From an uncultured Bacteroidota bacterium (GTDB lineage: Bacteria; Bacteroidota; Bacteroidia; Bacteroidales; SZUA-534): a DNA stretch of 64,000 bases. The notes under the pieces were generated by a model. That model was not told where the DNA came from and made no database searches. It saw only the letters and a list, made by a program, of their open reading frames with translations. Both the position numbers and the translations under genes were made by a program. Where the stretch lies: the NCBI GenBank assembly GCA_946186925.1, contig CAMHPA010000004.1:31181-95180 (forward strand), given 5' to 3'. Positions 1-64,000 of this stretch are shown piece by piece (within the stretch, counting starts at the first letter, position 1; each line of letters opens with the position of its first letter).

Positions 1-283
1 TGGCTTTGACAAGCGTGCTGACCGATTTGCCGAGCAGATGAACGCCCACCACAACAATCAGAAACGTGATGACAAACGACGCTACCGTGACATACTGCTC
101 GTCGAAGTTGAAGTGTGCTTGCAGGAATCCGCCTGTGATATACGAGAACTTCATTGTGAGCCACGCGCCAAGCAGAATGGCCACAAGTGAGGTGAGCATT
201 GTTATCAGGCCTTTGAAAAATCCCGTAACGGCGGCAATGCCGAGCAGAACCAGAACCACTATGTCGAAAATGTTGGCAGGCAT
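1..283 (-). CDS. CvpA family membrane protein (partial, C-terminus outside window)
   Basis: The reverse strand has an ATG at 283 and stays open to the window edge, giving 94 residues. The product starts MPANIFDIVVLVLLGIAAV and has hydrophobic segments with the G-x-x-x-G-F-F-K-G-L pattern near residues 15-27, as in CvpA/colicin V production-like inner-membrane proteins. These are usually four-helix proteins of about 160-180 residues, so a bit over half is visible. The start lies 10 nt beyond the stop of the upstream Kelch lipoprotein, so the two may be co-transcribed. Role in Bacteroidetes is unclear. The family call rests on the N-terminal pattern only. Confidence 0.7.
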   Translation of the reverse strand, partial: MPANIFDIVVLVLLGIAAVTGFFKGLITMLTSLVAILLGAWLTMKFSYITGGFLQAHFNFDEQYVTVASFVITFLIVVVGVHLLGKSVSTLVKA

Positions 284-292
284 TGTTCAGCG

Positions 293-1345
293 TTATCTCG
301 ATTTTCTTTTATTGTATTTCTCGTCGGGGCAGAAAATCCACACATCGTCTTGAAAACTAGTTGAGAAATTGCCGTTTTGCCCACAGAGTAGAAAGCCGTA
401 GTTGCCCGCAGTAAAGCAAGAGGCTGAGTAGCGGTTCGGGCCTTCAAAGTCGCCGATTGGTTGCCATTTGCCTTTGCCATTGTCGATGTCGGGAGTATAG
501 AGCCAAGTGTCGCGCAGCACCTCACCAGTGAATTTGACCCCGCAGGTTATGTAGCCTTCGTTGCCGATGCTGAATGCTGAGGCACTGTAGCGGTATAGGA
601 TGTCAACGTTGTAGTCATCGACTATGTTGTTGCTGATGATGCTGAATTCGCCGGTAGCAGCGTTGTAGCATTCAAACGATGGCACGCGGTAGTTGTTGCT
701 GCGTCCGCCAATGATGAAGGCTCTGTCGCCGATGATAAATACGCTGGCGCATTGGCGTTTGGCAGCGCCAGGAGTTTCAATCTTACTCCAACGTGAGCCA
801 GCCGCTTTTGAGGGGTCGAACTGATAGAAGTCTGACGAAGTGCCGCGAGTTTCAGTCATTCCGGTGCCGGCAAATCCGAGCTCACCAATGGCAAACCCGA
901 GTCCCTCGTAGAATCCGCCCATGGGGAAGGTGTCGGCCACTAGGTTCGTCCATTGCGAGCCGGCTTCCTTTGTTGGGTCGAACTCAAACATATCACTGTA
1001 GCATTCGCCGTCGATGCCGATACCGCCACAGTAGTATCCTTTGCCATTGATGCTGAATGCTACGCCGGCACGTCTCGGGGCGCCGGGCAGGGTGTCGCAC
1101 TCATGCCATGAATAGTCTTTTACATCGAACTCCCAGGTGGAATTGAAATATTTTGGCACAAGATAGAATCCGTAGCCGCCCACCAGATAGGCTTTGTTGC
1201 CGATTGTGAATGATGCGGCGGCGCCGCGACCTTTGGCGTTCAATGTCGAAATTGAGCGCCAGTTGCCGTAATAGTCCTCGTCGCAACCGCACAAGACGGC
1301 TGTAAGCAAGGCTATCGGAATCAATTTGTGCATCAGTTTGTTCAT
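293..1345 (-). CDS. Kelch-repeat lipoprotein (copy 1)
   Basis: 350 residues. A basic N-terminus and hydrophobic core end in LCGC (Cys21), consistent with a lipoprotein signal, followed by acidic residues DED that in Bacteroidetes often go with surface export. The body holds repeated Kelch signatures: hydrophobic residues, a GG pair (VGGYGF, CGGIGI, IGGRSN) and a tryptophan about 20 residues on, predicting a beta-propeller. It is paralogous to the next gene; both have GNW followed by a GRG-A-S-F segment and a GG motif. Ligand unknown. Kelch propellers bind proteins or glycans, or act as mutarotases. A hairpin separates it from the upstream copy, so it may have its own promoter. No partner gene suggests a specific role. 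Confidence 0.75.
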   Translation of the reverse strand: MNKLMHKLIPIALLTAVLCGCDEDYYGNWRSISTLNAKGRGAAASFTIGNKAYLVGGYGFYLVPKYFNSTWEFDVKDYSWHECDTLPGAPRRAGVAFSINGKGYYCGGIGIDGECYSDMFEFDPTKEAGSQWTNLVADTFPMGGFYEGLGFAIGELGFAGTGMTETRGTSSDFYQFDPSKAAGSRWSKIETPGAAKRQCASVFIIGDRAFIIGGRSNNYRVPSFECYNAATGEFSIISNNIVDDYNVDILYRYSASAFSIGNEGYITCGVKFTGEVLRDTWLYTPDIDNGKGKWQPIGDFEGPNRYSASCFTAGNYGFLLCGQNGNFSTSFQDDVWIFCPDEKYNKRKSR

Positions 1346-1374
1346 TGTTACAGGTGCGTTTTTGTGTTTAAACG

Positions 1375-1403
1375 TAAAAAAGGGAAACCATAGATTTCCC
1401 TTT
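1375..1403 (-). terminator. Rho-independent terminator after Kelch copy 2
   Basis: On the reverse strand the 9-bp stem AAAGGGAAA/TTTCCCTTT (7-nt loop) is followed by a run of T, 23 nt downstream of the copy 2 stop. It should separate the two Kelch transcripts. Confidence 0.7.
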
Positions 1404-1425
1404 CAATGCCTTAGATTATGGGATT

Positions 1426-2580
1426 TTAACGGTCAGGTCTTTTTTCGTAATCCTCATCTGGATGGAACTCCCATAGGTCATCGTAGAACTGGTCTTGACT
1501 TGATGGATTGGCATTTACAATTGTGCCTGTTCCCACGTAACCCACGCCATCGATGGCAAAGCCAAGGCAGGCGAAGCGGGGAGAACCTTCGAATGAGCAA
1601 ACCTCGGTCCATTCGCCCATATTGTCGCGGCCCACATATGGAATGTACTCCCACACGTCAGATTTTGATGAGCCTACAGATCCGCAGCATAAGTATCCGC
1701 GGCCGTTGATTGAGAAGGCTGCCGCCTGCTGGCGATAGACTTTTACGAACCGGCTGCTGCGGTAGTCCTCAACAAAATTCTGTGTGATCTTCTGCCAGCG
1801 GAACTCACCTTCGTCAATGCTTGGATCGAAACGCTCAAGATCGTACACATACTTGCCGTTGCTTATGCCTCCCACAATATATGCGCGGTCATCGATGACA
1901 AACACACTGCCATAGCAGCGTTTTGCGGGGTTGATGTGCTCAACAATCTGCCATTTTTTGCCTTTGGCGGCGTTGGGGTTATATGAATAATAGGTATTGG
2001 CATAACCTTGGTTTTTTGTCTGGCCCGCACCGATGTAACCAACGCCGTTGATGGTGAATCCCACCATGCCCCAGATCGGCTCTTCGCCAGGCAGAGAGTC
2101 TGTCACAGTCCAAACTCCGGGAAGTTTTTTGTAGCCTGTGGTGTCGCCTTCGACTGACAGTACAGGAACTGTTGTTGAGTCTTCCGGTGAAAATTCATAA
2201 AAGTCTTTGAACACCTCGCTTTTGTATCCGATGCCTGTTCCGTAATAGCCTTTTGTCTTGCCGTCGGCGCCGATAGCTGCAAAAGCGACACCATAGTTGC
2301 GCCCTTTTTCGGCAGGAACGGGAGCGTATTGTTTCCAAGAATTATGTTTAGGATCGAATTGCCATGTGTCGAGGAAGAATGACTCTCTTTTTATATAGCC
2401 GCGCCCGCCCACAATGTAGGCCATGTTGTCAATGACAAAGCAGCTAGCGCCACCACGGCCGTTTGAGTTCATCTGCGTCGGGCCCTTCCAGTTGCCGACT
2501 AAATTATTTTCATACTCGCAGTTGTAGAATGTGAAAGTCACGCAAAGCGCGAGAATCATTGAACTGATAGTTTTTTTCAT
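1426..2580 (-). CDS. Kelch-repeat lipoprotein (copy 2)
   Basis: 384 residues starting MKKTISSMILALC, with a Cys at residue 21 after FYN: a weak lipobox in the same position as in copy 1. It contains successive Kelch motifs (IVGGRGY, YGTGIGY, IGAGQT, IVGGISN, CCGSVG, VGTGT), giving a predicted propeller of about five to six visible blades. It is slightly longer than copy 1 and aligns with it from the GNW motif onward. A TATATTCG sequence (reverse strand, 2641-2648), one mismatch from the Bacteroidetes -7 element, lies about 60 nt upstream. Likely an exported, cell-surface protein of unknown ligand. Confidence 0.75.
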   Translation of the reverse strand: MKKTISSMILALCVTFTFYNCEYENNLVGNWKGPTQMNSNGRGGASCFVIDNMAYIVGGRGYIKRESFFLDTWQFDPKHNSWKQYAPVPAEKGRNYGVAFAAIGADGKTKGYYGTGIGYKSEVFKDFYEFSPEDSTTVPVLSVEGDTTGYKKLPGVWTVTDSLPGEEPIWGMVGFTINGVGYIGAGQTKNQGYANTYYSYNPNAAKGKKWQIVEHINPAKRCYGSVFVIDDRAYIVGGISNGKYVYDLERFDPSIDEGEFRWQKITQNFVEDYRSSRFVKVYRQQAAAFSINGRGYLCCGSVGSSKSDVWEYIPYVGRDNMGEWTEVCSFEGSPRFACLGFAIDGVGYVGTGTIVNANPSSQDQFYDDLWEFHPDEDYEKRPDR

Positions 2581-2725
2581 ATATGTGTCTTTTTAAATTT
2601 CAATAAAATACGTGTTCGAAAAGCCCCAATAAAGAGCGTGCGAATATAGTAATTTATTGTTTCGGGGGAGATTTTTTTTAAAGAGCCGGTTTTTGGGCTG
2701 TTGGTGTTATGAGCAATGGGGTGAA

Positions 2726-5700
2726 TCACAGTCCTTTCATGCTTGCCGGTTCAGTTGATTCTCCGACAGTGTTGTAGTTGGTGGAAGTGGAAGTCCGTTT
2801 GCGGCGAAACCATCGGCGCCAGAGCTCGCCAAAATCGTTGAAATCTTCGGTGTAGAACACACCCAGGCCGCGTGTGTATGGCGCGTCATCATAAATCAGG
2901 TCCTCGTTTACTTTCTGGAACGCTTTAAGCCGCACGTTGCCCTTCTTGTTCAGTTTCAGCTCGACAGAGAAGTCGGTGGTGTACTGTGTGCTGTTTTCCG
3001 CCGAGTTGTCCTGGTTATTGTTGACGTCGAAGTTGCTGCTTACGGTTATGCGGTCGTTCCATAGCGATGTTGAGAGAGCCAGCTCGTATTCTTCTGAGCT
3101 GATTTCGGTCTCGGGGCGGTAGGCCACGCCGAGGTCGAAGTTTGTACTCAATTGGCTTATCCACTTGCTAAGCTGGTTCGACAGCAGCTCACTGGCGGTG
3201 CTGGCGCCCACCGTGGCTACCGATGTGCCGGTCGAATTATCGGATACGCTTGTTAGTGGATAGAACTTGTTGAACAACAGCAAATTGATCACTTGTTGGT
3301 TAAGATCGTCCTCGGGCAGGCTGTTCAACTGTTCAATCTCCTCAATCCTTGTGATGGTTGATGGCACATCGATAGAGAACCCGATGTTTGGCGAAACCAG
3401 TTTGTTGGTCATCAGCAGGTGGCAGTTCACAGGCACGCGCTTCTCGCGGTCTTCTTCGTTGAGGGTTAGCGAGTAAACAGGCACTTTGCGCAGTTTGTAG
3501 GCCGCGTCGATGTTTACGGTGGCGCCGAGCGGCTCGCCGGTCCATGTCAGGTAGCTGCCGCTCTGGAGGTCGAGTTTCTTGCTGATGACATTCTGCAATG
3601 TGAAGGTGAAGTTACCGTTGTTTATGAGATAGGTGCCGTAGATTGAGAATTTGTTTTCGAGCAGGCGGATGCTTAGGTCGGCCGAGCCGTGCGAGCGTAG
3701 GGCGTCGCCGATGGTTGGGTCAAACACAATCTGCACCTCAGCGTCGGGTGTCACCTTCAGGTCGAGGTTGAGGTTCACCATTGAGCGAGGGGCCTCAACA
3801 GCGTGCTGCTCACGTCGCGATTTTTTCATTTCGTTGATGTTCTTCACGTTCTTCGTCGATACGAAGGTAATGAAGTCGTTCTCCGTCAGGTCGTTGCGGC
3901 CCTCCATCGTTATGTAGAACATACTTTTTGGCATTGTTGTGGCGCTGATGTCAATTTCGACTGTCTTGCGGTTCGAGCCGCTGATGTTGATGATGCCGCT
4001 GGCGTAGGTCTTGCCATACCACAAAGGTGAGTCGGATGATCGTGTGTTGAGGCCGATGACGTTGTCGGCATTTATTCTCAGGTCGATGAAAAACTCTTTG
4101 AAATTGCGGTGCCATACTTGGCCGTCGAGCTGTGCGGTACCTGATTCGGTGTCGTGGCCTAAAATATTTTTAAATAGTATTTTGTTATTGTCGAACTCAA
4201 GCGTGTCGGTGACAATGTAGGTGGCTTTTGTGGGTCTGACAGTGAGGTGCGCGTCTTCAAGCCCCAGCTTTCCGTACCAGCGAGGTGCATTGAGGCGTCC
4301 CTCAAGGTGCATCTTGCCGCCGAAAGTTCCGGTCAGTTCGGAGAACACGCCCGACAGGAACAGCTTCAGAAACTGCAGATCCTGATGAGAGGCTTCAGCA
4401 TCGAGGTTCATCTCAAACGCTGACGGATCAATGTATCCGCCGAATGTTGTGAGCGAATGGCCGCCTTTGTCAGATAAAGCGCCGCCCACCATCAGCCGCC
4501 GTTCTTCGATGTTCCAAGCGGTGTTGGCGCTGATATTGCCAAACCGCCGGCCATCGATGGCGAAATCGTTGATGGTCAGGTTGCCGTTGAGGCGTTCACG
4601 AAGGTCGTTGAGCACCGACTGGCACGATAGGATGCCCGAGAACTTTGTGCCAAGGCCGAAAACATCCGACACAAAATCGAGACGCACATTATTTATATCA
4701 ATAGAGAGGCTGTCGTTGGGATTGTCAGACAGAACGCCGTCGGCAAAGACGCGGAAGTTGCCGTTGTCGATGTCGAAATGGCTGATGGCCACGGCCGTGT
4801 CGCACAGTGCTATTGAAGCTGGCTGTATGGTTGCGGTGGTGTCGAGTATGGTGATCCACGACGGCAGAATGTCGACGCTCAACTTTTCGTCCGGCGATCC
4901 GAAACGCATAGCCACCGTCACGTCGCCGCTGTTGTTGTCGTGCTTTAGCAGGTTGTCCCACTTGATGTTCAGATTCGAAAGACTGTTTTTGAGCGAGCCG
5001 GTGGCGCGGATGTTCTTCATCGATTCGTAGTCGGCGAAATAGAGCACATCTGATGTGAGCACGGCCGCCATGCTGTCGCCGTCATTGTGCATCTCAAATT
5101 CCACATTTGATAGATCCAAGCTTTTCGCCATAATGCTTTCCGATTCCAGTCTCAGACGGAATGTCGCCGTACTGTCGTCGAATTCCGCCCTCAAGTTAGT
5201 GCCGGACGCAATGGTTAGCCACGGCACAAACATGGTTGTGATTGGGTAAGGATAATCAACCACCATGTCGACACCGATGCGGTTGTATTGTTCCGATGGT
5301 TCCGATGGACTGGCGCTGACAAAACTTTTGGCAAAACATCGAATACTTTGCGGAATCTTTGACAAATGGTAGTCGCCGGCAGCAGTGGCCGATACGAATT
5401 CCGATGTGAGAGTCACCACTTTGCCTGTGTCAGCGTTGGTGGCGGCAATCAGGACAGTATCGGTGGCCAGATATGTCGAGTCGCGGAAATAGTAGAGATC
5501 GGTTATCTCTATGGTTCCGTCGGCCTGGTCAACACCTGGTCCGCTGAAATTGGCGTTCATGTTGAACGATATATTTGCCAGCGAGTCGTCAACCAGCCCC
5601 AGCGCCGACAGATTGGCGTAGTAGACGCACGATTTGAAGTTGTAGCTTTGGCTGTCGCTGATGTTCACCAGACCATCGAAATCGAAGCGCAGATTGGAGT

Positions 5701-7180
5701 CGAAGGAGCTGATGCTGCCGCTGAACATACGGTTTGCAAAGCGGCCGTTGATGGCCACCGAATCGATGCTGACATTGGCATATCTTATGCTGTTCACCAT
5801 TCCGTTCACGTTGATGTTGGTGTTGGCGGCAGTGCCTACGACGCCGTTCACAGTCAGGTCGGTGCGCAGCGATGCGCGTTTGCCAATATAGCTGTTGAGT
5901 GCCACTGGCGTCGATGCAATATGGCCGCTCACGTTGAACGCGTCAGCCGATTCTCTGTCGATCTCAACCGACACGTTAAGATTGCCGATACCGGTGTTCA
6001 GACAGCCATTGGCCACAATATTGTTCAAGGTCCCTTCGCCCTGTCCAGTGAAATCGATGCCGCCTAACGGCCCGATGCTACCTGACAGCATTGTGGTGTC
6101 GATGTGCGCATAGGCGTTGAGCAGGCTTGTCAGCTCGCGGCTTGATGTGTGTAACTTATTTACATTCAGCTTATATGAAAGACTATCTAGGTTGCTGATG
6201 TTCCTGACAGTGAATTCGGCATTGAAAAGTGAGCTGTCGCCGAAAGCCACTTGCATCTGTCGGCAGCGAAGGCGGTTGTTGGTCCCACCAAATTGACCAT
6301 TTAGTGTGATACACTGATTGTTGCCCTCAAATTGCGGCACAATTTGTGCAAAGTCGGCTGGGCATAGGCGCAGACTCTCAATTGCGGCGGTGTATTTCTT
6401 TGTCGCAGTGTTCAGTGAGGCTTTGCTTATGCTGGCACTAGAGCTGCGGCCACTGAAATTCAACTGACTCACACTTATGTGGTCGCCAGCCATCGCGAAA
6501 TCTAAACGCAAATTCTCAATCATCGGTGTCCCGTTATGTGCGGCGGTCAGGGTTTCGAGTTTCATGTCAATGGTATCACCGTTCAGATTGAAATTGCTGA
6601 TGTCGACATTCAGATTGTCGATGTGGTGATTTGCGAGACTATCGGCGTATGTGAGCCTCGACTGAACCATTGTCAACTCATTAATATTAATTTGCCAATG
6701 GGAGGGTATGGAATCGGAAAGGCCGGCGGTGTCGGGCTTGTTGAATGATTCGAGCAGGAAGTTGAAGTTGAACACGCTGTCGGTGCGGACAATGTTGGCC
6801 TGTACGCCGCGAATGTATGCCCGCTGAATGCCTATCTGCCGCTCGTTGGCACTTATTGAGCGCAGGTAGCCCGACAGTTGCGGCACATAGAGCAGCGTGT
6901 CGCCGTTGGGGCAGCGAATCAGCACATCCTGCAGGGTGAGCCCCTGGCGGATATAGTAGCGCGCCTTCTTCACCGACACATCGGCGCCGAGCGTGCGGCT
7001 CAGAACGGCGGTAATCTGATTGGCAAGCATGGTTTGAATGAGCGGCGAGCGCAGAGCCGACCACACAAGCACCACCATCCCGACGATTATCAGGACAAAA
7101 ACAGACAATATTTTAACGGCTTTTTTAATACCTTTGCACCTTAAATTAAAAGTGCCCAAAAATATCGTTTTTGAGCACAA
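2726..7180 (-). CDS. TamB-like translocation and assembly module protein (DUF490)
   Basis: About 1480 residues. One N-terminal membrane anchor (hydrophobic residues about 23-42) is followed by a very long region of alternating beta-strand pattern, with the conserved TamB/DUF490 domain in the last 450 residues. In Proteobacteria TamB is an inner-membrane anchored periplasmic bridge that works with the TamA Omp85 protein and in lipid transport; the Bacteroidetes homologues are likely similar. No Omp85 gene is next to it here. The start is uncertain: no ATG precedes the membrane anchor. Options are TTG at 7180, TTG at 7159, an ATT at 7129 (which would give the usual MKKAVKIL-type start) and TTG at 7108. 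The 5' end faces tsaD, whose start lies at 7198. Confidence 0.85.
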   Translation of the reverse strand: MCSKTIFLGTFNLRCKGIKKAVKILSVFVLIIVGMVVLVWSALRSPLIQTMLANQITAVLSRTLGADVSVKKARYYIRQGLTLQDVLIRCPNGDTLLYVPQLSGYLRSISANERQIGIQRAYIRGVQANIVRTDSVFNFNFLLESFNKPDTAGLSDSIPSHWQININELTMVQSRLTYADSLANHHIDNLNVDISNFNLNGDTIDMKLETLTAAHNGTPMIENLRLDFAMAGDHISVSQLNFSGRSSSASISKASLNTATKKYTAAIESLRLCPADFAQIVPQFEGNNQCITLNGQFGGTNNRLRCRQMQVAFGDSSLFNAEFTVRNISNLDSLSYKLNVNKLHTSSRELTSLLNAYAHIDTTMLSGSIGPLGGIDFTGQGEGTLNNIVANGCLNTGIGNLNVSVEIDRESADAFNVSGHIASTPVALNSYIGKRASLRTDLTVNGVVGTAANTNINVNGMVNSIRYANVSIDSVAINGRFANRMFSGSISSFDSNLRFDFDGLVNISDSQSYNFKSCVYYANLSALGLVDDSLANISFNMNANFSGPGVDQADGTIEITDLYYFRDSTYLATDTVLIAATNADTGKVVTLTSEFVSATAAGDYHLSKIPQSIRCFAKSFVSASPSEPSEQYNRIGVDMVVDYPYPITTMFVPWLTIASGTNLRAEFDDSTATFRLRLESESIMAKSLDLSNVEFEMHNDGDSMAAVLTSDVLYFADYESMKNIRATGSLKNSLSNLNIKWDNLLKHDNNSGDVTVAMRFGSPDEKLSVDILPSWITILDTTATIQPASIALCDTAVAISHFDIDNGNFRVFADGVLSDNPNDSLSIDINNVRLDFVSDVFGLGTKFSGILSCQSVLNDLRERLNGNLTINDFAIDGRRFGNISANTAWNIEERRLMVGGALSDKGGHSLTTFGGYIDPSAFEMNLDAEASHQDLQFLKLFLSGVFSELTGTFGGKMHLEGRLNAPRWYGKLGLEDAHLTVRPTKATYIVTDTLEFDNNKILFKNILGHDTESGTAQLDGQVWHRNFKEFFIDLRINADNVIGLNTRSSDSPLWYGKTYASGIINISGSNRKTVEIDISATTMPKSMFYITMEGRNDLTENDFITFVSTKNVKNINEMKKSRREQHAVEAPRSMVNLNLDLKVTPDAEVQIVFDPTIGDALRSHGSADLSIRLLENKFSIYGTYLINNGNFTFTLQNVISKKLDLQSGSYLTWTGEPLGATVNIDAAYKLRKVPVYSLTLNEEDREKRVPVNCHLLMTNKLVSPNIGFSIDVPSTITRIEEIEQLNSLPEDDLNQQVINLLLFNKFYPLTSVSDNSTGTSVATVGASTASELLSNQLSKWISQLSTNFDLGVAYRPETEISSEEYELALSTSLWNDRITVSSNFDVNNNQDNSAENSTQYTTDFSVELKLNKKGNVRLKAFQKVNEDLIYDDAPYTRGLGVFYTEDFNDFGELWRRWFRRKRTSTSTNYNTVGESTEPASMKGL
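7129..7136 (+). promoter_or_regulatory. Candidate -7 promoter element for tsaD
   Basis: TACCTTTG matches the Bacteroidetes -7 consensus TAnnTTTG and lies 61 nt before the tsaD ATG. It falls inside the 5' end of the divergent TamB-like gene if that gene uses an upstream start. No clear -33 element was seen. Confidence 0.5.
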
Positions 7181-7197
7181 AATGCAGCCATATTTTT

Positions 7198-8220
7198 ATG
7201 AGCGTTACAATTTTAGGCATAGAATCATCGTGCGACGACACTTCGGCGGCCATCATCCGCGACGGTGTGATACTCTCGAATGTGATTTCGAGTCAGAAAG
7301 TGCACGAGCAGTACGGCGGCGTGGTGCCCGAATTGGCGTCGCGCGCGCATCAGCAGAACATCATCCCAACCATCGACGCGGCAATCAAAAACGCGGGCAT
7401 CGGGCTCGACGAGATTTCGGCCGTGGCCTTCACCCGCGGACCTGGACTGCTGGGCTCGCTGCTGGTGGGCACGTCGTTTGCAAAGGGTTTTGCGCTTGCG
7501 CGACGGTTGCCGCTGATTGAGGTGAACCACCTGCAGGGCCACGTGCTGGCGCTATTTGTGAAGCAGAGCGCCGACGACAACAACCAACCCGAGTTCCCGT
7601 TCATCTGCCTGCTGGTGTCGGGCGGAAACTCGCAACTGGTGGTTGTGCGCAGCCCGCTTGATATGGAAGTGGTGGGCACCACCATCGACGACGCGGCTGG
7701 CGAGGCTTTCGACAAGTGCGGCAAGGTTATGGAACTGCCCTACCCGAGCGGCCCCATCATCGACAAACTGGCCAAAGAGGGCAACCCCAAGGCCATCAGT
7801 TTCGCCAAACCGAGCATCGAGGGCTACAACTACAGTTTCAGCGGCCTGAAAACGAGTTTCCTGTACCATATCCGCGACGCGGTGAAGACCAACCCGAACT
7901 ACGTGAAGGAGAATCTGCCCGACCTGTGCGCGTCGCTGCAGAACACCATCATCGAGATTCTGCTGAACAAACTGAAGAAGTTGGTTAAGGCGACGGGCAT
8001 CCGTCAGGTAGGCGTGGCAGGCGGCGTTTCGGCCAACTCGGGGCTGCGGCAGGCGCTGCTCGACTACGGCGAACGCGAGGGGCTGAAAATCTTCATCCCC
8101 AAAATATCGTTCACCACCGACAACGCGGCAATGATTGCCATCACGGGATATTACAAGTATCAGGCAGGGCTGTTCACCACGCAGGACGTGGCACCGCTGG
8201 CACGTATGGATATTAGGTAG
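7198..8220 (+). CDS. tsaD: tRNA N6-adenosine threonylcarbamoyltransferase TsaD
   Basis: 340 residues from the ATG at 7198, chosen because MSVTILGIESSCDDTSAAI is the family's normal N-terminus; an earlier GTG/TTG-type start would add nine odd residues. TsaD transfers the threonylcarbamoyl group to A37 of ANN-decoding tRNAs with TsaB and TsaE. Visible motifs: the GIESSCDDT phosphate-binding segment, the metal-binding pair in RAHQQN and VNHLQGH, the GGNSQL loop and the C-terminal GGVSANSGLR and DNAAMIA motifs. Length is normal. It begins the long plus-strand housekeeping run and has a TAnnTTTG element upstream. Confidence 0.96.
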   Translation: MSVTILGIESSCDDTSAAIIRDGVILSNVISSQKVHEQYGGVVPELASRAHQQNIIPTIDAAIKNAGIGLDEISAVAFTRGPGLLGSLLVGTSFAKGFALARRLPLIEVNHLQGHVLALFVKQSADDNNQPEFPFICLLVSGGNSQLVVVRSPLDMEVVGTTIDDAAGEAFDKCGKVMELPYPSGPIIDKLAKEGNPKAISFAKPSIEGYNYSFSGLKTSFLYHIRDAVKTNPNYVKENLPDLCASLQNTIIEILLNKLKKLVKATGIRQVGVAGGVSANSGLRQALLDYGEREGLKIFIPKISFTTDNAAMIAITGYYKYQAGLFTTQDVAPLARMDIR

Positions 8221-8247
8221 GATTTGGATGTTGGGTGTTAGGTGTTG

Positions 8248-8264
8248 GTAGGGACGCACCGCGC
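8248..8264. repeat. Dispersed GTAGGGACG element (truncated copy)
   Basis: GTAGGGACGCACCGCGC lies between tsaD and the HEAT-repeat gene and follows a stretch of the TTGGGTGTTAGGTGTTGG-type repeat (8225-8247). Its last 14 bases match the reverse complement of 35641-35654 with one mismatch. Confidence 0.55.
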
Positions 8265-8280
8265 ACTAAAAAAGTTGGAA

Positions 8281-8895
8281 ATGACAGAAACGGAATTATA
8301 TAGGGAACTTGGGACTTTGACAAAGAGCAAGGACAAATGGGAGGATAACATTCCTTATGTAAAGTCGCTGCTGTCGTCGGAATCGCTGAAAATCAAGGCG
8401 AAAGCGCTGTGGCTTCTTGCCGAAATGGGGTTGAAATATCCTTCGGCGGTTGCTGACTGCGTTCCCCAAATTGCTGGTTTTCTCGGCAGTTCGGAGCCGC
8501 TTCTGCGTGAGCGTGCAATCAACGCGCTCGGGCGAATAGGCCGTGCGGATTTCGGCCTAATCGAACCGCACTGGAAAGATTTATTCCGCTTTGCGACTGA
8601 CGCGGCGGCAAGTGTCAGGCTGAGTTTTATCTGGGCGTCGGAAAACATCGCCACAAACACGCCCGACATATTTGAAAACTATATGACGGTTTTTGCTGAA
8701 CTTCTGCAAGATAGAGAGGATAAGGTGCGTATGGAGGCGCCCGAGATTTTCCGTGTTCTGGGCAAGCGCCGACCCGAGTTTGTTCGGCCTTTTGTGAAGC
8801 AATTGCAAAAAATTTCGGAAACCGACAGCAACCGCGTCGTCAGAATCCATAGTTTAGGAGCGATTAAGGCGACAACGGCAAATAGTAGGAGTTAG
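8281..8895 (+). CDS. HEAT-repeat protein of unknown function
   Basis: 204 residues from the ATG at 8281; the upstream in-frame extension runs through intergenic repeat sequence and is unlikely to be coding. The protein is alpha-helical with repeated HEAT-like units: L-K-I-K-A-K-A-L-W-L-L-A-E-M-G, L-L-R-E-R-A-I-N-A-L-G-R-I-G, S-V-R-L-S-F-I-W-A-S-E-N-I-A, K-V-R-M-E-A-P-E-I-F and V-V-R-I-H-S-L-G-A-I. It has no signal peptide, so it is cytoplasmic. Such solenoids are protein-binding scaffolds. The family resembles DNA alkylation repeat-like HEAT proteins, but the catalytic AlkD features cannot be confirmed. No partner is evident from context. Confidence 0.7.
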   Translation: MTETELYRELGTLTKSKDKWEDNIPYVKSLLSSESLKIKAKALWLLAEMGLKYPSAVADCVPQIAGFLGSSEPLLRERAINALGRIGRADFGLIEPHWKDLFRFATDAAASVRLSFIWASENIATNTPDIFENYMTVFAELLQDREDKVRMEAPEIFRVLGKRRPEFVRPFVKQLQKISETDSNRVVRIHSLGAIKATTANSRS

Positions 8896-9001
8896 AAATT
8901 AGGAGTTAGTATTATTAATTACGAATTACGAGACAAAAGGCAAATTGTAGCCGTAGTCAACAAAACAATTCACCGATTAAACAATTAAACAACAAATATT
9001 T

Positions 9002-9847
9002 ATGAGCATTTTCGAATCAATCATTATTGCAATAGTCGAGGGGCTGACGGAGTTTCTGCCCGTGTCGTCGACAGGACATATGATAATTACTCAAGGTCTG
9101 CTGGGCGTTGAGAGCGACGCGTTTGTGAAGGCCTTCACGGTGATAATTCAGTTCGGCGCCATTCTGTCGGTGGTGGTGCTCTACTGGAAGCGTTTCTTCC
9201 GACTCAACACCGAGCCCGCACCCGAGGGCGCAGGTGCGCTGAAACTCCTGATTCACAAGTTCGATTTTTACTGGAAACTGCTGGTGGCTTTCATTCCCGC
9301 CGCGGTTATCGGTCTGCTTTTCAGCGATAAGATTGACGAAATGCTTGAGAGCGTGACCGTTGTGGCCATAATGCTGGTTGTGGGCGGCGTGTTTATGCTC
9401 TTCTGCGATAAGATTTTCAACCGCGGCTCTGACGAGACCAAACTGACCGAGCGCCGAGCGTTGTATATTGGTCTGTTTCAATGCATTGCAATGATTCCTG
9501 GCGTTTCGCGCTCAATGGCGACAATCGTGGGCGGAATGGCGCAGAAACTCACCCGCAAAGCGGCCGCCGAGTTCTCGTTTTTCCTGGCCGTGCCTACAAT
9601 GTGCGCCGCGTCGGGCTACAAAATGCTCAAACTGCTGCTCTCTGACGAGGGCCTGCAACTGCTCACCGACAATCTGGGCGTGCTGATTATCGGCAATATT
9701 GTGGCTTTTGTGGTGGCGCTGCTGGCAATGAAGTGGTTTGTGGCGTTTCTCACCAAATACGGCTTCAAGGTTTTCGGCATATACCGAATCATTGCAGGCG
9801 GCCTGATTCTGGTGCTAATGGCGTGCGGGGTGAATTTGACGGTGTAA
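9002..9847 (+). CDS. uppP: Undecaprenyl-diphosphatase UppP (BacA family)
   Basis: 281 residues, multi-spanning membrane protein. It dephosphorylates undecaprenyl diphosphate outside the membrane so the lipid carrier can be reused for peptidoglycan and surface glycans; overexpression confers bacitracin resistance. The two catalytic motifs are intact: [14 protein letters not shown] at about residues 13-26 and [13 protein letters not shown] near residues 165-177. About seven to eight hydrophobic helices are visible and the length is typical. It is followed by cysE after a 115-nt spacer made of low-complexity repeats. Confidence 0.96.
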
Positions 9848-9962
9848 AAAGGTGAGATGTTTAGAAGGTGAGTCGCTTCGCTGTTTAGAAATCGATAAAA
9901 ACTAAACTTCTAAACATTAAAACTTTTAACTTCGAAAACTTAAAACTTATAACTTCTCATAA

Positions 9963-10781
9963 ATGGATAAATCACTTTTCGAACACATCGGGCAGTTCCG
10001 CAGACAGGCTGCGGGCAAGATTCCTGCGCAGTCGCTCAGCCACCAACTGCTGACCAAGACGGTCAACTTTCTGTTCCCCATCTTGTGCGACGACGACCAA
10101 TCGACCGAGGCGCGCTACTACGATATGCGCCACCTTATGGAGCAGGTGCTGGCGCAACTCTCGCTCGCCGACGAGCAGATTCAAGACGAGATTGACACCT
10201 TCTCGAACTCGCTCGAACTGCTCTATCTGCGTATGATTGAGGACGCTACGGCCATCTTCAACGGCGACCCCGCCGCCAAGTCCATCGAGGAGGTGATTGT
10301 GACCTATCCTGGTTTCTACGCCATTGTGGTTTACCGCCTAGCGCACCAACTTTATGAGCAGAACATCCCCATTGTGCCGCGGCTCTTCACCGAGTACGCC
10401 CACGGCAAGACGGGCATCGACATACACCCTGGGGCCACCATCGGCCACTCGTTCTGCATCGACCACGGCACAGGCATTGTGGTGGGCGAGACAACCGTCA
10501 TCGGCAACAATGTGAAAATCTATCAGGGCGTGACTTTGGGCGCCTTGAGCGTGGACAAGGCCGAAGCGGGCGTGAAGCGTCACCCGACAATCGAAGACAA
10601 CGTGACCATCTACGCTGGCGCCACCATTCTGGGCGGCAAGTCCATCATCGGCCACGACTCGGTCATCGGCGGTAACGTGTGGCTCACAAGCGGCGTTGAG
10701 CCCTACTCAACGGTGTTCAACAAGAGCAACGTCTACGTGAAAGGCCAAATGGACGACCAATTGGGGAACTGGATTATTTAA
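9963..10781 (+). CDS. cysE: Serine O-acetyltransferase
   Basis: 272 residues. It acetylates L-serine with acetyl-CoA, the first committed step of cysteine synthesis. The N-terminal half is helical (serine acetyltransferase N-domain, residues 1-140). The C-terminal half is a left-handed beta-helix of hexapeptide repeats, with the characteristic GIDIHPGATIGHSFCIDHGT stretch holding the catalytic His/Asp residues, then VVGETTVIGNNVKIYQGVTL. It resembles the Bacteroidetes/cyanobacterial EpsC-like SATs. The C-terminus ends in isoleucine (NWII), as expected for the tail that docks into cysteine synthase. No cysK is nearby. Confidence 0.93.
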   Translation: MDKSLFEHIGQFRRQAAGKIPAQSLSHQLLTKTVNFLFPILCDDDQSTEARYYDMRHLMEQVLAQLSLADEQIQDEIDTFSNSLELLYLRMIEDATAIFNGDPAAKSIEEVIVTYPGFYAIVVYRLAHQLYEQNIPIVPRLFTEYAHGKTGIDIHPGATIGHSFCIDHGTGIVVGETTVIGNNVKIYQGVTLGALSVDKAEAGVKRHPTIEDNVTIYAGATILGGKSIIGHDSVIGGNVWLTSGVEPYSTVFNKSNVYVKGQMDDQLGNWII

Positions 10782-10872
10782 AAGGTTGAGGCGCTTCGCT
10801 GTTGAGAAGGTGAGACGCTTCGCTGTTTAGAAAAACTAAACCCTAAACTCTAACCACTAAACCTTAAAGAGA

Positions 10873-11868
10873 ATGCCCAAATACTCATTCATAGTGCCTG
10901 TCTACAACCGCCCCGACGAGGTTGACGAGCTGCTGCAGTCGCTTACGGCGCAGCGCTTCCGCGATTTCGACGTGACCATTGTTGAGGACGGCTCGGCCGA
11001 CACCTGCCGCCACATTGTGGAAAAATTCGCCGAAAGGCTGCCAATCAACTATTTAGAGCAACCGAACGGCGGTCCAAGCGCGGCGCGCAACAATGGTGCG
11101 GCGCACGCTGCGGGCGATTATCTGATTTTTCTGGATTCGGATGTGATTGTGCCCGTCGGCTATCTCGACGCCGTTGACAAAGCTGTGGACGAGCGCGGCC
11201 TGCAGTGCTTCGGCGGCCCCGACGCGTCGCATCCGTCGTTCACGCCCATACAAAAAGCCATCAGCCACTCAATGACATCGGTGCTCACCACCGGCGGCAT
11301 TCGCGGCAAGAAAGAGAAAATGGACAAGTTCTATCCGCGCAGCTTCAATATGGGCATCAGCCGCGGCGAGTTTGCGCGCGTGGGCGGATTCGGCGATATG
11401 CGCTTTGGCGAGGACGTCGATTTCAGTATGCGGCTCATTGAGCACGGTTGCAAGGCGGGGCTTATCAGCGACGCGTTTGTCTATCACAAGCGCCGCACCA
11501 CGTTCAAGGCGTTCTTCAAGCAGGTTTACAATTCGGGCATTGCGCGCATCAATCTCGAAAAACGCCACCCCGGCACAATGAAACTGGTTCACGCACTGCC
11601 GGCGGCGTTCTTTCTGGGCAACATCGGGCTCATTGTTTTGGGCTTTCTGTGGTGGCCGCTGTGGTGCCTTCTGGCTCTGCCCGTTCTGGCCTTTTTTGCC
11701 GACGCGCTTGTGGCGACAAAAGAGCTGCGGGTGGCTCTGCTGGCTGTTCCGGCGGCCTACGTGCAGCTCGGCGGCTACGGCTGCGGCTTCTGCGAGTGCT
11801 TTGTGCGCCGCGTCATCTTCGGCCAAGGCGAGTTTACGCGGTTTGTTAAAAACTTCTACAAGAAATAA
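10873..11868 (+). CDS. Family 2 glycosyltransferase with C-terminal membrane segments
   Basis: 331 residues. A GT-A type catalytic domain (residues 1-225) begins with the classical FIVPVYNRPDEVDELLQSL, then VEDGSAD, the NGGPSAARNNGA nucleotide-binding loop and the LDSD (DxD-type) metal motif at about residues 92-95. A later FGEDVDFSMR (ED motif) marks the acceptor side. The C-terminal 90 residues contain two or more hydrophobic helices (FFLGNIGLIVLGFLWW and following), so it sits on the inner membrane. It probably adds a sugar to a lipid-linked or surface glycan. The substrate cannot be read from sequence. Neighbouring uppP is also in the lipid-carrier pathway, but the linkage is only by proximity. 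Confidence 0.85.
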   Translation: MPKYSFIVPVYNRPDEVDELLQSLTAQRFRDFDVTIVEDGSADTCRHIVEKFAERLPINYLEQPNGGPSAARNNGAAHAAGDYLIFLDSDVIVPVGYLDAVDKAVDERGLQCFGGPDASHPSFTPIQKAISHSMTSVLTTGGIRGKKEKMDKFYPRSFNMGISRGEFARVGGFGDMRFGEDVDFSMRLIEHGCKAGLISDAFVYHKRRTTFKAFFKQVYNSGIARINLEKRHPGTMKLVHALPAAFFLGNIGLIVLGFLWWPLWCLLALPVLAFFADALVATKELRVALLAVPAAYVQLGGYGCGFCECFVRRVIFGQGEFTRFVKNFYKK

Positions 11869-12016
11869 ACGGCTGTCAATCTGGAAGTTGACCGGCAAAG
11901 GCAAGATTGCCCCCACTGCCGCCGTCAATCGGCCCGTCTTTTTTATCTATATTTATGGCCTGCCGAAACCAACCTGATAATCAAGAGTTTTGGTTGATAA
12001 TATTTTGACATACAGC

Positions 12017-14041
12017 ATGATAGATCAGGAAACAGTCAGCCGGATTTTCGACACCGCCAACATTCTTGAGGTGGTGCAGGACTTTGTGAGCCTCAAAAAA
12101 CGTGGCGCCAATTATATAGGCTGCTGTCCGTTCCATAACGAAAAAACGCCGTCGTTCTACGTATCGCCGACGAAAAACATCTACAAGTGCTTCGGTTGCG
12201 GCAAGGGTGGCAATAGCGTCAACTTTGTGATGGAACACGAACAGATGAGTTATATTGAGGCATTGAAATATCTGGCTCAAAAATATCACATCGAAGTTAA
12301 AGAGACAGAGCTCACGGCTGAACAGCAGGAGCGCCATGATGACCGCGAAAGCATGCTGGTGCTGAACGAGTTTGCCAAAAACACCTTCATCCGCAATATG
12401 ACGGAAACTGACGAGGGGCGTGCCATCGGCTACAAATACTTCAAGGAGCGCGGTTTCAACGAAGAAACCATTAAAACCTTTGAATTAGGATTCAGCCTCT
12501 CAGACCGCAAAGCTTTCACCGACTATGCGCTCAAAAGCGGTTACCAACAAAAGTATTTGGTCAGCACCGGACTCTCAATTCTGCATGACGACGGCTATAT
12601 TTTCGACCGGTTCAGTAACCGAGTGATGTTTCCCATCCATAGTGTCAGCGGCAAGGTTATTGGTTTTGGAGGCCGTGTGCTTGATGCCCGTACCAAGGGC
12701 GTGAGCATCAAGTATATGAACTCGCCGCAGTCTGAAATATATGACAAGAGCCGCTCGCTATATGGCATATACCAGGCCAAGCCGGCCATTGCACGCAATG
12801 ACAAATGCTTTTTGGTTGAGGGCTACACCGATGTGTTGAGTATGCACCAGAGCGGCATCACCAATGTGGTGGCAAGCAACGGAACAGCGCTTACAACAGA
12901 GCAGATAAGGCTGATAAAGAAATTCACAAACAATGTAACGGTACTCTACGACGGCGACGCTGCCGGCATTCACGCCGCTTTGCGCGGAATCGACATGATT
13001 CTGGCCGAAGGGATGAACGTGAAGGTGCTGCTTTTGCCCGACGGCGAGGATCCCGACTCGTTCGCACGCAACCACAGCTCATCGGAGCTGGAGACGTTCA
13101 TCGGTGCAAACGAAACCGATTTCGTGCTTTTCAAAACACGTTTGCTCTTGGGCGATGCCGGCAACGACCCCATCAAAAAAGCCGAGCTGATTAATGACAT
13201 TGTGGCGTCAATAGCTGCCATTTCTGACGACATTAAGCGGTTGCTCTATGTGAAGGAATGCGCCAAGCTGATGGATATTGAAGAGGCCGTGCTGAAAGAT
13301 GCCACTGAAAAGAAAATCAACAAGATAACCTATCAGCAGCTTGAGGCCGCGCAAAAGGAGCGCGAGCGTGAGCGCCGCCAGAAGGAGATGGCGGCACAAA
13401 CACCGACGCAACAGCCTCAAACACCAGAGCAACGCCCAATCTTGAACGAAGAGACGGCCCGGAACAAGCGCTTCTGCGAGTTTGAGTCGGGACTGCTGAA
13501 ATGCCTAATCCGCTTCGGCAACAATGTGCTTTTCGAGGTGGAGAAGGAAAACACGCCGATAGAGAATGTGACGGTGTCACGGTACATCCTCAATGATCTG
13601 AAAATCAGTGAGATTGCCTTTAGAAACGTGAATTGCAGAAAAATGCTTGACATCTACATTTCGGCCACCGGGCATGGCGGAACACTCGACGACAGTCTGT
13701 TCACACAGTGCCACGACACCAACGTGAGCTCGTTTGCAGTGAACCTTCTGGTGGAGAAAAACGAGGTGAGCAGCGAGTTTTGGAACAAGCGTAACCGCTA
13801 CATCCCGCCCGAAAAAGTTAATATGAAGGAGGTTGTCGACCGCTTGCTCTCGGGCTACAAGCTCGAGATAGTGGAGCAATTGCTCGACGATATACAGAAA
13901 AAGGTTGCCGAGCTGGAAAATGAACCCAATAGCGAAGAGAGAGACGAGAAGATAGCAGCTCTGACAGCCAAACTCCCGATTTATATAAAATACAAGCAAA
14001 AATTATCTAGTTCATTAGATAGGGTTTTGAACAAAAAATGA
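12017..14041 (+). CDS. dnaG: DNA primase
   Basis: 674 residues from the ATG at 12017 (MIDQETVSRIFDTANI), the usual DnaG N-terminus; a more upstream alternative start would add nine residues with no homology. It makes RNA primers at the replication fork. Domains: zinc-binding domain with CPFHNEKTPSF and CFGCG (residues about 38-65); catalytic core with TOPRIM motifs VEGYTDV and DGDAAG; and a long, variable helicase-binding C-terminal region with a charged, glutamine-rich linker near residue 450-480. It stands alone, without rpsU or rpoD next to it. Confidence 0.95.
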   Translation: MIDQETVSRIFDTANILEVVQDFVSLKKRGANYIGCCPFHNEKTPSFYVSPTKNIYKCFGCGKGGNSVNFVMEHEQMSYIEALKYLAQKYHIEVKETELTAEQQERHDDRESMLVLNEFAKNTFIRNMTETDEGRAIGYKYFKERGFNEETIKTFELGFSLSDRKAFTDYALKSGYQQKYLVSTGLSILHDDGYIFDRFSNRVMFPIHSVSGKVIGFGGRVLDARTKGVSIKYMNSPQSEIYDKSRSLYGIYQAKPAIARNDKCFLVEGYTDVLSMHQSGITNVVASNGTALTTEQIRLIKKFTNNVTVLYDGDAAGIHAALRGIDMILAEGMNVKVLLLPDGEDPDSFARNHSSSELETFIGANETDFVLFKTRLLLGDAGNDPIKKAELINDIVASIAAISDDIKRLLYVKECAKLMDIEEAVLKDATEKKINKITYQQLEAAQKERERERRQKEMAAQTPTQQPQTPEQRPILNEETARNKRFCEFESGLLKCLIRFGNNVLFEVEKENTPIENVTVSRYILNDLKISEIAFRNVNCRKMLDIYISATGHGGTLDDSLFTQCHDTNVSSFAVNLLVEKNEVSSEFWNKRNRYIPPEKVNMKEVVDRLLSGYKLEIVEQLLDDIQKKVAELENEPNSEERDEKIAALTAKLPIYIKYKQKLSSSLDRVLNKK

Positions 14042-14083
14042 TATACTTGCATCGGTTTAACCGTTAATTCAGCTCACAAAAAA

Positions 14084-15664
14084 ATGAAGCGATTAAAAAT
14101 AATGATAGTGGTCATAGCTGCGATGACCAGCTTCAACGCTTCGGCGGCAATTGATGTAACCTATTGCCGTGCTCACTGGTGGCTGACGCCCGACTCAACG
14201 TTCATAAAAGGCTCGGTAGCCACATATTTTAAGCCTACGGCCGATGAGATCAACGCCATTGATTTCGACCTTGTGGGGCACATGCGTGTAGACAGTGTTG
14301 TGAGCCACAATCAGCACCTCGCCTTCAATCATTCAGCCAACAAATTGTCAGTGACGCTGCCTTGTGTCGTGGCGCAGGGCACAACTGACTCCGTTGTGAT
14401 TCACTATCATGGCAAACTAAAGTCGACAGGCTTAGGATCTATCGGTATTAATCATCAAACACACACCATTTGGACAATTTCACAGCCATATGGTGCACGC
14501 GACTGGTGGCCCTGCCAACAGAACCTCTACGATAAAATCGATTCAATGGACATTTTTGTCACCTGCCCTATTGAGTACAAAGTGGCCACCAACGGTGTGA
14601 TTGTTAGCGACATGGCAACTGGGCGCAAACACACTACGCATTACCGAGTGCGTCATCCGCTCAACTACTACACAATTGGCGTGGCTGTGGGCGATTACAT
14701 TATCAAACAAGGAGAAGCAGCTCTGTCCTCCGGCGACACTGTACCAATATACTATTACCATTGGCCGACAAAAAATTCCGGCAACATGCTGTCCTATATG
14801 ACAGATCTTCTGAATGTATACAGCGACTACTTCATGCCATATCCATATGCTGATGAAAAATACGGTCAGGCCACAATCAGCGGAGGCACCAACATTGAAC
14901 ATCAGACAATGGCATTCCTGGCCCAACCAGAAAACGCCATTATGGTGGCACACGAACTTACGCACCAGTGGTTTGGCAATTATGTGACTTGTGGCGGGTG
15001 GCACAATATATGGGTAAACGAAGGTTTTGCAACATTCGGCGAGCTGTTGGCCATTGAAAAGTTGTTCCCGGAAGAAAGTGAGGGCTGGCTCAACTACACC
15101 ATAACCAACGCACTGCAGGCAAAAGACTCCCTCGTTATTACCGACACCACCAACCCCGACCGCATCTTCGATGTGCCAACAGCCTACAGCAAGGGCGCCA
15201 TGGTGGTTGTAATGCTACGCGACGAGATTGGCGAACCCGCCTTTCGCCAAGGCTGCCAAATGATATTGGAACGTTTCGGTAATGGATTCACTACCATCGA
15301 CGACGCCCGCCAGTGCTTTGAACAAGCCGCCGACACATCACTTGTCGATTTCTTCAACCGCTGGATTTACTGTGGTGGGCATCCTCAGTTCAAAGTATCA
15401 TATAACAACAAGCAGTTCGGAAGCACAATCATCGACATACAGCAGTCGGCTGCAAAGCTCAAATCCACCGACCCCGATTTCTACCCAATGCACATAACTG
15501 TCAGGCTTGTGGGCAAAAACGCACAAAAAGACGTGCGTCTGCATCTTACATCACCACAGCAACAATTTGTTGTGTCAACCGACTTCAAAGTCAACAATGT
15601 GATTTTCGACCCCAACAAAGTCATTCTTGGCACCTGGCACTTGAAAAAACAAGGCAAAAAATGA
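14084..15664 (+). CDS. Secreted M1-family zinc aminopeptidase
   Basis: 526 residues with an N-terminal signal peptide (MKRLKIMIVVIAAMTSFNASA). The zinc site is complete: HELTHQW, then the distal glutamate in WVNEGFA about 19 residues on. The substrate-side motif reads GGTNIEHQT rather than the usual GGMEHQT/GAMEN, so it carries an extra residue near the exopeptidase loop. A tyrosine in AYSKGAMVV fits the catalytic Tyr. The protein lacks the large helical C-terminal domain of PepN, giving a compact peptidase that probably works in the periplasm or outside the cell on peptides imported as nutrients. It starts 42 nt after dnaG and may share its transcript. Confidence 0.87.
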   Translation: MKRLKIMIVVIAAMTSFNASAAIDVTYCRAHWWLTPDSTFIKGSVATYFKPTADEINAIDFDLVGHMRVDSVVSHNQHLAFNHSANKLSVTLPCVVAQGTTDSVVIHYHGKLKSTGLGSIGINHQTHTIWTISQPYGARDWWPCQQNLYDKIDSMDIFVTCPIEYKVATNGVIVSDMATGRKHTTHYRVRHPLNYYTIGVAVGDYIIKQGEAALSSGDTVPIYYYHWPTKNSGNMLSYMTDLLNVYSDYFMPYPYADEKYGQATISGGTNIEHQTMAFLAQPENAIMVAHELTHQWFGNYVTCGGWHNIWVNEGFATFGELLAIEKLFPEESEGWLNYTITNALQAKDSLVITDTTNPDRIFDVPTAYSKGAMVVVMLRDEIGEPAFRQGCQMILERFGNGFTTIDDARQCFEQAADTSLVDFFNRWIYCGGHPQFKVSYNNKQFGSTIIDIQQSAAKLKSTDPDFYPMHITVRLVGKNAQKDVRLHLTSPQQQFVVSTDFKVNNVIFDPNKVILGTWHLKKQGKK

Positions 15665-15838
15665 TTTCGTTGCCGCAGGCCCCAGGCCGAGAGGATTGGA
15701 AAAAATAGTATAGCCGTAGCGTTTCACGCAGCATCTTTCAAATCAATTCTCGCCAACTTGTTTTTCTCAAAACACTAAACCTATAATCACTCAACTTTTC
15801 CCTAAAAACCATTATTTTCGCACCAAATTTTCAAGGTT

Positions 15839-17905
15839 ATGACTGAATATAAAAGATACACAATCACATCGGCTCTGCCTTACGCCAACGGGCCGGTGCA
15901 CATCGGGCATTTGGCCGGGGTTTATGTGCCGGCCGACATCTACGCTCGCTATCTTCGCGCACGCGGACGTGACGTTATGTTCATCGGCGGAAGCGATGAG
16001 CACGGCGTGCCCGTTACCATCCGCGCGCAGAAAGAAGGCATTACGGTGCAGGAGGTGGTTGACCGCTACCACAATCTGATTAAAAAATCGTTTGAGGAGT
16101 TCGGCATCTCGTTCGACGTTTACAGCCGCACCACATCGGCCATCCACCATAAGTTTGCCGCTGATTTCTTCCGCAAACTCTACGACGACGGCCTGCTTGA
16201 GGAGAAGACCGAGGAGCAGTTCTGCGACGAGCAGACGGGCGAGTTCCTGACCGACCGCAACATTGTGGGCGAGTGCCCGCGCTGCCATTTCACTGGCGCT
16301 TACGGCGACCAATGCGAGAAGTGCGGCGCAACCCTTTCGCCCGACGAACTCATCAACCCAACCAACAAGAACCACCCTGGCCACGGCCTTGTGAAGCGCC
16401 CGACCAAAAACTGGTATCTGCCGCTGGGCAACTATCAGGAGTGGCTCAAAAAATGGATTATCGAGGGCCACAAGGAGTGGAAAACCAACGTGTACGGACA
16501 GTGCAAGTCGTGGCTGGATATGGATTTGCAGTCGCGGGCAATGACGCGCGACCTTGAATGGGGCATTCCCGTGCCAATCGAGGGTGTGAAGGGCAAGGTG
16601 CTCTATGTTTGGTTTGACGCGCCAATTGGCTATATATCAAATACAAAGGAACTTTGCGACAGCCAACCTGAACGCTGGGGCAACTGGGAGAAGTGGTGGA
16701 AGGACAACGACACGCGGCTCATCCACTTCATCGGCAAGGACAACATTGTGTTCCACTGCATCATCTTCCCATCGATGCTGAAGGCGCACGGCGGCTACAT
16801 TCTGCCCGACAACGTGCCCGCCAACGAGTTCCTGAACCTTGAGGGCGACAAGATTTCGACTTCGAAGAACTGGGCCGTCTGGCTGAACGAGTATCTGGTG
16901 GATTTCCCTGGAAAACAGGACGTTCTGCGCTACGTGCTCACCGCCAACGCACCCGAAACCAAGGACAACGATTTCACCTGGAAGGACTTCCAAGCCCGCA
17001 ACAACAACGAGTTGGTGGCCATCTTGGGCAACTTTGTGAACCGCACCATTGTGCTTACGCAGAAATATTACGGCGGAAAGGCACCCGCTGCAGCCGAACT
17101 TACTGGTTACGACCGTGATACGCTCGCTGAATTGGCTGCAAGCAAGGCCCGCGTTGAGGAGGCCATTGAGCAGTTCCGCTTCCGCGAAGCCCTGAAACTG
17201 GTAATGGACATTGCCCGTCTGGGTAACAAATATCTGGCCGAGACCGAGCCGTGGAAGGTGGTCAAAACCGACCCCGACCGCGTGCGCACCATAATGAACA
17301 TCTGTCTGCAGATTGTTGCAAATCTGTCGGTTGCGTGCGACCCGTTTATGCCGTTCAGCGCCGAAAAAATGCGCAAGTTGCTCAATATTCCGCAACTGAA
17401 CTGGGAGCATCTGGGCGCACCAAATCTGATTGAAGACGGACACCAAATTGGCGAGCCGTTCCTGTTGTTCGAAAAGATTGAGGACGAGCCGATTGACGCA
17501 CAAATCAAGCGCTTGGAAGACATCAAGAAGGCGAACGAGGCAGCCGAAAAGGCCAACGCCCCCGCCGCCCCAATGAAGCCGCTCATCACCTACGACGACT
17601 TCAGCAAGATGGACATCCGCACAGCCACAATCCTTGAGGCGGAGCGCGTGCCAAAATCCGACAAACTGATGAAACTGCTGGTTGATACGGGAATTGACAA
17701 GCGCACCGTTGTGTCGGGTGTGGCAAAGCACTTCACTGCCGAAGAACTTATCGGCAAACGCGTCACCATTCTGGCCAACCTTGCCCCGCGCAAACTGATG
17801 GGCATCGAGAGCCACGGAATGATTCTGATGGCCGAAAACTTCGATGGCGCCCTGTCGATGATTCCGTGCGAGAAGGATTTCAAGAATGGGTCGGTGATTT
17901 GTTAG
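15839..17905 (+). CDS. metG: Methionine-tRNA ligase
   Basis: 688 residues. It charges tRNA-Met in the cytoplasm. Motifs: HIGH-type PVHIGHLAG near residues 19-27; the zinc knuckle with CPRC and CEKCG near residues 145-160; KMSKS-type DKISTSKNW near residue 340; and a C-terminal tRNA-binding (Trbp111/EMAP-like) domain from about residue 585 ([16 protein letters not shown], then [14 protein letters not shown]). The length fits the MetG1 class with fused Trbp domain. A short linker rich in Ala, Lys and Pro joins the two parts. It is the first of three aminoacyl-tRNA synthetase genes in a row. Confidence 0.96.
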
Positions 17906-18016
17906 AGTAAAGTTGAAGGAGTAAAGAGTAAAGTATTAAGTATCAAGAGTAGGCGTATGGATAAAAAAGATAAAATTCCTTACTCTTTAATCATTACACA
18001 TTAATCATTACACAAA

Positions 18017-19504
18017 ATGGAACAGTTATTCATATACAACACTTTAGCGCGTGCAAAACAACCGTTCAAGCCGATAAACGAGGGCAGGGTTGGAATGTAC
18101 GTCTGCGGGCCAACGGTTTATGGCGATGCCCACCTGGGGCACGCACGGCCTGCCATAACGTTCGATATTCTCTATCGCTATCTGCTGCACCTGGGCTACA
18201 AGGTGCGCTACGTGCGCAACATTACCGATGTGGGGCACCTTGAGCACGATGCCGACGAGGGCGAGGACAAAATCGCAAAGAAAGCCCGTCTGGAGCAACT
18301 TGAGCCGATGGAGGTTGCGCAATACTACACCCTGCGCTACCACGAGGCGATGAACAAACTCAACGTTCTGCCGCCAACCATCGAGCCGCGCGCGTCGGGG
18401 CACATTATCGAGCAGATTGAGTTTGTGAAGAAGATTCTCGAAAACGGATTCGCCTACGAGAGCAACGGCTCAATATACTTTGATATTGAGGCATATAGCA
18501 AGAAATTCAAATACGGCAAACTCTCGGGGCGCAACGTTGAGGAGATGCTAGAGACCACCCGCGCCCTTGACGGTCAGGATGAGAAGCGCCGCACGTGCGA
18601 TTTCGCCCTTTGGAAACGCGCTCAACCTGAACACATTATGCGCTGGCCTTCGCCTTGGAGCGACGGTTTCCCCGGCTGGCATATCGAGTGCTCGGCAATG
18701 GGCTGCAAGTATCTGGGCGAAGAATTTGATATTCACGGTGGCGGTATGGACCTGATTTTCCCGCATCACGAAAGTGAGATTGCACAGTCGGCGGCCGCTC
18801 TGGGCCACGATTCGGTCCACTACTGGATGCACAACAATATGATTACCATCAACGGACAGAAGATGGGCAAGTCGCTTGGCAACTTCATCACACTCGGCGA
18901 GTTCTTCAGCGGCAGCCACAAGGATAAAGACGGCAACGAGATGCTCGACAAGGCTTATTCGCCAATGACCATCCGCTTCTTTATTCTTCAGGCGCACTAC
19001 CGCTCAACGGTCGATTTCTCGAACGAGGCTCTGCAGGCGTCGGAGAAAGGTTTGGCAAAGATTGTGGAGACCTACAACCGACTGATGAAACTGCGTGCGT
19101 CGGACAAGACCACCGTTGATGTGGCTGGCTTGCGCGAGCGCTGCGAGGAGGCAATGTGCGACGATTTGAATACGCCAATCGTTATCTCGCACCTGTTCGA
19201 GGCCGCAAAGGCTGTGAACACCGTCGCCGACGGCAAGGGCACCATCAGTCAGGCCGACCTTGACGAGTTGCAAAGCGTGTTCCGCACGTTTGTTTGCGAC
19301 ATTCTCGGCCTTCAGGTTGAGGAGCAGGGCAGCGGCAGCAGCGAGTCGTACCGCAAAGCCGTCGACCTTCTGCTGTCAATTCGCCAACAGGCCAAGCAGA
19401 ACAAGGACTGGGCCACAAGCGACCGCATCCGCAACGAGATGGCCGCCATCGGTTTCAACGTGAAAGACACCAAAGACGGGTTTGAGTGGGAGCTGGCAGA
19501 GTGA
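18017..19504 (+). CDS. cysS: Cysteine-tRNA ligase
   Basis: 495 residues, typical class I CysRS. The N-terminus has [17 protein letters not shown] (HIGH region with the first zinc Cys), the [10 protein letters not shown] segment with a second zinc ligand, HHESEIAQS with further ligands, and KMGKSLGNF as the KMSKS loop. The C-terminal DALR-like helical domain follows (DDLNTP). It lies 111 nt downstream of metG; the spacer contains AT-rich low-complexity sequence and no clear terminator, so co-expression is possible. Confidence 0.96.
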
Positions 19505-19551
19505 TTTATTTAGGAGATAGGATTTAGAAATTAGGATTTTTGAATTATGAC

Positions 19552-19577
19552 GTAGGGACGCGATTCATCGCGTCTGC
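19552..19577. repeat. Dispersed GTAGGGACG hairpin element
   Basis: Intergenic element upstream of glnS with perfect arms GACGCGA/TCGCGTC (19557-19574) behind GTAGG. It is one of the family also seen at 21381, 21428, 44409 and 57772. Confidence 0.65.
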
Positions 19578-19626
19578 TCAAATCGGACAAAATCGGTTAG
19601 AAACAAGAACGTTTAAACAACAAAAT

Positions 19627-21369
19627 ATGGCTATCGAAGAAAAAGAGACAAAGGAAGTTGAGCGCAAATCGAACTTCATTATTGAGCAAGTTGAAAAAGA
19701 CCTTGCCGAGGGTAAAAACGGCGGACGCGTGCAAACCCGTTTTCCACCCGAGCCCAATGGTTATCTGCACATTGGCCACGCAAAGGCCATTTGTCTTGAC
19801 TTCGGTATGGCCGAACAGTTCGGCGGCGTCTGCAACCTGCGCTTCGACGACACCAATCCCGTGAAGGAGGATGTTGAGTATGTCGATGCTATCAAAGAGG
19901 ATATCAAATGGTTAGGCTTCAACTGGGGCCACGAGTACTACGCTTCGGACTATTTCCAACAACTTTGGGATTTCGCTGTAAGGCTGATAAAGGAGGGCAA
20001 GGCGTATGTGGATGAGCAGTCGTCGGAGGCGATTGCCGCGCAGAAGGGAACGCCCACCGAGCCTGGTCAGAACAGCCCCTACCGCGACCGCCCTGTAAGC
20101 GAGTCGCTCGAGTTGTTCGAGAAGATGAACCGCGGCGAGATTGAGGAGGGCCGAATGGTTCTGCGCGCAAAAATCGATATGGCAAACCCCAATATGCACT
20201 TCCGCGACCCGATAATCTACCGCGTTGTGAAGCACCCGCACCACCGCACTGGCACCAAGTGGCAGGCCTATCCGATGTACGATTTCGCCCACGGGCAGAG
20301 CGACTACTTCGAGGGCGTGACGCACTCGTGCTGCACTCTGGAGTTTGTGGTGCACCGCCCTGTGTATGACTACTTTATCGATGAACTTAAGGAAGGCAAG
20401 GATTTGGACGACAACCGCCCGCGTCAGTACGAGTTCAACAAACTGAACCTGAACTACACGCTGATGAGCAAGCGCAATCTGCTCATTCTGGTCAAAGAAG
20501 GCCTTGTAAACGGCTGGGACGACCCGCGAATGCCGACTCTGTGCGGTTTCCGCCGTCGTGGATATACACCGGAGTCTATCCGCAACTTTGTCGATAAAAT
20601 CGGCTACACAACATACGATGCCTTGAACGATTTCGCCCTGCTCGAAAGCTCGATTCGCGAGGACCTGAACGCCCGCGCCACACGCGTTTCGGCCGTGCTG
20701 AACCCCGTGAAGTGCATTATCACCAACTATCCCGAAGGACAGGTTGAGGAGCTTGAGGCTGTGAACAACCCCGAGCGCCCCGAAGATGGAACGCACAAGA
20801 TTGAGTTTAGCCGCGAGTTGTGGATTGAGCGCGACGACTTTATGGAGGACGCACCAAAGAAATATTTCCGTATGACGCCTGGTCAGGAAGTCCGCCTGAA
20901 GAGCGCCTACATTGTGAAATGCACTGGCTGCAAGAAGGATGCTGACGGCAATGTTACGGAAGTGTACTGCGAGTACGACCCCGAAACCCGCAGCGGCCTG
21001 CCTGGCAGCGACCGCAAGGTGAAGGGCACGCTGCACTGGCTGAGCGTCGGTCACTGCCTGCCTGCAGAAGTTCGTCTGTACGACCGCCTTTGGAAGGTGG
21101 AGAACCCGCGCGATGAGATGGCCGCCATTCGCGAGGCCCGCAACTGCGAGGCTCTGGAGGCAATGAAGGAGATTATCAACCCCGACTCGCTGCACGTGCT
21201 CAAGAACTGCTTCATTGAGAAGTTCGTTGCCGATGCCAAACCATTGGACCACTTCCAATTCCAACGTATCGGTTACTTCAATGTGGACCCCGACTCAACC
21301 GCCGAGCATCTGGTGTTCAACCGCACCGTCGGCCTGAAAGACAGCTGGGCGAAGGAGCAGAAGAAGTGA
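19627..21369 (+). CDS. glnS: Glutamine-tRNA ligase
   Basis: 580 residues from the ATG at 19627. The longer in-frame extension back to 19540 crosses a repeat hairpin and is rejected. The protein has the HIGH motif in PNGYLHIGHAKAI, the GlnRS-specific NLRFDDTNP segment, and MSKRN as the KMSKS loop, plus two C-terminal beta-barrel anticodon-binding domains. GlnRS charges tRNA-Gln directly. Bacteria with GlnRS are thought to have acquired it from eukaryotes, and it is common in Bacteroidetes. The N-terminus has a short charged extension (EEKETKEVERKSN). Confidence 0.95.
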   Translation: MAIEEKETKEVERKSNFIIEQVEKDLAEGKNGGRVQTRFPPEPNGYLHIGHAKAICLDFGMAEQFGGVCNLRFDDTNPVKEDVEYVDAIKEDIKWLGFNWGHEYYASDYFQQLWDFAVRLIKEGKAYVDEQSSEAIAAQKGTPTEPGQNSPYRDRPVSESLELFEKMNRGEIEEGRMVLRAKIDMANPNMHFRDPIIYRVVKHPHHRTGTKWQAYPMYDFAHGQSDYFEGVTHSCCTLEFVVHRPVYDYFIDELKEGKDLDDNRPRQYEFNKLNLNYTLMSKRNLLILVKEGLVNGWDDPRMPTLCGFRRRGYTPESIRNFVDKIGYTTYDALNDFALLESSIREDLNARATRVSAVLNPVKCIITNYPEGQVEELEAVNNPERPEDGTHKIEFSRELWIERDDFMEDAPKKYFRMTPGQEVRLKSAYIVKCTGCKKDADGNVTEVYCEYDPETRSGLPGSDRKVKGTLHWLSVGHCLPAEVRLYDRLWKVENPRDEMAAIREARNCEALEAMKEIINPDSLHVLKNCFIEKFVADAKPLDHFQFQRIGYFNVDPDSTAEHLVFNRTVGLKDSWAKEQKK

Positions 21370-21380
21370 TAAGAGTGTTG

Positions 21381-21404
21381 GTAGGGATGTGGTGTGCCGC
21401 ATCC
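21381..21404. repeat. Dispersed GTAGGGATG hairpin element
   Basis: GGATGTGG/CCGCATCC arms (one G-T pair) around TGTG, 12 nt after glnS. It lies next to a second, oppositely worded copy at 21428-21455. Confidence 0.55.
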
Positions 21405-21427
21405 AAAATGTGATATTGAATTGTGAT

Positions 21428-21455
21428 GTAGAGACGCAATGCTTTGCGTCTCTGC
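21428..21455. repeat. Dispersed GTAGAGACG hairpin element
   Basis: GTAGAGACGCAA / TTTGCGTCTCTGC arms around TGC form a nearly perfect 12-bp hairpin between the convergent glnS and DUF721 genes. It could terminate either transcript, but no U-run follows. Confidence 0.6.
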
Positions 21456-21471
21456 ATATTTTCAGGAAGCC

Positions 21472-21762
21472 CTACCTAATCACAATATCGTCGATAATGT
21501 CGCCGCCGTTCTCGTCGTTGAGACGCTTGATGAGCATCGGCTTGGCCAAAAGGAGCTCGTTGCGCACCACCGATGAGTCGATGTGCACAAACAGCGTGCG
21601 GTTTTTGATGTAGATTTCGCGCGTCAGCGAGGCCATATAATCGCCCACCATTGGTTTCCAGGCGGCAATCAGGCGTTTCTCGTTGAGTTGTCCGCGCAGT
21701 TTGGTGGATTCAATCCAAAGCTGGATGGTCTCGCCGAGCGAGGAGGTGTTCTGGCGTTTCAT
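21472..21762 (-). CDS. DUF721 (DciA-like) protein
   Basis: 96 residues, the normal length for the short Bacteroidetes DUF721 proteins. Core features: WKPMVGDYMASLTREIYIKNRTLFVHIDSSVVRNEL, compare the W-x-x-x-V-G-x-x-hydrophobic and hydrophobic-V-x-hydrophobic-x-S-x-x-W/V-x-x-x-L pattern of the family. DciA is a loader/operator of the replicative helicase in bacteria without DnaC. The start codon sits 1 nt after the recF stop, so the two are translationally coupled, fitting a joint role in replication and repair. Confidence 0.85.
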   Translation of the reverse strand: MKRQNTSSLGETIQLWIESTKLRGQLNEKRLIAAWKPMVGDYMASLTREIYIKNRTLFVHIDSSVVRNELLLAKPMLIKRLNDENGGDIIDDIVIR

Positions 21763-21763
21763 T

Positions 21764-22867
21764 TCACAATAGTGTTAAAACGTTGTTTTTCAGATTGAAG
21801 TGACGGTGCTCGCCGCCCACTTTTTCCAGAATTGTTTTGATGCGGTCGGCGTTGGTGTCGGTGATGAAAATCTGCCCGAAGTTGTTCTGCGCCACAAGGT
21901 TGACAATCTGCTCCACGCGCGACTGGTCGAGTTTGTCGAAGATGTCGTCGAGCAGCAGAATGGGCTTTTGTCCGCACAGATTGCCAATGTATTCAAACTG
22001 AGCCAGTTTCATTGCCACAAGGTAGGTTTTCTGCTGCCCCTGCGAGCCAATGCGCTTGATGGGTATGTCGCCCATTCCCAGCTCAAGGTCGTCTTTGTGG
22101 ACTCCAAAGTTGGTGTAGCGTGTGGCCAGGTCGATGGAGCGGTTGTCGCGCAGCTGCTGGTCGAGAGGCTTCTCGTCGAGCGTGGTGCGGTAAATCAGCG
22201 AGACGCGCTCCTTGCCCTGCGAGATGGTCTCGAAATAGCGCTGGAACACCGGCTCAATGTTCCCCACAAAATCTTTGCGCCGCTGGTAGATGAACTGCCC
22301 CGACTCGGCCAGCTGGTCGTCGTAAATCTGGAGCATATCCTCGTCAATCTGCCACGTTTGCGGAGTCTCTTTAAGCAGATGGTTGCGCTGGGCGAGAATC
22401 TTGGTATATTTTTGGTATTCAAGCAGATATTCCCTGTCGAACTGCGATATTATGCCGTCGATGAACTTGCGCCGCTCCTCGCTGCCGCCAATGATGAGGT
22501 TGATGTCGTAGGGCGACACCATCACCAGCGGAATCAGCCCGATGTGGTCGGCAAAGCGCTCGTACTCCTTTTTGTTGCGCTTGAACCGCTTGCGCTTGCC
22601 CGGCTCGAATCCGCAGTAGATTGTTTCGGCCTGACCGTCAATATCATAGTTGCCCTCCACAATGAAGAACTGCTCGCCGTGGCGGATGTTCTGAGCGTCG
22701 AGCCCGGTGAAGAAGCTCTTGCAGAACGACAGGTAGTAGATGGCGTCGAGAATGTTGGTCTTGCCCTCGCCGTTGTCGCCGGTGATGCAGTTGATGCGCG
22801 CCGAGAAATCGACGTCGAGCGACTGGTAGTTCTTGAAATTAGTCAGTGTCAGGTGTTGCAAACTCAT
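21764..22867 (-). CDS. recF: DNA replication and repair protein RecF
   Basis: 367 residues, SMC-like ATPase that helps load RecA at gaps. Walker A GDNGEGKTNILDAIYYLSF is at residues 30-48. The ABC signature region reads GSQGQQKTYLVAMKLAQ, and Walker B is PILLLDDIFDKLD. It contains the LTLTNFKNYQSLDVDF N-terminus seen across RecF. It is first in a two-gene unit with the DciA-like gene. Upstream lies a 210-nt gap with only weak open frames. Confidence 0.95.
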   Translation of the reverse strand: MSLQHLTLTNFKNYQSLDVDFSARINCITGDNGEGKTNILDAIYYLSFCKSFFTGLDAQNIRHGEQFFIVEGNYDIDGQAETIYCGFEPGKRKRFKRNKKEYERFADHIGLIPLVMVSPYDINLIIGGSEERRKFIDGIISQFDREYLLEYQKYTKILAQRNHLLKETPQTWQIDEDMLQIYDDQLAESGQFIYQRRKDFVGNIEPVFQRYFETISQGKERVSLIYRTTLDEKPLDQQLRDNRSIDLATRYTNFGVHKDDLELGMGDIPIKRIGSQGQQKTYLVAMKLAQFEYIGNLCGQKPILLLDDIFDKLDQSRVEQIVNLVAQNNFGQIFITDTNADRIKTILEKVGGEHRHFNLKNNVLTLL

Positions 22868-23015
22868 ACGGGCAAAGAAAGCGAAAAAATGACGATGGAA
22901 GAGAGAAAGTTTTTCTCAAATGGTCAACAGGAGGGGGGAATATTAATGATTTTCGAATCGGTCTTAGGTGTTTCTGCTGATGCCAATTATAATGTTGTTA
23001 GCAATTAAGATTTAC

Positions 23016-23051
23016 AAAAAAAAACGCAACCGCCTCAAATGGGCAGCTGCG
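23016..23051 (-). terminator. Rho-independent terminator after reverse rubrerythrin
   Basis: On the reverse strand a 10-bp stem (two G-T pairs) with a 6-nt loop is followed by nine T, 27 nt downstream of the stop at 23078. Confidence 0.75.
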
Positions 23052-23077
23052 CTTTCATTTTATCGCGGTTGGGCGAT

Positions 23078-23632
23078 TTACTTGCCAAAGTAGCGTTTGA
23101 ACAGTCCGGCAAAGCCTTGTCCGTGACGGGCCTCGTCTTTGGCCATCTCGTGAACGGTGTCGTGGATGGCGTCGAGGTTGAGCTCTTTGGCGCGTTTGGC
23201 AATGCGCATCTTGTCCTCGCAGGCGCCGGCCTCGGCGTGCATACGTTTCTCAAGGTTGGTCTTGGTGTCCCAGACAACCTCGCCCAGCAGCTCGGCAAAT
23301 TTTGCACAGTGCTCGGCCTCTTCAAAAGCGTAGCGCTTGAAAGCCTCGGCAATCTCAGGATAGCCCTCGCGGTCGGCTTGGCGGCTCATTGCCAGGTACA
23401 TACCAACCTCGGTGGCCTCACCCATAAAATGCGCGTTCAGGTCTTTCTTCATCTGGTCGTCGGTATCTTTTGCAACGCCAAGAACGTGCTCGGTAACAAA
23501 ATTCAAATCAGCGTCGGCGGCAAGCTCTTTCCATTTGCCGGCAACAAGCTGTTTACACTGTGGGCAACGCTCTGGTGCCTCTTCGCCTTCATACACAAAT
23601 CCGCAAATCGGACAAACAAATTTCTTCTTCAT
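23078..23632 (-). CDS. Reverse rubrerythrin (rubredoxin-ferritin-like peroxidase)
   Basis: 184 residues. The rubredoxin domain comes first ([10 protein letters not shown]...CPQCK, residues 6-27), followed by a ferritin-like four-helix di-iron domain with E-x-x-H pairs ([35 protein letters not shown]). This order is reversed relative to classical rubrerythrin. Reverse rubrerythrins reduce H2O2 and O2 in strict anaerobes with NAD(P)H-derived electrons. The classical rubrerythrin gene lies 109 nt upstream on the same strand, separated by an inverted repeat of the TTGGGTGTTAGG family. Confidence 0.9.
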
Positions 23633-23665
23633 AACCGAAAGAATTTTAAAGATTTATTGAATATT

Positions 23666-23738
23666 TGGTATTGGGTTTCAGGTGTTGGGTGTTGGTTTTT
23701 GAAAACACAAACACCCGTCACCTAACACCTAACACCTT
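23666..23738. repeat. Inverted pair of GGTGTTGGGTGTTGG-type repeats
   Basis: Between the two rubrerythrin genes a run of GGTATTGGGTTTCAGGTG-type sequence (23666-23696) is followed by its approximate reverse complement (23708-23738, CACCTAACACCTAACACC). Together they could fold into a long hairpin. The same motif family occurs at 8225, 42754 and 57817. Confidence 0.6.
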
Positions 23739-23741
23739 AAA

Positions 23742-24281
23742 TTAATAATTTTCCGCCTTCACCTGGAAATACGACTGCGGATGGTCGCAGACAGGGCAAA
23801 CCTCGGGGGCCTTTTTACCAACCACGATGTGGCCGCAGTTCGAGCACTGCCAGATGGTGTCGTTGTCTTTCGAGAAGACCAAACCGCCCTCAATGTTGGC
23901 CAGCAGCTTACGGTAGCGCTCCTCGTGCTCACGCTCAATCTTGCCCACCTCCTCAAACAGAGTGGCAATCTTGTCGAAACCCTCGGCGCGGGCGTCAGCG
24001 GCAAATTTGGCGTACATATCGGTCCACTCGTAGTTCTCGCCGTCGGCGGCGTCTTTCAGGTTCTCGATGGTGCTTGGCACAGCGCCGTCGTGCAGCAGTT
24101 TGAACCAGATTTTGGCGTGCTCCTTCTCGTTGGCAGCCGTCTCCTCAAAAATGTTTGCAATCTGCACGTAGCCGTCTTTCTTGGCCTTCGACGCGTAATA
24201 AGTGTATTTGTTGCGTGCTTGCGATTCGCCTGCAAAGGCGGCCTGCAAGTTGGCCTCGGTTTTTGTTCCTTTCAGATTCAT
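23742..24281 (-). CDS. rbr: Rubrerythrin
   Basis: 179 residues from the ATG at 24281 ([19 protein letters not shown]), the usual start; an in-frame extension to 24332 is not typical. The ferritin-like di-iron domain has [27 protein letters not shown], and [14 protein letters not shown], which supply the Glu/His ligands. The C-terminal rubredoxin domain has CSNCGHIV and CPVCDHPQ. It is an NAD(P)H-linked peroxidase protecting anaerobes from peroxide. It lies directly upstream of the reverse rubrerythrin gene, so one oxidative-stress unit is likely. Confidence 0.95.
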
Positions 24282-24368
24282 AGTCTTGTTTTTTTTTGCG
24301 GCCGCTATCCTAAAAATTGGCAAATCTGCCATTTAAAAGACCGCAACCAGTTGTTTAACAATTTTTTG

Positions 24369-26321
24369 CTACTCGGTCTCGCTCAGAATGCGCAGTTTCT
24401 CCTGAAGCTCCTGCAAGTAGTTTTTGGCTTTGTCAATCTTGCGGTTGATGTCTCTGATAAGAGCCTCCGAATTGGCCGATTTCGAGAAGAAACCCATATT
24501 GTTCTCATACAGAGTGATTTCGTTCTCAAGCTCGCGCATTTTCTGCACAATCTTGTTGCGCTCCGAATATATTTTGCCTTTGGCCTGTGAGTTGGCCCAG
24601 TTTTCCACCTTTGCCTTGAAGTTGGTGCGCTCGCGCTCGCTTGCCTCAAGTTTCAGCGATTCAAACTGCGCGTTGATGGCGTCGCGGAAAGCCTTCTGCA
24701 CCTCGTCTTTCTTGTTCAAAGGCACGTGGCCCACGTTGGCCCACTCCTTCTGAATCTCCATCAAGCGGTTCAGGTTGTCGGTGTTGTCGTCGCTCTTCAC
24801 AAAATTCTTCACGCGCTCAATAATCTCCAGCTTCAGGTTGAGGTTTGCAGCCTCGCCCTCGTCAATCGACGAGAAGTGTGCCGCCTTGGCCGTGAAGAAA
24901 TGGTCGCAGGCCTCGCGGAAGCGCTTCCACAGCGGCTCCGACTGCTTGCGCGGTATCTGGCCCACCTCTTTCCACTGCTTTTGCAAGCTGATGAGTATGT
25001 CGGTTGTCTTTTTCCAGTCGGTGCTGTCCTGCAGCTGCTCGGCCTTCTCGCAAAGCTCAATTTTCTGCTGCATATTGCTTTTTTGGCTGGCTTTGATGTC
25101 TTTGTAGAACTCGCGTTTCTTGGCAAAGAACAGGTCGCAGTCGTTCTTGAAGCGCTGGTAAATCTTGCTGTTCTCCTTCTTTGGGGCATAGCCGATGGTG
25201 CGCCAAATCTCCTGAATCTTCACAATGTCGTTCGACTTCTCCTCCCAGTCCTTCGGTTTGTCGATGGCCGAGTTGATAATCTCCTCAACGCGCTCGCATA
25301 GAGCCGTTTTCTGCGCCAGATTCTGCACCTGCAGGTCTTTCTGCTTCTCAAAAAACTCCTGGTGCTTTTTGTTGATAATGGTTGTGGCGGCTTTGAATCG
25401 CTCCCAAACATCCTCCCTCTGGTCGTTTGGAACGGGGCCCAGCTCACGCCACTTGTCGTGAAGCTCCTGCAGAGCGCGGAACGCCTTCACCACCGAATCT
25501 TCAAGAATCAGCGCCTCGGCCTTCTCACACAGCGCTATTTTCGCCTTCAGGTTCTCCTTCAGGTCAAGGTCGCGCAACTCCTTGTTAATCTTTATGTAAT
25601 CGTAGAACTGCTCAACAGCCAGGTTGTAAGAGTCCCACAAGTGCTTCAGCTCCGACTGCGCCACCTGCCCAACGTCTTTCCAACGCTGCTGCAAGTCGCG
25701 GAAATCCTGGAAAGTTTTGTTGATTGACTCCTCGGTGTTAACCAGTTTCTTAATCTCCTCAATAATCTCGAGTTTCTTTTTCAGATTCTCCGCCCGCTCG
25801 CTGTCAAGCTTCTGATTGTAAGCGTTTTTCTTCTCGCGGAACTGCGAGTAGAGCTCCTTGAAGGTTGACTCCTGATGCTCGTCGGCGAATTTGAAGCTCT
25901 CCGGCGCTCCGCCCTGCTCCACAAACTTCTCGCGGGCGGCCTGGCAGTCGGCGTGATACTTCTTGTAGAATGCCGATTTAATCTCCTCAACCGCAACCAC
26001 GATTGTCTCAACCGGATGGTCGTTGATGAGCTGGTTCAACTTTGTCAGCAACTCAGGACGCTCACATTTCGAGTAATCCTCGCTCTCCACCTGTTTCTCT
26101 CCGTCGAAGTCAGCCATATCGGCGGCCTCGCCGTCAGCTTCTTCGGCCGATTCTTCGTCGGCCTCAGCGGCGGTTTCATTTTCAACTGCGTTTTCAACCT
26201 CAGCAGTCACATTGTTGGTTTCCTCTACGGCAGCCGCACCATTGGCTTCAGGCTCGGCCGCACCATTGTTAAGAGCACCTTCTTCAGGTAATTCCTGTTC
26301 GTTTAAAATCTCTTGTTCCAT
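24369..26321 (-). CDS. DUF349 repeat protein
   Basis: 650 residues. The first 90 are very acidic and Ala/Glu-rich (low complexity). The rest is predicted coiled-coil/helical with five DUF349 units, each marked by W-x-x-hydrophobic-G near its middle (WKDVGQV, WRELGPV, WRTIGYA, WKEVGQI, WANVGHV) and an L/I-W-x-R-F-type end. No signal peptide is present, so it is cytoplasmic. DUF349 proteins are common in Bacteroidetes and actinobacteria; function is not established. The C-terminus (about 90 residues) is a further charged coiled coil. A TATTTTCG sequence (26384-26391, reverse strand) may be a variant -7 element. Confidence 0.9.
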   Translation of the reverse strand: MEQEILNEQELPEEGALNNGAAEPEANGAAAVEETNNVTAEVENAVENETAAEADEESAEEADGEAADMADFDGEKQVESEDYSKCERPELLTKLNQLINDHPVETIVVAVEEIKSAFYKKYHADCQAAREKFVEQGGAPESFKFADEHQESTFKELYSQFREKKNAYNQKLDSERAENLKKKLEIIEEIKKLVNTEESINKTFQDFRDLQQRWKDVGQVAQSELKHLWDSYNLAVEQFYDYIKINKELRDLDLKENLKAKIALCEKAEALILEDSVVKAFRALQELHDKWRELGPVPNDQREDVWERFKAATTIINKKHQEFFEKQKDLQVQNLAQKTALCERVEEIINSAIDKPKDWEEKSNDIVKIQEIWRTIGYAPKKENSKIYQRFKNDCDLFFAKKREFYKDIKASQKSNMQQKIELCEKAEQLQDSTDWKKTTDILISLQKQWKEVGQIPRKQSEPLWKRFREACDHFFTAKAAHFSSIDEGEAANLNLKLEIIERVKNFVKSDDNTDNLNRLMEIQKEWANVGHVPLNKKDEVQKAFRDAINAQFESLKLEASERERTNFKAKVENWANSQAKGKIYSERNKIVQKMRELENEITLYENNMGFFSKSANSEALIRDINRKIDKAKNYLQELQEKLRILSETE

Positions 26322-26494
26322 CTAAATAAATGTTTATTTGACGTTTAGCGCGTGTGATAGCACACCATTGTTTCACAATCCTACGAAAATATAATTTATA
26401 GTTGAATTGCGAACGTTTTGAGGTTTTTATTTTTCGATGGAGATGATTTTAAACAAGTGCCCGTGACACTATGGACTGCGTGGCAAAAGAATCT

Positions 26495-26992
26495 TTAACG
26501 AAAATATTCAGGATACCGAGCTTTTATTGATTCAATAGGCTCTGCATTTTTCAACCATTCTTTGTACTTATATTTGCCTGTAGCACGCAAACTATCTCGA
26601 ACTTTCTCTATATTTTTATATTCAGACACTATAGGGTGGTTTAAATATATTATGCTTTTTTGGGGATCTTCTTCAAGGTATTTGATTTCATATTTCATAC
26701 CGACAATAGCATCTTGTAAATGTTTCCAACCACCATAAGTTTTAAGACGTGAATATAATTCACCACCCATTTTATATTCATAGCGAACATATAAATGTTT
26801 TCCGCCCTCACTAAATCGGTCTGCTGCTCTCATATGAGTAACCGTACATATTCCTTTTATGCCATTAGCTTCAATCAGTTTATCATTTTTTCGTTCGCCG
26901 ATGCCAATTAAAAAACAGAAAAACAGAATTATTGTGGAAACAATAAAAAATATCATACAGTTACGTTTTTTTTGCGATTTTGTCGGTTTCAT
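26495..26992 (-). CDS. Small AT-rich single-pass membrane protein (DUF3592-like)
   Basis: 165 residues from the ATG at 26992; the frame stays open further upstream but there it only runs antisense to the stress protein gene. A basic N-terminus (MKPTKSQKKRN) and one strong membrane helix (residues about 13-31) are followed by a soluble domain with G-I-K-G-I-C-T-V-T, Y-V-R-Y-E-Y and Y-E-I-K-Y-L-E-E-D-P. These resemble the SH3-like strands of DUF3592-type proteins, but I am not certain. It is visibly more AT-rich than its neighbours, a sign of separate origin or weak constraint. Function unknown. Confidence 0.6.
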   Translation of the reverse strand: MKPTKSQKKRNCMIFFIVSTIILFFCFLIGIGERKNDKLIEANGIKGICTVTHMRAADRFSEGGKHLYVRYEYKMGGELYSRLKTYGGWKHLQDAIVGMKYEIKYLEEDPQKSIIYLNHPIVSEYKNIEKVRDSLRATGKYKYKEWLKNAEPIESIKARYPEYFR

Positions 26993-27075
26993 ATTGTTAT
27001 CGTAATAGTTAGTTCTAAAAAAACAGCCGATCCCGAGCGTTCGGAACCGGCTGCTGAGTGTCGTTTGCCGGCGGC

Positions 27076-27924
27076 CTATCGGAAGCTTCCTCCGTACTTG
27101 ACAACCTCGCTGTTGCGGTTGATTACCAGGAACGGGATTGTCTCCTTGTAGTCGGGGTTGTCCTTCACCATCTTCTTGTATTTGTTGATGATGAGCACCA
27201 CAAGGTCGGAGTCGATGTTCTGGCTGAAACGCAGAATCTCGTCCTCGAAAACCTTGCCTTTTTTGGCCGTCTTTATACCATATATAATGTCTTTCTTGTC
27301 GAGCAGCTTCTTGGTGAAGTAGATGTTGTTGGCCATATCCTTCTTCTGATACTCGTCGTCGATATATGGCTTGATGATGTTGATGTTGCAGTTGTAGTAC
27401 TTCGACAGATAGACAACCCACTGCAGAGTCTCTTTCATCTTCTTGTCATGGTCGAGCGGCACCACAATCTCTTTGTAGTAGTCGTGTGTGGGCGCTGTGG
27501 TGGCCACAATGAACGGGATGTCGATAACCGACAGTATGTCAGTGATTTCCCTAATGCCGAGGGTTTCCTTCTCGGTCATCTTATAGGTGCGGCCGGTGAT
27601 TACCAGGTTGGCGTTGGCGTCTTTCATCAGTCCGTCAACGGTTTTGCTCTTGGTGCCAATCTCCACATCGATGAAAATGCGCTGTGGGTCAAGATTGTAC
27701 TTCTGCACCATCTGGTTGGCGGCCTCTTTGATTTTCACCTTTTCGCTTTCGTACTCAGCCTGTTTGGCAGCTTTACCGAACAAACCTGGTGCTTTCAGGA
27801 ACCGAACCAGCATAATCTGGTTGTCAACCTCGTTAGCAAGCAAAATAGCATGCTGAAGGGCTATCTCGCATGTTTCTGTGTAATCCCACGGTATTACAAT
27901 AACGTCTTTTCTCGTCTTTGCCAT
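27076..27924 (-). CDS. Universal stress protein with two UspA domains
   Basis: 282 residues in two tandem Usp domains (about 1-145 and 150-282). The first starts DVIVIPWDYTETCEIALQHA and ends VIDIPFIVAT; the second starts KEIVVPLDHDKKMKETLQWV and ends PFLVINR. The G-x2-G-x9-G(S/T) ATP-binding loop is poorly kept (GRTYKMTEKETLGIREITD in the first), so ATP binding is doubtful. The gene begins 31 nt downstream of the cyclase-HD gene on the same strand, with no terminator between them, so it is likely co-transcribed. That pairing is notable because some Usp proteins bind cAMP. Confidence 0.85.
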   Translation of the reverse strand: MAKTRKDVIVIPWDYTETCEIALQHAILLANEVDNQIMLVRFLKAPGLFGKAAKQAEYESEKVKIKEAANQMVQKYNLDPQRIFIDVEIGTKSKTVDGLMKDANANLVITGRTYKMTEKETLGIREITDILSVIDIPFIVATTAPTHDYYKEIVVPLDHDKKMKETLQWVVYLSKYYNCNINIIKPYIDDEYQKKDMANNIYFTKKLLDKKDIIYGIKTAKKGKVFEDEILRFSQNIDSDLVVLIINKYKKMVKDNPDYKETIPFLVINRNSEVVKYGGSFR

Positions 27925-27955
27925 ATACTAACAATTGAATAATTTGCGAAAATAA

Positions 27956-29824
27956 TTATTTTTTTTCAACTAAACGCCTAATTGCCTCCAATTGATTGTT
28001 TTTGTTTACATCACGCATCTGTTTTGCCGAATTGGTAAAGTACTGATGACCCTCTATGAACTTGATTTGCATTAAGTTCCACTTGTCAATGTCATCTTCG
28101 ATGGCACCGCGTTCGCGAAGCTCACGATAGAGATTTCCTGACACAGGAATAAAGTCGGCGCGACCCAGATAGTCGAGGTCGGCGTCACAAATTATCTGCT
28201 CGAGCAGAGCAACCGGCTTCGGCGGCAGTTTTGTCTTCATTATCAGGTTGCAGATAAAGTCAATCTGCTCAGGTGTGTAGTCATATTTCGGCAGATACTC
28301 GCGTGCAATCTCGCAACCGGCCTCCTCGTGGTCTTTGTATGTGCGGGTAAATCCTGTGTCGTGGAACAGAGCTGCGGTTTTCAGCAGCAGCATCTCCTCG
28401 TCGGTGATGCCCTCGTGTCGGCCGATAATCTCAACCTGCGTTGTCACGTCGATGGTGTGCTTCAGGTTGTGATAGTAGAGGTTCTTGGGCAGTTTCTCCT
28501 CGAGCATATTCAGCACAACCTCCTCAATATCGTCGAAACGGACAATGCCCAGGCGAGTCTGGAAAGCTTGGTTCGGCCTTACACCCATTCCGCCTTCCGA
28601 CAGATGGGGGCGGAAGCCCTCAATCAGGTACATGTCAATCTCGCCTTTGTATTTGACGGGCATCTTGCCCCAGTACTGGCAGACAAAGTAGTCTTTCACA
28701 AGCTCGTATGTCATGCCAGTGATGTTCACCTTGTTTATCTGCCCCGAGGCCTCCATGCGGCTGGCAATGTTGACGGTGTCGCCCCATATCTCGAGTTTTT
28801 TCTTGTTGCCGTTGTTGTTGCAGAATACGGGGCCTGTGTGAATGCCGATGCGCAGGTTCCAGCCTTGGTCGGCGCCGTATTGCAGTTTCATGGCCTGCAT
28901 GTATTGGTACATTTCGAATGCGGCCAGTACCACCTCAATGGGGTTGGTGTGGTTCTTTTGCGGAATGCCGCCGGCGCACATGTAGATGTCGCCAATCGAT
29001 TTGATTTTTTCGATGTGGAATTTTTTTACCACCTCGTCGAAGTGGAAGAAGAAGCGGTCGAGATCGTCGATGAGGTGTTCGGCATTCTCGTTTTTCGAAA
29101 TGTTTGAGAATCCGTGAACGTCGGAGAACAGTACGGTCACCATCTTATAGCGGGTGGCCTTTTCTTTGTCTTTCGATTTCTCCTTAAGTTTTTCAAACTC
29201 CTCTTTTGGCATATAGTTGGCCACAAGTTCATCGTACTTAATCTTTTGAGCTTGGAGCTCTTTGGTGCGGTCGGTGATCTCGTTTTCAAGTGATAGGGTG
29301 GTGCGCAGAATCTTCAGCCTGCTCCAGAAGTAGATGATAAGGATGGCTGCCACGGCGATCATAATGGCTACAACAAAATCGATGACGCCGAACGAGCGGC
29401 CGTCGGTGAGCTTGATGGTCGTCTGATAGGAGAGACCGCCCTCACTGCGGGCCTTGACAACCACGTTGGTGTGGCGCGACGGCAGGTTGAATGTGACCGA
29501 CGACTTTGTCGACCAGATGGGCTCCTGCCCTGTACCTTCAAAGCTGAACTCGCTTAACATCAAGCGTGTGACATCGTCGGGGTCTATTGTGACAGTGATT
29601 TTTTTTGTGCCGGCGTGTTTGGTGAGATTGTATTCGATTTCGCCGTCGTTGTGTTTCTCGGTGGGGGTTAGAGATATTTTCTCCTCCACGGTCACGCTTA
29701 CACTGAATGAGCCCGCGTTTTTGGATTGGGCGCTGATTTGCAGTGCTGTTAAAATCATGCACGATGTGAGCGCAAGGCTCACAATGGTAATGCCGCTATT
29801 TCTTTTTGTTGCCAAAACTGTCAC
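27956..29824 (-). CDS. Membrane class III nucleotide cyclase fused to HD phosphohydrolase
   Basis: 622 residues, GTG start (an in-frame TAA lies just upstream). Layout: N-terminal hydrophobic signal/anchor (11-31), an extracytoplasmic Ig-like beta domain of about 110 residues, a membrane helix (about 147-167), a coiled coil (about 170-220), a class III cyclase domain (about 228-405), a linker, and an HD domain (about 445-560). Cyclase catalytic residues are present: metal Asp235 (VLFSD) and Asp279 (SIGDIYM), Asn352 and Arg356 (NIASR). The base-selecting pair is Lys275 and Glu345 (KLEIWGD), close to the Lys/Asp of adenylate cyclases. The HD domain has YHNLKHTIDVTTQ (451-463), HD (488-489) and CDADLD (546-550), all metal ligands. 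The YHN-x2-H-x2-DV-x2-Q string is like that of class I cyclic-nucleotide phosphodiesterases. Predicted: a sensor that makes, and perhaps also breaks, a cyclic nucleotide. Confidence 0.85.
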   Translation of the reverse strand: MTVLATKRNSGITIVSLALTSCMILTALQISAQSKNAGSFSVSVTVEEKISLTPTEKHNDGEIEYNLTKHAGTKKITVTIDPDDVTRLMLSEFSFEGTGQEPIWSTKSSVTFNLPSRHTNVVVKARSEGGLSYQTTIKLTDGRSFGVIDFVVAIMIAVAAILIIYFWSRLKILRTTLSLENEITDRTKELQAQKIKYDELVANYMPKEEFEKLKEKSKDKEKATRYKMVTVLFSDVHGFSNISKNENAEHLIDDLDRFFFHFDEVVKKFHIEKIKSIGDIYMCAGGIPQKNHTNPIEVVLAAFEMYQYMQAMKLQYGADQGWNLRIGIHTGPVFCNNNGNKKKLEIWGDTVNIASRMEASGQINKVNITGMTYELVKDYFVCQYWGKMPVKYKGEIDMYLIEGFRPHLSEGGMGVRPNQAFQTRLGIVRFDDIEEVVLNMLEEKLPKNLYYHNLKHTIDVTTQVEIIGRHEGITDEEMLLLKTAALFHDTGFTRTYKDHEEAGCEIAREYLPKYDYTPEQIDFICNLIMKTKLPPKPVALLEQIICDADLDYLGRADFIPVSGNLYRELRERGAIEDDIDKWNLMQIKFIEGHQYFTNSAKQMRDVNKNNQLEAIRRLVEKK

Positions 29825-29863
29825 TATTTATGCTTAAAAAGCGTTTCAAAATAAGTATTTTAG

Positions 29864-29890
29864 TTGGTTCGTCAAACCGAACCAAATATA
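29864..29890 (-). promoter_or_regulatory. Cyclase promoter (-7) overlapped by inverted repeat
   Basis: Reverse-strand TATATTTG at 29883-29890 matches TAnnTTTG and lies about 60 nt upstream of the cyclase GTG. It overlaps the inverted repeat TTGGTTCG (29864-29871) / CGAACCAA (29878-29885), which would cover the start-point region. A repressor binding there could block transcription; the regulator is unknown. Confidence 0.5.
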
Positions 29891-30079
29891 TTAAATTTTG
29901 GTTTGTTAACCGAATGGCGAAAAATATATGACCAACGCCACCTCTCTTTTTGACGAGTGTACAAAAAGCAGCATCCGTCCATTTAGCGCGCCAATTGATG
30001 AAAAATGATTATATCTGTTTGGATGCCAGTGAAGTGAACGTTTTTTGCGGCTGGTGGCTTGATAAATCATTTCAAGCGA

Positions 30080-30087
30080 TATTTTTG
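30080..30087 (+). promoter_or_regulatory. Candidate -7 element for ribF
   Basis: TATTTTTG matches TAnnTTTG, 45 nt upstream of the ribF start. Confidence 0.5.
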
Positions 30088-30131
30088 CACGGATTTTGAA
30101 TGACAATTACCGATAAACACTATTTCGGCAA

Positions 30132-31049
30132 GTGCAGACAAGCGACAGCATCGAAAAATTGAACATCAGCAAGCCGGTTGTAACGATTGGCTCGTTTGAC
30201 GGAGTGCATCGCGGCCATCGCGAGGTTTTGCGACAGCTGACTGATTATGCGCGGCAGACGGGCGGCAGCAGTGTGGTCATCACCTTCTGGCCTCATCCGG
30301 CGGTGGTGCTGGGTGACAGACAGACGGGGCTTTTGTCAACTCCCAGTGAGAAAAATTCTCTGATGGCCGAAACCGGTATCGATTGGCTGATAACGCTGCC
30401 TTTCACACGTGAGTTTTCGCAGATGGAGTATGACGAGTTCGTGAGTGGTTGTCTGGTTGACAAACTACACATTGACACATTGTTTGTGGGTTATGACAAC
30501 AAAGTGGGCCGCAACGGCCGGGGACGGTTCGCCGAGGTAGAGAATCTGGCGGGGCGTTTGGGTTTTAAGGTGCGGCAACTCAAGGCGTTGTCGGCTGGTG
30601 AGACGCCTATCAGTTCCACAGCCATCCGCAATCTGCTAGCCGATGGCCGTGTGGTTGAGGCTAACCAGCTGCTCGGCCGGCCGTACCATATTGCAGGCAT
30701 GGTGGTGAGAGGCAATCATATTGGTACAGGCATCGGTTTCCCGACGGCTAATATCCAGCCTGACGAGTGCAAGTTTGTTCCAGGCAACGGAGCTTACGCT
30801 ATCCGCGCCAATATAGGTGGAACCGAGTATGCCGGAATGCTGAACATTGGCAAACGGCCCACCATAGGCGATGGTCGCCAGACAATCGAAGCGCACTTTT
30901 TCGATTTCGACGGCGATCTCTACGGGCAGACGATTGAGGTTTATTTCGTGGATAAAATTCGCGATGAGCGTCAGTTTGCAAGTCTCGATGAACTCCGCGT
31001 GCAGCTCGAAACTGACTGCCAGACGGTGAGAAAATGGTTTGGAGTCTGA
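30132..31049 (+). CDS. ribF: Bifunctional riboflavin kinase / FAD synthetase
   Basis: 305 residues, GTG start. The N-terminal FAD synthetase (adenylyltransferase) domain has GSFDGVHRGHREVL, the HxGH-type nucleotide motif, and STAIRNLL. The C-terminal riboflavin kinase domain begins near residue 185 with GRPYHIAGMVVRGNHIGTGIGFPTANI (GFPTAN motif), followed by LNIGKRPTIGDGRQTIEAHFFDF. It converts riboflavin to FMN and FAD. Length is normal. The GTG is the first usable start; the first ten residues are not conserved, so a start further in is possible. Confidence 0.93.
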   Translation: MQTSDSIEKLNISKPVVTIGSFDGVHRGHREVLRQLTDYARQTGGSSVVITFWPHPAVVLGDRQTGLLSTPSEKNSLMAETGIDWLITLPFTREFSQMEYDEFVSGCLVDKLHIDTLFVGYDNKVGRNGRGRFAEVENLAGRLGFKVRQLKALSAGETPISSTAIRNLLADGRVVEANQLLGRPYHIAGMVVRGNHIGTGIGFPTANIQPDECKFVPGNGAYAIRANIGGTEYAGMLNIGKRPTIGDGRQTIEAHFFDFDGDLYGQTIEVYFVDKIRDERQFASLDELRVQLETDCQTVRKWFGV

Positions 31050-31133
31050 ATTGTTTCGGAGTTGGAACCGGGAGAGGAATTATTCGTTTTTGAACAGAGA
31101 TTTGCTAAGTTTTCTCTGCTTACAGTCATAAAA

Positions 31134-31160
31134 AAAGCGATGACAAATTGCCATCGCTTT
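31134..31160 (-). terminator. Rho-independent terminator after DUF4468-like gene
   Basis: Reverse strand: stem AAAGCGATG/CATCGCTTT with a 9-nt loop, then a T run, 23 nt downstream of the stop. It also faces ribF from the other side. Confidence 0.75.
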
Positions 31161-31182
31161 GTTGTCTTACGAAAGTATCGGT

Positions 31183-31827
31183 CTACCAATCGTCGTCGTT
31201 GTCTTTTACCTGAGCCTTAGGCTTGACTTCCTCATTGAGCTGTTTTTCAATAATTTCGGCAAAAACGCAACTTGCCACATAGGCGCTTGCGCCAATTTTC
31301 TTACGCAAGGCGTCCTGCTCGTCGTAGAACGGATAGCACTTTTTCGGCGCCCACTTTGTCTCGACATTGATGGCATAATCCTTAATGGTTTGTACCAGGC
31401 GCAGTTTGCCGTCCTTAATGTTGATTTTCACAATCATATTCACGCTCACAATTTGATGCGGGAAGGTTACTACGTTTTTCAAAGTGGTGTTTGCCACAAG
31501 AGTTCCCGACTCCTTCTCGTTGGTTTTGATTGACGAGTTTTTGTCGCCGAAAGTCTTTGTGAACCATCCGCTAATGTTGTCATAGATTTTGTCTTTGTCC
31601 ATACCAGCGCAATCAATGACAATGCTGTAGGAGTGTTGGTCGTTTTTGTCGAGCTCGAAACGCGATTTCAGAGCAACAGCCGCCTCTGCATACTGATGTT
31701 TGTGGTCGGATTTGCCATCATACTTGTCAATATCATACTTTGCGAACGAGTCGCCGGTCAGAATTTGTGCCGATGCACCAAATGCGTTGAGCATCAAAAC
31801 ACCAAGAATCAGTTTTTTCGCTTTCAT
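31183..31827 (-). CDS. Exported DUF4468-like protein
   Basis: 214 residues from the ATG at 31827, chosen because it gives a clean signal peptide (MKAKKLILGVLMLNAFGASA). A TAnnTTTG element lies 51 nt upstream. The mature part has the look of the TBP-like DUF4468 domain found in Bacteroidetes: YSIVIDCAGMDKDKIYDNISGW, then LVANTTLKNVV, VNMIVKINIKDGKLRL and a terminal helix region. No catalytic motif is evident. The C-terminal tail is charged (KPKAQVKDNDDDW). Function unknown; periplasmic location is expected. Confidence 0.65.
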   Translation of the reverse strand: MKAKKLILGVLMLNAFGASAQILTGDSFAKYDIDKYDGKSDHKHQYAEAAVALKSRFELDKNDQHSYSIVIDCAGMDKDKIYDNISGWFTKTFGDKNSSIKTNEKESGTLVANTTLKNVVTFPHQIVSVNMIVKINIKDGKLRLVQTIKDYAINVETKWAPKKCYPFYDEQDALRKKIGASAYVASCVFAEIIEKQLNEEVKPKAQVKDNDDDW

Positions 31828-31877
31828 TACTATCTGTTTTTTAATTGCCGCACTATGGCGACAGTGGTTAATTAGTA

Positions 31878-31885
31878 CAAAGATA
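31878..31885 (-). promoter_or_regulatory. Candidate -7 element for DUF4468-like gene
   Basis: Reverse-strand TATCTTTG, 51 nt before the start at 31827. It argues against the longer in-frame start at 31920, which lies upstream of this element. Confidence 0.55.
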
Positions 31886-31947
31886 AAAAAACTGCGGCTC
31901 TTGTGCGATTTTATCTTCACAAAAAATATTCACAGCGTAAAACAAGA

Positions 31948-31969
31948 CAGGCGGACTAGCGCCCGCCTG
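31948..31969 (-). terminator. Probable terminator after GIN-domain gene
   Basis: CAGGCGG/CCGCCTG stem with a short T-rich tail (TCTTGTTTT) on the reverse strand, about 43 nt downstream of the stop at 32012. Confidence 0.55.
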
Positions 31970-32011
31970 ACTCTTTTGTAAGCAACTATTAGTTTAATAT
32001 AGGGACTAATT

Positions 32012-32710
32012 TTAGAGGCGTGAGATGGAGCCGCCGCTGCTCGACGACACGTTGACCATTGTGGGTTTGCCGCTGTAGCGCACCCGGCCGCCGCTTGAGG
32101 CCTCGGCTTCGAGGTTCACATTGGCGCTGACACTGACGCTGGCGCCCGACGACGCTTCGGCTTTGCCGTTGGCGGCTGTCAGCTTGTCGCCACTGATGCT
32201 TGCGCCGCTCGATGCATCGAAATCAACATTTTGAGCCTTGCCGGCAAGCATCACGCTTGAGCCCGAGCTCGATTCGGCGGTAACCTTGTTGGCCTTCGCC
32301 ATAGCGTTAATCCTCGCTCCCGACGAAGCCGCAAACACCAGATTATCACCCGTGAGCGTGTCGGTTGTGACGGTTGCGCCCGAGCTGGCCACCACCCGCA
32401 CAATGCTGATGGCTGTAACGTCAACCTCAACCTTCTGCGGCATTCTTATGTTGCGTTTCTTATCCCAGTGAATCACCAAAGTGCCGTTTTTCACCTCGGT
32501 TTTAATATCGTCGATGTAGTCGGCAGGAGCCGTGACCACAACATTGTCGGCGTCGCCGATTACAACATTAACCTTGATGCCCTGGCCTACATCGATGCCA
32601 GTGAAACCCGAAACCTGACGGGTTGAGGTGGCATAATCGGAGTTGCGATTGATGGCGCAGCCGACGCTCAGCATCGAAACGCCCATTAACATTAGCAAAA
32701 GTTTTTTCAT
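32012..32710 (-). CDS. GIN-domain (DUF2807) lipoprotein, adhesin-like
   Basis: 232 residues with a lipoprotein signal (lipobox LSVGC, Cys18). The mature protein is a head GIN domain: STRQVSGFTGIDVGQGIKVNVVIGD, then a right-handed beta-helix built from repeats of about 20 residues ending in the ASSGA-type turn (VVASSGA, FAASSGA, AESSSGS, DASSGA, EASSGA, EASSGG, SSSSGG). DUF2807 proteins of Bacteroidetes are annotated as putative auto-transporter adhesins, but experimental function is mostly lacking. It is exported and membrane-anchored. A hairpin follows the gene. Confidence 0.88.
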   Translation of the reverse strand: MKKLLLMLMGVSMLSVGCAINRNSDYATSTRQVSGFTGIDVGQGIKVNVVIGDADNVVVTAPADYIDDIKTEVKNGTLVIHWDKKRNIRMPQKVEVDVTAISIVRVVASSGATVTTDTLTGDNLVFAASSGARINAMAKANKVTAESSSGSSVMLAGKAQNVDFDASSGASISGDKLTAANGKAEASSGASVSVSANVNLEAEASSGGRVRYSGKPTMVNVSSSSGGSISRL

Positions 32711-32881
32711 ATCAGTTTTGTTTTAAATACACTACAATGACGATTGAAACCCCGAAACGTTGCAGCTGAAACCGATGTTTTATGAAGAAAAATCGCATTT
32801 TGTTAGTATAATATTGATTATCAGCTGATAGCATTTGCCGCTCGTTGTCGGTTTTGTAGGCGGCGGCAAGAAAATCTCACC

Positions 32882-32889
32882 TATATTTG
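32882..32889 (+). promoter_or_regulatory. Candidate -7 element for radical SAM gene
   Basis: TATATTTG matches TAnnTTTG exactly, 42 nt before the ATG at 32932. Confidence 0.55.
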
Positions 32890-32931
32890 CGTGAATGAGG
32901 CTCGGCCTTACACCTATTAATATATAGAACG

Positions 32932-33924
32932 ATGTCGGTAATGGCTAAAATACAATTGGTTGTCGGGCTTGCGCGGGTTTTCACGCTTGCGCGGATGGCC
33001 AACTCGGCGCGCATCAGGCTGTGCTCGCTTGCGCGGATGCGACGGGTGACAACGCGGCCCGAATCGCTGTCGGTGGAGCCGGCATCGGTGTGCAACCTGC
33101 GGTGTCCCGAGTGCACGCTGGGCGGCGGGCGGTTGCAGCGCCAAGGCCAGCTGATGGACGCGACCACCTTTGAAAACGCCTTGCAACCGCTGGCATCGTG
33201 GCTGGTGAGCTGCCAGTTTTTCCTCCAGGGCGAGTCAACACTCAACCCGAACCTTTGCCAGATGATTGCCAAAGCGCACCAACACCGCATTTTCACCACC
33301 ATATCGACCAACGGCCAGACACTCACTCCCGACCTTTGCCGTGAGCTTGTCGGCAGCGGCCTCGACCAGATAATTGTCTCGATTGACGGCACCACGCAGG
33401 CGGTTTATGAGCAATATCGCGTAGGCGGCAGTCTTCAAAAGGCCATCGACGGCATTGGCAATATTGTGAGAGCGCGGCGCGAGCTGGGGCGCGGCAATCC
33501 GGCTGTAACGGCGCAGTTCATCGTCTTCCGCCACAACGAGCATCAGATTGCCGATTTCAAACGGCTGGCCCGCCAATGGGGCGCCGACCGCGTGGTGCTG
33601 AAAACGGCGCAGATTGAAACATCTGCAAACGTCGCCGAAATGCTACCTCAAAACTCGAAATACAGTCGCTACCGCCTGACCACCGACGGCACCATTACCC
33701 CGAAAAGGCAGTTCAACGCCAACTGCTTCCGCTTGCGCGGCACAATGGTGGTTGCCGCCAACGGCGATGTCGCGCTCTGCTGCTACGACAAAAACTGCCG
33801 GCATCGTCTGGGCAACGTCAACCAAACCGATGCCCTTTCAATTTGGAACAGCGCTGAAGCCGGTAATTTACGGCGGCAGGTATGGGAGAAAGGGCTTGAA
33901 ATCTGCCGTAATTGTGGTGGATGA
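32932..33924 (+). CDS. Radical SAM / SPASM-domain protein
   Basis: 330 residues. The radical SAM 4Fe-4S motif CNLRCPEC (Cys54, Cys58, Cys61) is followed by TTISTNGQTL and SIDGTTQAVYEQYR, as in SPASM enzymes that modify peptides or act in cofactor assembly. The C-terminal part has NCFRLRGTMVVAANGDV, CCYDKNCRHRLGNV and CRNCGG, a set of auxiliary-cluster cysteines typical of SPASM domains. Before the enzyme core is a 40-residue Arg-rich helical leader containing three LAR-type repeats coded by GCTTGCGCGG at 32967, 32985 and 33027. No precursor peptide gene was recognised nearby. Substrate unknown. Confidence 0.85.
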   Translation: MSVMAKIQLVVGLARVFTLARMANSARIRLCSLARMRRVTTRPESLSVEPASVCNLRCPECTLGGGRLQRQGQLMDATTFENALQPLASWLVSCQFFLQGESTLNPNLCQMIAKAHQHRIFTTISTNGQTLTPDLCRELVGSGLDQIIVSIDGTTQAVYEQYRVGGSLQKAIDGIGNIVRARRELGRGNPAVTAQFIVFRHNEHQIADFKRLARQWGADRVVLKTAQIETSANVAEMLPQNSKYSRYRLTTDGTITPKRQFNANCFRLRGTMVVAANGDVALCCYDKNCRHRLGNVNQTDALSIWNSAEAGNLRRQVWEKGLEICRNCGG

Positions 33925-34250
33925 TACGCGCTTTATCCAGGTTTTGCGCGTTTTTCGGTATCTGTATAGGCCGATCAGACGGGAAATCGGCGAATAAAAC
34001 AGCTTGATAATGTTCCGCAAGGAGTGGAAAATGACGTTTTGTGGCCTTGAAAAGCCGCCGAAAGGCTTAAAAAAAGCGGTGTTTGAGCCGAATTTGAAAG
34101 GAAAAACACCAAAAACGTCTATAAAATCACTTTTTTCAAAAAAAAACGTGATAATCTGACGAAAACATTATCACAATTCCAAAATATTCCTATATTTACA
34201 ATGCTTTAAGCATTAATCAATTTGTTATACAACCTTTAAAACATTCGGTA
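33925..34250 (+). promoter_or_regulatory. Upstream region of HU gene
   Basis: 326 nt without a gene, increasingly AT-rich toward HU. It holds TATATTTA at 34191-34198, a one-mismatch -7 element, 53 nt before the HU start. Short inverted stretches occur at about 34050-34076 (AAGCC/GGCTT), but no U-run follows. Confidence 0.4.
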
Positions 34251-34523
34251 ATGAACAAACAAGAACTGGTTGCCGCTATGGCAGAAAAAGCTGGCTTGAC
34301 CAAAGCTGATTCAGAAAAAGCATTGAACGCTTTCACAGCAGCTGTCGCTGACGCTCTGAGCGCAGGACAAAGTGTACAATTGGTAGGTTTTGGTACCTTC
34401 GCAGTTAGCGAGCGTTCGGCTCGTACGGGCAAGAACCCACGCACTGGTGCTAAACTTCAGATTGCAGCTAAGAAAGTTGCTAAGTTTAAAGCTGGCAAGG
34501 CTTTGGCTGACAAAGTAAACTAA
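34251..34523 (+). CDS. HU-family DNA-binding protein
   Basis: 90 residues, the canonical HU/IHF length. MNKQELVAAMAEKAGLTKADSEKALNAF forms the helical dimer base, then VQLVGFGTFAVSERSARTGKNP is the beta-arm with the RxGxNP signature and the KVAKFKAGKALAD end. HU bends DNA non-specifically and shapes the nucleoid. It is a single-gene unit bounded by a strong terminator. The base composition is codon-optimised (unlike its AT-rich flanks), as expected for an abundant protein. Confidence 0.96.
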   Translation: MNKQELVAAMAEKAGLTKADSEKALNAFTAAVADALSAGQSVQLVGFGTFAVSERSARTGKNPRTGAKLQIAAKKVAKFKAGKALADKVN

Positions 34524-34526
34524 TTT

Positions 34527-34553
34527 AAAAGCCCTCAACCGAGGGCTTTTTTT
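34527..34553 (+). terminator. Rho-independent terminator of HU gene
   Basis: AAAAGCCCTC-aacc-GAGGGCTTTT plus TTT, 4 nt after the stop codon; perfect 10-bp stem. Confidence 0.92.
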
Positions 34554-34568
34554 ATGGATTCTTAGCAC

Positions 34569-34599
34569 AAAAAAGTGCCGCGTAAGCGGCACTTTTTTT
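34569..34599. terminator. Bidirectional terminator between HU and calycin-like gene
   Basis: GTGCCGC-gtaa-GCGGCAC stem flanked by A-rich and T-rich runs on both sides, so it can act on both strands. It serves as a second stop for HU and, about 77 nt away, for the minus-strand lipoprotein. Confidence 0.8.
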
Positions 34600-34675
34600 G
34601 TTGAGCAAGGTGCAGAGAATAACAATTGTTTGTCATCTTCTATTTATACTCATTATTCTTTGCACATCACTCAAT

Positions 34676-35506
34676 TTATTGTTTGATGGTTCCTTCGTAG
34701 CTGACGGGGTAGCTGCCGCACATCATTGTAAACTTGAATGCCTTGCCTTTTTGGTCGGCAGTGCCGTTGAGTTTGGTGATGGTGTATTTGGGGAACGGGC
34801 CGCCCATTGCCTGCGGCACAATGTTGTCGCCGCTGAAGCTGATGGCGTCGCCAATGGCGCTGTAGCTCACGCTGTCGATTGTCATATCGAGAGTGAGCGG
34901 CATTGCTTCGGCAAATTTCACATCGAGCATCTCAATGGTTGCCACATCGCCGTTCTGCTTGAGATTTACCACCACATCTTCTTTGGTGAAGGTGGTTGTT
35001 GAATCAATCGTCACAGCCATTTTGCCACTGGCCGACAAACCTGCTGTGGGCAGTGCAGCGGCAACATTGCTGATTGCAACATTGCAGCCTGCGGCCACAA
35101 ACGAGATTGAGAACGAGCCCGAGCTCAGGAACTCGCCTGTCAGGTTTGTGAAAGTGTAGCGGGGGAATGGTTGGCCATTGAATTTCGGCACAATTGTGGC
35201 AATGGTGAAGGTGTTTTTGCCGTCAGCTTCACTGCGCACGAACGGAACACTGTCAACCTGCAAATCGACGGTCATTGGCATTGCTGCTGCGAATTTCACA
35301 CCTTTGAGAGTGAAGCTGACAAGTTCATTCTCGCCGAAATTGAAATCGACTGTTGCGTCGTCCTGGCTGAACGATGAGCCATTGGCCATTGTTGAGATTA
35401 ACGTTCCGCCGAGCGTCGCATTCTCAGAATAAGGTGTCTCGTCATCTTTGTCGCAAGCCACGAAAGCGAGCATTGCGGCACACATCAAAAAACTAAAATG
35501 TTTCAT
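34676..35506 (-). CDS. Calycin-like lipoprotein with duplicated domain
   Basis: 276 residues with lipobox FVAC (Cys19) followed by DKDDE. Two homologous halves of about 120 residues each: residues about 33-150 and 158-276, matched by VSFTLKGVKFAAAMPMTVDL versus ATIEMLDVKFAEAMPLTLDM, by FPRYTFTNLTGEF versus FPKYTITKLNGTA, and by DSVPF versus DSVSY. The strands fit a calycin-like beta-barrel seen in Bacteroidetes lipoproteins. It lies 220 nt downstream of a TonB receptor on the same strand and may capture ligand for it, although the spacer is long and repeat-rich. Ligand unknown. Confidence 0.75.
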   Translation of the reverse strand: MKHFSFLMCAAMLAFVACDKDDETPYSENATLGGTLISTMANGSSFSQDDATVDFNFGENELVSFTLKGVKFAAAMPMTVDLQVDSVPFVRSEADGKNTFTIATIVPKFNGQPFPRYTFTNLTGEFLSSGSFSISFVAAGCNVAISNVAAALPTAGLSASGKMAVTIDSTTTFTKEDVVVNLKQNGDVATIEMLDVKFAEAMPLTLDMTIDSVSYSAIGDAISFSGDNIVPQAMGGPFPKYTITKLNGTADQKGKAFKFTMMCGSYPVSYEGTIKQ

Positions 35507-35726
35507 TTTAACTGATATTTAATTGTTTATAAAAAAGTTGTCTTTTCTGTTTAATCGGTGAATTGTTTAATCGGTGAATTGTTTAAAGGTTAGAATGTTG
35601 AGATTTTGGACTTCAGACTACGGACAACAGACTACAGATAGCGCAGTGCGTCCCAACCAACACCATATACCTAAATTATAAATCCTAATTCCTAAATTCT
35701 AATTCATAAATCCTAAATCCTAAATT
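35507..35726. repeat. Low-complexity intergenic repeats between receptor and lipoprotein
   Basis: The 220-nt gap holds AATCGGTGAATTGTTTAA in tandem (about 35551-35586), the GCGCAGTGCGTCCC fragment (35641-35654, GTAGGGACG family) and a run of AATCCTAAATTCTAA-type units (about 35671-35732). No gene or clear promoter is visible. Confidence 0.55.
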
Positions 35727-37961
35727 CTAAATCGTAACTCTCAACGTTAACCCTACTCGCCGCGGCTTGCCTTTTGCGATAAATGAGCGCCCGACTGATG
35801 TGAAATGGAACGTGCCAAAATCGGTGTCGGCGATGTTTTTTGCCCATAGTTGCAGGTTCCATTTGCTTCCGCCAATGCCCACTGAAGCGCCAATGAGCGA
35901 GTAGTAGTCTTGCCAAACACTGTTTTCGTCGTCCCAATAGATGCGGCCCGCGCCCTGATAGTTGATTTGTGCCGACACAGTGTTTATAAACTGTCCGTCA
36001 AAGGTTTGCGAGAAATCGGCCTGAGCCGAAACGGTGTGCTGCGGCACGTATGGCAGGCGGTTGCCGCTGAAATCGGCCAATCCGTTGTTGTAGTCGGTGA
36101 AAGTGGCGTTGGTGAAGCCATATCCTGCCGACAGTTTAACCCAGTCGGCGGGTTGGGCTGTCAGTGATGTCTCAGCGCCAACAGAGCGGGTGCGTCCCGC
36201 ATTGGTCATCATACGGCCAGTGCCCTTACCTGCAGGGAAGACGGTGAGTTGCTGGTCGGTGCAAATGATGTAGAATAGCGCCACATCGGCGGTGAACTTG
36301 CGATTGTCGGTGCTCAAGTGTGTTCCAATCTCATAATTCCAGTCGTGCTCTGGCTGATAGTCAATTACTTCGTCGATGGGGTAGCCTTGCAGGCTGTTCT
36401 CGAACCGCATTCCTAAATCGCCCATCAGGTCGGACTTCATCTGGTTTTGCAGAATGTCGGAAAACATCTGCGTGTTGTAGCCGCCCGACTTGAATCCGCG
36501 CGACACCGATGCATATATATATTGGTCGTTGATGACATATTGAGCCGACAGTTTGGGCAGAATCTCAAAAAATGTTTGCGACTCGTTTCCGTCAATGGCC
36601 GTGGTCAATGGTTTGAATCGGTTTCCCATTGTGTACGAAAAGTTGTAGTGCACGGTGGCGCTGTTCTCGTAATCGAAAGCAACGCGTTCATAATCAACGC
36701 GAAGTCCTGCTGTCAGCACAAAATTGGAAATTTTGTATTCGGCTTGTCCATAGGCTGCCAGTCCCATGGTAGGTGTTGTGAACTTGCTCTCGACAGTGAA
36801 CTCTTTCTCGCTGAAACTCAGGCTGTCGTTTGGGAAAACGGTGTGCATTCCTTTGTTTGCGTTGTCCAAAATTAGTTCTTGAATGCCATCGGTCTTAAAC
36901 TGTACAGGCGCATCCATCTTGTTATATTTGAAAAATGCTGATATGCCGCTTAACCAATTGATTGCTTGTGTTTTATCGGAATTTTGGAACATCAGTTCAT
37001 TGCTGATGGTGTATTCATCCTGCTTTTGTTGCAGAGTGAACATCCGCTTTGTGGTGAAGTCCTGATCGAGATGCAGGTCGTCGGCCAAATACTGAACCGA
37101 CAGCACATTACGGATGCTGATGCCGCTTGTATTGTACTGAGCCACAAGCCCGTCGGCGATATGCAGCCGTTGGTAGCCGCAAGTATCGTTGTAGGCCACT
37201 GGCAGCGGTTTGCGCAGAGTGGTGTCCAACTGCGCATAGGCATATCCGCCTTCGTCGGAAATATTTATTGTCAGCGAATTATCGAATTGCCAATTGCCCA
37301 CGTTTTTCCACATCAGCCGCAGACGGGCGCTGCCGTTGTTGCGCCAGTCGCATTTGTCGCCAGTGAATTGGTTGGTGAAGAATCCGCCTGTGTGGCCAGC
37401 GCTCAGTCCAAGGCTGAAGCCGAAATCGTCGGTCGGTCGGCTGTAGAAAGCAGCCGTGGCGCGCAGAGTGCGGCCGTTGCCAGCGTCGATGCTGATGCGA
37501 GTCCCTGTGTAATCGAATGGTGAGAGCGTTGTCACGGTGATGATTCCGCCAATGGTGTTGCGGCCGTAGAGCGTTCCTTGCGGTCCGCGCAGAACATCGA
37601 TTCGGCGGACATCCCACAGCGGGGCGTCGAAGCAGTTTTTGTTCAGAAACGGCATATTATCAACGTACATTCCAACCGACGGATTATCGATTCGGCTGCC
37701 GATACCGCGCACGTAAACCGACGATGTGATGCTTGAGCCATAGTCGGGAATGTGCAGGTTGGGTGTGGTGGCGGCAAAGTCTTGAATCGTTTTAATCTGT
37801 TGTCGTTCAATGTCTTTCAGGTAGAACGAAGATGATGACACAGGCATTGTCCGCATATCGTTGCGCACCTTGAACGATGCCGTAACATCAACCCCTTCAA
37901 TGTTGATTGAAGTGTCGGCCTGAGCCACCATCGATGTGAGAAGAATGCCTAAAAAGAACAT
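35727..37961 (-). CDS. TonB-dependent outer-membrane receptor
   Basis: 744 residues with a signal peptide (MFFLGILLTSMVAQA). The plug domain begins near residue 45 and holds IQDFAATTPNLHI, VYVRGIGSR, MYVDNMPF and DVRRIDVLRGPQGTLYGRNTIGGIITVTT; the rest is a 22-strand beta-barrel ending in an aromatic-rich C-terminal strand (RRVGLTLRVTI). There is no N-terminal carboxypeptidase-like domain and no SusD partner, so it resembles proteobacterial siderophore/vitamin-type receptors (such as FecA or FhuA relatives) more than Bacteroidetes SusC. A TAnnTTTG element sits just upstream. Substrate cannot be told; iron complexes are a reasonable guess. Confidence 0.9.
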   Translation of the reverse strand: MFFLGILLTSMVAQADTSINIEGVDVTASFKVRNDMRTMPVSSSSFYLKDIERQQIKTIQDFAATTPNLHIPDYGSSITSSVYVRGIGSRIDNPSVGMYVDNMPFLNKNCFDAPLWDVRRIDVLRGPQGTLYGRNTIGGIITVTTLSPFDYTGTRISIDAGNGRTLRATAAFYSRPTDDFGFSLGLSAGHTGGFFTNQFTGDKCDWRNNGSARLRLMWKNVGNWQFDNSLTINISDEGGYAYAQLDTTLRKPLPVAYNDTCGYQRLHIADGLVAQYNTSGISIRNVLSVQYLADDLHLDQDFTTKRMFTLQQKQDEYTISNELMFQNSDKTQAINWLSGISAFFKYNKMDAPVQFKTDGIQELILDNANKGMHTVFPNDSLSFSEKEFTVESKFTTPTMGLAAYGQAEYKISNFVLTAGLRVDYERVAFDYENSATVHYNFSYTMGNRFKPLTTAIDGNESQTFFEILPKLSAQYVINDQYIYASVSRGFKSGGYNTQMFSDILQNQMKSDLMGDLGMRFENSLQGYPIDEVIDYQPEHDWNYEIGTHLSTDNRKFTADVALFYIICTDQQLTVFPAGKGTGRMMTNAGRTRSVGAETSLTAQPADWVKLSAGYGFTNATFTDYNNGLADFSGNRLPYVPQHTVSAQADFSQTFDGQFINTVSAQINYQGAGRIYWDDENSVWQDYYSLIGASVGIGGSKWNLQLWAKNIADTDFGTFHFTSVGRSFIAKGKPRRVGLTLRVTI

Positions 37962-37986
37962 TGCCTGTCGTTTTCAAAATTCGCGG

Positions 37987-37994
37987 CAAAAGTA
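37987..37994 (-). promoter_or_regulatory. Candidate -7 element for TonB receptor
   Basis: Reverse-strand TACTTTTG matches TAnnTTTG, 26 nt from the start codon at 37961. No Fur-box-like sequence was recognised by eye. Confidence 0.5.
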
Positions 37995-38212
37995 ATCGGG
38001 GCTGGCTGAACAGATTAGGACAAAAGCGGCTTTTATTGGTATTTTTTGCGGTATTTATTAGCATTTCCAATGGGGAGGTTAATTATTAAGCCTGTGTATA
38101 AACAATTGGTTTCCAGTCATAAATACTGGTTCGTCAAAAAAAACTTCAGCACTATTGAGATTTTCACCAAATAGTAACTACTTTCAAGCGGTTTTTTGCA
38201 AAAATCGTATTT

Positions 38213-38989
38213 ATGAAATCACACGAAATTGACTACAAAGTTATCGGGCACGACATTCAACTTGTTGAGGTTGAGCTTGACCCGGGCGAGACAGTGATTG
38301 CCGAGGCCGGCACAATGATGTATATGGAGGACGGCATTGAGTTCGACACCAAGATGGGCGACGGTTCAAACCCGCAGGCCGGATTCTTCGACAAGCTGCT
38401 GTCGGCGGGCTCGCGGATGATTGCCGGCGAGTCGGTTTTCATCACGCACTTCACCAACCGTGGCTTCGGCAAGCGCCACGTGGCCTTCTCGGCGCCTTAT
38501 CCGGGCACCATTATGCCGGTGAACCTTGCGCAGTCGGGCTACAGCATCATTGTGCAGAAAGACGCCTTTTTGTGCGCCGCGCTCGGTACACGCATATCGA
38601 TAACCTTCAACCGCCGTCTGGGCGCGGGGCTTTTTGGTGGCGAGGGCTTTATTCTGGAGCGGCTCGATGGCGATGGAATGGCCTTCCTGCACGCCTGCGG
38701 TGCCGTGGTTGAACGGCAGCTCAACAACGAGACTCTGCGCGTTGACACTGGCTGCATTGTGGGCTTTGAGCCGCAAATCGATTACGACATACAGGTGGCC
38801 GGAAATTTGAAATCGTCGCTGTTCGGCGGCGAGGGCCTGTTTGTGGCCACATTGCGCGGCACGGGACGCGTATGGCTGCAGAATATGCCTATCCGCAAGC
38901 TAATTCAGGCTCTGATGCCGCAGTCGCCTAACGCTCGCAAAGAGAACCAAAGTCTGTTCAACAACCTGAACAATCTGTTTGAGAGATAA
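38213..38989 (+). CDS. AIM24 / TIGR00266 family protein
   Basis: 258 residues. This is the TIGR00266 family related to mitochondrial AIM24 (tryptophan RNA-binding attenuator-like fold). Visible features: VELDPGETVIAEAGTMMYME at the N-terminus, FITHFTNRG, AFSAPYPGTIMPVNL, FLHACGAVVER and the C-terminal GEGLFVATLRGTGRVWLQNMP. There is no signal peptide. Members occur across bacteria and archaea without a firm function. It begins a plus-strand group but has no clear operon partner; the next gene is quite different in composition. Confidence 0.9.
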   Translation: MKSHEIDYKVIGHDIQLVEVELDPGETVIAEAGTMMYMEDGIEFDTKMGDGSNPQAGFFDKLLSAGSRMIAGESVFITHFTNRGFGKRHVAFSAPYPGTIMPVNLAQSGYSIIVQKDAFLCAALGTRISITFNRRLGAGLFGGEGFILERLDGDGMAFLHACGAVVERQLNNETLRVDTGCIVGFEPQIDYDIQVAGNLKSSLFGGEGLFVATLRGTGRVWLQNMPIRKLIQALMPQSPNARKENQSLFNNLNNLFER

Positions 38990-39023
38990 AAAAAACAATA
39001 CGATTTTTATAAAGGAATAGCTT

Positions 39024-39428
39024 ATGGTTAAAATGAGAGGGCTGATTATATATTTCGTGTTTTTAACTTTTCCTATTATTGGAATATGCCAAGATACGGT
39101 GAAAGCCTTTATTGACTATGAACATTACCCAACATATAATGGTGATATTGCCAAATTTATACAGAAAAACACAAATTACCCTGGAAGTGCAATAATCAAC
39201 AAAATAGAAGGTATTGTTTGGATGGAATTTGATATTGATACTGCGGGGAATACACTGAACCATAGAATAAAATATGGCATAAGGGATGATTTTAACGAAG
39301 AAGCCCTAAGAGTTGTTAAATTATTGAAGTTCAATCCAACGAGTGAAATCAATAATTCGTTCAATAATTATGTGGTTCCCGTGAAATTCAAATTGCCAAA
39401 AGAAAAGCATAAGAATAAAAAAGTCTGA
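39024..39428 (+). CDS. Exported TonB C-terminal-like protein, AT-rich
   Basis: 134 residues. A signal peptide (MVKMRGLIIYFVFLTFPIIGICQ) is followed by a TonB-C-like domain: YPGSAIINKIEGIVWMEFDIDTAGNTLNHRI, then EEALRVVKLLKFNPT and a final VVPVKFKL strand. Standard TonB carries a membrane anchor and a proline-rich spacer before this domain; here the domain is directly behind a cleavable signal, so it is periplasmic and has no linker to ExbB/D. The gene is much more AT-rich than its neighbours. It may modulate signalling to outer-membrane receptors, but this is inference. Confidence 0.7.
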   Translation: MVKMRGLIIYFVFLTFPIIGICQDTVKAFIDYEHYPTYNGDIAKFIQKNTNYPGSAIINKIEGIVWMEFDIDTAGNTLNHRIKYGIRDDFNEEALRVVKLLKFNPTSEINNSFNNYVVPVKFKLPKEKHKNKKV

Positions 39429-39447
39429 ATTCTAAAACGTCAAGTAT

Positions 39448-40542
39448 ATGGACCAGAAAATCAGCATTATCAGCGATTGGACACTGCACCGGCTGCTCAC
39501 CGAGCTCAAAGCCGGCAACATCAAAATTCCGCGTTTCCAGCGCGATTACATTTGGGAGAAATCGAAGGTGGTGAAACTGCTCAATTCTGTTTATCACCAG
39601 TACCCCATCGGGTCGCTGTTCTTTTGGAAGGCGCCGGCCAAATACGCCTTCTTCATCCGCCCGTTCGACATCGACGGCATCAACGACACCAAAAACGAGG
39701 GCGATTTCCAGTTCATCCTCGACGGCCAGCAGCGCATTATGTCGCTCTTTGTGGCGCTGATGGGCAAAACAATGGCCGACTGCGACTACTCCACCATCTG
39801 CTTCAACGCCGAGCGCTGCGAGTTTGTGATTCCGCGCAGCCAGCGCGAGAAATGCAACGTTCCGGTTTGGCGCATCATCGACGACAAGGCCTTTGACGAG
39901 ACGATTGCCGAACTGGGCAAGAACCGCAAAGCCGCACAGAACCTGCAGCGGTGCCGCGAAATTTTTCTGAGCTACCCGATGAGCATCGTGCTCACCACCA
40001 ACACCGAGATTGACGATGTGGTGGAGATTTTCGAGCGCATCAACCAGGGCGGCAAACACCTGACAATATTCGACTTGATTCACGCAACCACGTGGAGCGA
40101 GAAGTTCGATTTGAAACAAAACATCGACGTTTTCAACACCCAGCAGCGCATCAAACAGTTCGGGCGGCTGGGCGAAAAGGTGTTCTCGCTTTCGCTGACA
40201 ATCAACGCTTTCGGCGATGCCCGGAGCCTTTATCAGCTCAAGCTCACACCCGAAATCTGCCAGAAGATATGGCCGCGAACCAAAGCGGCACTCACCAGCG
40301 CTCTCGATTTTCTGAAACAGATGCGCCTTTCGGGCGACCTGACAATGTACCACAATCTGATTCCGACGCTGCAGTACTACTTCTTCGCATCGGAGGCGAA
40401 AACCATCGACCCGAGCCACCAGAAAACGCTCGAAAAATGGTTCTGGGACTCGAAATTCTCGAAACGCTATTCGGCATCGGCCGCAACCCGTCTGAAAGAG
40501 GATGTGGATTGGATTAAATCACTAATTAACAACGAAATCTGA
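39448..40542 (+). CDS. DUF262 (GmrS/ParB-like) protein without HNH domain
   Basis: 364 residues. The N-terminal DUF262 fold has IPRFQRDYIW (27-36), YPIGSLFFW and DGQQRIMSL (92-100), the nucleotide-binding ParB/Srx-like motif of GmrSD enzymes, followed by a helical domain with FERINQGGKHLTIFDLIHA (the NxxGxxLT pattern). In type IV restriction GmrSD systems DUF262 senses NTP and modified DNA, while an HNH domain (DUF1524) cuts. No HNH H-x-x-P/N-x-x pattern was found in this protein, so it is a DUF262-only form. A lipoprotein gene follows after 1 nt. A defence or DNA-linked role is plausible, but direct evidence is lacking. Confidence 0.82.
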   Translation: MDQKISIISDWTLHRLLTELKAGNIKIPRFQRDYIWEKSKVVKLLNSVYHQYPIGSLFFWKAPAKYAFFIRPFDIDGINDTKNEGDFQFILDGQQRIMSLFVALMGKTMADCDYSTICFNAERCEFVIPRSQREKCNVPVWRIIDDKAFDETIAELGKNRKAAQNLQRCREIFLSYPMSIVLTTNTEIDDVVEIFERINQGGKHLTIFDLIHATTWSEKFDLKQNIDVFNTQQRIKQFGRLGEKVFSLSLTINAFGDARSLYQLKLTPEICQKIWPRTKAALTSALDFLKQMRLSGDLTMYHNLIPTLQYYFFASEAKTIDPSHQKTLEKWFWDSKFSKRYSASAATRLKEDVDWIKSLINNEI

Positions 40543-40543
40543 T

Positions 40544-41137
40544 ATGGATAGATTGCTATTGGCCGCGCTGGCCTTAAGCTTGGTGTGCTGCAATCGTCAG
40601 ACCGATTGTCCGTCGTTCCCGGAGGAATACCGTGAATGGCTGCCATATAACCAAAACGAACAGGTTGAGTTTAAAGCGGGATCAGCGCGGCAGACATTCT
40701 TATTCAACGATGTTTTCATCACTCGTCAATACACCATCGGCAACACTGAGGCTTGCAACTGCGAAGCTTTTGCTCACGCCAACTCGGCCGTCGATTCGGT
40801 GGGGAACATACAGCTGCTTTGCTCTGCAGAAAAACAAAAGAATCGATACAAGTTTGTGTTTGAGTTTCAGCACTATGGCACACATTCGAGCTACTATGTG
40901 CCGCTGGCCTTGGACCGGTTCATTTTCAGCATCCGCAACGATGGCAATTATGAGGGAGCCTCGTTTCACAATTCAATAATGATTGGTGATCAACAGTTTG
41001 ATAATGTGCTTGTTGTGGAGAATGACACATTGGCTTTCAATAAGGCTGATATCTACCGAATTTACATTGAGAAGGGCAGGGGAGTGGTGCGATACGATCG
41101 ACGCTCGGGTAAAAATTATACTCTCATTGATTTGTAA
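40544..41137 (+). CDS. Orphan lipoprotein, unknown function
   Basis: 197 residues with a lipobox-like LSLVCC (signal residues 1-15 or 16, then CNRQTDC). The mature part is cysteine-containing at the start and then mostly beta-strand: QNEQVEFKAGSARQTFLFNDVFITRQYT, later YKFVFEFQHYGTHSSYYVPL and DIYRIYIEKGRGVVRYDRRSG. I do not recognise a family. The start codon is 1 nt after the stop of the DUF262 gene, so the two are likely co-translated. comM begins 18 nt after it, and all three may share a transcript. Confidence 0.65.
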   Translation: MDRLLLAALALSLVCCNRQTDCPSFPEEYREWLPYNQNEQVEFKAGSARQTFLFNDVFITRQYTIGNTEACNCEAFAHANSAVDSVGNIQLLCSAEKQKNRYKFVFEFQHYGTHSSYYVPLALDRFIFSIRNDGNYEGASFHNSIMIGDQQFDNVLVVENDTLAFNKADIYRIYIEKGRGVVRYDRRSGKNYTLIDL

Positions 41138-41155
41138 ATCAATCAAATACACATA

Positions 41156-42703
41156 ATGGATGATACTTTGGTAAAAACCTATGGTTCGGCCGTTTTTGGC
41201 ATCGACGCCACCACTATCACCGTCGAGGTGAACATATCGAGCGGCATGACTTTCCACCTTGTGGGCCTGCCCGACAGCGCCGTCAAGGAGAGTCAGCAGC
41301 GTATCAACGCGGCGTTGCGAAACACTGGATTCCATTTCCCTGGCAAGAAAATTGTCATCAATATGGCGCCGGCCGACATCCGCAAGGAGGGCTCGGCCTA
41401 CGATTTGACACTGGCCGTGGGCATTTTGGCGGCATCGGGACAAGTAAATGCAGAAGTAGTTGAGGATTATGTAATTATGGGCGAACTCTCACTCGACGGC
41501 AGCCTGCAACCAATAAAAGGTGCTCTGCCAATCGCCATCAAGGCGCGCGAGGAGGGTTTCAAAGGGTTCATCCTGCCAAAGCAGAACGCCCGCGAGGCCG
41601 CTGTGGTCAACAACTTGGAGGTTTACGGCGTTGAAAATATCCGCCAAGTGGCCGATTTCCTTAACGGGAAACTGCAACTCGAGCCAACCATTGTAAACAC
41701 CCGCGAGGAGTTCGCAAACAGCATAAACCATTGGGACTCAGACTTTGCCGATGTGCGCGGACAGGAGAATGTGAAACGCGCAATGGAGATTGCCGCGGCC
41801 GGCGGTCACAACATTATTATGATTGGCCCCCCGGGAGCCGGCAAAACAATGCTGGCCAAACGTCTGCCGAGCATTCTGCCGCCGTTCACACTGCACGAGG
41901 CGCTGGAAACCACAAAGATTCACTCTGTGGCCGGTAAAATCGACAAAGACACCAGCCTGATGACCAAACGGCCATTCCGTTCGCCGCACCACACCATCAG
42001 CGATGTGGCGCTTGTCGGGGGCGGCACTTTTCCGCAGCCGGGCGAGATTTCGCTGGCGCACAACGGCGTTCTGTTTCTCGACGAACTGCCTGAATTTCAG
42101 CGCACTGTGCTCGAAGTTATGCGTCAGCCTTTGGAGGACCGCGTCATAACCATCTCGCGCGCACGGTTCACTGTCGAATATCCGGCAAGTTTTATGCTTG
42201 TGGCAAGTATGAATCCTTGCCCGTGCGGCTACTACAACCATCCCGATAAGGAGTGTACCTGCACACCAATGATGCGCCAGAAGTATATGAGCCGCATCTC
42301 GGGCCCGCTCCTCGACCGCATCGACATTCACATTGAAGTGGTACCCGTGCCGTTCGACAAACTGTCGGGCAAGGAGCAGCTCGAGACGAGCGCGCAGATC
42401 CGAGAGCGTGTAACCCGCGCCCGCGCCATTCAGCAGCAGCGTTTTGCCGATTATGAGGGCGTGCACTGCAACGCGCAGATGAGTACGCGGCTCATCCGCA
42501 AGCATTGTGTTTTAAGCGCCGAATGCAGCCAGATGATTAAAAACGCAATGGAGAAAATCGGACTTTCGGCCCGCGCCTACGACCGCATTCTGAAGGTGTC
42601 GCGCACCATTGCCGACCTTGCCGGCGAGCCCGACATCAAGCCAGAGCACCTTGCCGAGGCCATTCAGTACCGCAGTTTGGACCGCGATAATTGGGGACAA
42701 TAA
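41156..42703 (+). CDS. comM: YifB/ComM-family Mg-chelatase-like AAA+ ATPase
   Basis: 515 residues. N-terminal Lon-like domain (residues 1-170) with MTFHLVGLPDSAVKESQQRI and APADIRKEGSAYDLTLAVGIL. Then the AAA+ domain has Walker A GPPGAGKTML, Walker B VLFLDELPEF, and a C-terminal Mg-chelatase domain with NPCPCGYYNHPD and later SARAYDRILKVSRTIADL. ComM is a helicase that promotes branch migration of incoming DNA during natural transformation; in Bacteroidetes it is widespread, and competence is not implied here. The start is the ATG at 41156. Confidence 0.93.
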   Translation: MDDTLVKTYGSAVFGIDATTITVEVNISSGMTFHLVGLPDSAVKESQQRINAALRNTGFHFPGKKIVINMAPADIRKEGSAYDLTLAVGILAASGQVNAEVVEDYVIMGELSLDGSLQPIKGALPIAIKAREEGFKGFILPKQNAREAAVVNNLEVYGVENIRQVADFLNGKLQLEPTIVNTREEFANSINHWDSDFADVRGQENVKRAMEIAAAGGHNIIMIGPPGAGKTMLAKRLPSILPPFTLHEALETTKIHSVAGKIDKDTSLMTKRPFRSPHHTISDVALVGGGTFPQPGEISLAHNGVLFLDELPEFQRTVLEVMRQPLEDRVITISRARFTVEYPASFMLVASMNPCPCGYYNHPDKECTCTPMMRQKYMSRISGPLLDRIDIHIEVVPVPFDKLSGKEQLETSAQIRERVTRARAIQQQRFADYEGVHCNAQMSTRLIRKHCVLSAECSQMIKNAMEKIGLSARAYDRILKVSRTIADLAGEPDIKPEHLAEAIQYRSLDRDNWGQ

Positions 42704-42753
42704 CTGAAGGATTGAAGGCGTGAAGGATTGAAAGATTGAATGTATTAGTGGTG

Positions 42754-42806
42754 ATGGGTATTGGGTGTTAGGTGTTGGTTATAGATAATGCGGCGCGTCT
42801 CTAAAA
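42754..42806. repeat. TTGGGTGTTAGGTGTTGG repeat and GGCGCGTCTC fragment
   Basis: Between comM and the small lipoprotein: a GGTATTGGGTGTTAGGTG-type run (42754-42780) next to a GCGGCGCGTCTC fragment (about 42789-42801) of the hairpin family. Preceded by GAAGGATTGAA units at 42706-42740. Confidence 0.5.
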
Positions 42807-42879
42807 CTGGCTATAGCGGTTAGTAGTTTAGTATTGGAAAAATCTGCGAAAATCAGTCCAATCTGCGTTCCTGAAAAAA

Positions 42880-42916
42880 TAAAAAACGCCGCAACCTGAA
42901 AACAGATTACGGCGTT
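42880..42916 (-). terminator. Terminator after small lipoprotein copy A
   Basis: 12-bp stem AACGCCGTAATC / GGTTGCGGCGTT (reverse strand) followed by T run. The same terminator, nearly identical, follows copy B. Confidence 0.75.
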
Positions 42917-42975
42917 TTGATTAGTTTATATTGCAATCACGCAAAAGCCCCGACTGGGCCTTAGAATTGTCAAGA

Positions 42976-43365
42976 CTAATCAGAAAAATCCATGCCTACA
43001 TAAAAATCAAGGAATACTGAATGACATTCATCGTCGGAAAAGCAAAATTCGCCTTTGAGTTCCTTTGATATTCCGCACTCGCTTACTGCCTTGTAAGTGT
43101 GCTCTCTATTTTTTTCTACTTCAACCTCAAGAAAGAACCTATCTTCACCTTTTTCGCACGGATTGAATTCTTCAGTAGCGGAAAGTCGCAAAGTACCGCA
43201 TAGTTTATCGTCAACATAAACATTAACATCGAAAGGTCCGCAATCCACATAAAGATGGGCATTTGTGTAGAAATACACTTTTGTTGAGTCTGTAGATGAC
43301 TCCTTGTCTTTTTTGCAACCCGCAAAAGCAGCAAGAATCAATGCCGCAAGTAATAAGTTTCTCAT
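42976..43365 (-). CDS. Small lipoprotein, tandem copy A
   Basis: 129 residues from the ATG at 43365 (MRNLLLAALILAAFAGCKKDKES). Lipobox FAGC (Cys17), then a basic linker and a compact domain with YFYTNAHLYVDCGPFDVNVYVDDKLCG and the end SVFLDFYVGMDFSD. The pattern of paired cysteines (DCG, LCG, SECG, CFSDDEC) suggests disulfides. No family recognised. It is about 70% identical by eye to copy B. Function unknown. Confidence 0.65.
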   Translation of the reverse strand: MRNLLLAALILAAFAGCKKDKESSTDSTKVYFYTNAHLYVDCGPFDVNVYVDDKLCGTLRLSATEEFNPCEKGEDRFFLEVEVEKNREHTYKAVSECGISKELKGEFCFSDDECHSVFLDFYVGMDFSD

Positions 43366-43424
43366 AATTGATGATTTTAAATTGTTTAACAAACAAATAT
43401 ACAACATTATTTGCGGATAAAAAA

Positions 43425-43463
43425 CAAAAAAACGCCGCAACCCGATAAACAGATTACGGCGTT
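43425..43463 (-). terminator. Terminator after small lipoprotein copy B
   Basis: Same 12-bp stem as at 42885, with the T run on the reverse strand; about 60 nt downstream of the stop at 43523. Confidence 0.75.
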
Positions 43464-43522
43464 TTGATTAGTTTATATTGCAATCACGCAAAAGCCCCGA
43501 CTGGGCCTTAGAATTGTCAAGA

Positions 43523-43915
43523 CTAATCAGAAAAATCCATGCCTACATAAAAATCAAGGAACACTGAATGACATTCGTCGTCGGAAAAACAGAATCCGCC
43601 TTTGAGTACCTTTGATATTCCGCACTCGCTTACTGCTATGTAAGTGTGCTCAACGTTTTTTTCTACTTCAACTGCAAGAATGCCAGATTCATCTTTTTCA
43701 TCACAAGGAATAGATATTTCTTTGGGAGCACGAGAATTATTCAAAATGCCGCATAGTTTATCGTCAACATAAACTCTAACGTCGAAGCCCCCACAATTCA
43801 CATACAAATGTGCATTGGTGTAGAACATAACCTTTACAGTGTCAACTGATTCTTTGTCTTTTTTGCAACTCGCAAAAGCAGCAAGAATCAATGCTGCTAA
43901 TAATAACTTTTTCAT
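43523..43915 (-). CDS. Small lipoprotein, tandem copy B
   Basis: 130 residues from the ATG at 43915 (MKKLLLAALILAAFASCKKDKES; lipobox FASC, Cys17). Domain with FYTNAHLYVNCGGFDVRVYVDDKLCG and CGISKVLKGGFCFSDDECHSV, ending GMDFSD as in copy A. Copy A and B differ mostly between residues 60 and 80. It lies just downstream of the trxA terminator. Function unknown; the cysteine pattern and the neighbouring thioredoxin are only coincident in place. Confidence 0.65.
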   Translation of the reverse strand: MKKLLLAALILAAFASCKKDKESVDTVKVMFYTNAHLYVNCGGFDVRVYVDDKLCGILNNSRAPKEISIPCDEKDESGILAVEVEKNVEHTYIAVSECGISKVLKGGFCFSDDECHSVFLDFYVGMDFSD

Positions 43916-43945
43916 AATCAAATTCTAAATTAAGTTGTTGTTTAT

Positions 43946-43987
43946 AAAAACCGCAACCATACCTTATGACATGGCTGCGGCGTTTTT
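43946..43987 (-). terminator. Terminator after trxA
   Basis: Reverse-strand stem CCGCAGCCAT/ATGGTTGCGG (10-nt loop) followed by TTTTT, 12 nt after the trxA stop. Confidence 0.8.
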
Positions 43988-43992
43988 TGCTT

Positions 43993-44310
43993 TTACAGCA
44001 GTGCGTCAATCTTTTGCGCAAGAATTGGCTTGGCGGCTGCACCAACCTGTTTGTCAACCACTTCACCATTTTTGAAGAACAGCAGTGTAGGAATGTTGCG
44101 GATACCTAACTGCACCGGAGTGTTTTCGGCTTCGTCAACGTTCATTTTCACAATCTTCACTTTGCCTTCGTATTCGGCGGCAAGTTCTTCAACTATCGGA
44201 AGCAGCATTTTGCAGGGGCCGCACCACTCTGCCCAAAAGTCAACTACCACAGGGATTGCCGATTTAAGAACTTCAGTCTCAAAGTCGGCGTCGGTTATTC
44301 TTTGTGCCAT
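43993..44310 (-). CDS. trxA: Thioredoxin
   Basis: 105 residues, cytoplasmic thioredoxin. Active site [10 protein letters not shown] (Cys30, Cys33), the conserved [22 protein letters not shown] with cis-Pro, and a [12 protein letters not shown] end. The length and motifs are normal. It is monocistronic by the terminator that follows. It reduces protein disulfides via thioredoxin reductase. Confidence 0.96.
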
Positions 44311-44408
44311 ATTCGTGTTTTTTATTGTTGCGTAAATGTAGGATTTATTGTTTTATCTCTAACAGGTTTTATCAGATTCAAGCCAAAATAACATTAGGGA
44401 CATTGTTT

Positions 44409-44436
44409 GTAGAGACGTAGCGCGCTACGTCTCTAC
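44409..44436. repeat. Perfect 28-bp palindrome, GTAGAGACG family
   Basis: The arms GTAGAGACGTAGCG / CGCTACGTCTCTAC form a perfect 28-bp inverted repeat just downstream of trmD. It is the cleanest copy of the hairpin family in this window. It may terminate trmD, though no U run follows. Confidence 0.85.
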
Positions 44437-44443
44437 GTGCGTC

Positions 44444-45121
44444 CTATTCCCCAAGCAAGTCTGGGCGCAAACGCCGCGTGCGCTCAAGGGCCTGCTCGTA
44501 TTTCCAGTCTTCAATTAGGCGCTCGTTGCCCGATAGCAGCACTTCGGGCACCTTCCAGCCTTTGTAGTCGGCAGGGCGCGTATAGACAGGCGCCGATAGC
44601 AGATTGTCCTGGAACGAGTCGGAAAGCGCCGATGTCTCGTCGCTGATGGCGCCCGGGATGAGCCGCACCACCGCGTCGGCAATGACGGCAGCAGCCAGCT
44701 CGCCGCCCGTTAGCACATAGTCGCCGATTGATATCTCTTTGGTAATCAGGTGGTCGCGCACGCGCTGGTCGATGCCTTTGTAGTGCCCGCAAAGGATGAT
44801 TATGTTCTGCAACTGCGACATCTGGTTGGCCATTGGCTGGTTGAACATCTCGCCGTCGGGCGAAGTATAGATAATCTCGTCGTACTGGCGCTCACTTTTC
44901 AAGTGCTCAATGCACGCCTCGATGGGTTGGATGGTCATCACCATTCCAGCGCTACCGCTGAAGGCGTAATCGTCGCAGCGGCGGTGCTTGTCGGTCGAGT
45001 AATCGCGCAGGTTGTGAATGTGGATTTCGGCAATGCCCTTCTTCTGTGCCCGCCCGATGATGCTCTGGCTGAACGGCCCGTCAAGAATTTCGGGAACAAC
45101 GGTGATAATGTCGATGCGCAT
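44444..45121 (-). CDS. trmD: tRNA (guanine-37-N1) methyltransferase
   Basis: 225 residues from the ATG at 45121 ([19 protein letters not shown]), the usual start; the longer in-frame reading adds residues with no similarity. TrmD methylates G37 in tRNAs, using SAM, to prevent frameshifting. The knotted-fold motifs are present: [14 protein letters not shown] [48 protein letters not shown] and the C-terminal helices ([18 protein letters not shown]). A TAnnTTTG element lies 23 nt before the start. Unlike many bacteria it is not with rimM/rplS here. Confidence 0.95.
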
Positions 45122-45143
45122 AGCTGTACGGTTTTGTTCGGGA

Positions 45144-45151
45144 CAAAGGTA
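45144..45151 (-). promoter_or_regulatory. Candidate -7 element for trmD
   Basis: Reverse-strand TACCTTTG, 22 nt from the trmD start. Confidence 0.55.
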
Positions 45152-45235
45152 ATACGAAAGTTGGGATTGTCGGCTGCTGGCAGTCGGTTGTATAAAAATC
45201 GGCAGCAAACATTCTCTTCCCTCAACCCTAACCTC

Positions 45236-46597
45236 TTACCGTTTTTCGCACTTCATAAAGCAATCGCCGCAGGCTGCGTGGCGGCCGCGAAGGCGGTTTT
45301 CAATCATCTCGGCGTAGCGTTCGGCAAGGATTGGAATGCGGATTGTGCGCACAACCTCGTGTGCGAAAGCCGACATAAGCATCATTTTTGCCTCGTCTTC
45401 GCCAATGCATCGCTGGCGCATATAGAACAACGCACTCTCGTCCAGCTGGCCCACGGTGGCGCCGTGGCTGCACTTCACATCATCGGCATAAATCTCAAGT
45501 TGCGGCTTGGTGTACATCCGCGCCGACGGCGATATGCAGATGTTTTTGTTCGACTGCTGGGCGTTGGTTTTCTGCGCGTCGGGGCGGACAAGAACGTAGC
45601 CGCTGAACACGCCAACCGATTCGTCGTTGAGCACGTTTTTGTAGAGTTCGTAGCTGGTGCAGTTGGGCACGGCGTGGTCAACGTAGGTGAAGTTGTCGAT
45701 GTGCTGGTGCCCTGCTGGCAGCGACAGACCATAGATGCTGGCCTCGGCGTGCTGGCCCGCCATCAGTACCTCAACGTTGTTGCGCACAAAGCCGCCGTGA
45801 AGCGTCAGCGTGTTGGCAATGAGCTGGCTGTCAGTGTTTTGTTCAATCAGCAGCGATGCAATTTGCGACGAGCGGTCGTTAAGATTCTGAATGCAGTAGC
45901 AGTCGAGCTGCGCATTTGGCTGCAGCACCGTTTCGGTAACGTTGTTCAGCAGAAACTGGCTGTTTGCGAGCGTGTGGTCGCAGATGACAATTTTGGCCTG
46001 ACTGCCGCGTCCCGCAACAATCAGGTTGCGCTGGTTCACCATCAGCGGATTGTTGCCCGAGAGCACGTTGACAATCTGAATTGGTTTATCAACCACCACA
46101 TTGTCAGGAATATACAAGAAAAGCCCGCTTCGCGCGAAGGCGATGTTCAGGCTGATTGTTGTGTCATATTTTTGGGCGGCCAGACGGTTATAGTGAGCCG
46201 CAAATAGTTCGGGATATTTATTGGCGCCATCTGCCATTTCGGTTGCCACAACATTGGCTGGTATGGTGCTGTTTTTCAAGTCAATCCAGCCGTTATTTAT
46301 AATGATGGTGTAAGTGTCAAGGTCGGGAACGGCGCAACGGAACACTGTCTGGCTATCGGTCGTGGCGGCTAACTTGCTGATAGAGTAGCCGTAAGCGTGA
46401 CCGAAGGCGGTCATAATCTCTGTAAATCGATACCGTTCGCACCCTTTTCGTGGCAGGCCCAGAGCATCGAACTGACTGATGGCCGTTTCGCGCACGCGGT
46501 TCATCGCCTCGGGCATACCGTCGGAAATTTGTGCGGCATACTGGCGATAAAGTGCTGTAAGTTTGTCTTTTATGCCAACTGAACTAACGTTTTCCAT
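45236..46597 (-). CDS. sufD: Fe-S cluster assembly protein SufD
   Basis: 453 residues. SufD partners SufB and SufC in the scaffold that builds Fe-S clusters. Typical features: a variable helical N-terminus (RFTEIMTAFGHAY), then the parallel beta-helix with IVNVLSGNNPLMVNQRNLIVAGRGSQAKIVICDHT and YADDVKCSHGATVGQLDESALFYMRQRCIGEDEA, the conserved SHGATVGQ of the SufBD family with its His. It starts 3 nt after the sufC stop. The C-terminus has CGDC plus CEK, fitting cysteines known in this family. Confidence 0.93.
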   Translation of the reverse strand: MENVSSVGIKDKLTALYRQYAAQISDGMPEAMNRVRETAISQFDALGLPRKGCERYRFTEIMTAFGHAYGYSISKLAATTDSQTVFRCAVPDLDTYTIIINNGWIDLKNSTIPANVVATEMADGANKYPELFAAHYNRLAAQKYDTTISLNIAFARSGLFLYIPDNVVVDKPIQIVNVLSGNNPLMVNQRNLIVAGRGSQAKIVICDHTLANSQFLLNNVTETVLQPNAQLDCYCIQNLNDRSSQIASLLIEQNTDSQLIANTLTLHGGFVRNNVEVLMAGQHAEASIYGLSLPAGHQHIDNFTYVDHAVPNCTSYELYKNVLNDESVGVFSGYVLVRPDAQKTNAQQSNKNICISPSARMYTKPQLEIYADDVKCSHGATVGQLDESALFYMRQRCIGEDEAKMMLMSAFAHEVVRTIRIPILAERYAEMIENRLRGRHAACGDCFMKCEKR

Positions 46598-46600
46598 AAA

Positions 46601-47356
46601 CTACTTGTTGTCGAATTCGCTTTTAATCCAGTCGTAGCCCTTCTCCTCAAGCTCAAGCGCGAGCTCTTTGCCGCCAGTCTTCACAATTTGGCCGTTGTAG
46701 AGCACGTGCACCACATCGGGCACAATGTAGTCGAGCAGGCGCTGATAGTGCGTGATAACAATGGACGACGTTTCGGGTGTCTTGAGTTTATTCACACCGC
46801 TGGCCACAATTCGCAGGGCGTCAATATCAAGGCCCGAATCGGTCTCATCGAGAATCGATAGGCGCGGCTCAAGCATCGCCATCTGGAAAATCTCGTTGCG
46901 TTTCTTCTCACCGCCCGAAAAGCCTTCATTCACAGAGCGTGACGTGAGCCGTGAGTCAATCTCGACCAGCTGGCTCTTCTCGCGCATCAGTTTCAGATAT
47001 TCGGCAGCCGAAAGGGCGGGTAGGCCGTTGAATTTGCGCTTCTCGTTGACGGCGGCGCGCATAAAGTTGACCATACTGACGCCAGGAATCTCAACTGGAT
47101 ACTGGAAACTCATAAAAAGCCCCAACCGCGCGCGGTCCTCGGGCGGCATTGCAAGCAGGTCGCGGCCCAAGAACGTCACCTCGCCGCCATCGACAGTGAA
47201 GCGGCTGTTGCCCGTCAGCACCGACGAGAGCGTACTTTTTCCCGACCCGTTGGGTCCCATAATGGCGTGCACCTCGCCCGCATTAATGTGCAAGTTGATT
47301 CCCTTCAGAATCGGCTTCCCGTCAATCGAAGCCCGTAAATCTTTTATTGTCAGCAT
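46601..47356 (-). CDS. sufC: Fe-S cluster assembly ATPase SufC
   Basis: 251 residues, ABC-type ATPase. Walker [11 protein letters not shown], the Q-loop, the SufC-specific signature [14 protein letters not shown], Walker [17 protein letters not shown] and H-loop ITHYQRLL. SufC drives conformational change of the SufBC2D complex. Located between sufB (116 nt upstream) and sufD. Confidence 0.96.
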
Positions 47357-47472
47357 ATTTTAAACACAAACTATAAACGAAAACACAAACTGAACGGCAA
47401 AATTAAACAATTGTTCACGTTTTATGCGTTCGTCAATATTCTATCATTCAAATAATCAAATCCTTCAATCAT

Positions 47473-48912
47473 TTACCCTACACTACCTTCAAGGCTGACT
47501 TGCAGCAGTTTCTGCGCCTCGACGGCGAATTCCATCGGCAGGGTGTTCAGCACCTCTTTGGCGTAACCGTTCACAATCAGGCCCACGGCGTCTTCGGTTG
47601 AAATGCCGCGCTGGTTGCAGTAGAAAATCTGGTCCTCGCCGATTTTCGACGTGGTGGCCTCGTGTTCGAGCACGGCGGTGTTGTTCAGGCACTCGACGTA
47701 AGGGAACGTGTGGGCACCGCATTTGTCGCCTAAAAGCAGCGAGTCGCACTGCGAGTAGTTGCGCGCCCCGTCGGCGTTGGCCGAGACCTTGACAAGGCCG
47801 CGGTAACTGTTCTGGCTCTGACCTGCCGAAATGCCCTTCGACACTATGCGGCTGCTGGTGTTGCGGCCAATGTGAATCATTTTTGAACCTGTGTCGGCCT
47901 GCTGGTGGTTGTTGGTGACGGCCACCGAGTAGAACTCCGACGACGAGCCGTCGCCCAAGAGCACCGTGCCTGGGTATTTCCACGTTATGGCCGAGCCCGT
48001 CTCCACCTGGCTCCACGACAGCCGCGCGTTCACGCCCTTGCACAGGCCGCGCTTGGTCACAAAATTGTAAATGCCGCCGCGGCCCTCCTTGTCACCTGGA
48101 TACCAATTCTGCACGGTCGAATATTTCACTTCGGCGTTGTTCATCACCACAATCTCCACAATGGCGGCGTGCAGTTGGTTTTCGTCGCGGCGGGGTGCGG
48201 TGCAGCCCTCAAGGTAACTAACGTAACTATCATCGTCACAGATAATTAGTGTGCGCTCAAACTGTCCCGTTTTGGCGGCGTTTATGCGGAAATAGGTGCT
48301 CAACTCCATCGGGCAGCGCACCCCTTTCGGGATATAGCAGAACGAGCCGTCGCTGAAAACAGCCGAGTTCAGGGCCGCAAAATAGTTGTCGGTAGGCGGC
48401 ACCACCGAGCCAAGATACTGCCGCACAAGGTCGGGGTGATTGCGCACAGCCTCACTGAACGAGCAGAAGATTATGCCGCGCTCGGCAAGTGCGTCTTTGT
48501 AGGTGGTTTTTACTGATACACTGTCCATTACAGCATCGAAAGCCACACCCGAGAGCGCTTTTTGCTCATCGAGCGGAATGCCCAACTTGTCGAAAGTCTT
48601 TTTCAGTTCGGGGTCAATCTCGCCGTTTTCGGGCTTCACATTCTGTTTTGGCGCCGAGTAGTAGATAATGTCCTGATAGTCAATCTCGGGAATGTCAAGG
48701 TGCGCCCAAGTGGGCATTTTTTGAGTCAGCCAATGGCGATAGGCCTTCAAGCGGAACTCGAGCAGCCATTCGGGTTCTTCCTTTTTGCTCGAAATGAGCC
48801 GAATAACGTCCTCGTTCAGGCCCTTGCCAATGGTGTCGTGCTCAATGTCCGACACAAAGCCGTATTTGTACTCGCTGTCGGTTACCTCGCTGATTATGTT
48901 GGTGTTGTCCAT
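47473..48912 (-). CDS. sufB: Fe-S cluster assembly protein SufB
   Basis: 479 residues from the ATG at 48912 ([32 protein letters not shown]), consistent with family N-termini; an upstream frame to 48993 is rejected because it runs over the promoter element. SufB is the main scaffold. It carries the characteristic [58 protein letters not shown] and KISEDQIFYC-type ([15 protein letters not shown]) segments. Cys in EGCTAP is the persulfide acceptor site. sufS and sufE are not adjacent; the cysteine desulfurase must be elsewhere. Confidence 0.96.
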
Positions 48913-48990
48913 TCGTTTTATGTTTAACGGGTTGAAACGTTTCGCTTTCTCTCTAACCGATTTAACCCGATTATATCCGATATTTTGGTG

Positions 48991-48998
48991 CAAAATTA
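48991..48998 (-). promoter_or_regulatory. Candidate -7 element for suf operon
   Basis: Reverse-strand TAATTTTG matches TAnnTTTG and sits about 79 nt upstream of the sufB ATG, driving sufBCD. Confidence 0.5.
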
Positions 48999-49070
48999 GA
49001 GAAAAAAGGGTTATTTGATTAGTTTGCTGTAAAAACGTACGAAGATGACCGATTATCTATCAAAGATTGC

Positions 49071-49078
49071 TATCTTTG
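49071..49078 (+). promoter_or_regulatory. Candidate -7 element for first TA pair
   Basis: TATCTTTG exact match to TAnnTTTG, 19 nt before the ATG at 49098. Confidence 0.6.
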
Positions 49079-49097
49079 AAAACCAAAACAACTGAAA

Positions 49098-49394
49098 ATG
49101 ACACGGCTGAATATCGCACTTGATCAATCGACATTGTTCGGCAAAAATTTTTACAATTTCCTTGTTGAAATGAATTATGTGGCTGAAAATGAGCCGGGTG
49201 TGGTGTGTATCGACGAAAAAACCACCGAAGGCGGGAAAATATTGAACCTTCTGTACGATTTGGACGTTGTAGACGTTGACAAAGAATATATTATGTCGCC
49301 CGACTCCGACCTTGAGCGCGCCATTACTGCCGAGGAACTTCTTGTGGGCGTCAAGCAGGATTTGCGAGCCAAATTCAACAGCCGCGCATTATGA
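49098..49394 (+). CDS. Probable antitoxin of RelE/ParE-type pair
   Basis: 98 residues, acidic overall, no recognised DNA-binding motif. Sequence runs LNIALDQSTLFGKNFYNFLVEMNYV, then a beta-rich middle and a C-terminal helical tail ITAEELLVGVKQDLRAKF that could wrap a toxin. It overlaps the next gene by 4 nt (ATGA at 49391-49394), the classical coupling of TA modules, and sits first, as antitoxins do. The promoter is a good TAnnTTTG match. The antitoxin label comes from position and coupling, not from homology. Confidence 0.55.
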   Translation: MTRLNIALDQSTLFGKNFYNFLVEMNYVAENEPGVVCIDEKTTEGGKILNLLYDLDVVDVDKEYIMSPDSDLERAITAEELLVGVKQDLRAKFNSRAL

Positions 49395-49720
49395 GCGTCT
49401 TGTTTCTGCCCGAGGTCCGAGCGTATTTCAACGAACTGACTGACATTCTGTTTGAAAAAGAGTATTTCGGTTTCCCCGATTCAGCCGAAAAGTATGTCGA
49501 AGAACTGTTCCTCGATATAAAAAACACATTGTCAATCTGCCCCAAACGTCGCGCGCCCGAATATTTCACACGGTATGGACGCAATATGTATTATTCTGTT
49601 TTTAAGAAGAATAATCACACCCAATGGTATGTGTTTTTCAATATATACGAAAAGAATGGCATAAGAATTTATCTTGTCCGCTACATCAGCAACAACCACG
49701 TGATTGCGCACCTTATTTAG
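49391..49720 (+). CDS. RelE/ParE-like toxin
   Basis: 109 residues. The layout is that of RelE/ParE proteins: two N-terminal helices (VRAYFNELTDILFEKEY, SAEKYVEELFLDIKNTL), then a beta-sheet with YFTRYGRNMYYSVFKKNNHTQW, WYVFFNIYEKNGIRIYLVRYISNNH. The C-terminal strand ending NNHVIAHLI is the place for catalytic or DNA-gyrase-contacting residues. It overlaps the upstream ORF by 4 nt. Whether it is an mRNase (RelE) or a gyrase poison (ParE) is not clear from sequence. Confidence 0.65.
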   Translation: MSVLFLPEVRAYFNELTDILFEKEYFGFPDSAEKYVEELFLDIKNTLSICPKRRAPEYFTRYGRNMYYSVFKKNNHTQWYVFFNIYEKNGIRIYLVRYISNNHVIAHLI

Positions 49721-49853
49721 CGGAATATAAATCGTTTAAACGGTGAAAGTTTAGAAGTTTAGCGCTTCGCCGTTTAGAAGGTTTAGTCTTTAAAAATTCT
49801 AAACTATACTTATGCCTTTTGCCGTTGGCCTTATGCCTCAATCCTTCAATTAA

Positions 49854-50873
49854 TCAATCTTCAATAAACTTCATCGTGCTTATAATCGCCTCAATCTGAC
49901 GCATATAGTTGCGTTTGTCCTTCTTGCCTGCGTACACGTAGCCATCGACGGTGACAATGCGGCCGCGCTGCTCGTCGTACTGCGTAAGGCTGACGAAGGG
50001 GCCACCCATAAAGTCGCCGTGAGTCTCCCACAGGCCGCGTAGTTCGGCGGTGTACCGGCCGCGGCGGTTGAACGAGCGGAAGGTTGTCACGTCCTCGAAT
50101 GCGACGGTGGTCATATACGAGCCGTCGGACGGGCCGCCAACAAAACGCTTGCACATCAGGTTGCGCATTGCCATAAGGCGGTCGCGAGTAAGCATCAGAG
50201 TATCAGTGTATTTGTAATAATAGACGAAAAGGCCCTGGCTGATTTCGGGCGTTTCGTGCGAAATCCAAATGAAGTGGCAGGTGTCGCCGTCGAGCGTGCA
50301 ACTGGTGTCCATATCGTAGGTGTAACCCTTTGGTATAGTCATTGTTACACTGGCCGAGCGCTCAAGTTTTGACATCACTTCGCGGTCGGGGAAGGTGGCG
50401 TAGTTCTTTATGATTCGGTCTTGCTCGGCTTTGAGCAGAAGGGCCACAAGTTGGTCGCGGTTGGCCGATATGAGCGAGTCGAGCGCGCGGGCGCTGCGGG
50501 CGGTTATGCGGATAACGGTCTGCGGTGCGGCCCAAAGGTCGTTGGCAACCATTATGCCTGCCGCGCTGTCCGACGCTACGCGGCAACTGACAATGTTGCG
50601 GTGGCGTTGGAAAATCTCGGTGAAGGCCTTGTTGGGGATTCGCACCACGTCGAACATCGGTTCGCTCTGGTTTAGCCCTGGCACGTCGGCGGCCAAAATG
50701 TTCAGTATGGTGTCGGCGGTAGTTTTCCACACGTCGTCTTCAATCACAACAACCACTTCGCCCGCGGCACCCGATATTTGCGGAAGCATTTTCTCGCGAA
50801 CCTTGCCTGTGCAGGCGGTGAGAACAGCGGCTGCAAACGCTGTGGCAATCAGTAGATAATTAGTCGGTTTCAT
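49854..50873 (-). CDS. DUF4837 lipoprotein
   Basis: 339 residues, lipobox LTAC (Cys21) after a typical signal peptide. DUF4837 is a Bacteroidetes-specific family of exported proteins of unknown role. Conserved patches seen: SGAAGEVVVVIEDDVW near residue 34-49, EPMFDVVRIPNKAFTEIFQRHRNIV, and near the end GLWETHGDFMGGPFVSLTQYDEQRGRIVTVDGYVYAGKKDKRNYMRQIEAI. It is separated from the TA modules on both sides and is not part of them. Confidence 0.88.
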   Translation of the reverse strand: MKPTNYLLIATAFAAAVLTACTGKVREKMLPQISGAAGEVVVVIEDDVWKTTADTILNILAADVPGLNQSEPMFDVVRIPNKAFTEIFQRHRNIVSCRVASDSAAGIMVANDLWAAPQTVIRITARSARALDSLISANRDQLVALLLKAEQDRIIKNYATFPDREVMSKLERSASVTMTIPKGYTYDMDTSCTLDGDTCHFIWISHETPEISQGLFVYYYKYTDTLMLTRDRLMAMRNLMCKRFVGGPSDGSYMTTVAFEDVTTFRSFNRRGRYTAELRGLWETHGDFMGGPFVSLTQYDEQRGRIVTVDGYVYAGKKDKRNYMRQIEAIISTMKFIED

Positions 50874-50931
50874 TTTACAAGGTATTAAGTTTTAAGTTGC
50901 TAAGTTATAAGTTATTGGATTGTGTTTAATG

Positions 50932-51483
50932 TTACTCTTCATCCAAATCATTCAAATCGAAATAAAGCAGACGTGTGGGCTCGTCGGCATCGTCCTCGTT
51001 GAGCGGCACAAATCCGTTTTTAAAGTAGAAATCCAAGGCCGCAACGTAGGCGTCAACTGTAATGAAACGGCAGCCCGTCTTGTTGTCGGTGGTGAAATAT
51101 AATTTAATGAATTCCAAAAGTTTACTGCCGATACTCTTCTTTTTCATCGAAACGCAAACACCAAAGCGCCCTATCTTAACGGCAGGATAACTTTTCAGCC
51201 GTTTGTGATTGTTGAAACGGCGGCTGAAGTGGTTGTATTTTGTTTTGTTGTCGAAATCGGATATTGAAATACGGTCGTTCGAGAGACTGAAGAAGGCGAT
51301 AACATTATTTGACGCTTTTTCGAGTACGGTATATGTGACGGCTAACTTCTCTTTGCGGTAAAGCGGGGCATCGGTCAGAATAAAATCATTCAAATCATTG
51401 TCGCCGCAATCGAAAGCAGCAACTGTTTCCGTCCCTACCATCCTGTGAATGGTGTACTTTTCGACAAATTCACTATCTAACAT
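50932..51483 (-). CDS. GNAT acetyltransferase, probable TacT-like toxin
   Basis: 183 residues from the ATG at 51483 (the GTG at 51486 is an alternative). GNAT features: VAAFDCGDNDLNDFI near the start, a beta-strand core with VTYTVLEKASNNVIAFFSLSND, and the acetyl-CoA loop region VKIGRFGVCVSMKKKSIGSKLLEFI, a Q/R-x-x-G-x-G/A-like loop. The FDCGNxxLxxF opening is typical of GNAT toxins that acetylate aminoacyl-tRNA. The start overlaps by 1 nt the stop of a 51-residue ORF (TGATG at 51481-51485), giving a type II toxin-antitoxin module candidate. Substrate not determined. Confidence 0.75.
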   Translation of the reverse strand: MLDSEFVEKYTIHRMVGTETVAAFDCGDNDLNDFILTDAPLYRKEKLAVTYTVLEKASNNVIAFFSLSNDRISISDFDNKTKYNHFSRRFNNHKRLKSYPAVKIGRFGVCVSMKKKSIGSKLLEFIKLYFTTDNKTGCRFITVDAYVAALDFYFKNGFVPLNEDDADEPTRLLYFDLNDLDEE

Positions 51484-51638
51484 CACACGAAATCACAAAC
51501 TTTTTTCAACGCTTCGTAGGTTGCTTTCATTCGCGCACGCTCTTCAGGCGAAATGCGGCGTTTTTCTTTCATTCGAGCCTCGAACCGCTTTGCGTCCTCA
51601 CCATAGAGAATCGGTGTTTCTTTGATTGGTCGTGCCAT
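51483..51638 (-). CDS. Small basic antitoxin candidate (51 aa)
   Basis: 51 residues, too short for most gene finders: begins MARPIKETPILYGEDAKRFE, then EARMKEKRRISPEERARMKA and TYEALKKVCDFV. The sequence is highly charged and helical, without a folded DNA-binding motif that I can name. Its TGA stop shares an A/T with the GNAT start (TGATG), so it is translated immediately before the toxin. A TAnnTTTG element and a TTG 19 nt upstream (-33) fit a strong Bacteroidetes promoter. An overlapping tandem/palindrome operator lies between the promoter and the start. Confidence 0.75.
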   Translation of the reverse strand: MARPIKETPILYGEDAKRFEARMKEKRRISPEERARMKATYEALKKVCDFV

Positions 51639-51650
51639 AATCGTTGATTT

Positions 51651-51666
51651 TTAATGCATTAATGCA
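51651..51666 (-). promoter_or_regulatory. Candidate operator: tandem TTAATGCA with two palindromes
   Basis: TTAATGCATTAATGCA is a perfect 8-bp tandem repeat that contains two overlapping 12-bp palindromes, TTAATGCATTAA (51651-51662) and TGCATTAATGCA (51655-51666). It abuts and overlaps by two bases the -7 element, as would an autoregulation site for the antitoxin. Confidence 0.6.
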
Positions 51667-51672
51667 AAGATA
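51665..51672 (-). promoter_or_regulatory. -7 element of GNAT TA module
   Basis: Reverse-strand TATCTTTG, with TTG 19 nt further upstream as -33. It is the best-supported promoter in this window. Confidence 0.65.
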
Positions 51673-51701
51673 ACCATAAAATCCGTGTATGCAACCCCGC
51701 C

Positions 51702-53492
51702 TCAACTATCCAACTTCAGCACCGCCAAGAACGCCTTCTGCGGCACCTCAACGGTTCCAATCTGGCGCATACGTTTCTTGCCTTCCTTCTGTTTTTCAAG
51801 CAGTTTGCGCTTTCGCGACACGTCGCCGCCGTAGCATTTGGCCGTCACGTCCTTGCGCACCTGGCGCACGGTTTCGCGGGCAATGATTTTGGCGCCAATG
51901 GCGGCCTGAATGGCCACGTCGAACTGCTGGCGCGGAATCAGTTCCTTCAACTTCTCGCACATTTTGCGGCCAAGGTCGTAGGCGTGGTCGGCGTGAATGA
52001 GCGACGACAGCGCGTCGACACCCTCGCCGTTGAGCAGAATATCGAGTTTCACAAGATTGGCGCGCCCGTATCCGCTGGGGTGGTAGTCGAACGACGCGTA
52101 ACCCTTTGATATACTTTTCAGTTTATCGTAAAAATCGAACACAATTTCCGACAGCGGCATATCAAACGTTACCTCAACGCGGTTGCCCGTCACGTAGGTC
52201 TGGTTCTTGAGCACGCCGCGCTTGTCGATGCAGAGTTTCATAATGCTGCCGATGTAGTCCACGTTCGAGATTATCTGCGCGTTGATGTACGGTTCCTCAA
52301 TATAGTCGATGGTGTTCACCGCAGGCAGCCCCGACGGGTTGTGCACCTCAAGTGTCTCGCCTTTTTTGGTGTGGCAGATGAACGAAACGTTGGGCACCGT
52401 GGTGATGACGTCCATATTGAACTCGCGGTCGAGCCGTTCCTGAATGATTTCCATATGCAGCAGGCCAAGGAATCCGCAACGGAAGCCGAAGCCCAGAGCC
52501 GCCGATGATTCGGGTTGGAACGTCAATGAAGCGTCGTTCAGTTGCAGTTTCTCGAGCGATGCGCGAAGGTCCTCATACTCGTCGGCCACCACAGGATAGA
52601 CGCCCGCAAAAACCATTGGCTTCACCTCTTCGAAACCCTCGATGGCTGTGGCGCACGGACGGTCGACGTGTGTGATGGTGTCGCCCACCTTCACCTCGCG
52701 CGACGTCTTGATGCCCGATATTATGTAGCCCACGTCGCCCGTGTGCAGCACCTTCCGCGGTTCGCGGTCGAGCCTAAGAACGCCCACCTCGTCGGCGTTG
52801 TACTGCTTGCCCGTGTTCACAAATTTCACAAAATCGCCAGTCGCAATCTCGCCGTTCACAATCTTGAAGTAGGCGATGATGCCGCGGAACGAGTTGAAGA
52901 CCGAGTCGAAAATCAGAGCCTGCAGCGGCGCCTGCGGGTCGCCCTTCGGCGGCGGAATCACCTGCACAATGCGCTCAAGAATCTTATCCACGCCCTCGCC
53001 CGTCTTGCCGCTGGCCGCAAGAATGTCGTCGCGGTCGCAGCCGATAAGGTCCACAATCTGGTCCTTCACCTCTTCGGGCATAGCGTTCGGCAGGTCGATT
53101 TTATTGATGACGGGGATTATCTCAAGATTATGCTCAATGGCAAGATAAAGGTTCGAAATGGTCTGAGCCTGAATACCTTGCGTGGCGTCGACAATGAGCA
53201 GCGCACCCTCGCAGGCGGCAATCGAGCGCGAAACCTCGTACGAGAAATCGACGTGCCCTGGGGTGTCAATCAGGTTCAGCACGTATTTCTTGCCCTCGTA
53301 CATATAATCCATTTGGATGGCGTGGCTCTTGATGGTGATGCCGCGCTCGCGTTCAAGATCCATATCATCGAGCACCTGGTCCTGCGCCTGCCGCTCGTTG
53401 ACGGTGCCCGTATACTGAAGCAGACGGTCGGCCAGCGTGCTTTTGCCGTGGTCGATGTGCGCTATGATGCAGAAATTGCGGATGTTGTCCAT
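51702..53492 (-). CDS. lepA: Elongation factor 4 (LepA)
   Basis: 596 residues from the ATG at 53492 ([20 protein letters not shown]); a longer in-frame reading to 53513 overlaps the promoter. LepA is a ribosomal GTPase that back-translocates or assists in initiation and assembly. Motifs: G1 [10 protein letters not shown]2 [12 protein letters not shown]3 [13 protein letters not shown]4 NKIDLPNA; the C-terminal LepA-specific domain starts near residue 480 and ends [21 protein letters not shown], which contacts tRNA. The upstream -7 element is TATCTTTG. Confidence 0.97.
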
Positions 53493-53510
53493 TTGCAGAT
53501 TTTTAGGGTG

Positions 53511-53518
53511 CAAAGATA
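53511..53518 (-). promoter_or_regulatory. Candidate -7 element for lepA
   Basis: Reverse-strand TATCTTTG, 18 nt before the lepA start. The tract of 8 G at 53541-53548 lies at the -33 position relative to it. Confidence 0.55.
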
Positions 53519-53548
53519 ATTATTTTAAGGATTGACGGATGGGGGGGG

Positions 53549-53590
53549 CGTGAAGGATTGAAGGATTGAATGAGAGAAGGATTGAACTGA
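53549..53590. repeat. GAAGGATTGAA repeat run
   Basis: GTGAAGGATTGAAGGATTG-type units and one more GAAGGATTGAA copy, upstream of the SDR-like gene. The same unit appears at 42706-42740 and, inverted, at 54829-54866 and 49839-49853. Confidence 0.55.
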
Positions 53591-53766
53591 AAGGGTAAGA
53601 AGGTTAAGGGTTAGAAGTTTAGTTGCCGCGCAGTTGAGTTTCATTTTATTCCGATTTATCCGACTCTCGGCCAATTTCACCCACAAAAACCCGAAAAACA
53701 AACACCAACACCTATTGCCCGATACCCGAATTTTGCTGATATTGTACCCGTTAAAAAATATCGGTT

Positions 53767-54798
53767 ATGAAAAAAGCATTATTCATTGGCGGCACAGGCA
53801 CCATTAGCACGGCCATAACCAGGCGGCTGTCGGAAACTGAAGATTGGGAATTGTATGTCTTGAACCGCGGCAACCGCAACAGTGTTCTGCCGAAAAATGT
53901 CCGCTCAATTGTGGTGAGCGACGTGAACAACGAGGCCGAAGTGGCCGCCAAACTGGCAGAGATGTCGTTCGACTGCGTGTGCGACTTCATTTGCTTCGAG
54001 CCGCAGCAGATTGAGCGCGACTATCGGCTTTTCCGCAACCGCACGCGGCAGTTTATGGTTATCAGTTCGGCTTCAGCCTACCAGAAACCGCTTGCAAACT
54101 ATCTGATAACCGAGAGCACGCCGCTCGCAAACCCTTACTGGCTGTACTCCCGCAACAAAATAGCGATTGAAGATTTTCTGATGCGCAAATATCGCGACGA
54201 GCGCTTCCCCATAACCATTATCCGCCCGAGCCATACCTACGACGAGCGCTCGGTTCCGCTTGGCGTTCACGGTCGCAACGGCAGTTGGCAGGTCATAAAG
54301 CGGATGCTCGACGGCAAGCCCGTCATTCTGCACGGCGACGGCACCTCGCTCTGGACCTTCACCCACAATAGCGATTTCGCAAAGGGATTCGTCGGGCTGA
54401 TGGGCAACGCGCACGCCATTGGCGAGGTGTTCCAGATAACCTCCGACGAGACCGTTACGTGGAACCAGGCCTATCAAACCATTGCCGACTGCCTCGGCGT
54501 CGAGTTCAAACCATATTATGTGGCTTCCGATTTTCTGGCAGCCGTCAGCGACTACGATTTCACTGGAAGCCTGCTTGGCGACAAAGCCAATTCAGTTGTG
54601 TTCGACAACAGCAAACTGAAACGCGCCGTTCCCGACTTCCGCGCCATCGTCCGCTTCGACCAGGGCGTGCGCCGAACCATTGAGTTTGTGCTCTCGCACC
54701 CCGAGTATCAAATTGAGGACCAAGAGTTTGACGCTTGGTGCGATAATGTTATTGCAACATTGGAGCAGGCGAAGAAAGCGATTGTAAAAGGAGGATGA
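53767..54798 (+). CDS. NAD-dependent epimerase/dehydratase-like (extended SDR) protein
   Basis: 343 residues. N-terminal Rossmann with GGTGTIST (GxxGxxx) at residues 8-15, typical for the extended SDR/NmrA-like families. VISSASAYQ and YSRNKIAIED give the YxxxK catalytic pair (Tyr126-Lys130 region). RPSHTYDER follows, as in sugar-nucleotide epimerases, and later the TFTHNSDFAKGFVGL substrate-binding part. It resembles plant CSP41 and bacterial homologues. Substrate unknown. It is monocistronic, between lepA and polA which run the other way. Confidence 0.8.
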   Translation: MKKALFIGGTGTISTAITRRLSETEDWELYVLNRGNRNSVLPKNVRSIVVSDVNNEAEVAAKLAEMSFDCVCDFICFEPQQIERDYRLFRNRTRQFMVISSASAYQKPLANYLITESTPLANPYWLYSRNKIAIEDFLMRKYRDERFPITIIRPSHTYDERSVPLGVHGRNGSWQVIKRMLDGKPVILHGDGTSLWTFTHNSDFAKGFVGLMGNAHAIGEVFQITSDETVTWNQAYQTIADCLGVEFKPYYVASDFLAAVSDYDFTGSLLGDKANSVVFDNSKLKRAVPDFRAIVRFDQGVRRTIEFVLSHPEYQIEDQEFDAWCDNVIATLEQAKKAIVKGG

Positions 54799-54828
54799 GG
54801 ACGAAAAAGAAGGGGAATAGTTCTTCCC

Positions 54829-54866
54829 TTTCAATCCTTCACGCATTCAATCCTTCAATCAATGCG
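54829..54866. repeat. Inverted GAAGGATTGAA repeat run
   Basis: TCAATCCTTCACGCATTC-type units between the convergent SDR and polA genes, partly overlapping the polA 3' end. Confidence 0.45.
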
Positions 54867-57666
54867 CTTCCAGCCAGTTCTTTCCAATTCCCACCTCTGC
54901 AGTCAGCGGAATGCTCAGGCTGATGGCTGATTCCATCTCGTTTTTCACCAGTTGGCTTAGAGCCTCGGTCTCGCCAGGGGCCACATCGAACACAAGTTCG
55001 TCGTGAACCTGCATCACCATTGCCGATTTCAGGCCCTGCTCGGCCATTTTGCGGTGGATGTTTATCATCGCAATCTTGATGATGTCGGCGGCAGTGCCCT
55101 GGATGGGCGCGTTGATGGCGTTCCGCTCGGCGGCGCTGCGCACAAGGCTGTTAGCCGACTGCAAGTCGGGCAGATAGCGGCGGCGATGGCAGAGCGTTTC
55201 GGTGTAGCCCACGTTTCGCGCTGTGGCGATGCTCTTGTCCATATACTCCTTCACGCCTGGGAAACTGGCGAAATAGTTGTCGATAATCTCCTTCGCCTCC
55301 GACACTTTGATGCCCGTGTTCTGCGCCAGCCCGAACGACGAGATGCCATAGATGATGCCGAAATTGGCGCTCTTGGCCTTGCGCCGCTGCTCGCGCGTGA
55401 CGCTCTCTACTGGCTCGTGGAAAAGCCGTGCCGCGGTGGCCGCGTGAATGTCCTGATTGGCGCGGAAAGCCTCAATCATGGCCGCGTCCTGACTCAGATG
55501 AGCCATCAACCGCAACTCAATCTGCGAGTAGTCGGCGGCCATAATGCAGCCGTCGGCGTGGGTGGGCACAAACGCCATCCGCACCTTGCGTCCCTGCTCC
55601 TCGCGCACGGGAATGTTCTGCAGGTTGGGATTTGTCGAACTCAGGCGGCCAGTGGCTGTAATAGTCTGATTATAAGATGTATGTATTCTCCCGGTTTTGC
55701 TGTGAACCATCTGCGGAAGCGCCTCAACATAGGTTGAAAGCAGTTTTTTGAGCGAACGGTACTCCAGAATCATCGGCACAATGGGGTGCTTGTCGGCGAT
55801 TTTTTCGAGCACGTCCTCGGCCGTCGAGTACTGCTTGGTCTTGGTTTTGGCGGCCCCGCCGATTTTCAGCCGTTCAAACAGAATCTCGCCCAACTGTTTC
55901 GGCGACGAGATGTTGAACACCATCCCCGCCTCGGTGTGGATTTTCTGCTCCACATCGGCAATGGCGGCGCGCAACTCCACGGCGTAGGCGTTCAGCGCGG
56001 CGGTGTCGATTTTCACGCCCGTCCACTCCATATCGGCCAGCACGCTGATGAGCGGCGTCTCAATGTTGAAGAACAATTCAATCATATCCGACTTGCGCAA
56101 TTCGGCCTCCAGCAAGGGTTTCAGGCGGAAGGCGATGTCGGCGTCCTCGCAGGCGTAGTCGCGCAGCAGGCCGATTTCAACGTTGCGCATTGTGGTTTGC
56201 GCGCTTCCGCGACGGCCAATCAGTTCTTCGGTTTTTATTGTGCTGTATTTCAGATACGATTCGGCCAGCAAATCAAGGTTGTGGCGCTGCTCGGGCTGGA
56301 TGAGATAGTGCGCCACCATTGTGTCGAACAGGCGGCCGCGCACCTCAACGCCGTAGTTTTTCAGCACCAGAATGTCGTATTTCAGATTCTGCCCAATTTT
56401 GGCGATGTTCTCATTGCTGAAGAAAGGTTTGAATCTATCGACAACTGCCTGAGCGTCAGCCTGATTCTCGGGCACGGGCACCAGCCAGCCGCTCTTTTCC
56501 TTTGTGCTGAACGACATTGCCACCAGTTCGGCGCTGTGCACGTCGAGCGATGTAGTTTCTGTGTCGAAGCAAACTTCTTGGCATTCAAGCAGATGGCGCA
56601 TAAGTTCAGCCTGCTCGTCGGCCGTCTGCGCAATGCGGTAGTCGGGTTTCACATCCTTGATTGTGTCGAGCGTGGGCGCTACGGGCGGGTTGTCAATGTC
56701 GAAAAGCGAGCCTTGCCCCGTGCTGTCGGTGCCGAACAATGTGCCTTGCAGCGGATTTACAACCGATTTTGCTGATTGTGAAGCCGTTGGCGATGCCTGA
56801 CTGAGCGCTCGTGTGAGCATATTGCGGAATTCCAAATCTGCGAACAGAGTTGTTAATTTGTCTTTATCTGGCTCTTCGCGCTTAAATTCCTCGGCATCGA
56901 ACTCAACGGGCGCCTGCGTGTTGATGGTGGCCAGCACCTTCGAGAGTTCAATCTGACTGCGGAAGTTTACCATATTTTCGCGTTGCTTGCCCTTCAGTTC
57001 ATCGATGTGCTCGTAGATGCCCTCAATCGAGCCGAAGTCGGTAATCAGTTTCTCGGCACCCTTCGGGCCCACGCCTGGACAGCCAGGGATATTGTCCGAA
57101 GTGTCGCCCATAAGTCCAAGCAAATCAATGATATGGTCGGGTGTGACGGCAAATTTCTCCTTCACCTTGGCAGCATCCCAAATCTCAACATCGCCACCCG
57201 AACGGCCTGGTTTGTAAACAAATACGCCATCGCGGACAAGTTGCGCGTAATCCTTGTCGGGCGTCATCATATAAACCGTAAACCCTTCGGCCACAGCCTT
57301 GTGAGCCAGCGTGCCGATAATGTCGTCAGCCTCAAAACCGTCAACCTGAACCACAGGAATATTCAGCGCGCCAATCACATCTTTGATGAGCGGAATGGCC
57401 TGGCGCATATCCTCGGGCATCGCCTCGCGGTTGGCCTTGTACTCGGCGTACATCTCGTGCCTGAAAGTGGGCCCGTGCGGGTCGAAAACCACGCCAATGT
57501 GGCTCGGGTTCTCTTTTTGCAGCACCTCGAGAAGCGTGTTGGTAAACCCGAACACCGCCGATGTGTTCACCCCCTTCGAGTTGATTCGCGGACTCTTGAT
57601 GAAAGCGTAATAGGCCCTGTATGCCAGCGCGTAGGCATCGAGCAGGAAAAGCGTTTTGTCAGCCAT
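54859..57666 (-). CDS. polA: DNA polymerase I
   Basis: 935 residues. All three domains are intact. 5'-3' exonuclease (1-300): FLLDAYALAYRAYYAF, VDGFEADDIIGTL, GLMGDTSDNIPGCPGVGPKGA. 3'-5' proofreading exonuclease (about 350-530): CFDTETTS with catalytic Asp/Glu, GQNLKYDILVL, and YACEDADI, so it is probably active, unlike in some bacteria. Polymerase (about 570-935): TGRLSSTNPNLQNIPVR, ADYSQIELR (motif A), RRKAKSANFGIIYG (motif B), and VHDELVFD (motif C). A repeat-filled 279-nt gap lies upstream. Confidence 0.97.
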   Translation of the reverse strand: MADKTLFLLDAYALAYRAYYAFIKSPRINSKGVNTSAVFGFTNTLLEVLQKENPSHIGVVFDPHGPTFRHEMYAEYKANREAMPEDMRQAIPLIKDVIGALNIPVVQVDGFEADDIIGTLAHKAVAEGFTVYMMTPDKDYAQLVRDGVFVYKPGRSGGDVEIWDAAKVKEKFAVTPDHIIDLLGLMGDTSDNIPGCPGVGPKGAEKLITDFGSIEGIYEHIDELKGKQRENMVNFRSQIELSKVLATINTQAPVEFDAEEFKREEPDKDKLTTLFADLEFRNMLTRALSQASPTASQSAKSVVNPLQGTLFGTDSTGQGSLFDIDNPPVAPTLDTIKDVKPDYRIAQTADEQAELMRHLLECQEVCFDTETTSLDVHSAELVAMSFSTKEKSGWLVPVPENQADAQAVVDRFKPFFSNENIAKIGQNLKYDILVLKNYGVEVRGRLFDTMVAHYLIQPEQRHNLDLLAESYLKYSTIKTEELIGRRGSAQTTMRNVEIGLLRDYACEDADIAFRLKPLLEAELRKSDMIELFFNIETPLISVLADMEWTGVKIDTAALNAYAVELRAAIADVEQKIHTEAGMVFNISSPKQLGEILFERLKIGGAAKTKTKQYSTAEDVLEKIADKHPIVPMILEYRSLKKLLSTYVEALPQMVHSKTGRIHTSYNQTITATGRLSSTNPNLQNIPVREEQGRKVRMAFVPTHADGCIMAADYSQIELRLMAHLSQDAAMIEAFRANQDIHAATAARLFHEPVESVTREQRRKAKSANFGIIYGISSFGLAQNTGIKVSEAKEIIDNYFASFPGVKEYMDKSIATARNVGYTETLCHRRRYLPDLQSANSLVRSAAERNAINAPIQGTAADIIKIAMINIHRKMAEQGLKSAMVMQVHDELVFDVAPGETEALSQLVKNEMESAISLSIPLTAEVGIGKNWLEAH

Positions 57667-57945
57667 TTTGTCTGTTTTTTAGCAGAGCGAAGATAGGATT
57701 TTTTTGGGTGAATCGGAGAATCGGTGAACTGTTTAAAGTTTAACTGGTTGAACAAGTTTAAAGTTGGGATTGTAGGAACGCGGCGTGCCACGTCCGCTTT
57801 ATGTTTACGTTTTCCAACCAACACCTAACACCCAATACCCAACACCAAATTAATTGTTAATTGTTTAACTGGTGAATCGAACGGCGGAAATTTCCGCGCT
57901 GAAAGCGCAAAACCGCATAGCCTAAGGCAAGCGCAGCGGCGTTGT
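57667..57945. repeat. Repeat-rich intergenic region upstream of polA
   Basis: Holds a TATCTTCG -7-like element for polA (57688-57695, reverse strand), GAATCGGTGAACTG-type runs, the GTAGGAACG hairpin (57772-57797) and an AACACCTAACACCC run (57817-57848). No gene was seen. Confidence 0.55.
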
Positions 57946-59238
57946 TTATCCGATGGACGCCACAGAATACAACGGCACGTTGGTCAGTTGCTGTTGTTGT
58001 TTGTAAGGCAGCATCGAGAATCGGACAGCTGTTATTTGCGGGTTGTCTTTCAAAAAGTTGCTCAACGAATTGGCTCTGACGTTTCCTCCTGCCTTAACTT
58101 CGATGGGCAACAACTTTGCCTGATGCTGAATTAAGAAATCAATTTCGAGGCGTGAATTATCGGCCTTGTGGTAGAAAATCGGAGCCACGCCACAACTTTT
58201 CATCTCTTGCAACACATATTGTTCCGTCATACCACCTTTATACTCGGTAAAAATTTGGTCATCCACAACAACTTGCGCTGCCTCCACATCGGCCATTGCC
58301 CCCAAAAGGCCAATGTCGAGCAAATAAAGTTTGAAAGCCACAAGATTCTCGTAAACGGCAAGCGGTAGCGCGGGTTTTGTGCAACTCGGCACTTTGCTGA
58401 CCAATCCGGCATCGGCCAACCAATTGATTGCCAATTCAAAATCGGCAGCACGAGCTCCTTTTCGAAGCGCACCGAAAATAAACTTGCGATTTTCCTTGAA
58501 AAGTTGCGACGGAATTGATTTCCAAACTAATCGGATTCGTGCCACAAGCTCTGTTGGCGCGTGTTTCGAAAAATCGCGGTCGTAACCGTTCAAAATCTCT
58601 TTTTGAATTTGCCTGACTTTCTGAAAACCACCAGTTTCAGCGTATTTTGCAACAACTTCGGGCATCCCTCCAACAAAATAATATTGCCGGAGCAAATCAA
58701 TATACGAATCGTGTAAAAGACTGATAGTCTGAAAGTCATCTCCGCTCAACAATTTGTATTTTTCCGTCTCACCAATTGCCAGTAAAAACTCACCGAAGCT
58801 CATTGGGAAAACATCTATTTGGTTCACTTTACCCACCGGGAAGGAAACACCTGCGTGCATTGACAAACCCAATAGCGAGCCAGCCACAGCAATATGGTAG
58901 CCTGGAGCTTCCTCGCAGAAATATTTAAGCGACTCGATTGCCAACGGAACATCCTGAACCTCGTCGAGAATTATGAGCGTATCGCCTTCGGTAATATCTG
59001 TTTTAGAAATGGCGCTTAACGCCCTGATTATGCGCATCACATCGAAATTGCGGGCGAATATCTCTCTTACTATCGGATTTTGGCGACAAACCACATACGC
59101 CTCTTTTTTGTACTCACGACGGGCAAACTCACGCAAAAGCCACGTTTTTCCCACCTGCCTTGCTCCATTCAAAACCAAAGGCTTTCGGTTATTGTCAGAC
59201 TTCCATTCAATAAGTTTTTGTAAAATAAACCGTTCCAT
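57946..59238 (-). CDS. AAA+ ATPase with DUF4143 domain
   Basis: 430 residues. Walker A GARQVGKTWLL (25-35), Walker B LIILDEVQDV (88-97), an arginine-containing sensor region, then the C-terminal DUF4143 domain with FLIQHQAKLLPIEVKAGG, a restriction-endonuclease-like (PD-(D/E)xK) segment: E-I-D-F, then I-E-V-K. These ATPases are widespread in anaerobes; role not established, with guesses ranging from defence to toxin-like. There is no upstream gene partner. Start at 59238 is preceded by an in-frame TAA and the 33-bp array, described separately. Confidence 0.9.
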   Translation of the reverse strand: MERFILQKLIEWKSDNNRKPLVLNGARQVGKTWLLREFARREYKKEAYVVCRQNPIVREIFARNFDVMRIIRALSAISKTDITEGDTLIILDEVQDVPLAIESLKYFCEEAPGYHIAVAGSLLGLSMHAGVSFPVGKVNQIDVFPMSFGEFLLAIGETEKYKLLSGDDFQTISLLHDSYIDLLRQYYFVGGMPEVVAKYAETGGFQKVRQIQKEILNGYDRDFSKHAPTELVARIRLVWKSIPSQLFKENRKFIFGALRKGARAADFELAINWLADAGLVSKVPSCTKPALPLAVYENLVAFKLYLLDIGLLGAMADVEAAQVVVDDQIFTEYKGGMTEQYVLQEMKSCGVAPIFYHKADNSRLEIDFLIQHQAKLLPIEVKAGGNVRANSLSNFLKDNPQITAVRFSMLPYKQQQQLTNVPLYSVASIG

Positions 59239-59379
59239 ATCGATTTAACATTTTTTAGCACATATTTTTATCGTAAAAATACATTTTTTTGCACATATTT
59301 TATGCTATTGACTACATTTTTCTGCATATATTTTTGCAAAGCAGATACATTTTCCCACACGTATTTTTGGCAAAACAAA
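59236..59379. repeat. Array of four 33-bp units at the ATPase start
   Basis: ACATTTTTTAGCACATATTT-like cores start at 59248, 59281, 59314 and 59347, a period of exactly 33 bp. Each unit has a conserved 21-bp core and a variable 12-bp spacer. On the minus strand the last unit ends at the ATG of the DUF4143 gene. The farthest unit (59347) is the most diverged. Confidence 0.85.
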
Positions 59380-59428
59380 AGCCGCCCCAAAACCTTGGAA
59401 CGGATTTAAAATCAATTCGAAACTTCAT

Positions 59429-60139
59429 TCAACCGCCGAAACTCCACCCGAAATCGCCGTGGTAAATCATCTGCCGCGTCATTCCGCCATCGATGCAGAT
59501 GTTTTCGCCCGAAATGAAGCCGGCTTTGTCCGAGCAAAGGAACAGCACCATATTGGCAATGTCCGCCGGATTGCCCACGCGCCCCACAAGTTGCTGTGTG
59601 GCGTCGGGGCCGGTGTAATTCATTGCTTTTGTGTCAATCCAGCCGGGCGAAATGGAGTTTACTCGCACCCGTCCGGCCAGGCTGACGGCAAGAGCGTGGG
59701 TGAGAGTGGCAATGCCGCCTTTGGCCGCCGTGTAACTCTCGGTCTGCGGCTGGCTCATACGGTCGCGCGACGACGAGATATTGACCACGGCCGCTCCCTC
59801 GGCAAAATGCGGCGCAAACAGTTTGGTCAAGTAGAACGGCGCGGTTACGCCAACGCTCAGCGCATACTGAAACTCCTCAAACGTGCACTCGCCGATGCCC
59901 TTCATCAGCGGGGCGGCGTTGTTTATCAGAAAATCGACGCGCCCGTATTGCCCAACAACGCTTTGCGCGAAACGCTCGAGCGTGGGCTTGTCCGACAGGT
60001 CGCCAATAAAATGGTCACCCTCCTGGCAGTCGATTATGCAGACGCTGGCGCCGGCGCGCCGGAACTCGTCGGCTATGCAGCGGCCAATGCCTTGCGCCCC
60101 GCCCGTAACAACGGCCACTTTACCCTCGAAATTGTACAT
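59429..60139 (-). CDS. Classical short-chain dehydrogenase/reductase
   Basis: 236 residues. Rossmann TGGAQGIGR (12-20, TGxxxGIG), NNAAP (NNAG-like), catalytic Ser in NISSSRD, and YTAAK (Tyr-x-x-x-Lys). The C-terminal CIDGGMTRQMIY marks the end of a classical SDR with NAD(P)H. Substrate unknown. It begins 18 nt after the stop of the exported nitroreductase gene on the same strand, suggesting a shared transcript. Confidence 0.88.
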   Translation of the reverse strand: MYNFEGKVAVVTGGAQGIGRCIADEFRRAGASVCIIDCQEGDHFIGDLSDKPTLERFAQSVVGQYGRVDFLINNAAPLMKGIGECTFEEFQYALSVGVTAPFYLTKLFAPHFAEGAAVVNISSSRDRMSQPQTESYTAAKGGIATLTHALAVSLAGRVRVNSISPGWIDTKAMNYTGPDATQQLVGRVGNPADIANMVLFLCSDKAGFISGENICIDGGMTRQMIYHGDFGWSFGG

Positions 60140-60157
60140 TTTCAGCGAGTTGACGTA

Positions 60158-60766
60158 TTAAAAGAGCTTAACAATCTCGTCAAGATTCCTGTGCTGCGGC
60201 TGGCGCGGCTCACCACTGCGATAACCCAACGAAATGACGGCCGTAATTGTCTCGTTTTCAGGTATTCCGAACAGGCGGCGCAGAGCATCGCTGTCGCGCA
60301 TACCCATAATCAGCGTGTCGAAACCCATTGCGCGGGCCTTCAAAACAAGGTAGGCATTGGCCAGGCCGTTGTCGTAGGCGCCCCACTGGTCGCCCAACTC
60401 GTTGGCCGGATTTTCACGGAAGAAGCCCGATTTGCCGCGCTCGAAGGTCGAGATAATGAGCACCGGCGCGCCCTCAACATTGCGGCGGTTGCCGCCAATG
60501 TAGTTCTTCACCGAATCGACCATTGCGGCGCTCTGTGCCACGTAGTATTTAGTGGGCTGCTGGTTTGCCCACGACGGCGCTTCCTGAGCGCTTGCAAGCA
60601 ACTCGCGCACCTCGGCCTCGCTGATGGTTTTGGTGGCATCGTAGCTGCGCACGCTACGGCGCGTCTTAATCACATCGTCGAACGACACCGAGCCTGACGT
60701 CTGGCCATTGTTGCAGCAGCCCGCCATTGCGGCCGCAAGTACAACTGTAAATAAAATTTTACGCAT
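60158..60766 (-). CDS. Exported nitroreductase-family lipoprotein
   Basis: 202 residues. Lipobox AMAGC (Cys17) after a clean signal peptide, then a nitroreductase domain: DVIKTRRSVRSYDATKTIS (RRSxR FMN contact), APSWANQQPTKYYV, AYDNGLANAYLVLKARAMGFDTLIMG and IPENETITAVISLGYRSGEP. FMN-dependent nitroreductases are normally cytoplasmic, and here one is exported and lipid-anchored, so flavin would have to be loaded outside or before export. The SDR gene directly follows. An electron source outside the cytoplasm is not apparent. Confidence 0.85.
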   Translation of the reverse strand: MRKILFTVVLAAAMAGCCNNGQTSGSVSFDDVIKTRRSVRSYDATKTISEAEVRELLASAQEAPSWANQQPTKYYVAQSAAMVDSVKNYIGGNRRNVEGAPVLIISTFERGKSGFFRENPANELGDQWGAYDNGLANAYLVLKARAMGFDTLIMGMRDSDALRRLFGIPENETITAVISLGYRSGEPRQPQHRNLDEIVKLF

Positions 60767-60948
60767 AAAACACTGATGGACTTCTGGTTAACGATTCAAT
60801 GCTGTTTTGCCGCTTTCGCGAAGTCCGGAACAAAACCGGCAGCAACAACGTGCTAAAAATAGTTATTGCAACGTAATAACCGCTTGATTTTTGGCGGTTT
60901 CCGCAAGCCGATTGCCGATTTTTAAGGCGGAAACGTAGATAACCGCCG

Positions 60949-61473
60949 TTAGCTGTTGATGAGCTGCATTTCAATCTCGTCGATGTAGCCGCTGGCGGCA
61001 CGCAGCCACTCGGCGCGCAATCCGCACTGACGGAACCCGGCCTTCTCAAAAATATGCAGGCTGGCCGCATTGTCGGCGGCAACAGAGCAGTAGAGCTGGT
61101 GAAGGTGCAGAAAATCAAACGCGTAGCCGATAATCAGTTGCAGGCTTTCGCTGGCGAATCCGTGGCCGCGGTTCTCGTCGCCCACAACCACAATGCCCAC
61201 CGACGCCCGAAGGTGATATGGGTCGAAATCGAACAAATCGATTGCGCCAACAGGCTCATTGCCAGTATCTTTACGGCAGACAATCAGCCGCAGCTGCCTG
61301 GCGGTGTAAATGTCGGCTTGAGCGTCCTCAATATACTGCTTGAGCGTGAAACGCGAGTAGGGTGCGGTGGTGGTGCCGTAGCGCCAGACGCTGGTGTCGT
61401 TCTCGCACCGGTACAGAAAGTCGAGGTCGTCAGGTTCGACGGCTCGAAGCAATATGTTGCTGCCCTCGAGCAT
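60949..61473 (-). CDS. GNAT N-acetyltransferase (RimJ/RimL-like)
   Basis: 174 residues. Typical RimJ/L-type layout: ILLRAVEPDDLDFLYRCENDTSVWRYG at the N-terminus, AIDLFDFDPYHLRASVGIVVVG, then DENRGHGFASESLQLIIGYAF (acetyl-CoA loop R-G-x-G-x-A) and VAADNAASLHIFEKAGF. It likely acetylates a protein N-terminus, small amine or antibiotic. It begins 4 nt after the stop of the OmpA-like gene and may be its cistron. It lacks the small upstream antitoxin seen with GNAT toxins. Confidence 0.85.
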   Translation of the reverse strand: MLEGSNILLRAVEPDDLDFLYRCENDTSVWRYGTTTAPYSRFTLKQYIEDAQADIYTARQLRLIVCRKDTGNEPVGAIDLFDFDPYHLRASVGIVVVGDENRGHGFASESLQLIIGYAFDFLHLHQLYCSVAADNAASLHIFEKAGFRQCGLRAEWLRAASGYIDEIEMQLINS

Positions 61474-61477
61474 CGGC

Positions 61478-64000
61478 CTACTTGAACTTGTCGGCGTTCA
61501 CCACAAAGGCGTCAACAAAGCCCTTGTTCAGCACATCGTCGAGCGCCTGCTTGGCCGATGTTTTGCCGATGTATTCGCCCCACGTGTAGCGGTAGTAGCC
61601 GTCGGCGCCCAGGTGCTCCTCAACATCGAACAATCCGCGGAAGCGCGATTTGGCGACGGGCTGCTTGGTGGCCATCAGCTGAATGGTGTAGGTGTTCACG
61701 TCGGGGTCGGCCATCTTCGATTTGTAGAAGTTGCTGCCCTTCTGTATCAGCTGGTTATACTCCAGACTGCTGATGATTCGCGCGTCTGGGAAACCGGCAT
61801 CAACAACCTCGCCCATCATCTGCACAGCCTGGCCCTGGTGTGTGAACAGGCCCACGGTGTACATATACTGCCCGTCGGCTTCGAAAATCCATACGTTGTT
61901 GATGGATTTGAACTTGGCCGGCGCAAGCGGTTTCTGCGACTCGGTTATCCAGATGGTGTAAGTGAGCTGTTTTTTGTATTTCAGCTCGTCGGGAACGTAG
62001 ATGCCCTCGACGGTGATGTTGGCGTTGGTGGGGTTCAGCACGTTCATATCAACGCGGCGGTTCAGAGCGCGGCCCTCAGGGTTGTCGCTGCCGTCGGGGT
62101 TCTGGTTGATGGCAATGAAGTTGGTCTTGCCCAGACCTTTGGCAACCAGCCGGCTCTCAGATATTCCCTTCTTTGTCAGATAGTTGACCACTTCGCGAGC
62201 ACGCATAACCGACAGGCGCAGGTTGTAGTCGTCGGTTCCAAGGTCGTCGGTGTTGCCAGTAACCTCAAGCTTCAGGTCGGGATTGGCCTGCATCAGAGCT
62301 GCAATGCGCTCAATCTCAATCTCAGCGTCGCGGTTGAGGCGGGCGCTGTTGTCGTCGAATAGAATGCTCTTGATGGAGTAGTACTCGCCGGTGCTCACTG
62401 CCTTCGGCACCATATTGATTGCGGTGTTCACCTCGGGGTTCAGCTCATATTCCGACACGTAGATGTAGGCGTCGGCCGGTTCGTAGCCATCGCCGTAAGC
62501 GGTAATCTTGTAGCTGCCCGGCTTGATGACGGTGGCAAACTGCCCGGTGGCGGCGTTGGGGCTCAGCGAGGCGATAACCTGACCGCTGGCATCGGCCACG
62601 TGCAGATAGAACGAGCTGTTGAGCTCCTTGTTGTCCTGTAAAGTCAGGCGGCCGGTGAGCTTGTACTCGCTCGGGTAGGTCGGAGTGTAGGTTTCAACCG
62701 CCGGCTCGGGTGTGTAGGCTGTTTCGTCTGGTGTCTCCGTCTCGGTTGCAACCGGTGTTTCGGCAATAACCGGCGCCGGGGTGTAAGTTGGCTTGTAAGG
62801 AGGCGATAAGCGACGCATCTCTTTTGCGCCACCACCTTCAGGCACGCGATCCATGTAGCCGACAGAACCATCGCCAATCGGATTGTAAAACATATCGTCG
62901 AAAGGTGTGCTGATGGGATAACCGAGGTTCTGCGGCGTGCTCCAGGTACCGTTATTGTCGCAGACACTCTTGAACACATCGAAGCCGCCCATTGTTGAAT
63001 GTGCTTCGGAAATGAAATAGAGAGTTTCGTCGTCATCGGCCAGAAAGGCTGCATCTTCGTCGAAAGGTGTGTTGATTATGTACGACAATGCCACTGGCAC
63101 TCCCCAGTTGCCGTTGTTATCGAGCAGCGAGCGGTAGATGTCTTTTCCGCCCTGTCCGCCCGGACGGTCGCTCACAAAGAACAAAGTCTTGCCGTCACGT
63201 GAGAGGCTTCCGTGGGTCTCATTGTATTTCGAATCGATGTTTTTCGAAAATTTCTTGATTTCTGACCATTTGCCGTTTTCCATTTTTGAGTAGTAGATGT
63301 TGCCGTTACCGAAGTCGTCGCGGTAGAGGATCATCATATCGCCATGATACGACAATGAGGCGGTGGAGAAATTGCCGTCAGAGGCGATGTCGTATGTAAT
63401 ATCGACGGGCGCGGACCACTGGCCGTTGTCATTTTTTGTCGAGTAGAAAATCAGTTCGAAATAGTCCTCGGTGCCCGAGTGCGGGTCGCGTACTTTCTGG
63501 TATGATGTGAAGACAACAGATTTCTCGTCACCCGCAACAGCAGGGAAGTAGCATTCGGCGTCGAGCGCAAACTCAGGTTTTACAGATTCGATGTTTATCG
63601 GCGAGTTCATCATCTTCTCAGCATTTTTGCATGATTCTATCTGCAATGCCAGAAAATCTTGGTAGTAAATATCTGAAGCACTTAGTTTTGCGCGGAATTC
63701 GCGGTATGCGTCAATGGCTTTGGTGTATTGCCCCGCCAAACGATAGGCTTTGCCAAGGTAGAACCACGCCTCCTCAGGAGCGGCAGTCTCTTTGTAGTTG
63801 CCGTCGCGATAGGTTGGACTTGTGCTTGCCACAGCTTTCTCGAGGTAAGGAATAGCGTTCTCCACCTGATTGTCCAGATTCATATAGCATATGCCCATGT
63901 TGAAGGCCACATTTGCGTTGAGCCAGCCTTTGTTTTCAATGAGAACATATTTTTTCAGAGCCTCCTGGTAGTCTTCGTACAACATTTGTTCCTGCGCTTG
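61478..64000 (-). CDS. PorE-like OmpA-family protein (partial, N-terminus outside window)
   Basis: 840 residues visible, open past the window edge. Order: TPR-like helices (up to about residue 125), a PD40-type beta-propeller with SLSRDGKTLFFVSDRPGG and FLADDDETLYFISEAH repeats, a Pro/Thr-rich linker, a carboxypeptidase regulatory-like beta-domain (YKLTGRLTLQDNKELN), then OmpA C-terminal peptidoglycan-binding domain (FDDNSARLNRDAEIEIERIA, TGNTDDLGTDDYNLRLSVMRA). Two SPOR-like segments follow (YTVGLFTHQGQ and YRYTWGEYIGKT patterns). The TPR-propeller-CRD-OmpA order is that of PorE, a peptidoglycan anchor of the type IX secretion system. Extra SPOR-like modules are unusual. No other T9SS gene is present here. 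Confidence 0.82.
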   Translation of the reverse strand, partial: QAQEQMLYEDYQEALKKYVLIENKGWLNANVAFNMGICYMNLDNQVENAIPYLEKAVASTSPTYRDGNYKETAAPEEAWFYLGKAYRLAGQYTKAIDAYREFRAKLSASDIYYQDFLALQIESCKNAEKMMNSPINIESVKPEFALDAECYFPAVAGDEKSVVFTSYQKVRDPHSGTEDYFELIFYSTKNDNGQWSAPVDITYDIASDGNFSTASLSYHGDMMILYRDDFGNGNIYYSKMENGKWSEIKKFSKNIDSKYNETHGSLSRDGKTLFFVSDRPGGQGGKDIYRSLLDNNGNWGVPVALSYIINTPFDEDAAFLADDDETLYFISEAHSTMGGFDVFKSVCDNNGTWSTPQNLGYPISTPFDDMFYNPIGDGSVGYMDRVPEGGGAKEMRRLSPPYKPTYTPAPVIAETPVATETETPDETAYTPEPAVETYTPTYPSEYKLTGRLTLQDNKELNSSFYLHVADASGQVIASLSPNAATGQFATVIKPGSYKITAYGDGYEPADAYIYVSEYELNPEVNTAINMVPKAVSTGEYYSIKSILFDDNSARLNRDAEIEIERIAALMQANPDLKLEVTGNTDDLGTDDYNLRLSVMRAREVVNYLTKKGISESRLVAKGLGKTNFIAINQNPDGSDNPEGRALNRRVDMNVLNPTNANITVEGIYVPDELKYKKQLTYTIWITESQKPLAPAKFKSINNVWIFEADGQYMYTVGLFTHQGQAVQMMGEVVDAGFPDARIISSLEYNQLIQKGSNFYKSKMADPDVNTYTIQLMATKQPVAKSRFRGLFDVEEHLGADGYYRYTWGEYIGKTSAKQALDDVLNKGFVDAFVVNADKFK

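Follow-up and report, generated by a model that had tools for sequence, protein, structure and literature searches.

The protein described here unites a class III nucleotide cyclase domain and an HD domain in a single membrane-bound chain, and both domains are complete by their Pfam matches and by their residues, as a sequence-only reading of this DNA had held. Its gene lies on the minus strand (29824..27956) of the stretch of 64,000 nucleotides analysed here (the window). We propose, at roughly even chances, that the protein is a receptor whose cyclase domain, with all catalytic residues in place, makes and whose HD domain hydrolyses one and the same 3',5'-cyclic nucleotide, probably cAMP, and that it works together with the universal stress protein (USP) encoded directly downstream.

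The open reading frame of 622 residues at 27956..29824 and its membrane character were borne out, and the minus strand is to be added to that description. The 622 residues are counted from a GTG codon; a TTG at 29815, giving 619 residues, is the likelier start, because the database copy (P0001) has exactly this length and a relative (P0002, 89% identical) begins with MATKRNSG at the corresponding position. Two hydrophobic stretches (residues 10-32 and 142-173) fit a signal peptide or anchor followed by one transmembrane helix. Accordingly, the protein is divided on the minus strand into the hydrophobic N-terminal stretch (residues 10-32, 29729..29797), an extracytoplasmic part (residues 33-145, 29390..29728), a putative beta domain in the sequence-only reading and the fastest-evolving portion of the protein, a transmembrane helix placed by hydropathy (residues 146-167, 29324..29389), a linker delimited from the sequence and taken for a putative coiled coil in the sequence-only reading (residues 172-222, 29159..29311), the cyclase domain (residues 223-403, 28616..29158) and the conserved region of the PDE-like HD domain (residues 428-622, 27959..28543). 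The upstream neighbour of the gene is RibF-like. Downstream, a gap of 31 nt (27925..27955), in which the consensus scan listed no terminator-like site, separates it from the gene of a tandem USP of 282 residues (27924..27076, minus strand), behind which the scan placed a terminator-like hairpin of 15 pairs with a T run (27022..27055). In one long relative (L055), a match to Y_Y_Y below the cut-off lies ahead of the cyclase domain.

The sequence-only reading had suggested a search for the two domains as a pair, and the fusion was indeed found to recur across the family and the order Bacteroidales. The reading frame is not a product of chance, since 2309 of the 7995 candidates scored are relatives at E <= 1e-3, the best of them full-length proteins with both domains, and since the fusion is present in 19/20 genomes of the family; all 20 family genomes gave a match, and the lone exception is an assembly of 780 contigs. 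The nearest named relatives come from Salinivirgaceae MAGs, mostly from ruminants; the bacterium of the window is itself likely a rumen inhabitant. In the order, 177/295 genomes matched the fusion protein, and at least 103 genomes carry at least one fusion, with 140 fusion rows among the matches listed; these were chosen by eye as covering both domains, the pieces G171:C300, G025:C254 and G033 being excluded. Three size classes occur in the order: a short one of about 470 residues, a middle one to which the window protein belongs, and a long one of about 1240 residues. Across the phylum, 236/395 genomes matched when at most three candidates were scored per genome. Among the matches listed there, the fusion appeared as a single match in the window's genome (G000), in G351 and, containing two stops, in G327; in G460 it took the form of two matches within one frame, while the remaining HD rows are mostly frames of about 200 or of 400-500 residues. 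The control genome of Bacteroides ihuae gave no PF00211 match. The architecture as such is not unseen, because some relatives are labelled 'class 3 adenylate cyclase/HD superfamily phosphodiesterase' by JGI.

The HD domain (PF01966) was matched at residues 454-549 with an E-value of 4.6e-9 (37 bits, cut-off 22), and H456, H488, D489 and D549 form the H...HD...D motif of the superfamily. The domain had been likened at its opening to class I cyclic-nucleotide phosphodiesterases (PDEs), and this likeness stands in part. The string YHNLKHTIDV begins at residue 451, and the predicted model of the domain can be aligned with class I PDE catalytic domains from one end to the other, a fit tied with that to YpgQ-type HD hydrolases; residues H452, H456, H488 and D489 are aligned with class I PDEs in 6/6 alignments, Q586 and F589 with their Gln and clamp Phe in 4/6 (3/3 modes with 42 HD rows, 1/3 modes with 22 rows), and D549 with their C-terminal Asp in 3/6. 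However, the PDEase_I (PF00233) cut-off was missed (14.6 against 24.8 bits), and a Phe stands here in place of the second HDxxH His of PDEs. The full set of eight metal-pocket residues, as listed in the consulted part of PMC5617230, is not present, the Glu and His of LENHH having no placement in the alignments. A direct comparison of the HD profile with PDE4D gave a weak match, the PDE side being represented by one sequence. The domain aligned with class I PDEs, and the outcome that had been held against the reading, an alignment with dGTPase/YfbR-type hydrolases in their place, was not obtained. The catalytic residues of the HD domain are invariant across the fusions, and the domain belongs to a Bacteroidota family that scores under the Pfam cut-off for class I PDEs; in 148 Bacteroidota genomes, no PDEase_I match above the cut-off was found. 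The sole PDEase_I-like match in these genomes, itself below the cut-off, lies in an HD-PycTM protein (G363:C32:74979-75176, L153).

The company that this HD family keeps bears on its function. In 38/40 PycTM loci read (8/10 in one set and 30/30 in another, the latter being its best-scoring loci), the N-terminus of the PycTM protein, a Pycsar-type effector (PF18967), is formed by the same HD family, here fused to the effector and not to a cyclase, and these domains are 25-35% identical to that of the window protein across 114-189 residues. One such HD-PycTM gene (L075) follows a small cyclase gene at a distance of 2 nt; in the other HD-PycTM rows, a PF00211-type cyclase was absent from the stretch read. 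At L114:2504-5831 (G428:C1), a compact cassette brings together a TPR-cyclase gene, a stand-alone HD gene that follows it after 217 nt, and a PycTM gene in convergent orientation. HD-YitT fusions with DUF2179 lie near class III cyclase genes (L115:6686-8146, L116:3850-5310), and a TPR-HD protein, its TPRs recognised by Pfam, is encoded beside a response-regulator cyclase (L117:4099-6741). With two kinds of cyclic-nucleotide partner, cyclases and PycTM, the most plausible substrate of the HD domain is a cyclic mononucleotide; judged from this company, the domain likely hydrolyses such compounds, and we are fairly confident that it acts on one.

The two groups of HD domains differ at position 586. 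All cyclase-fused rows that have a letter there read Gln, as do nine other HDs without a fused PycTM. In contrast, the position is Asn, Ser, Thr or Trp, and never Gln, in 40/40 PycTM-fused rows; one of these rows (L082) was given Gln by a narrower profile and Thr in the 40-row read. The stand-alone HD of the L114 cassette has Gln586 despite its adjoining PycTM gene. This split is no substrate rule by itself, because the PDE domains of the plant CAPE proteins have Asn or Thr at the Gln position and the Marchantia CAPE, which has Thr, cleaves cAMP, according to the available text of PMC8115329 and PMC5159850.

The cyclase domain is matched by PF00211 above its cut-off (Guanylate_cyc; residues 223-403, E 3e-44, 151 bits, cut-off 21.9). 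All six catalytic and base-selecting residues were found at the positions that the sequence-only reading had given, namely D235 and D279 for the metal, the base pair K275/E345, of which Glu345 is an unusual partner, N352 and R356. Among relatives, the first metal Asp, Asp235, varies. All 11 genomes of the window's genus keep it together with every other catalytic residue, whereas the residue is Asn in 8/8 fusion genes from six other genera of the family, which have Glu345 as does the window protein (loci L019-L037; some genes were fetched twice, and distinct genomes number 11 with Asp and 8 with Asn). Outside the family, 26 loci of the order (L049-L074) have Asp in 21, Asn in 4 and Ser in 1. 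Among the database rows of fusions (126 clusters, biased toward the window's relatives), 125 have a letter at this position, which is Asp in 73 and Asn, Ser or Gly in 52. In contrast, HD-free cyclases have Asp in 43/43 rows with a letter and Asn, Ser or Gly in none, L001, L018 and L047 in this set being one single gene of the window's genome. On a 66-row tree (midpoint root, with the residue-235 column included in the alignment), residue 235 requires at least five changes. The window's genus is nested in a clade of the family that bears Asn (with L030/P0066 at support 100/99, then P0063 at 94/92); thus its Asp235 was either regained or has outlasted at least three independent losses. For the cyclase domain, mean dN/dS is 0.030 (27 pairs) and, where Asp235 is lost, 0.044 with only 4 usable pairs; both values are low, indicating that the domain is kept and not decaying. 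Since Asp235 is lost in relatives while the catalytic residues of the HD domain are invariant, the HD domain looks like the constant output, and by its sequence the window's genus looks like the exception of the family with an intact maker.

These patterns invite another explanation, namely that the cyclase domain, in the window protein as well, has ceased to make a messenger and instead binds ATP or the cyclic nucleotide and so controls the HD domain, which would be a ligand-gated phosphodiesterase degrading a messenger supplied by other cyclases of the cell. We consider this rather unlikely, although it accommodates the loss of Asp235 among the fused but not the HD-free cyclases, its repeated change on the tree and the purifying selection that acts on the domain after that loss, and although the genome encodes a suitable source of messenger. 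This second cyclase (G000:C27:4668-5411, L018:4665-5861) has 398 residues, a PAS-like part recognised by eye, a Lys/Asp pair and no HD domain. The retention of Asp235 and of all other catalytic residues throughout the window's genus would, however, be hard to explain if catalysis were unused. The same data qualify the 'self-limiting' sensor of the sequence-only reading: both catalytic halves are complete in the window protein, but self-limitation requires an active cyclase, and the sister-genus fusions consistently carry Asn235. The unusual base pair might also mean that the two halves work not on cAMP but on another messenger, such as cGMP, cCMP or cUMP, and K275/E345 is indeed common to 19/19 fusion genes of the family, while PycC models from PADLOC hit the cyclase domain (1.4e-11 at best). 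Yet mammalian adenylate cyclases match far better (2e-42), Glu for Asp is a conservative exchange, position 345 is Asp in 24/26 loci of the order outside the family (Glu in L070 and L072), and PycTM was not found in the window's genome, so that a messenger of this kind appears quite improbable, the least probable of the alternatives weighed here. A Pycsar system was also considered from the PycC matches and rejected, as the neighbours of the gene are a USP and a RibF-like gene, neither PycTM nor PycTIR.

A further alternative concerns the HD half, which might be a nucleotide (pyro)phosphohydrolase of the YpgQ type, the fusion then coupling nucleotide sensing to the output of the cyclase. The fold comparison is tied in this respect, with matches to 2pq7 and YpgQ equal to those to PDEs (families missing from its VIA list were not counted as ruled out), and a profile search against the PDB gave HD hydrolases as the best matches (2pq7, 1e-9) and the best PDE at 0.015. 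On the other hand, cyclases and PycTM effectors both occur as fusion partners of this HD family, its stand-alone copies adjoin cyclases, and some of the alignments match the PDE residues as far as the C-terminal helix. We therefore regard a YpgQ-like activity as improbable and retain the receptor that makes and hydrolyses a cyclic nucleotide as the preferred reading.

The second component of the proposed system, the USP, is matched by PF00582 in two stretches (34.6 bits, cut-off 24) and its gene begins 31 nt past the stop codon of the fusion. It lies directly downstream in 19/19 fusions of the family, with identities down to 55%. In Bacteroidales, a tandem USP was found within 1.5 kb in at least 52/140 fusion rows, where a rough USP density predicts about 0.4; the count is a lower bound because the fusion rows were picked by eye and the USP rows are 150 among the matches listed. 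Of these 52 rows, 16 have a USP downstream on the same strand and 43 a divergent one upstream, 7 having both, and tandem USPs accompany 41/59 fusions of at least 530 residues and 11/81 shorter ones. The fetched loci (1.5-kb flanks, from which the 5' ends of long genes may fall out) have a tandem USP near 27/46 fused cyclases and near 0/38 HD-free cyclases, and no match to the window USP was found in three looser relatives (L013-L015). In one genome, two consecutive tandem-USP genes stand behind a long fusion gene (G295:C5:4700-8205).

Thus, the gene link on which the sequence-only reading had based a possible effector is real and extends across the order. The second half of the partner USPs is conserved. 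ATP-binding USPs have the nucleotide motif G-x2-G-x9-G-[ST], which was found in 0/32 partner-type USPs, and the role of effector therefore stays a guess. Against PDB sequences, the window USP gave one weak match to another USP (3idf, E 0.15), the mycobacterial cAMP-binding USP not being among the matches, and its predicted structure is poor (pLDDT 57). A precedent for USPs in cAMP signalling is provided by the mycobacterial Rv1636 and MSMEG_3811, described as cAMP sponges in the available part of PMC11107214; they share the USP fold with the window USP, which differs in being tandem and without the canonical motif. Classic effectors were considered as well: the two PF00027 proteins of the genome do not, by eye, have the E...R pair that is the motif of the CRP pocket. 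One of them (G000:C68, L016:634-2073, minus strand; 479 residues) joins the cNMP-binding domain to a part resembling a family 2 encapsulin shell protein by eye; its gene adjoins that of a SufS-like cysteine desulfurase, and the phosphate-binding Arg of the pocket seems absent.

In the receptor that we favour, a ligand would bind to the fast-evolving extracytoplasmic part, and the signal would pass via the transmembrane helix and the linker to change the relative weight of a cyclase homodimer and the HD site, by which the protein would set the local level of the cyclic nucleotide. The HD domain would be the constant output and the cyclase half an intact maker in the window's genus, while in relatives with Asn235 it would likely act as a regulatory module; the USP might bind the messenger, buffer it or relay the signal. 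It might be speculated further, if tentatively and with somewhat less than even chances, that Bacteroidota possess a class I-like PDE family of their own, common to cyclase receptors and PycTM defence effectors and split by its base-reading residue (Gln with cyclases, Asn/Ser/Thr when fused to PycTM), and that the Bacteroidales members are 'GGDEF-EAL-like' mononucleotide receptors in which the cyclase toggles between enzyme and regulator and a dedicated tandem USP serves as buffer or effector. GGDEF-EAL proteins unite maker and breaker in one chain, one active site is often lost, and degenerate GGDEF domains control EAL domains; they would work like the present fusion, but folds and messenger differ.

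A maker and a breaker of a cyclic nucleotide in one membrane protein are known from CAPE (COMBINED AC with PDE) of liverworts and other streptophytes, and for the Marchantia protein both activities and the need for the cyclase metal Asp (D1340A) are reported in the accessible parts of PMC5159850 and PMC8115329. As described there, CAPE resembles the window protein in that one membrane chain carries both a class III cyclase and a domain of PDE fold, the latter being a PDE by likeness only in the window protein; however, its order is reversed, with the PDE first, the cyclase last and transmembrane helices between, whereas the helix of the window protein precedes both, and its PDE keeps all eight class I metal residues, which the window HD does not. 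With class I PDEs such as PDE4D and PDE10A, the window HD shares the YHNxxHxxDV start and the HD pair, and the fold match, equalled by that to YpgQ-type hydrolases, extends over nearly its whole length, but the class I domain comprises about 325 residues and the window HD about 200. Whether the same fusion was already well characterised, as the sequence-only reading had asked, is thus answered in part by the plant protein (PMC5159850, available text), while for the bacterial cyclase-HD fusion and its USP link no paper was found in the open-access literature searched with limited terms. As far as this literature shows, three points are new: that the fusion is linked to a USP across the order, that the cyclase has repeatedly lost its Asp next to an HD site that stays constant, and that PycTM proteins have the same HD family.

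The consulted part of PMC8115329 assigns class I PDEs to eukaryotes and the PDEs of bacteria to class III. Bacteroides thetaiotaomicron has been reported to be without relatives of cya and crp, and B. fragilis without detectable cAMP (PMC6989115, available part); Bacteroides and the bacterium of the window belong to the same order, Bacteroidales. If our reading is true, a good part of Bacteroidales runs a cyclic-mononucleotide circuit, for whose hydrolase and USP partner no assay was found in the open-access literature searched, and this hydrolase would be tied to the PycTM effectors of phage defence. The Asp and Asn variants at position 235 are natural single-residue variants and offer a way to ask when a cyclase becomes the regulator of its own phosphodiesterase.

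Several further loci around PycTM and the HD family were observed. A DUF2652 protein with the start IPDISGYT, cyclase-like by eye, adjoins an HD-PycTM gene (L076:353-1435) and is possibly an unrecognised cyclase partner. By their coordinates, a PycTM match lies right behind a class III cyclase match at G363:C1:212684-213819, and another about 2 kb from a stand-alone HD at G500:C39:12569-15468. The proteins at L117:4099-6741 and L118:2387-4966, of about 860-880 residues, combine a TIR-like start and a TolB-like part, both recognised by eye, with TPRs and a C-terminal HD domain.
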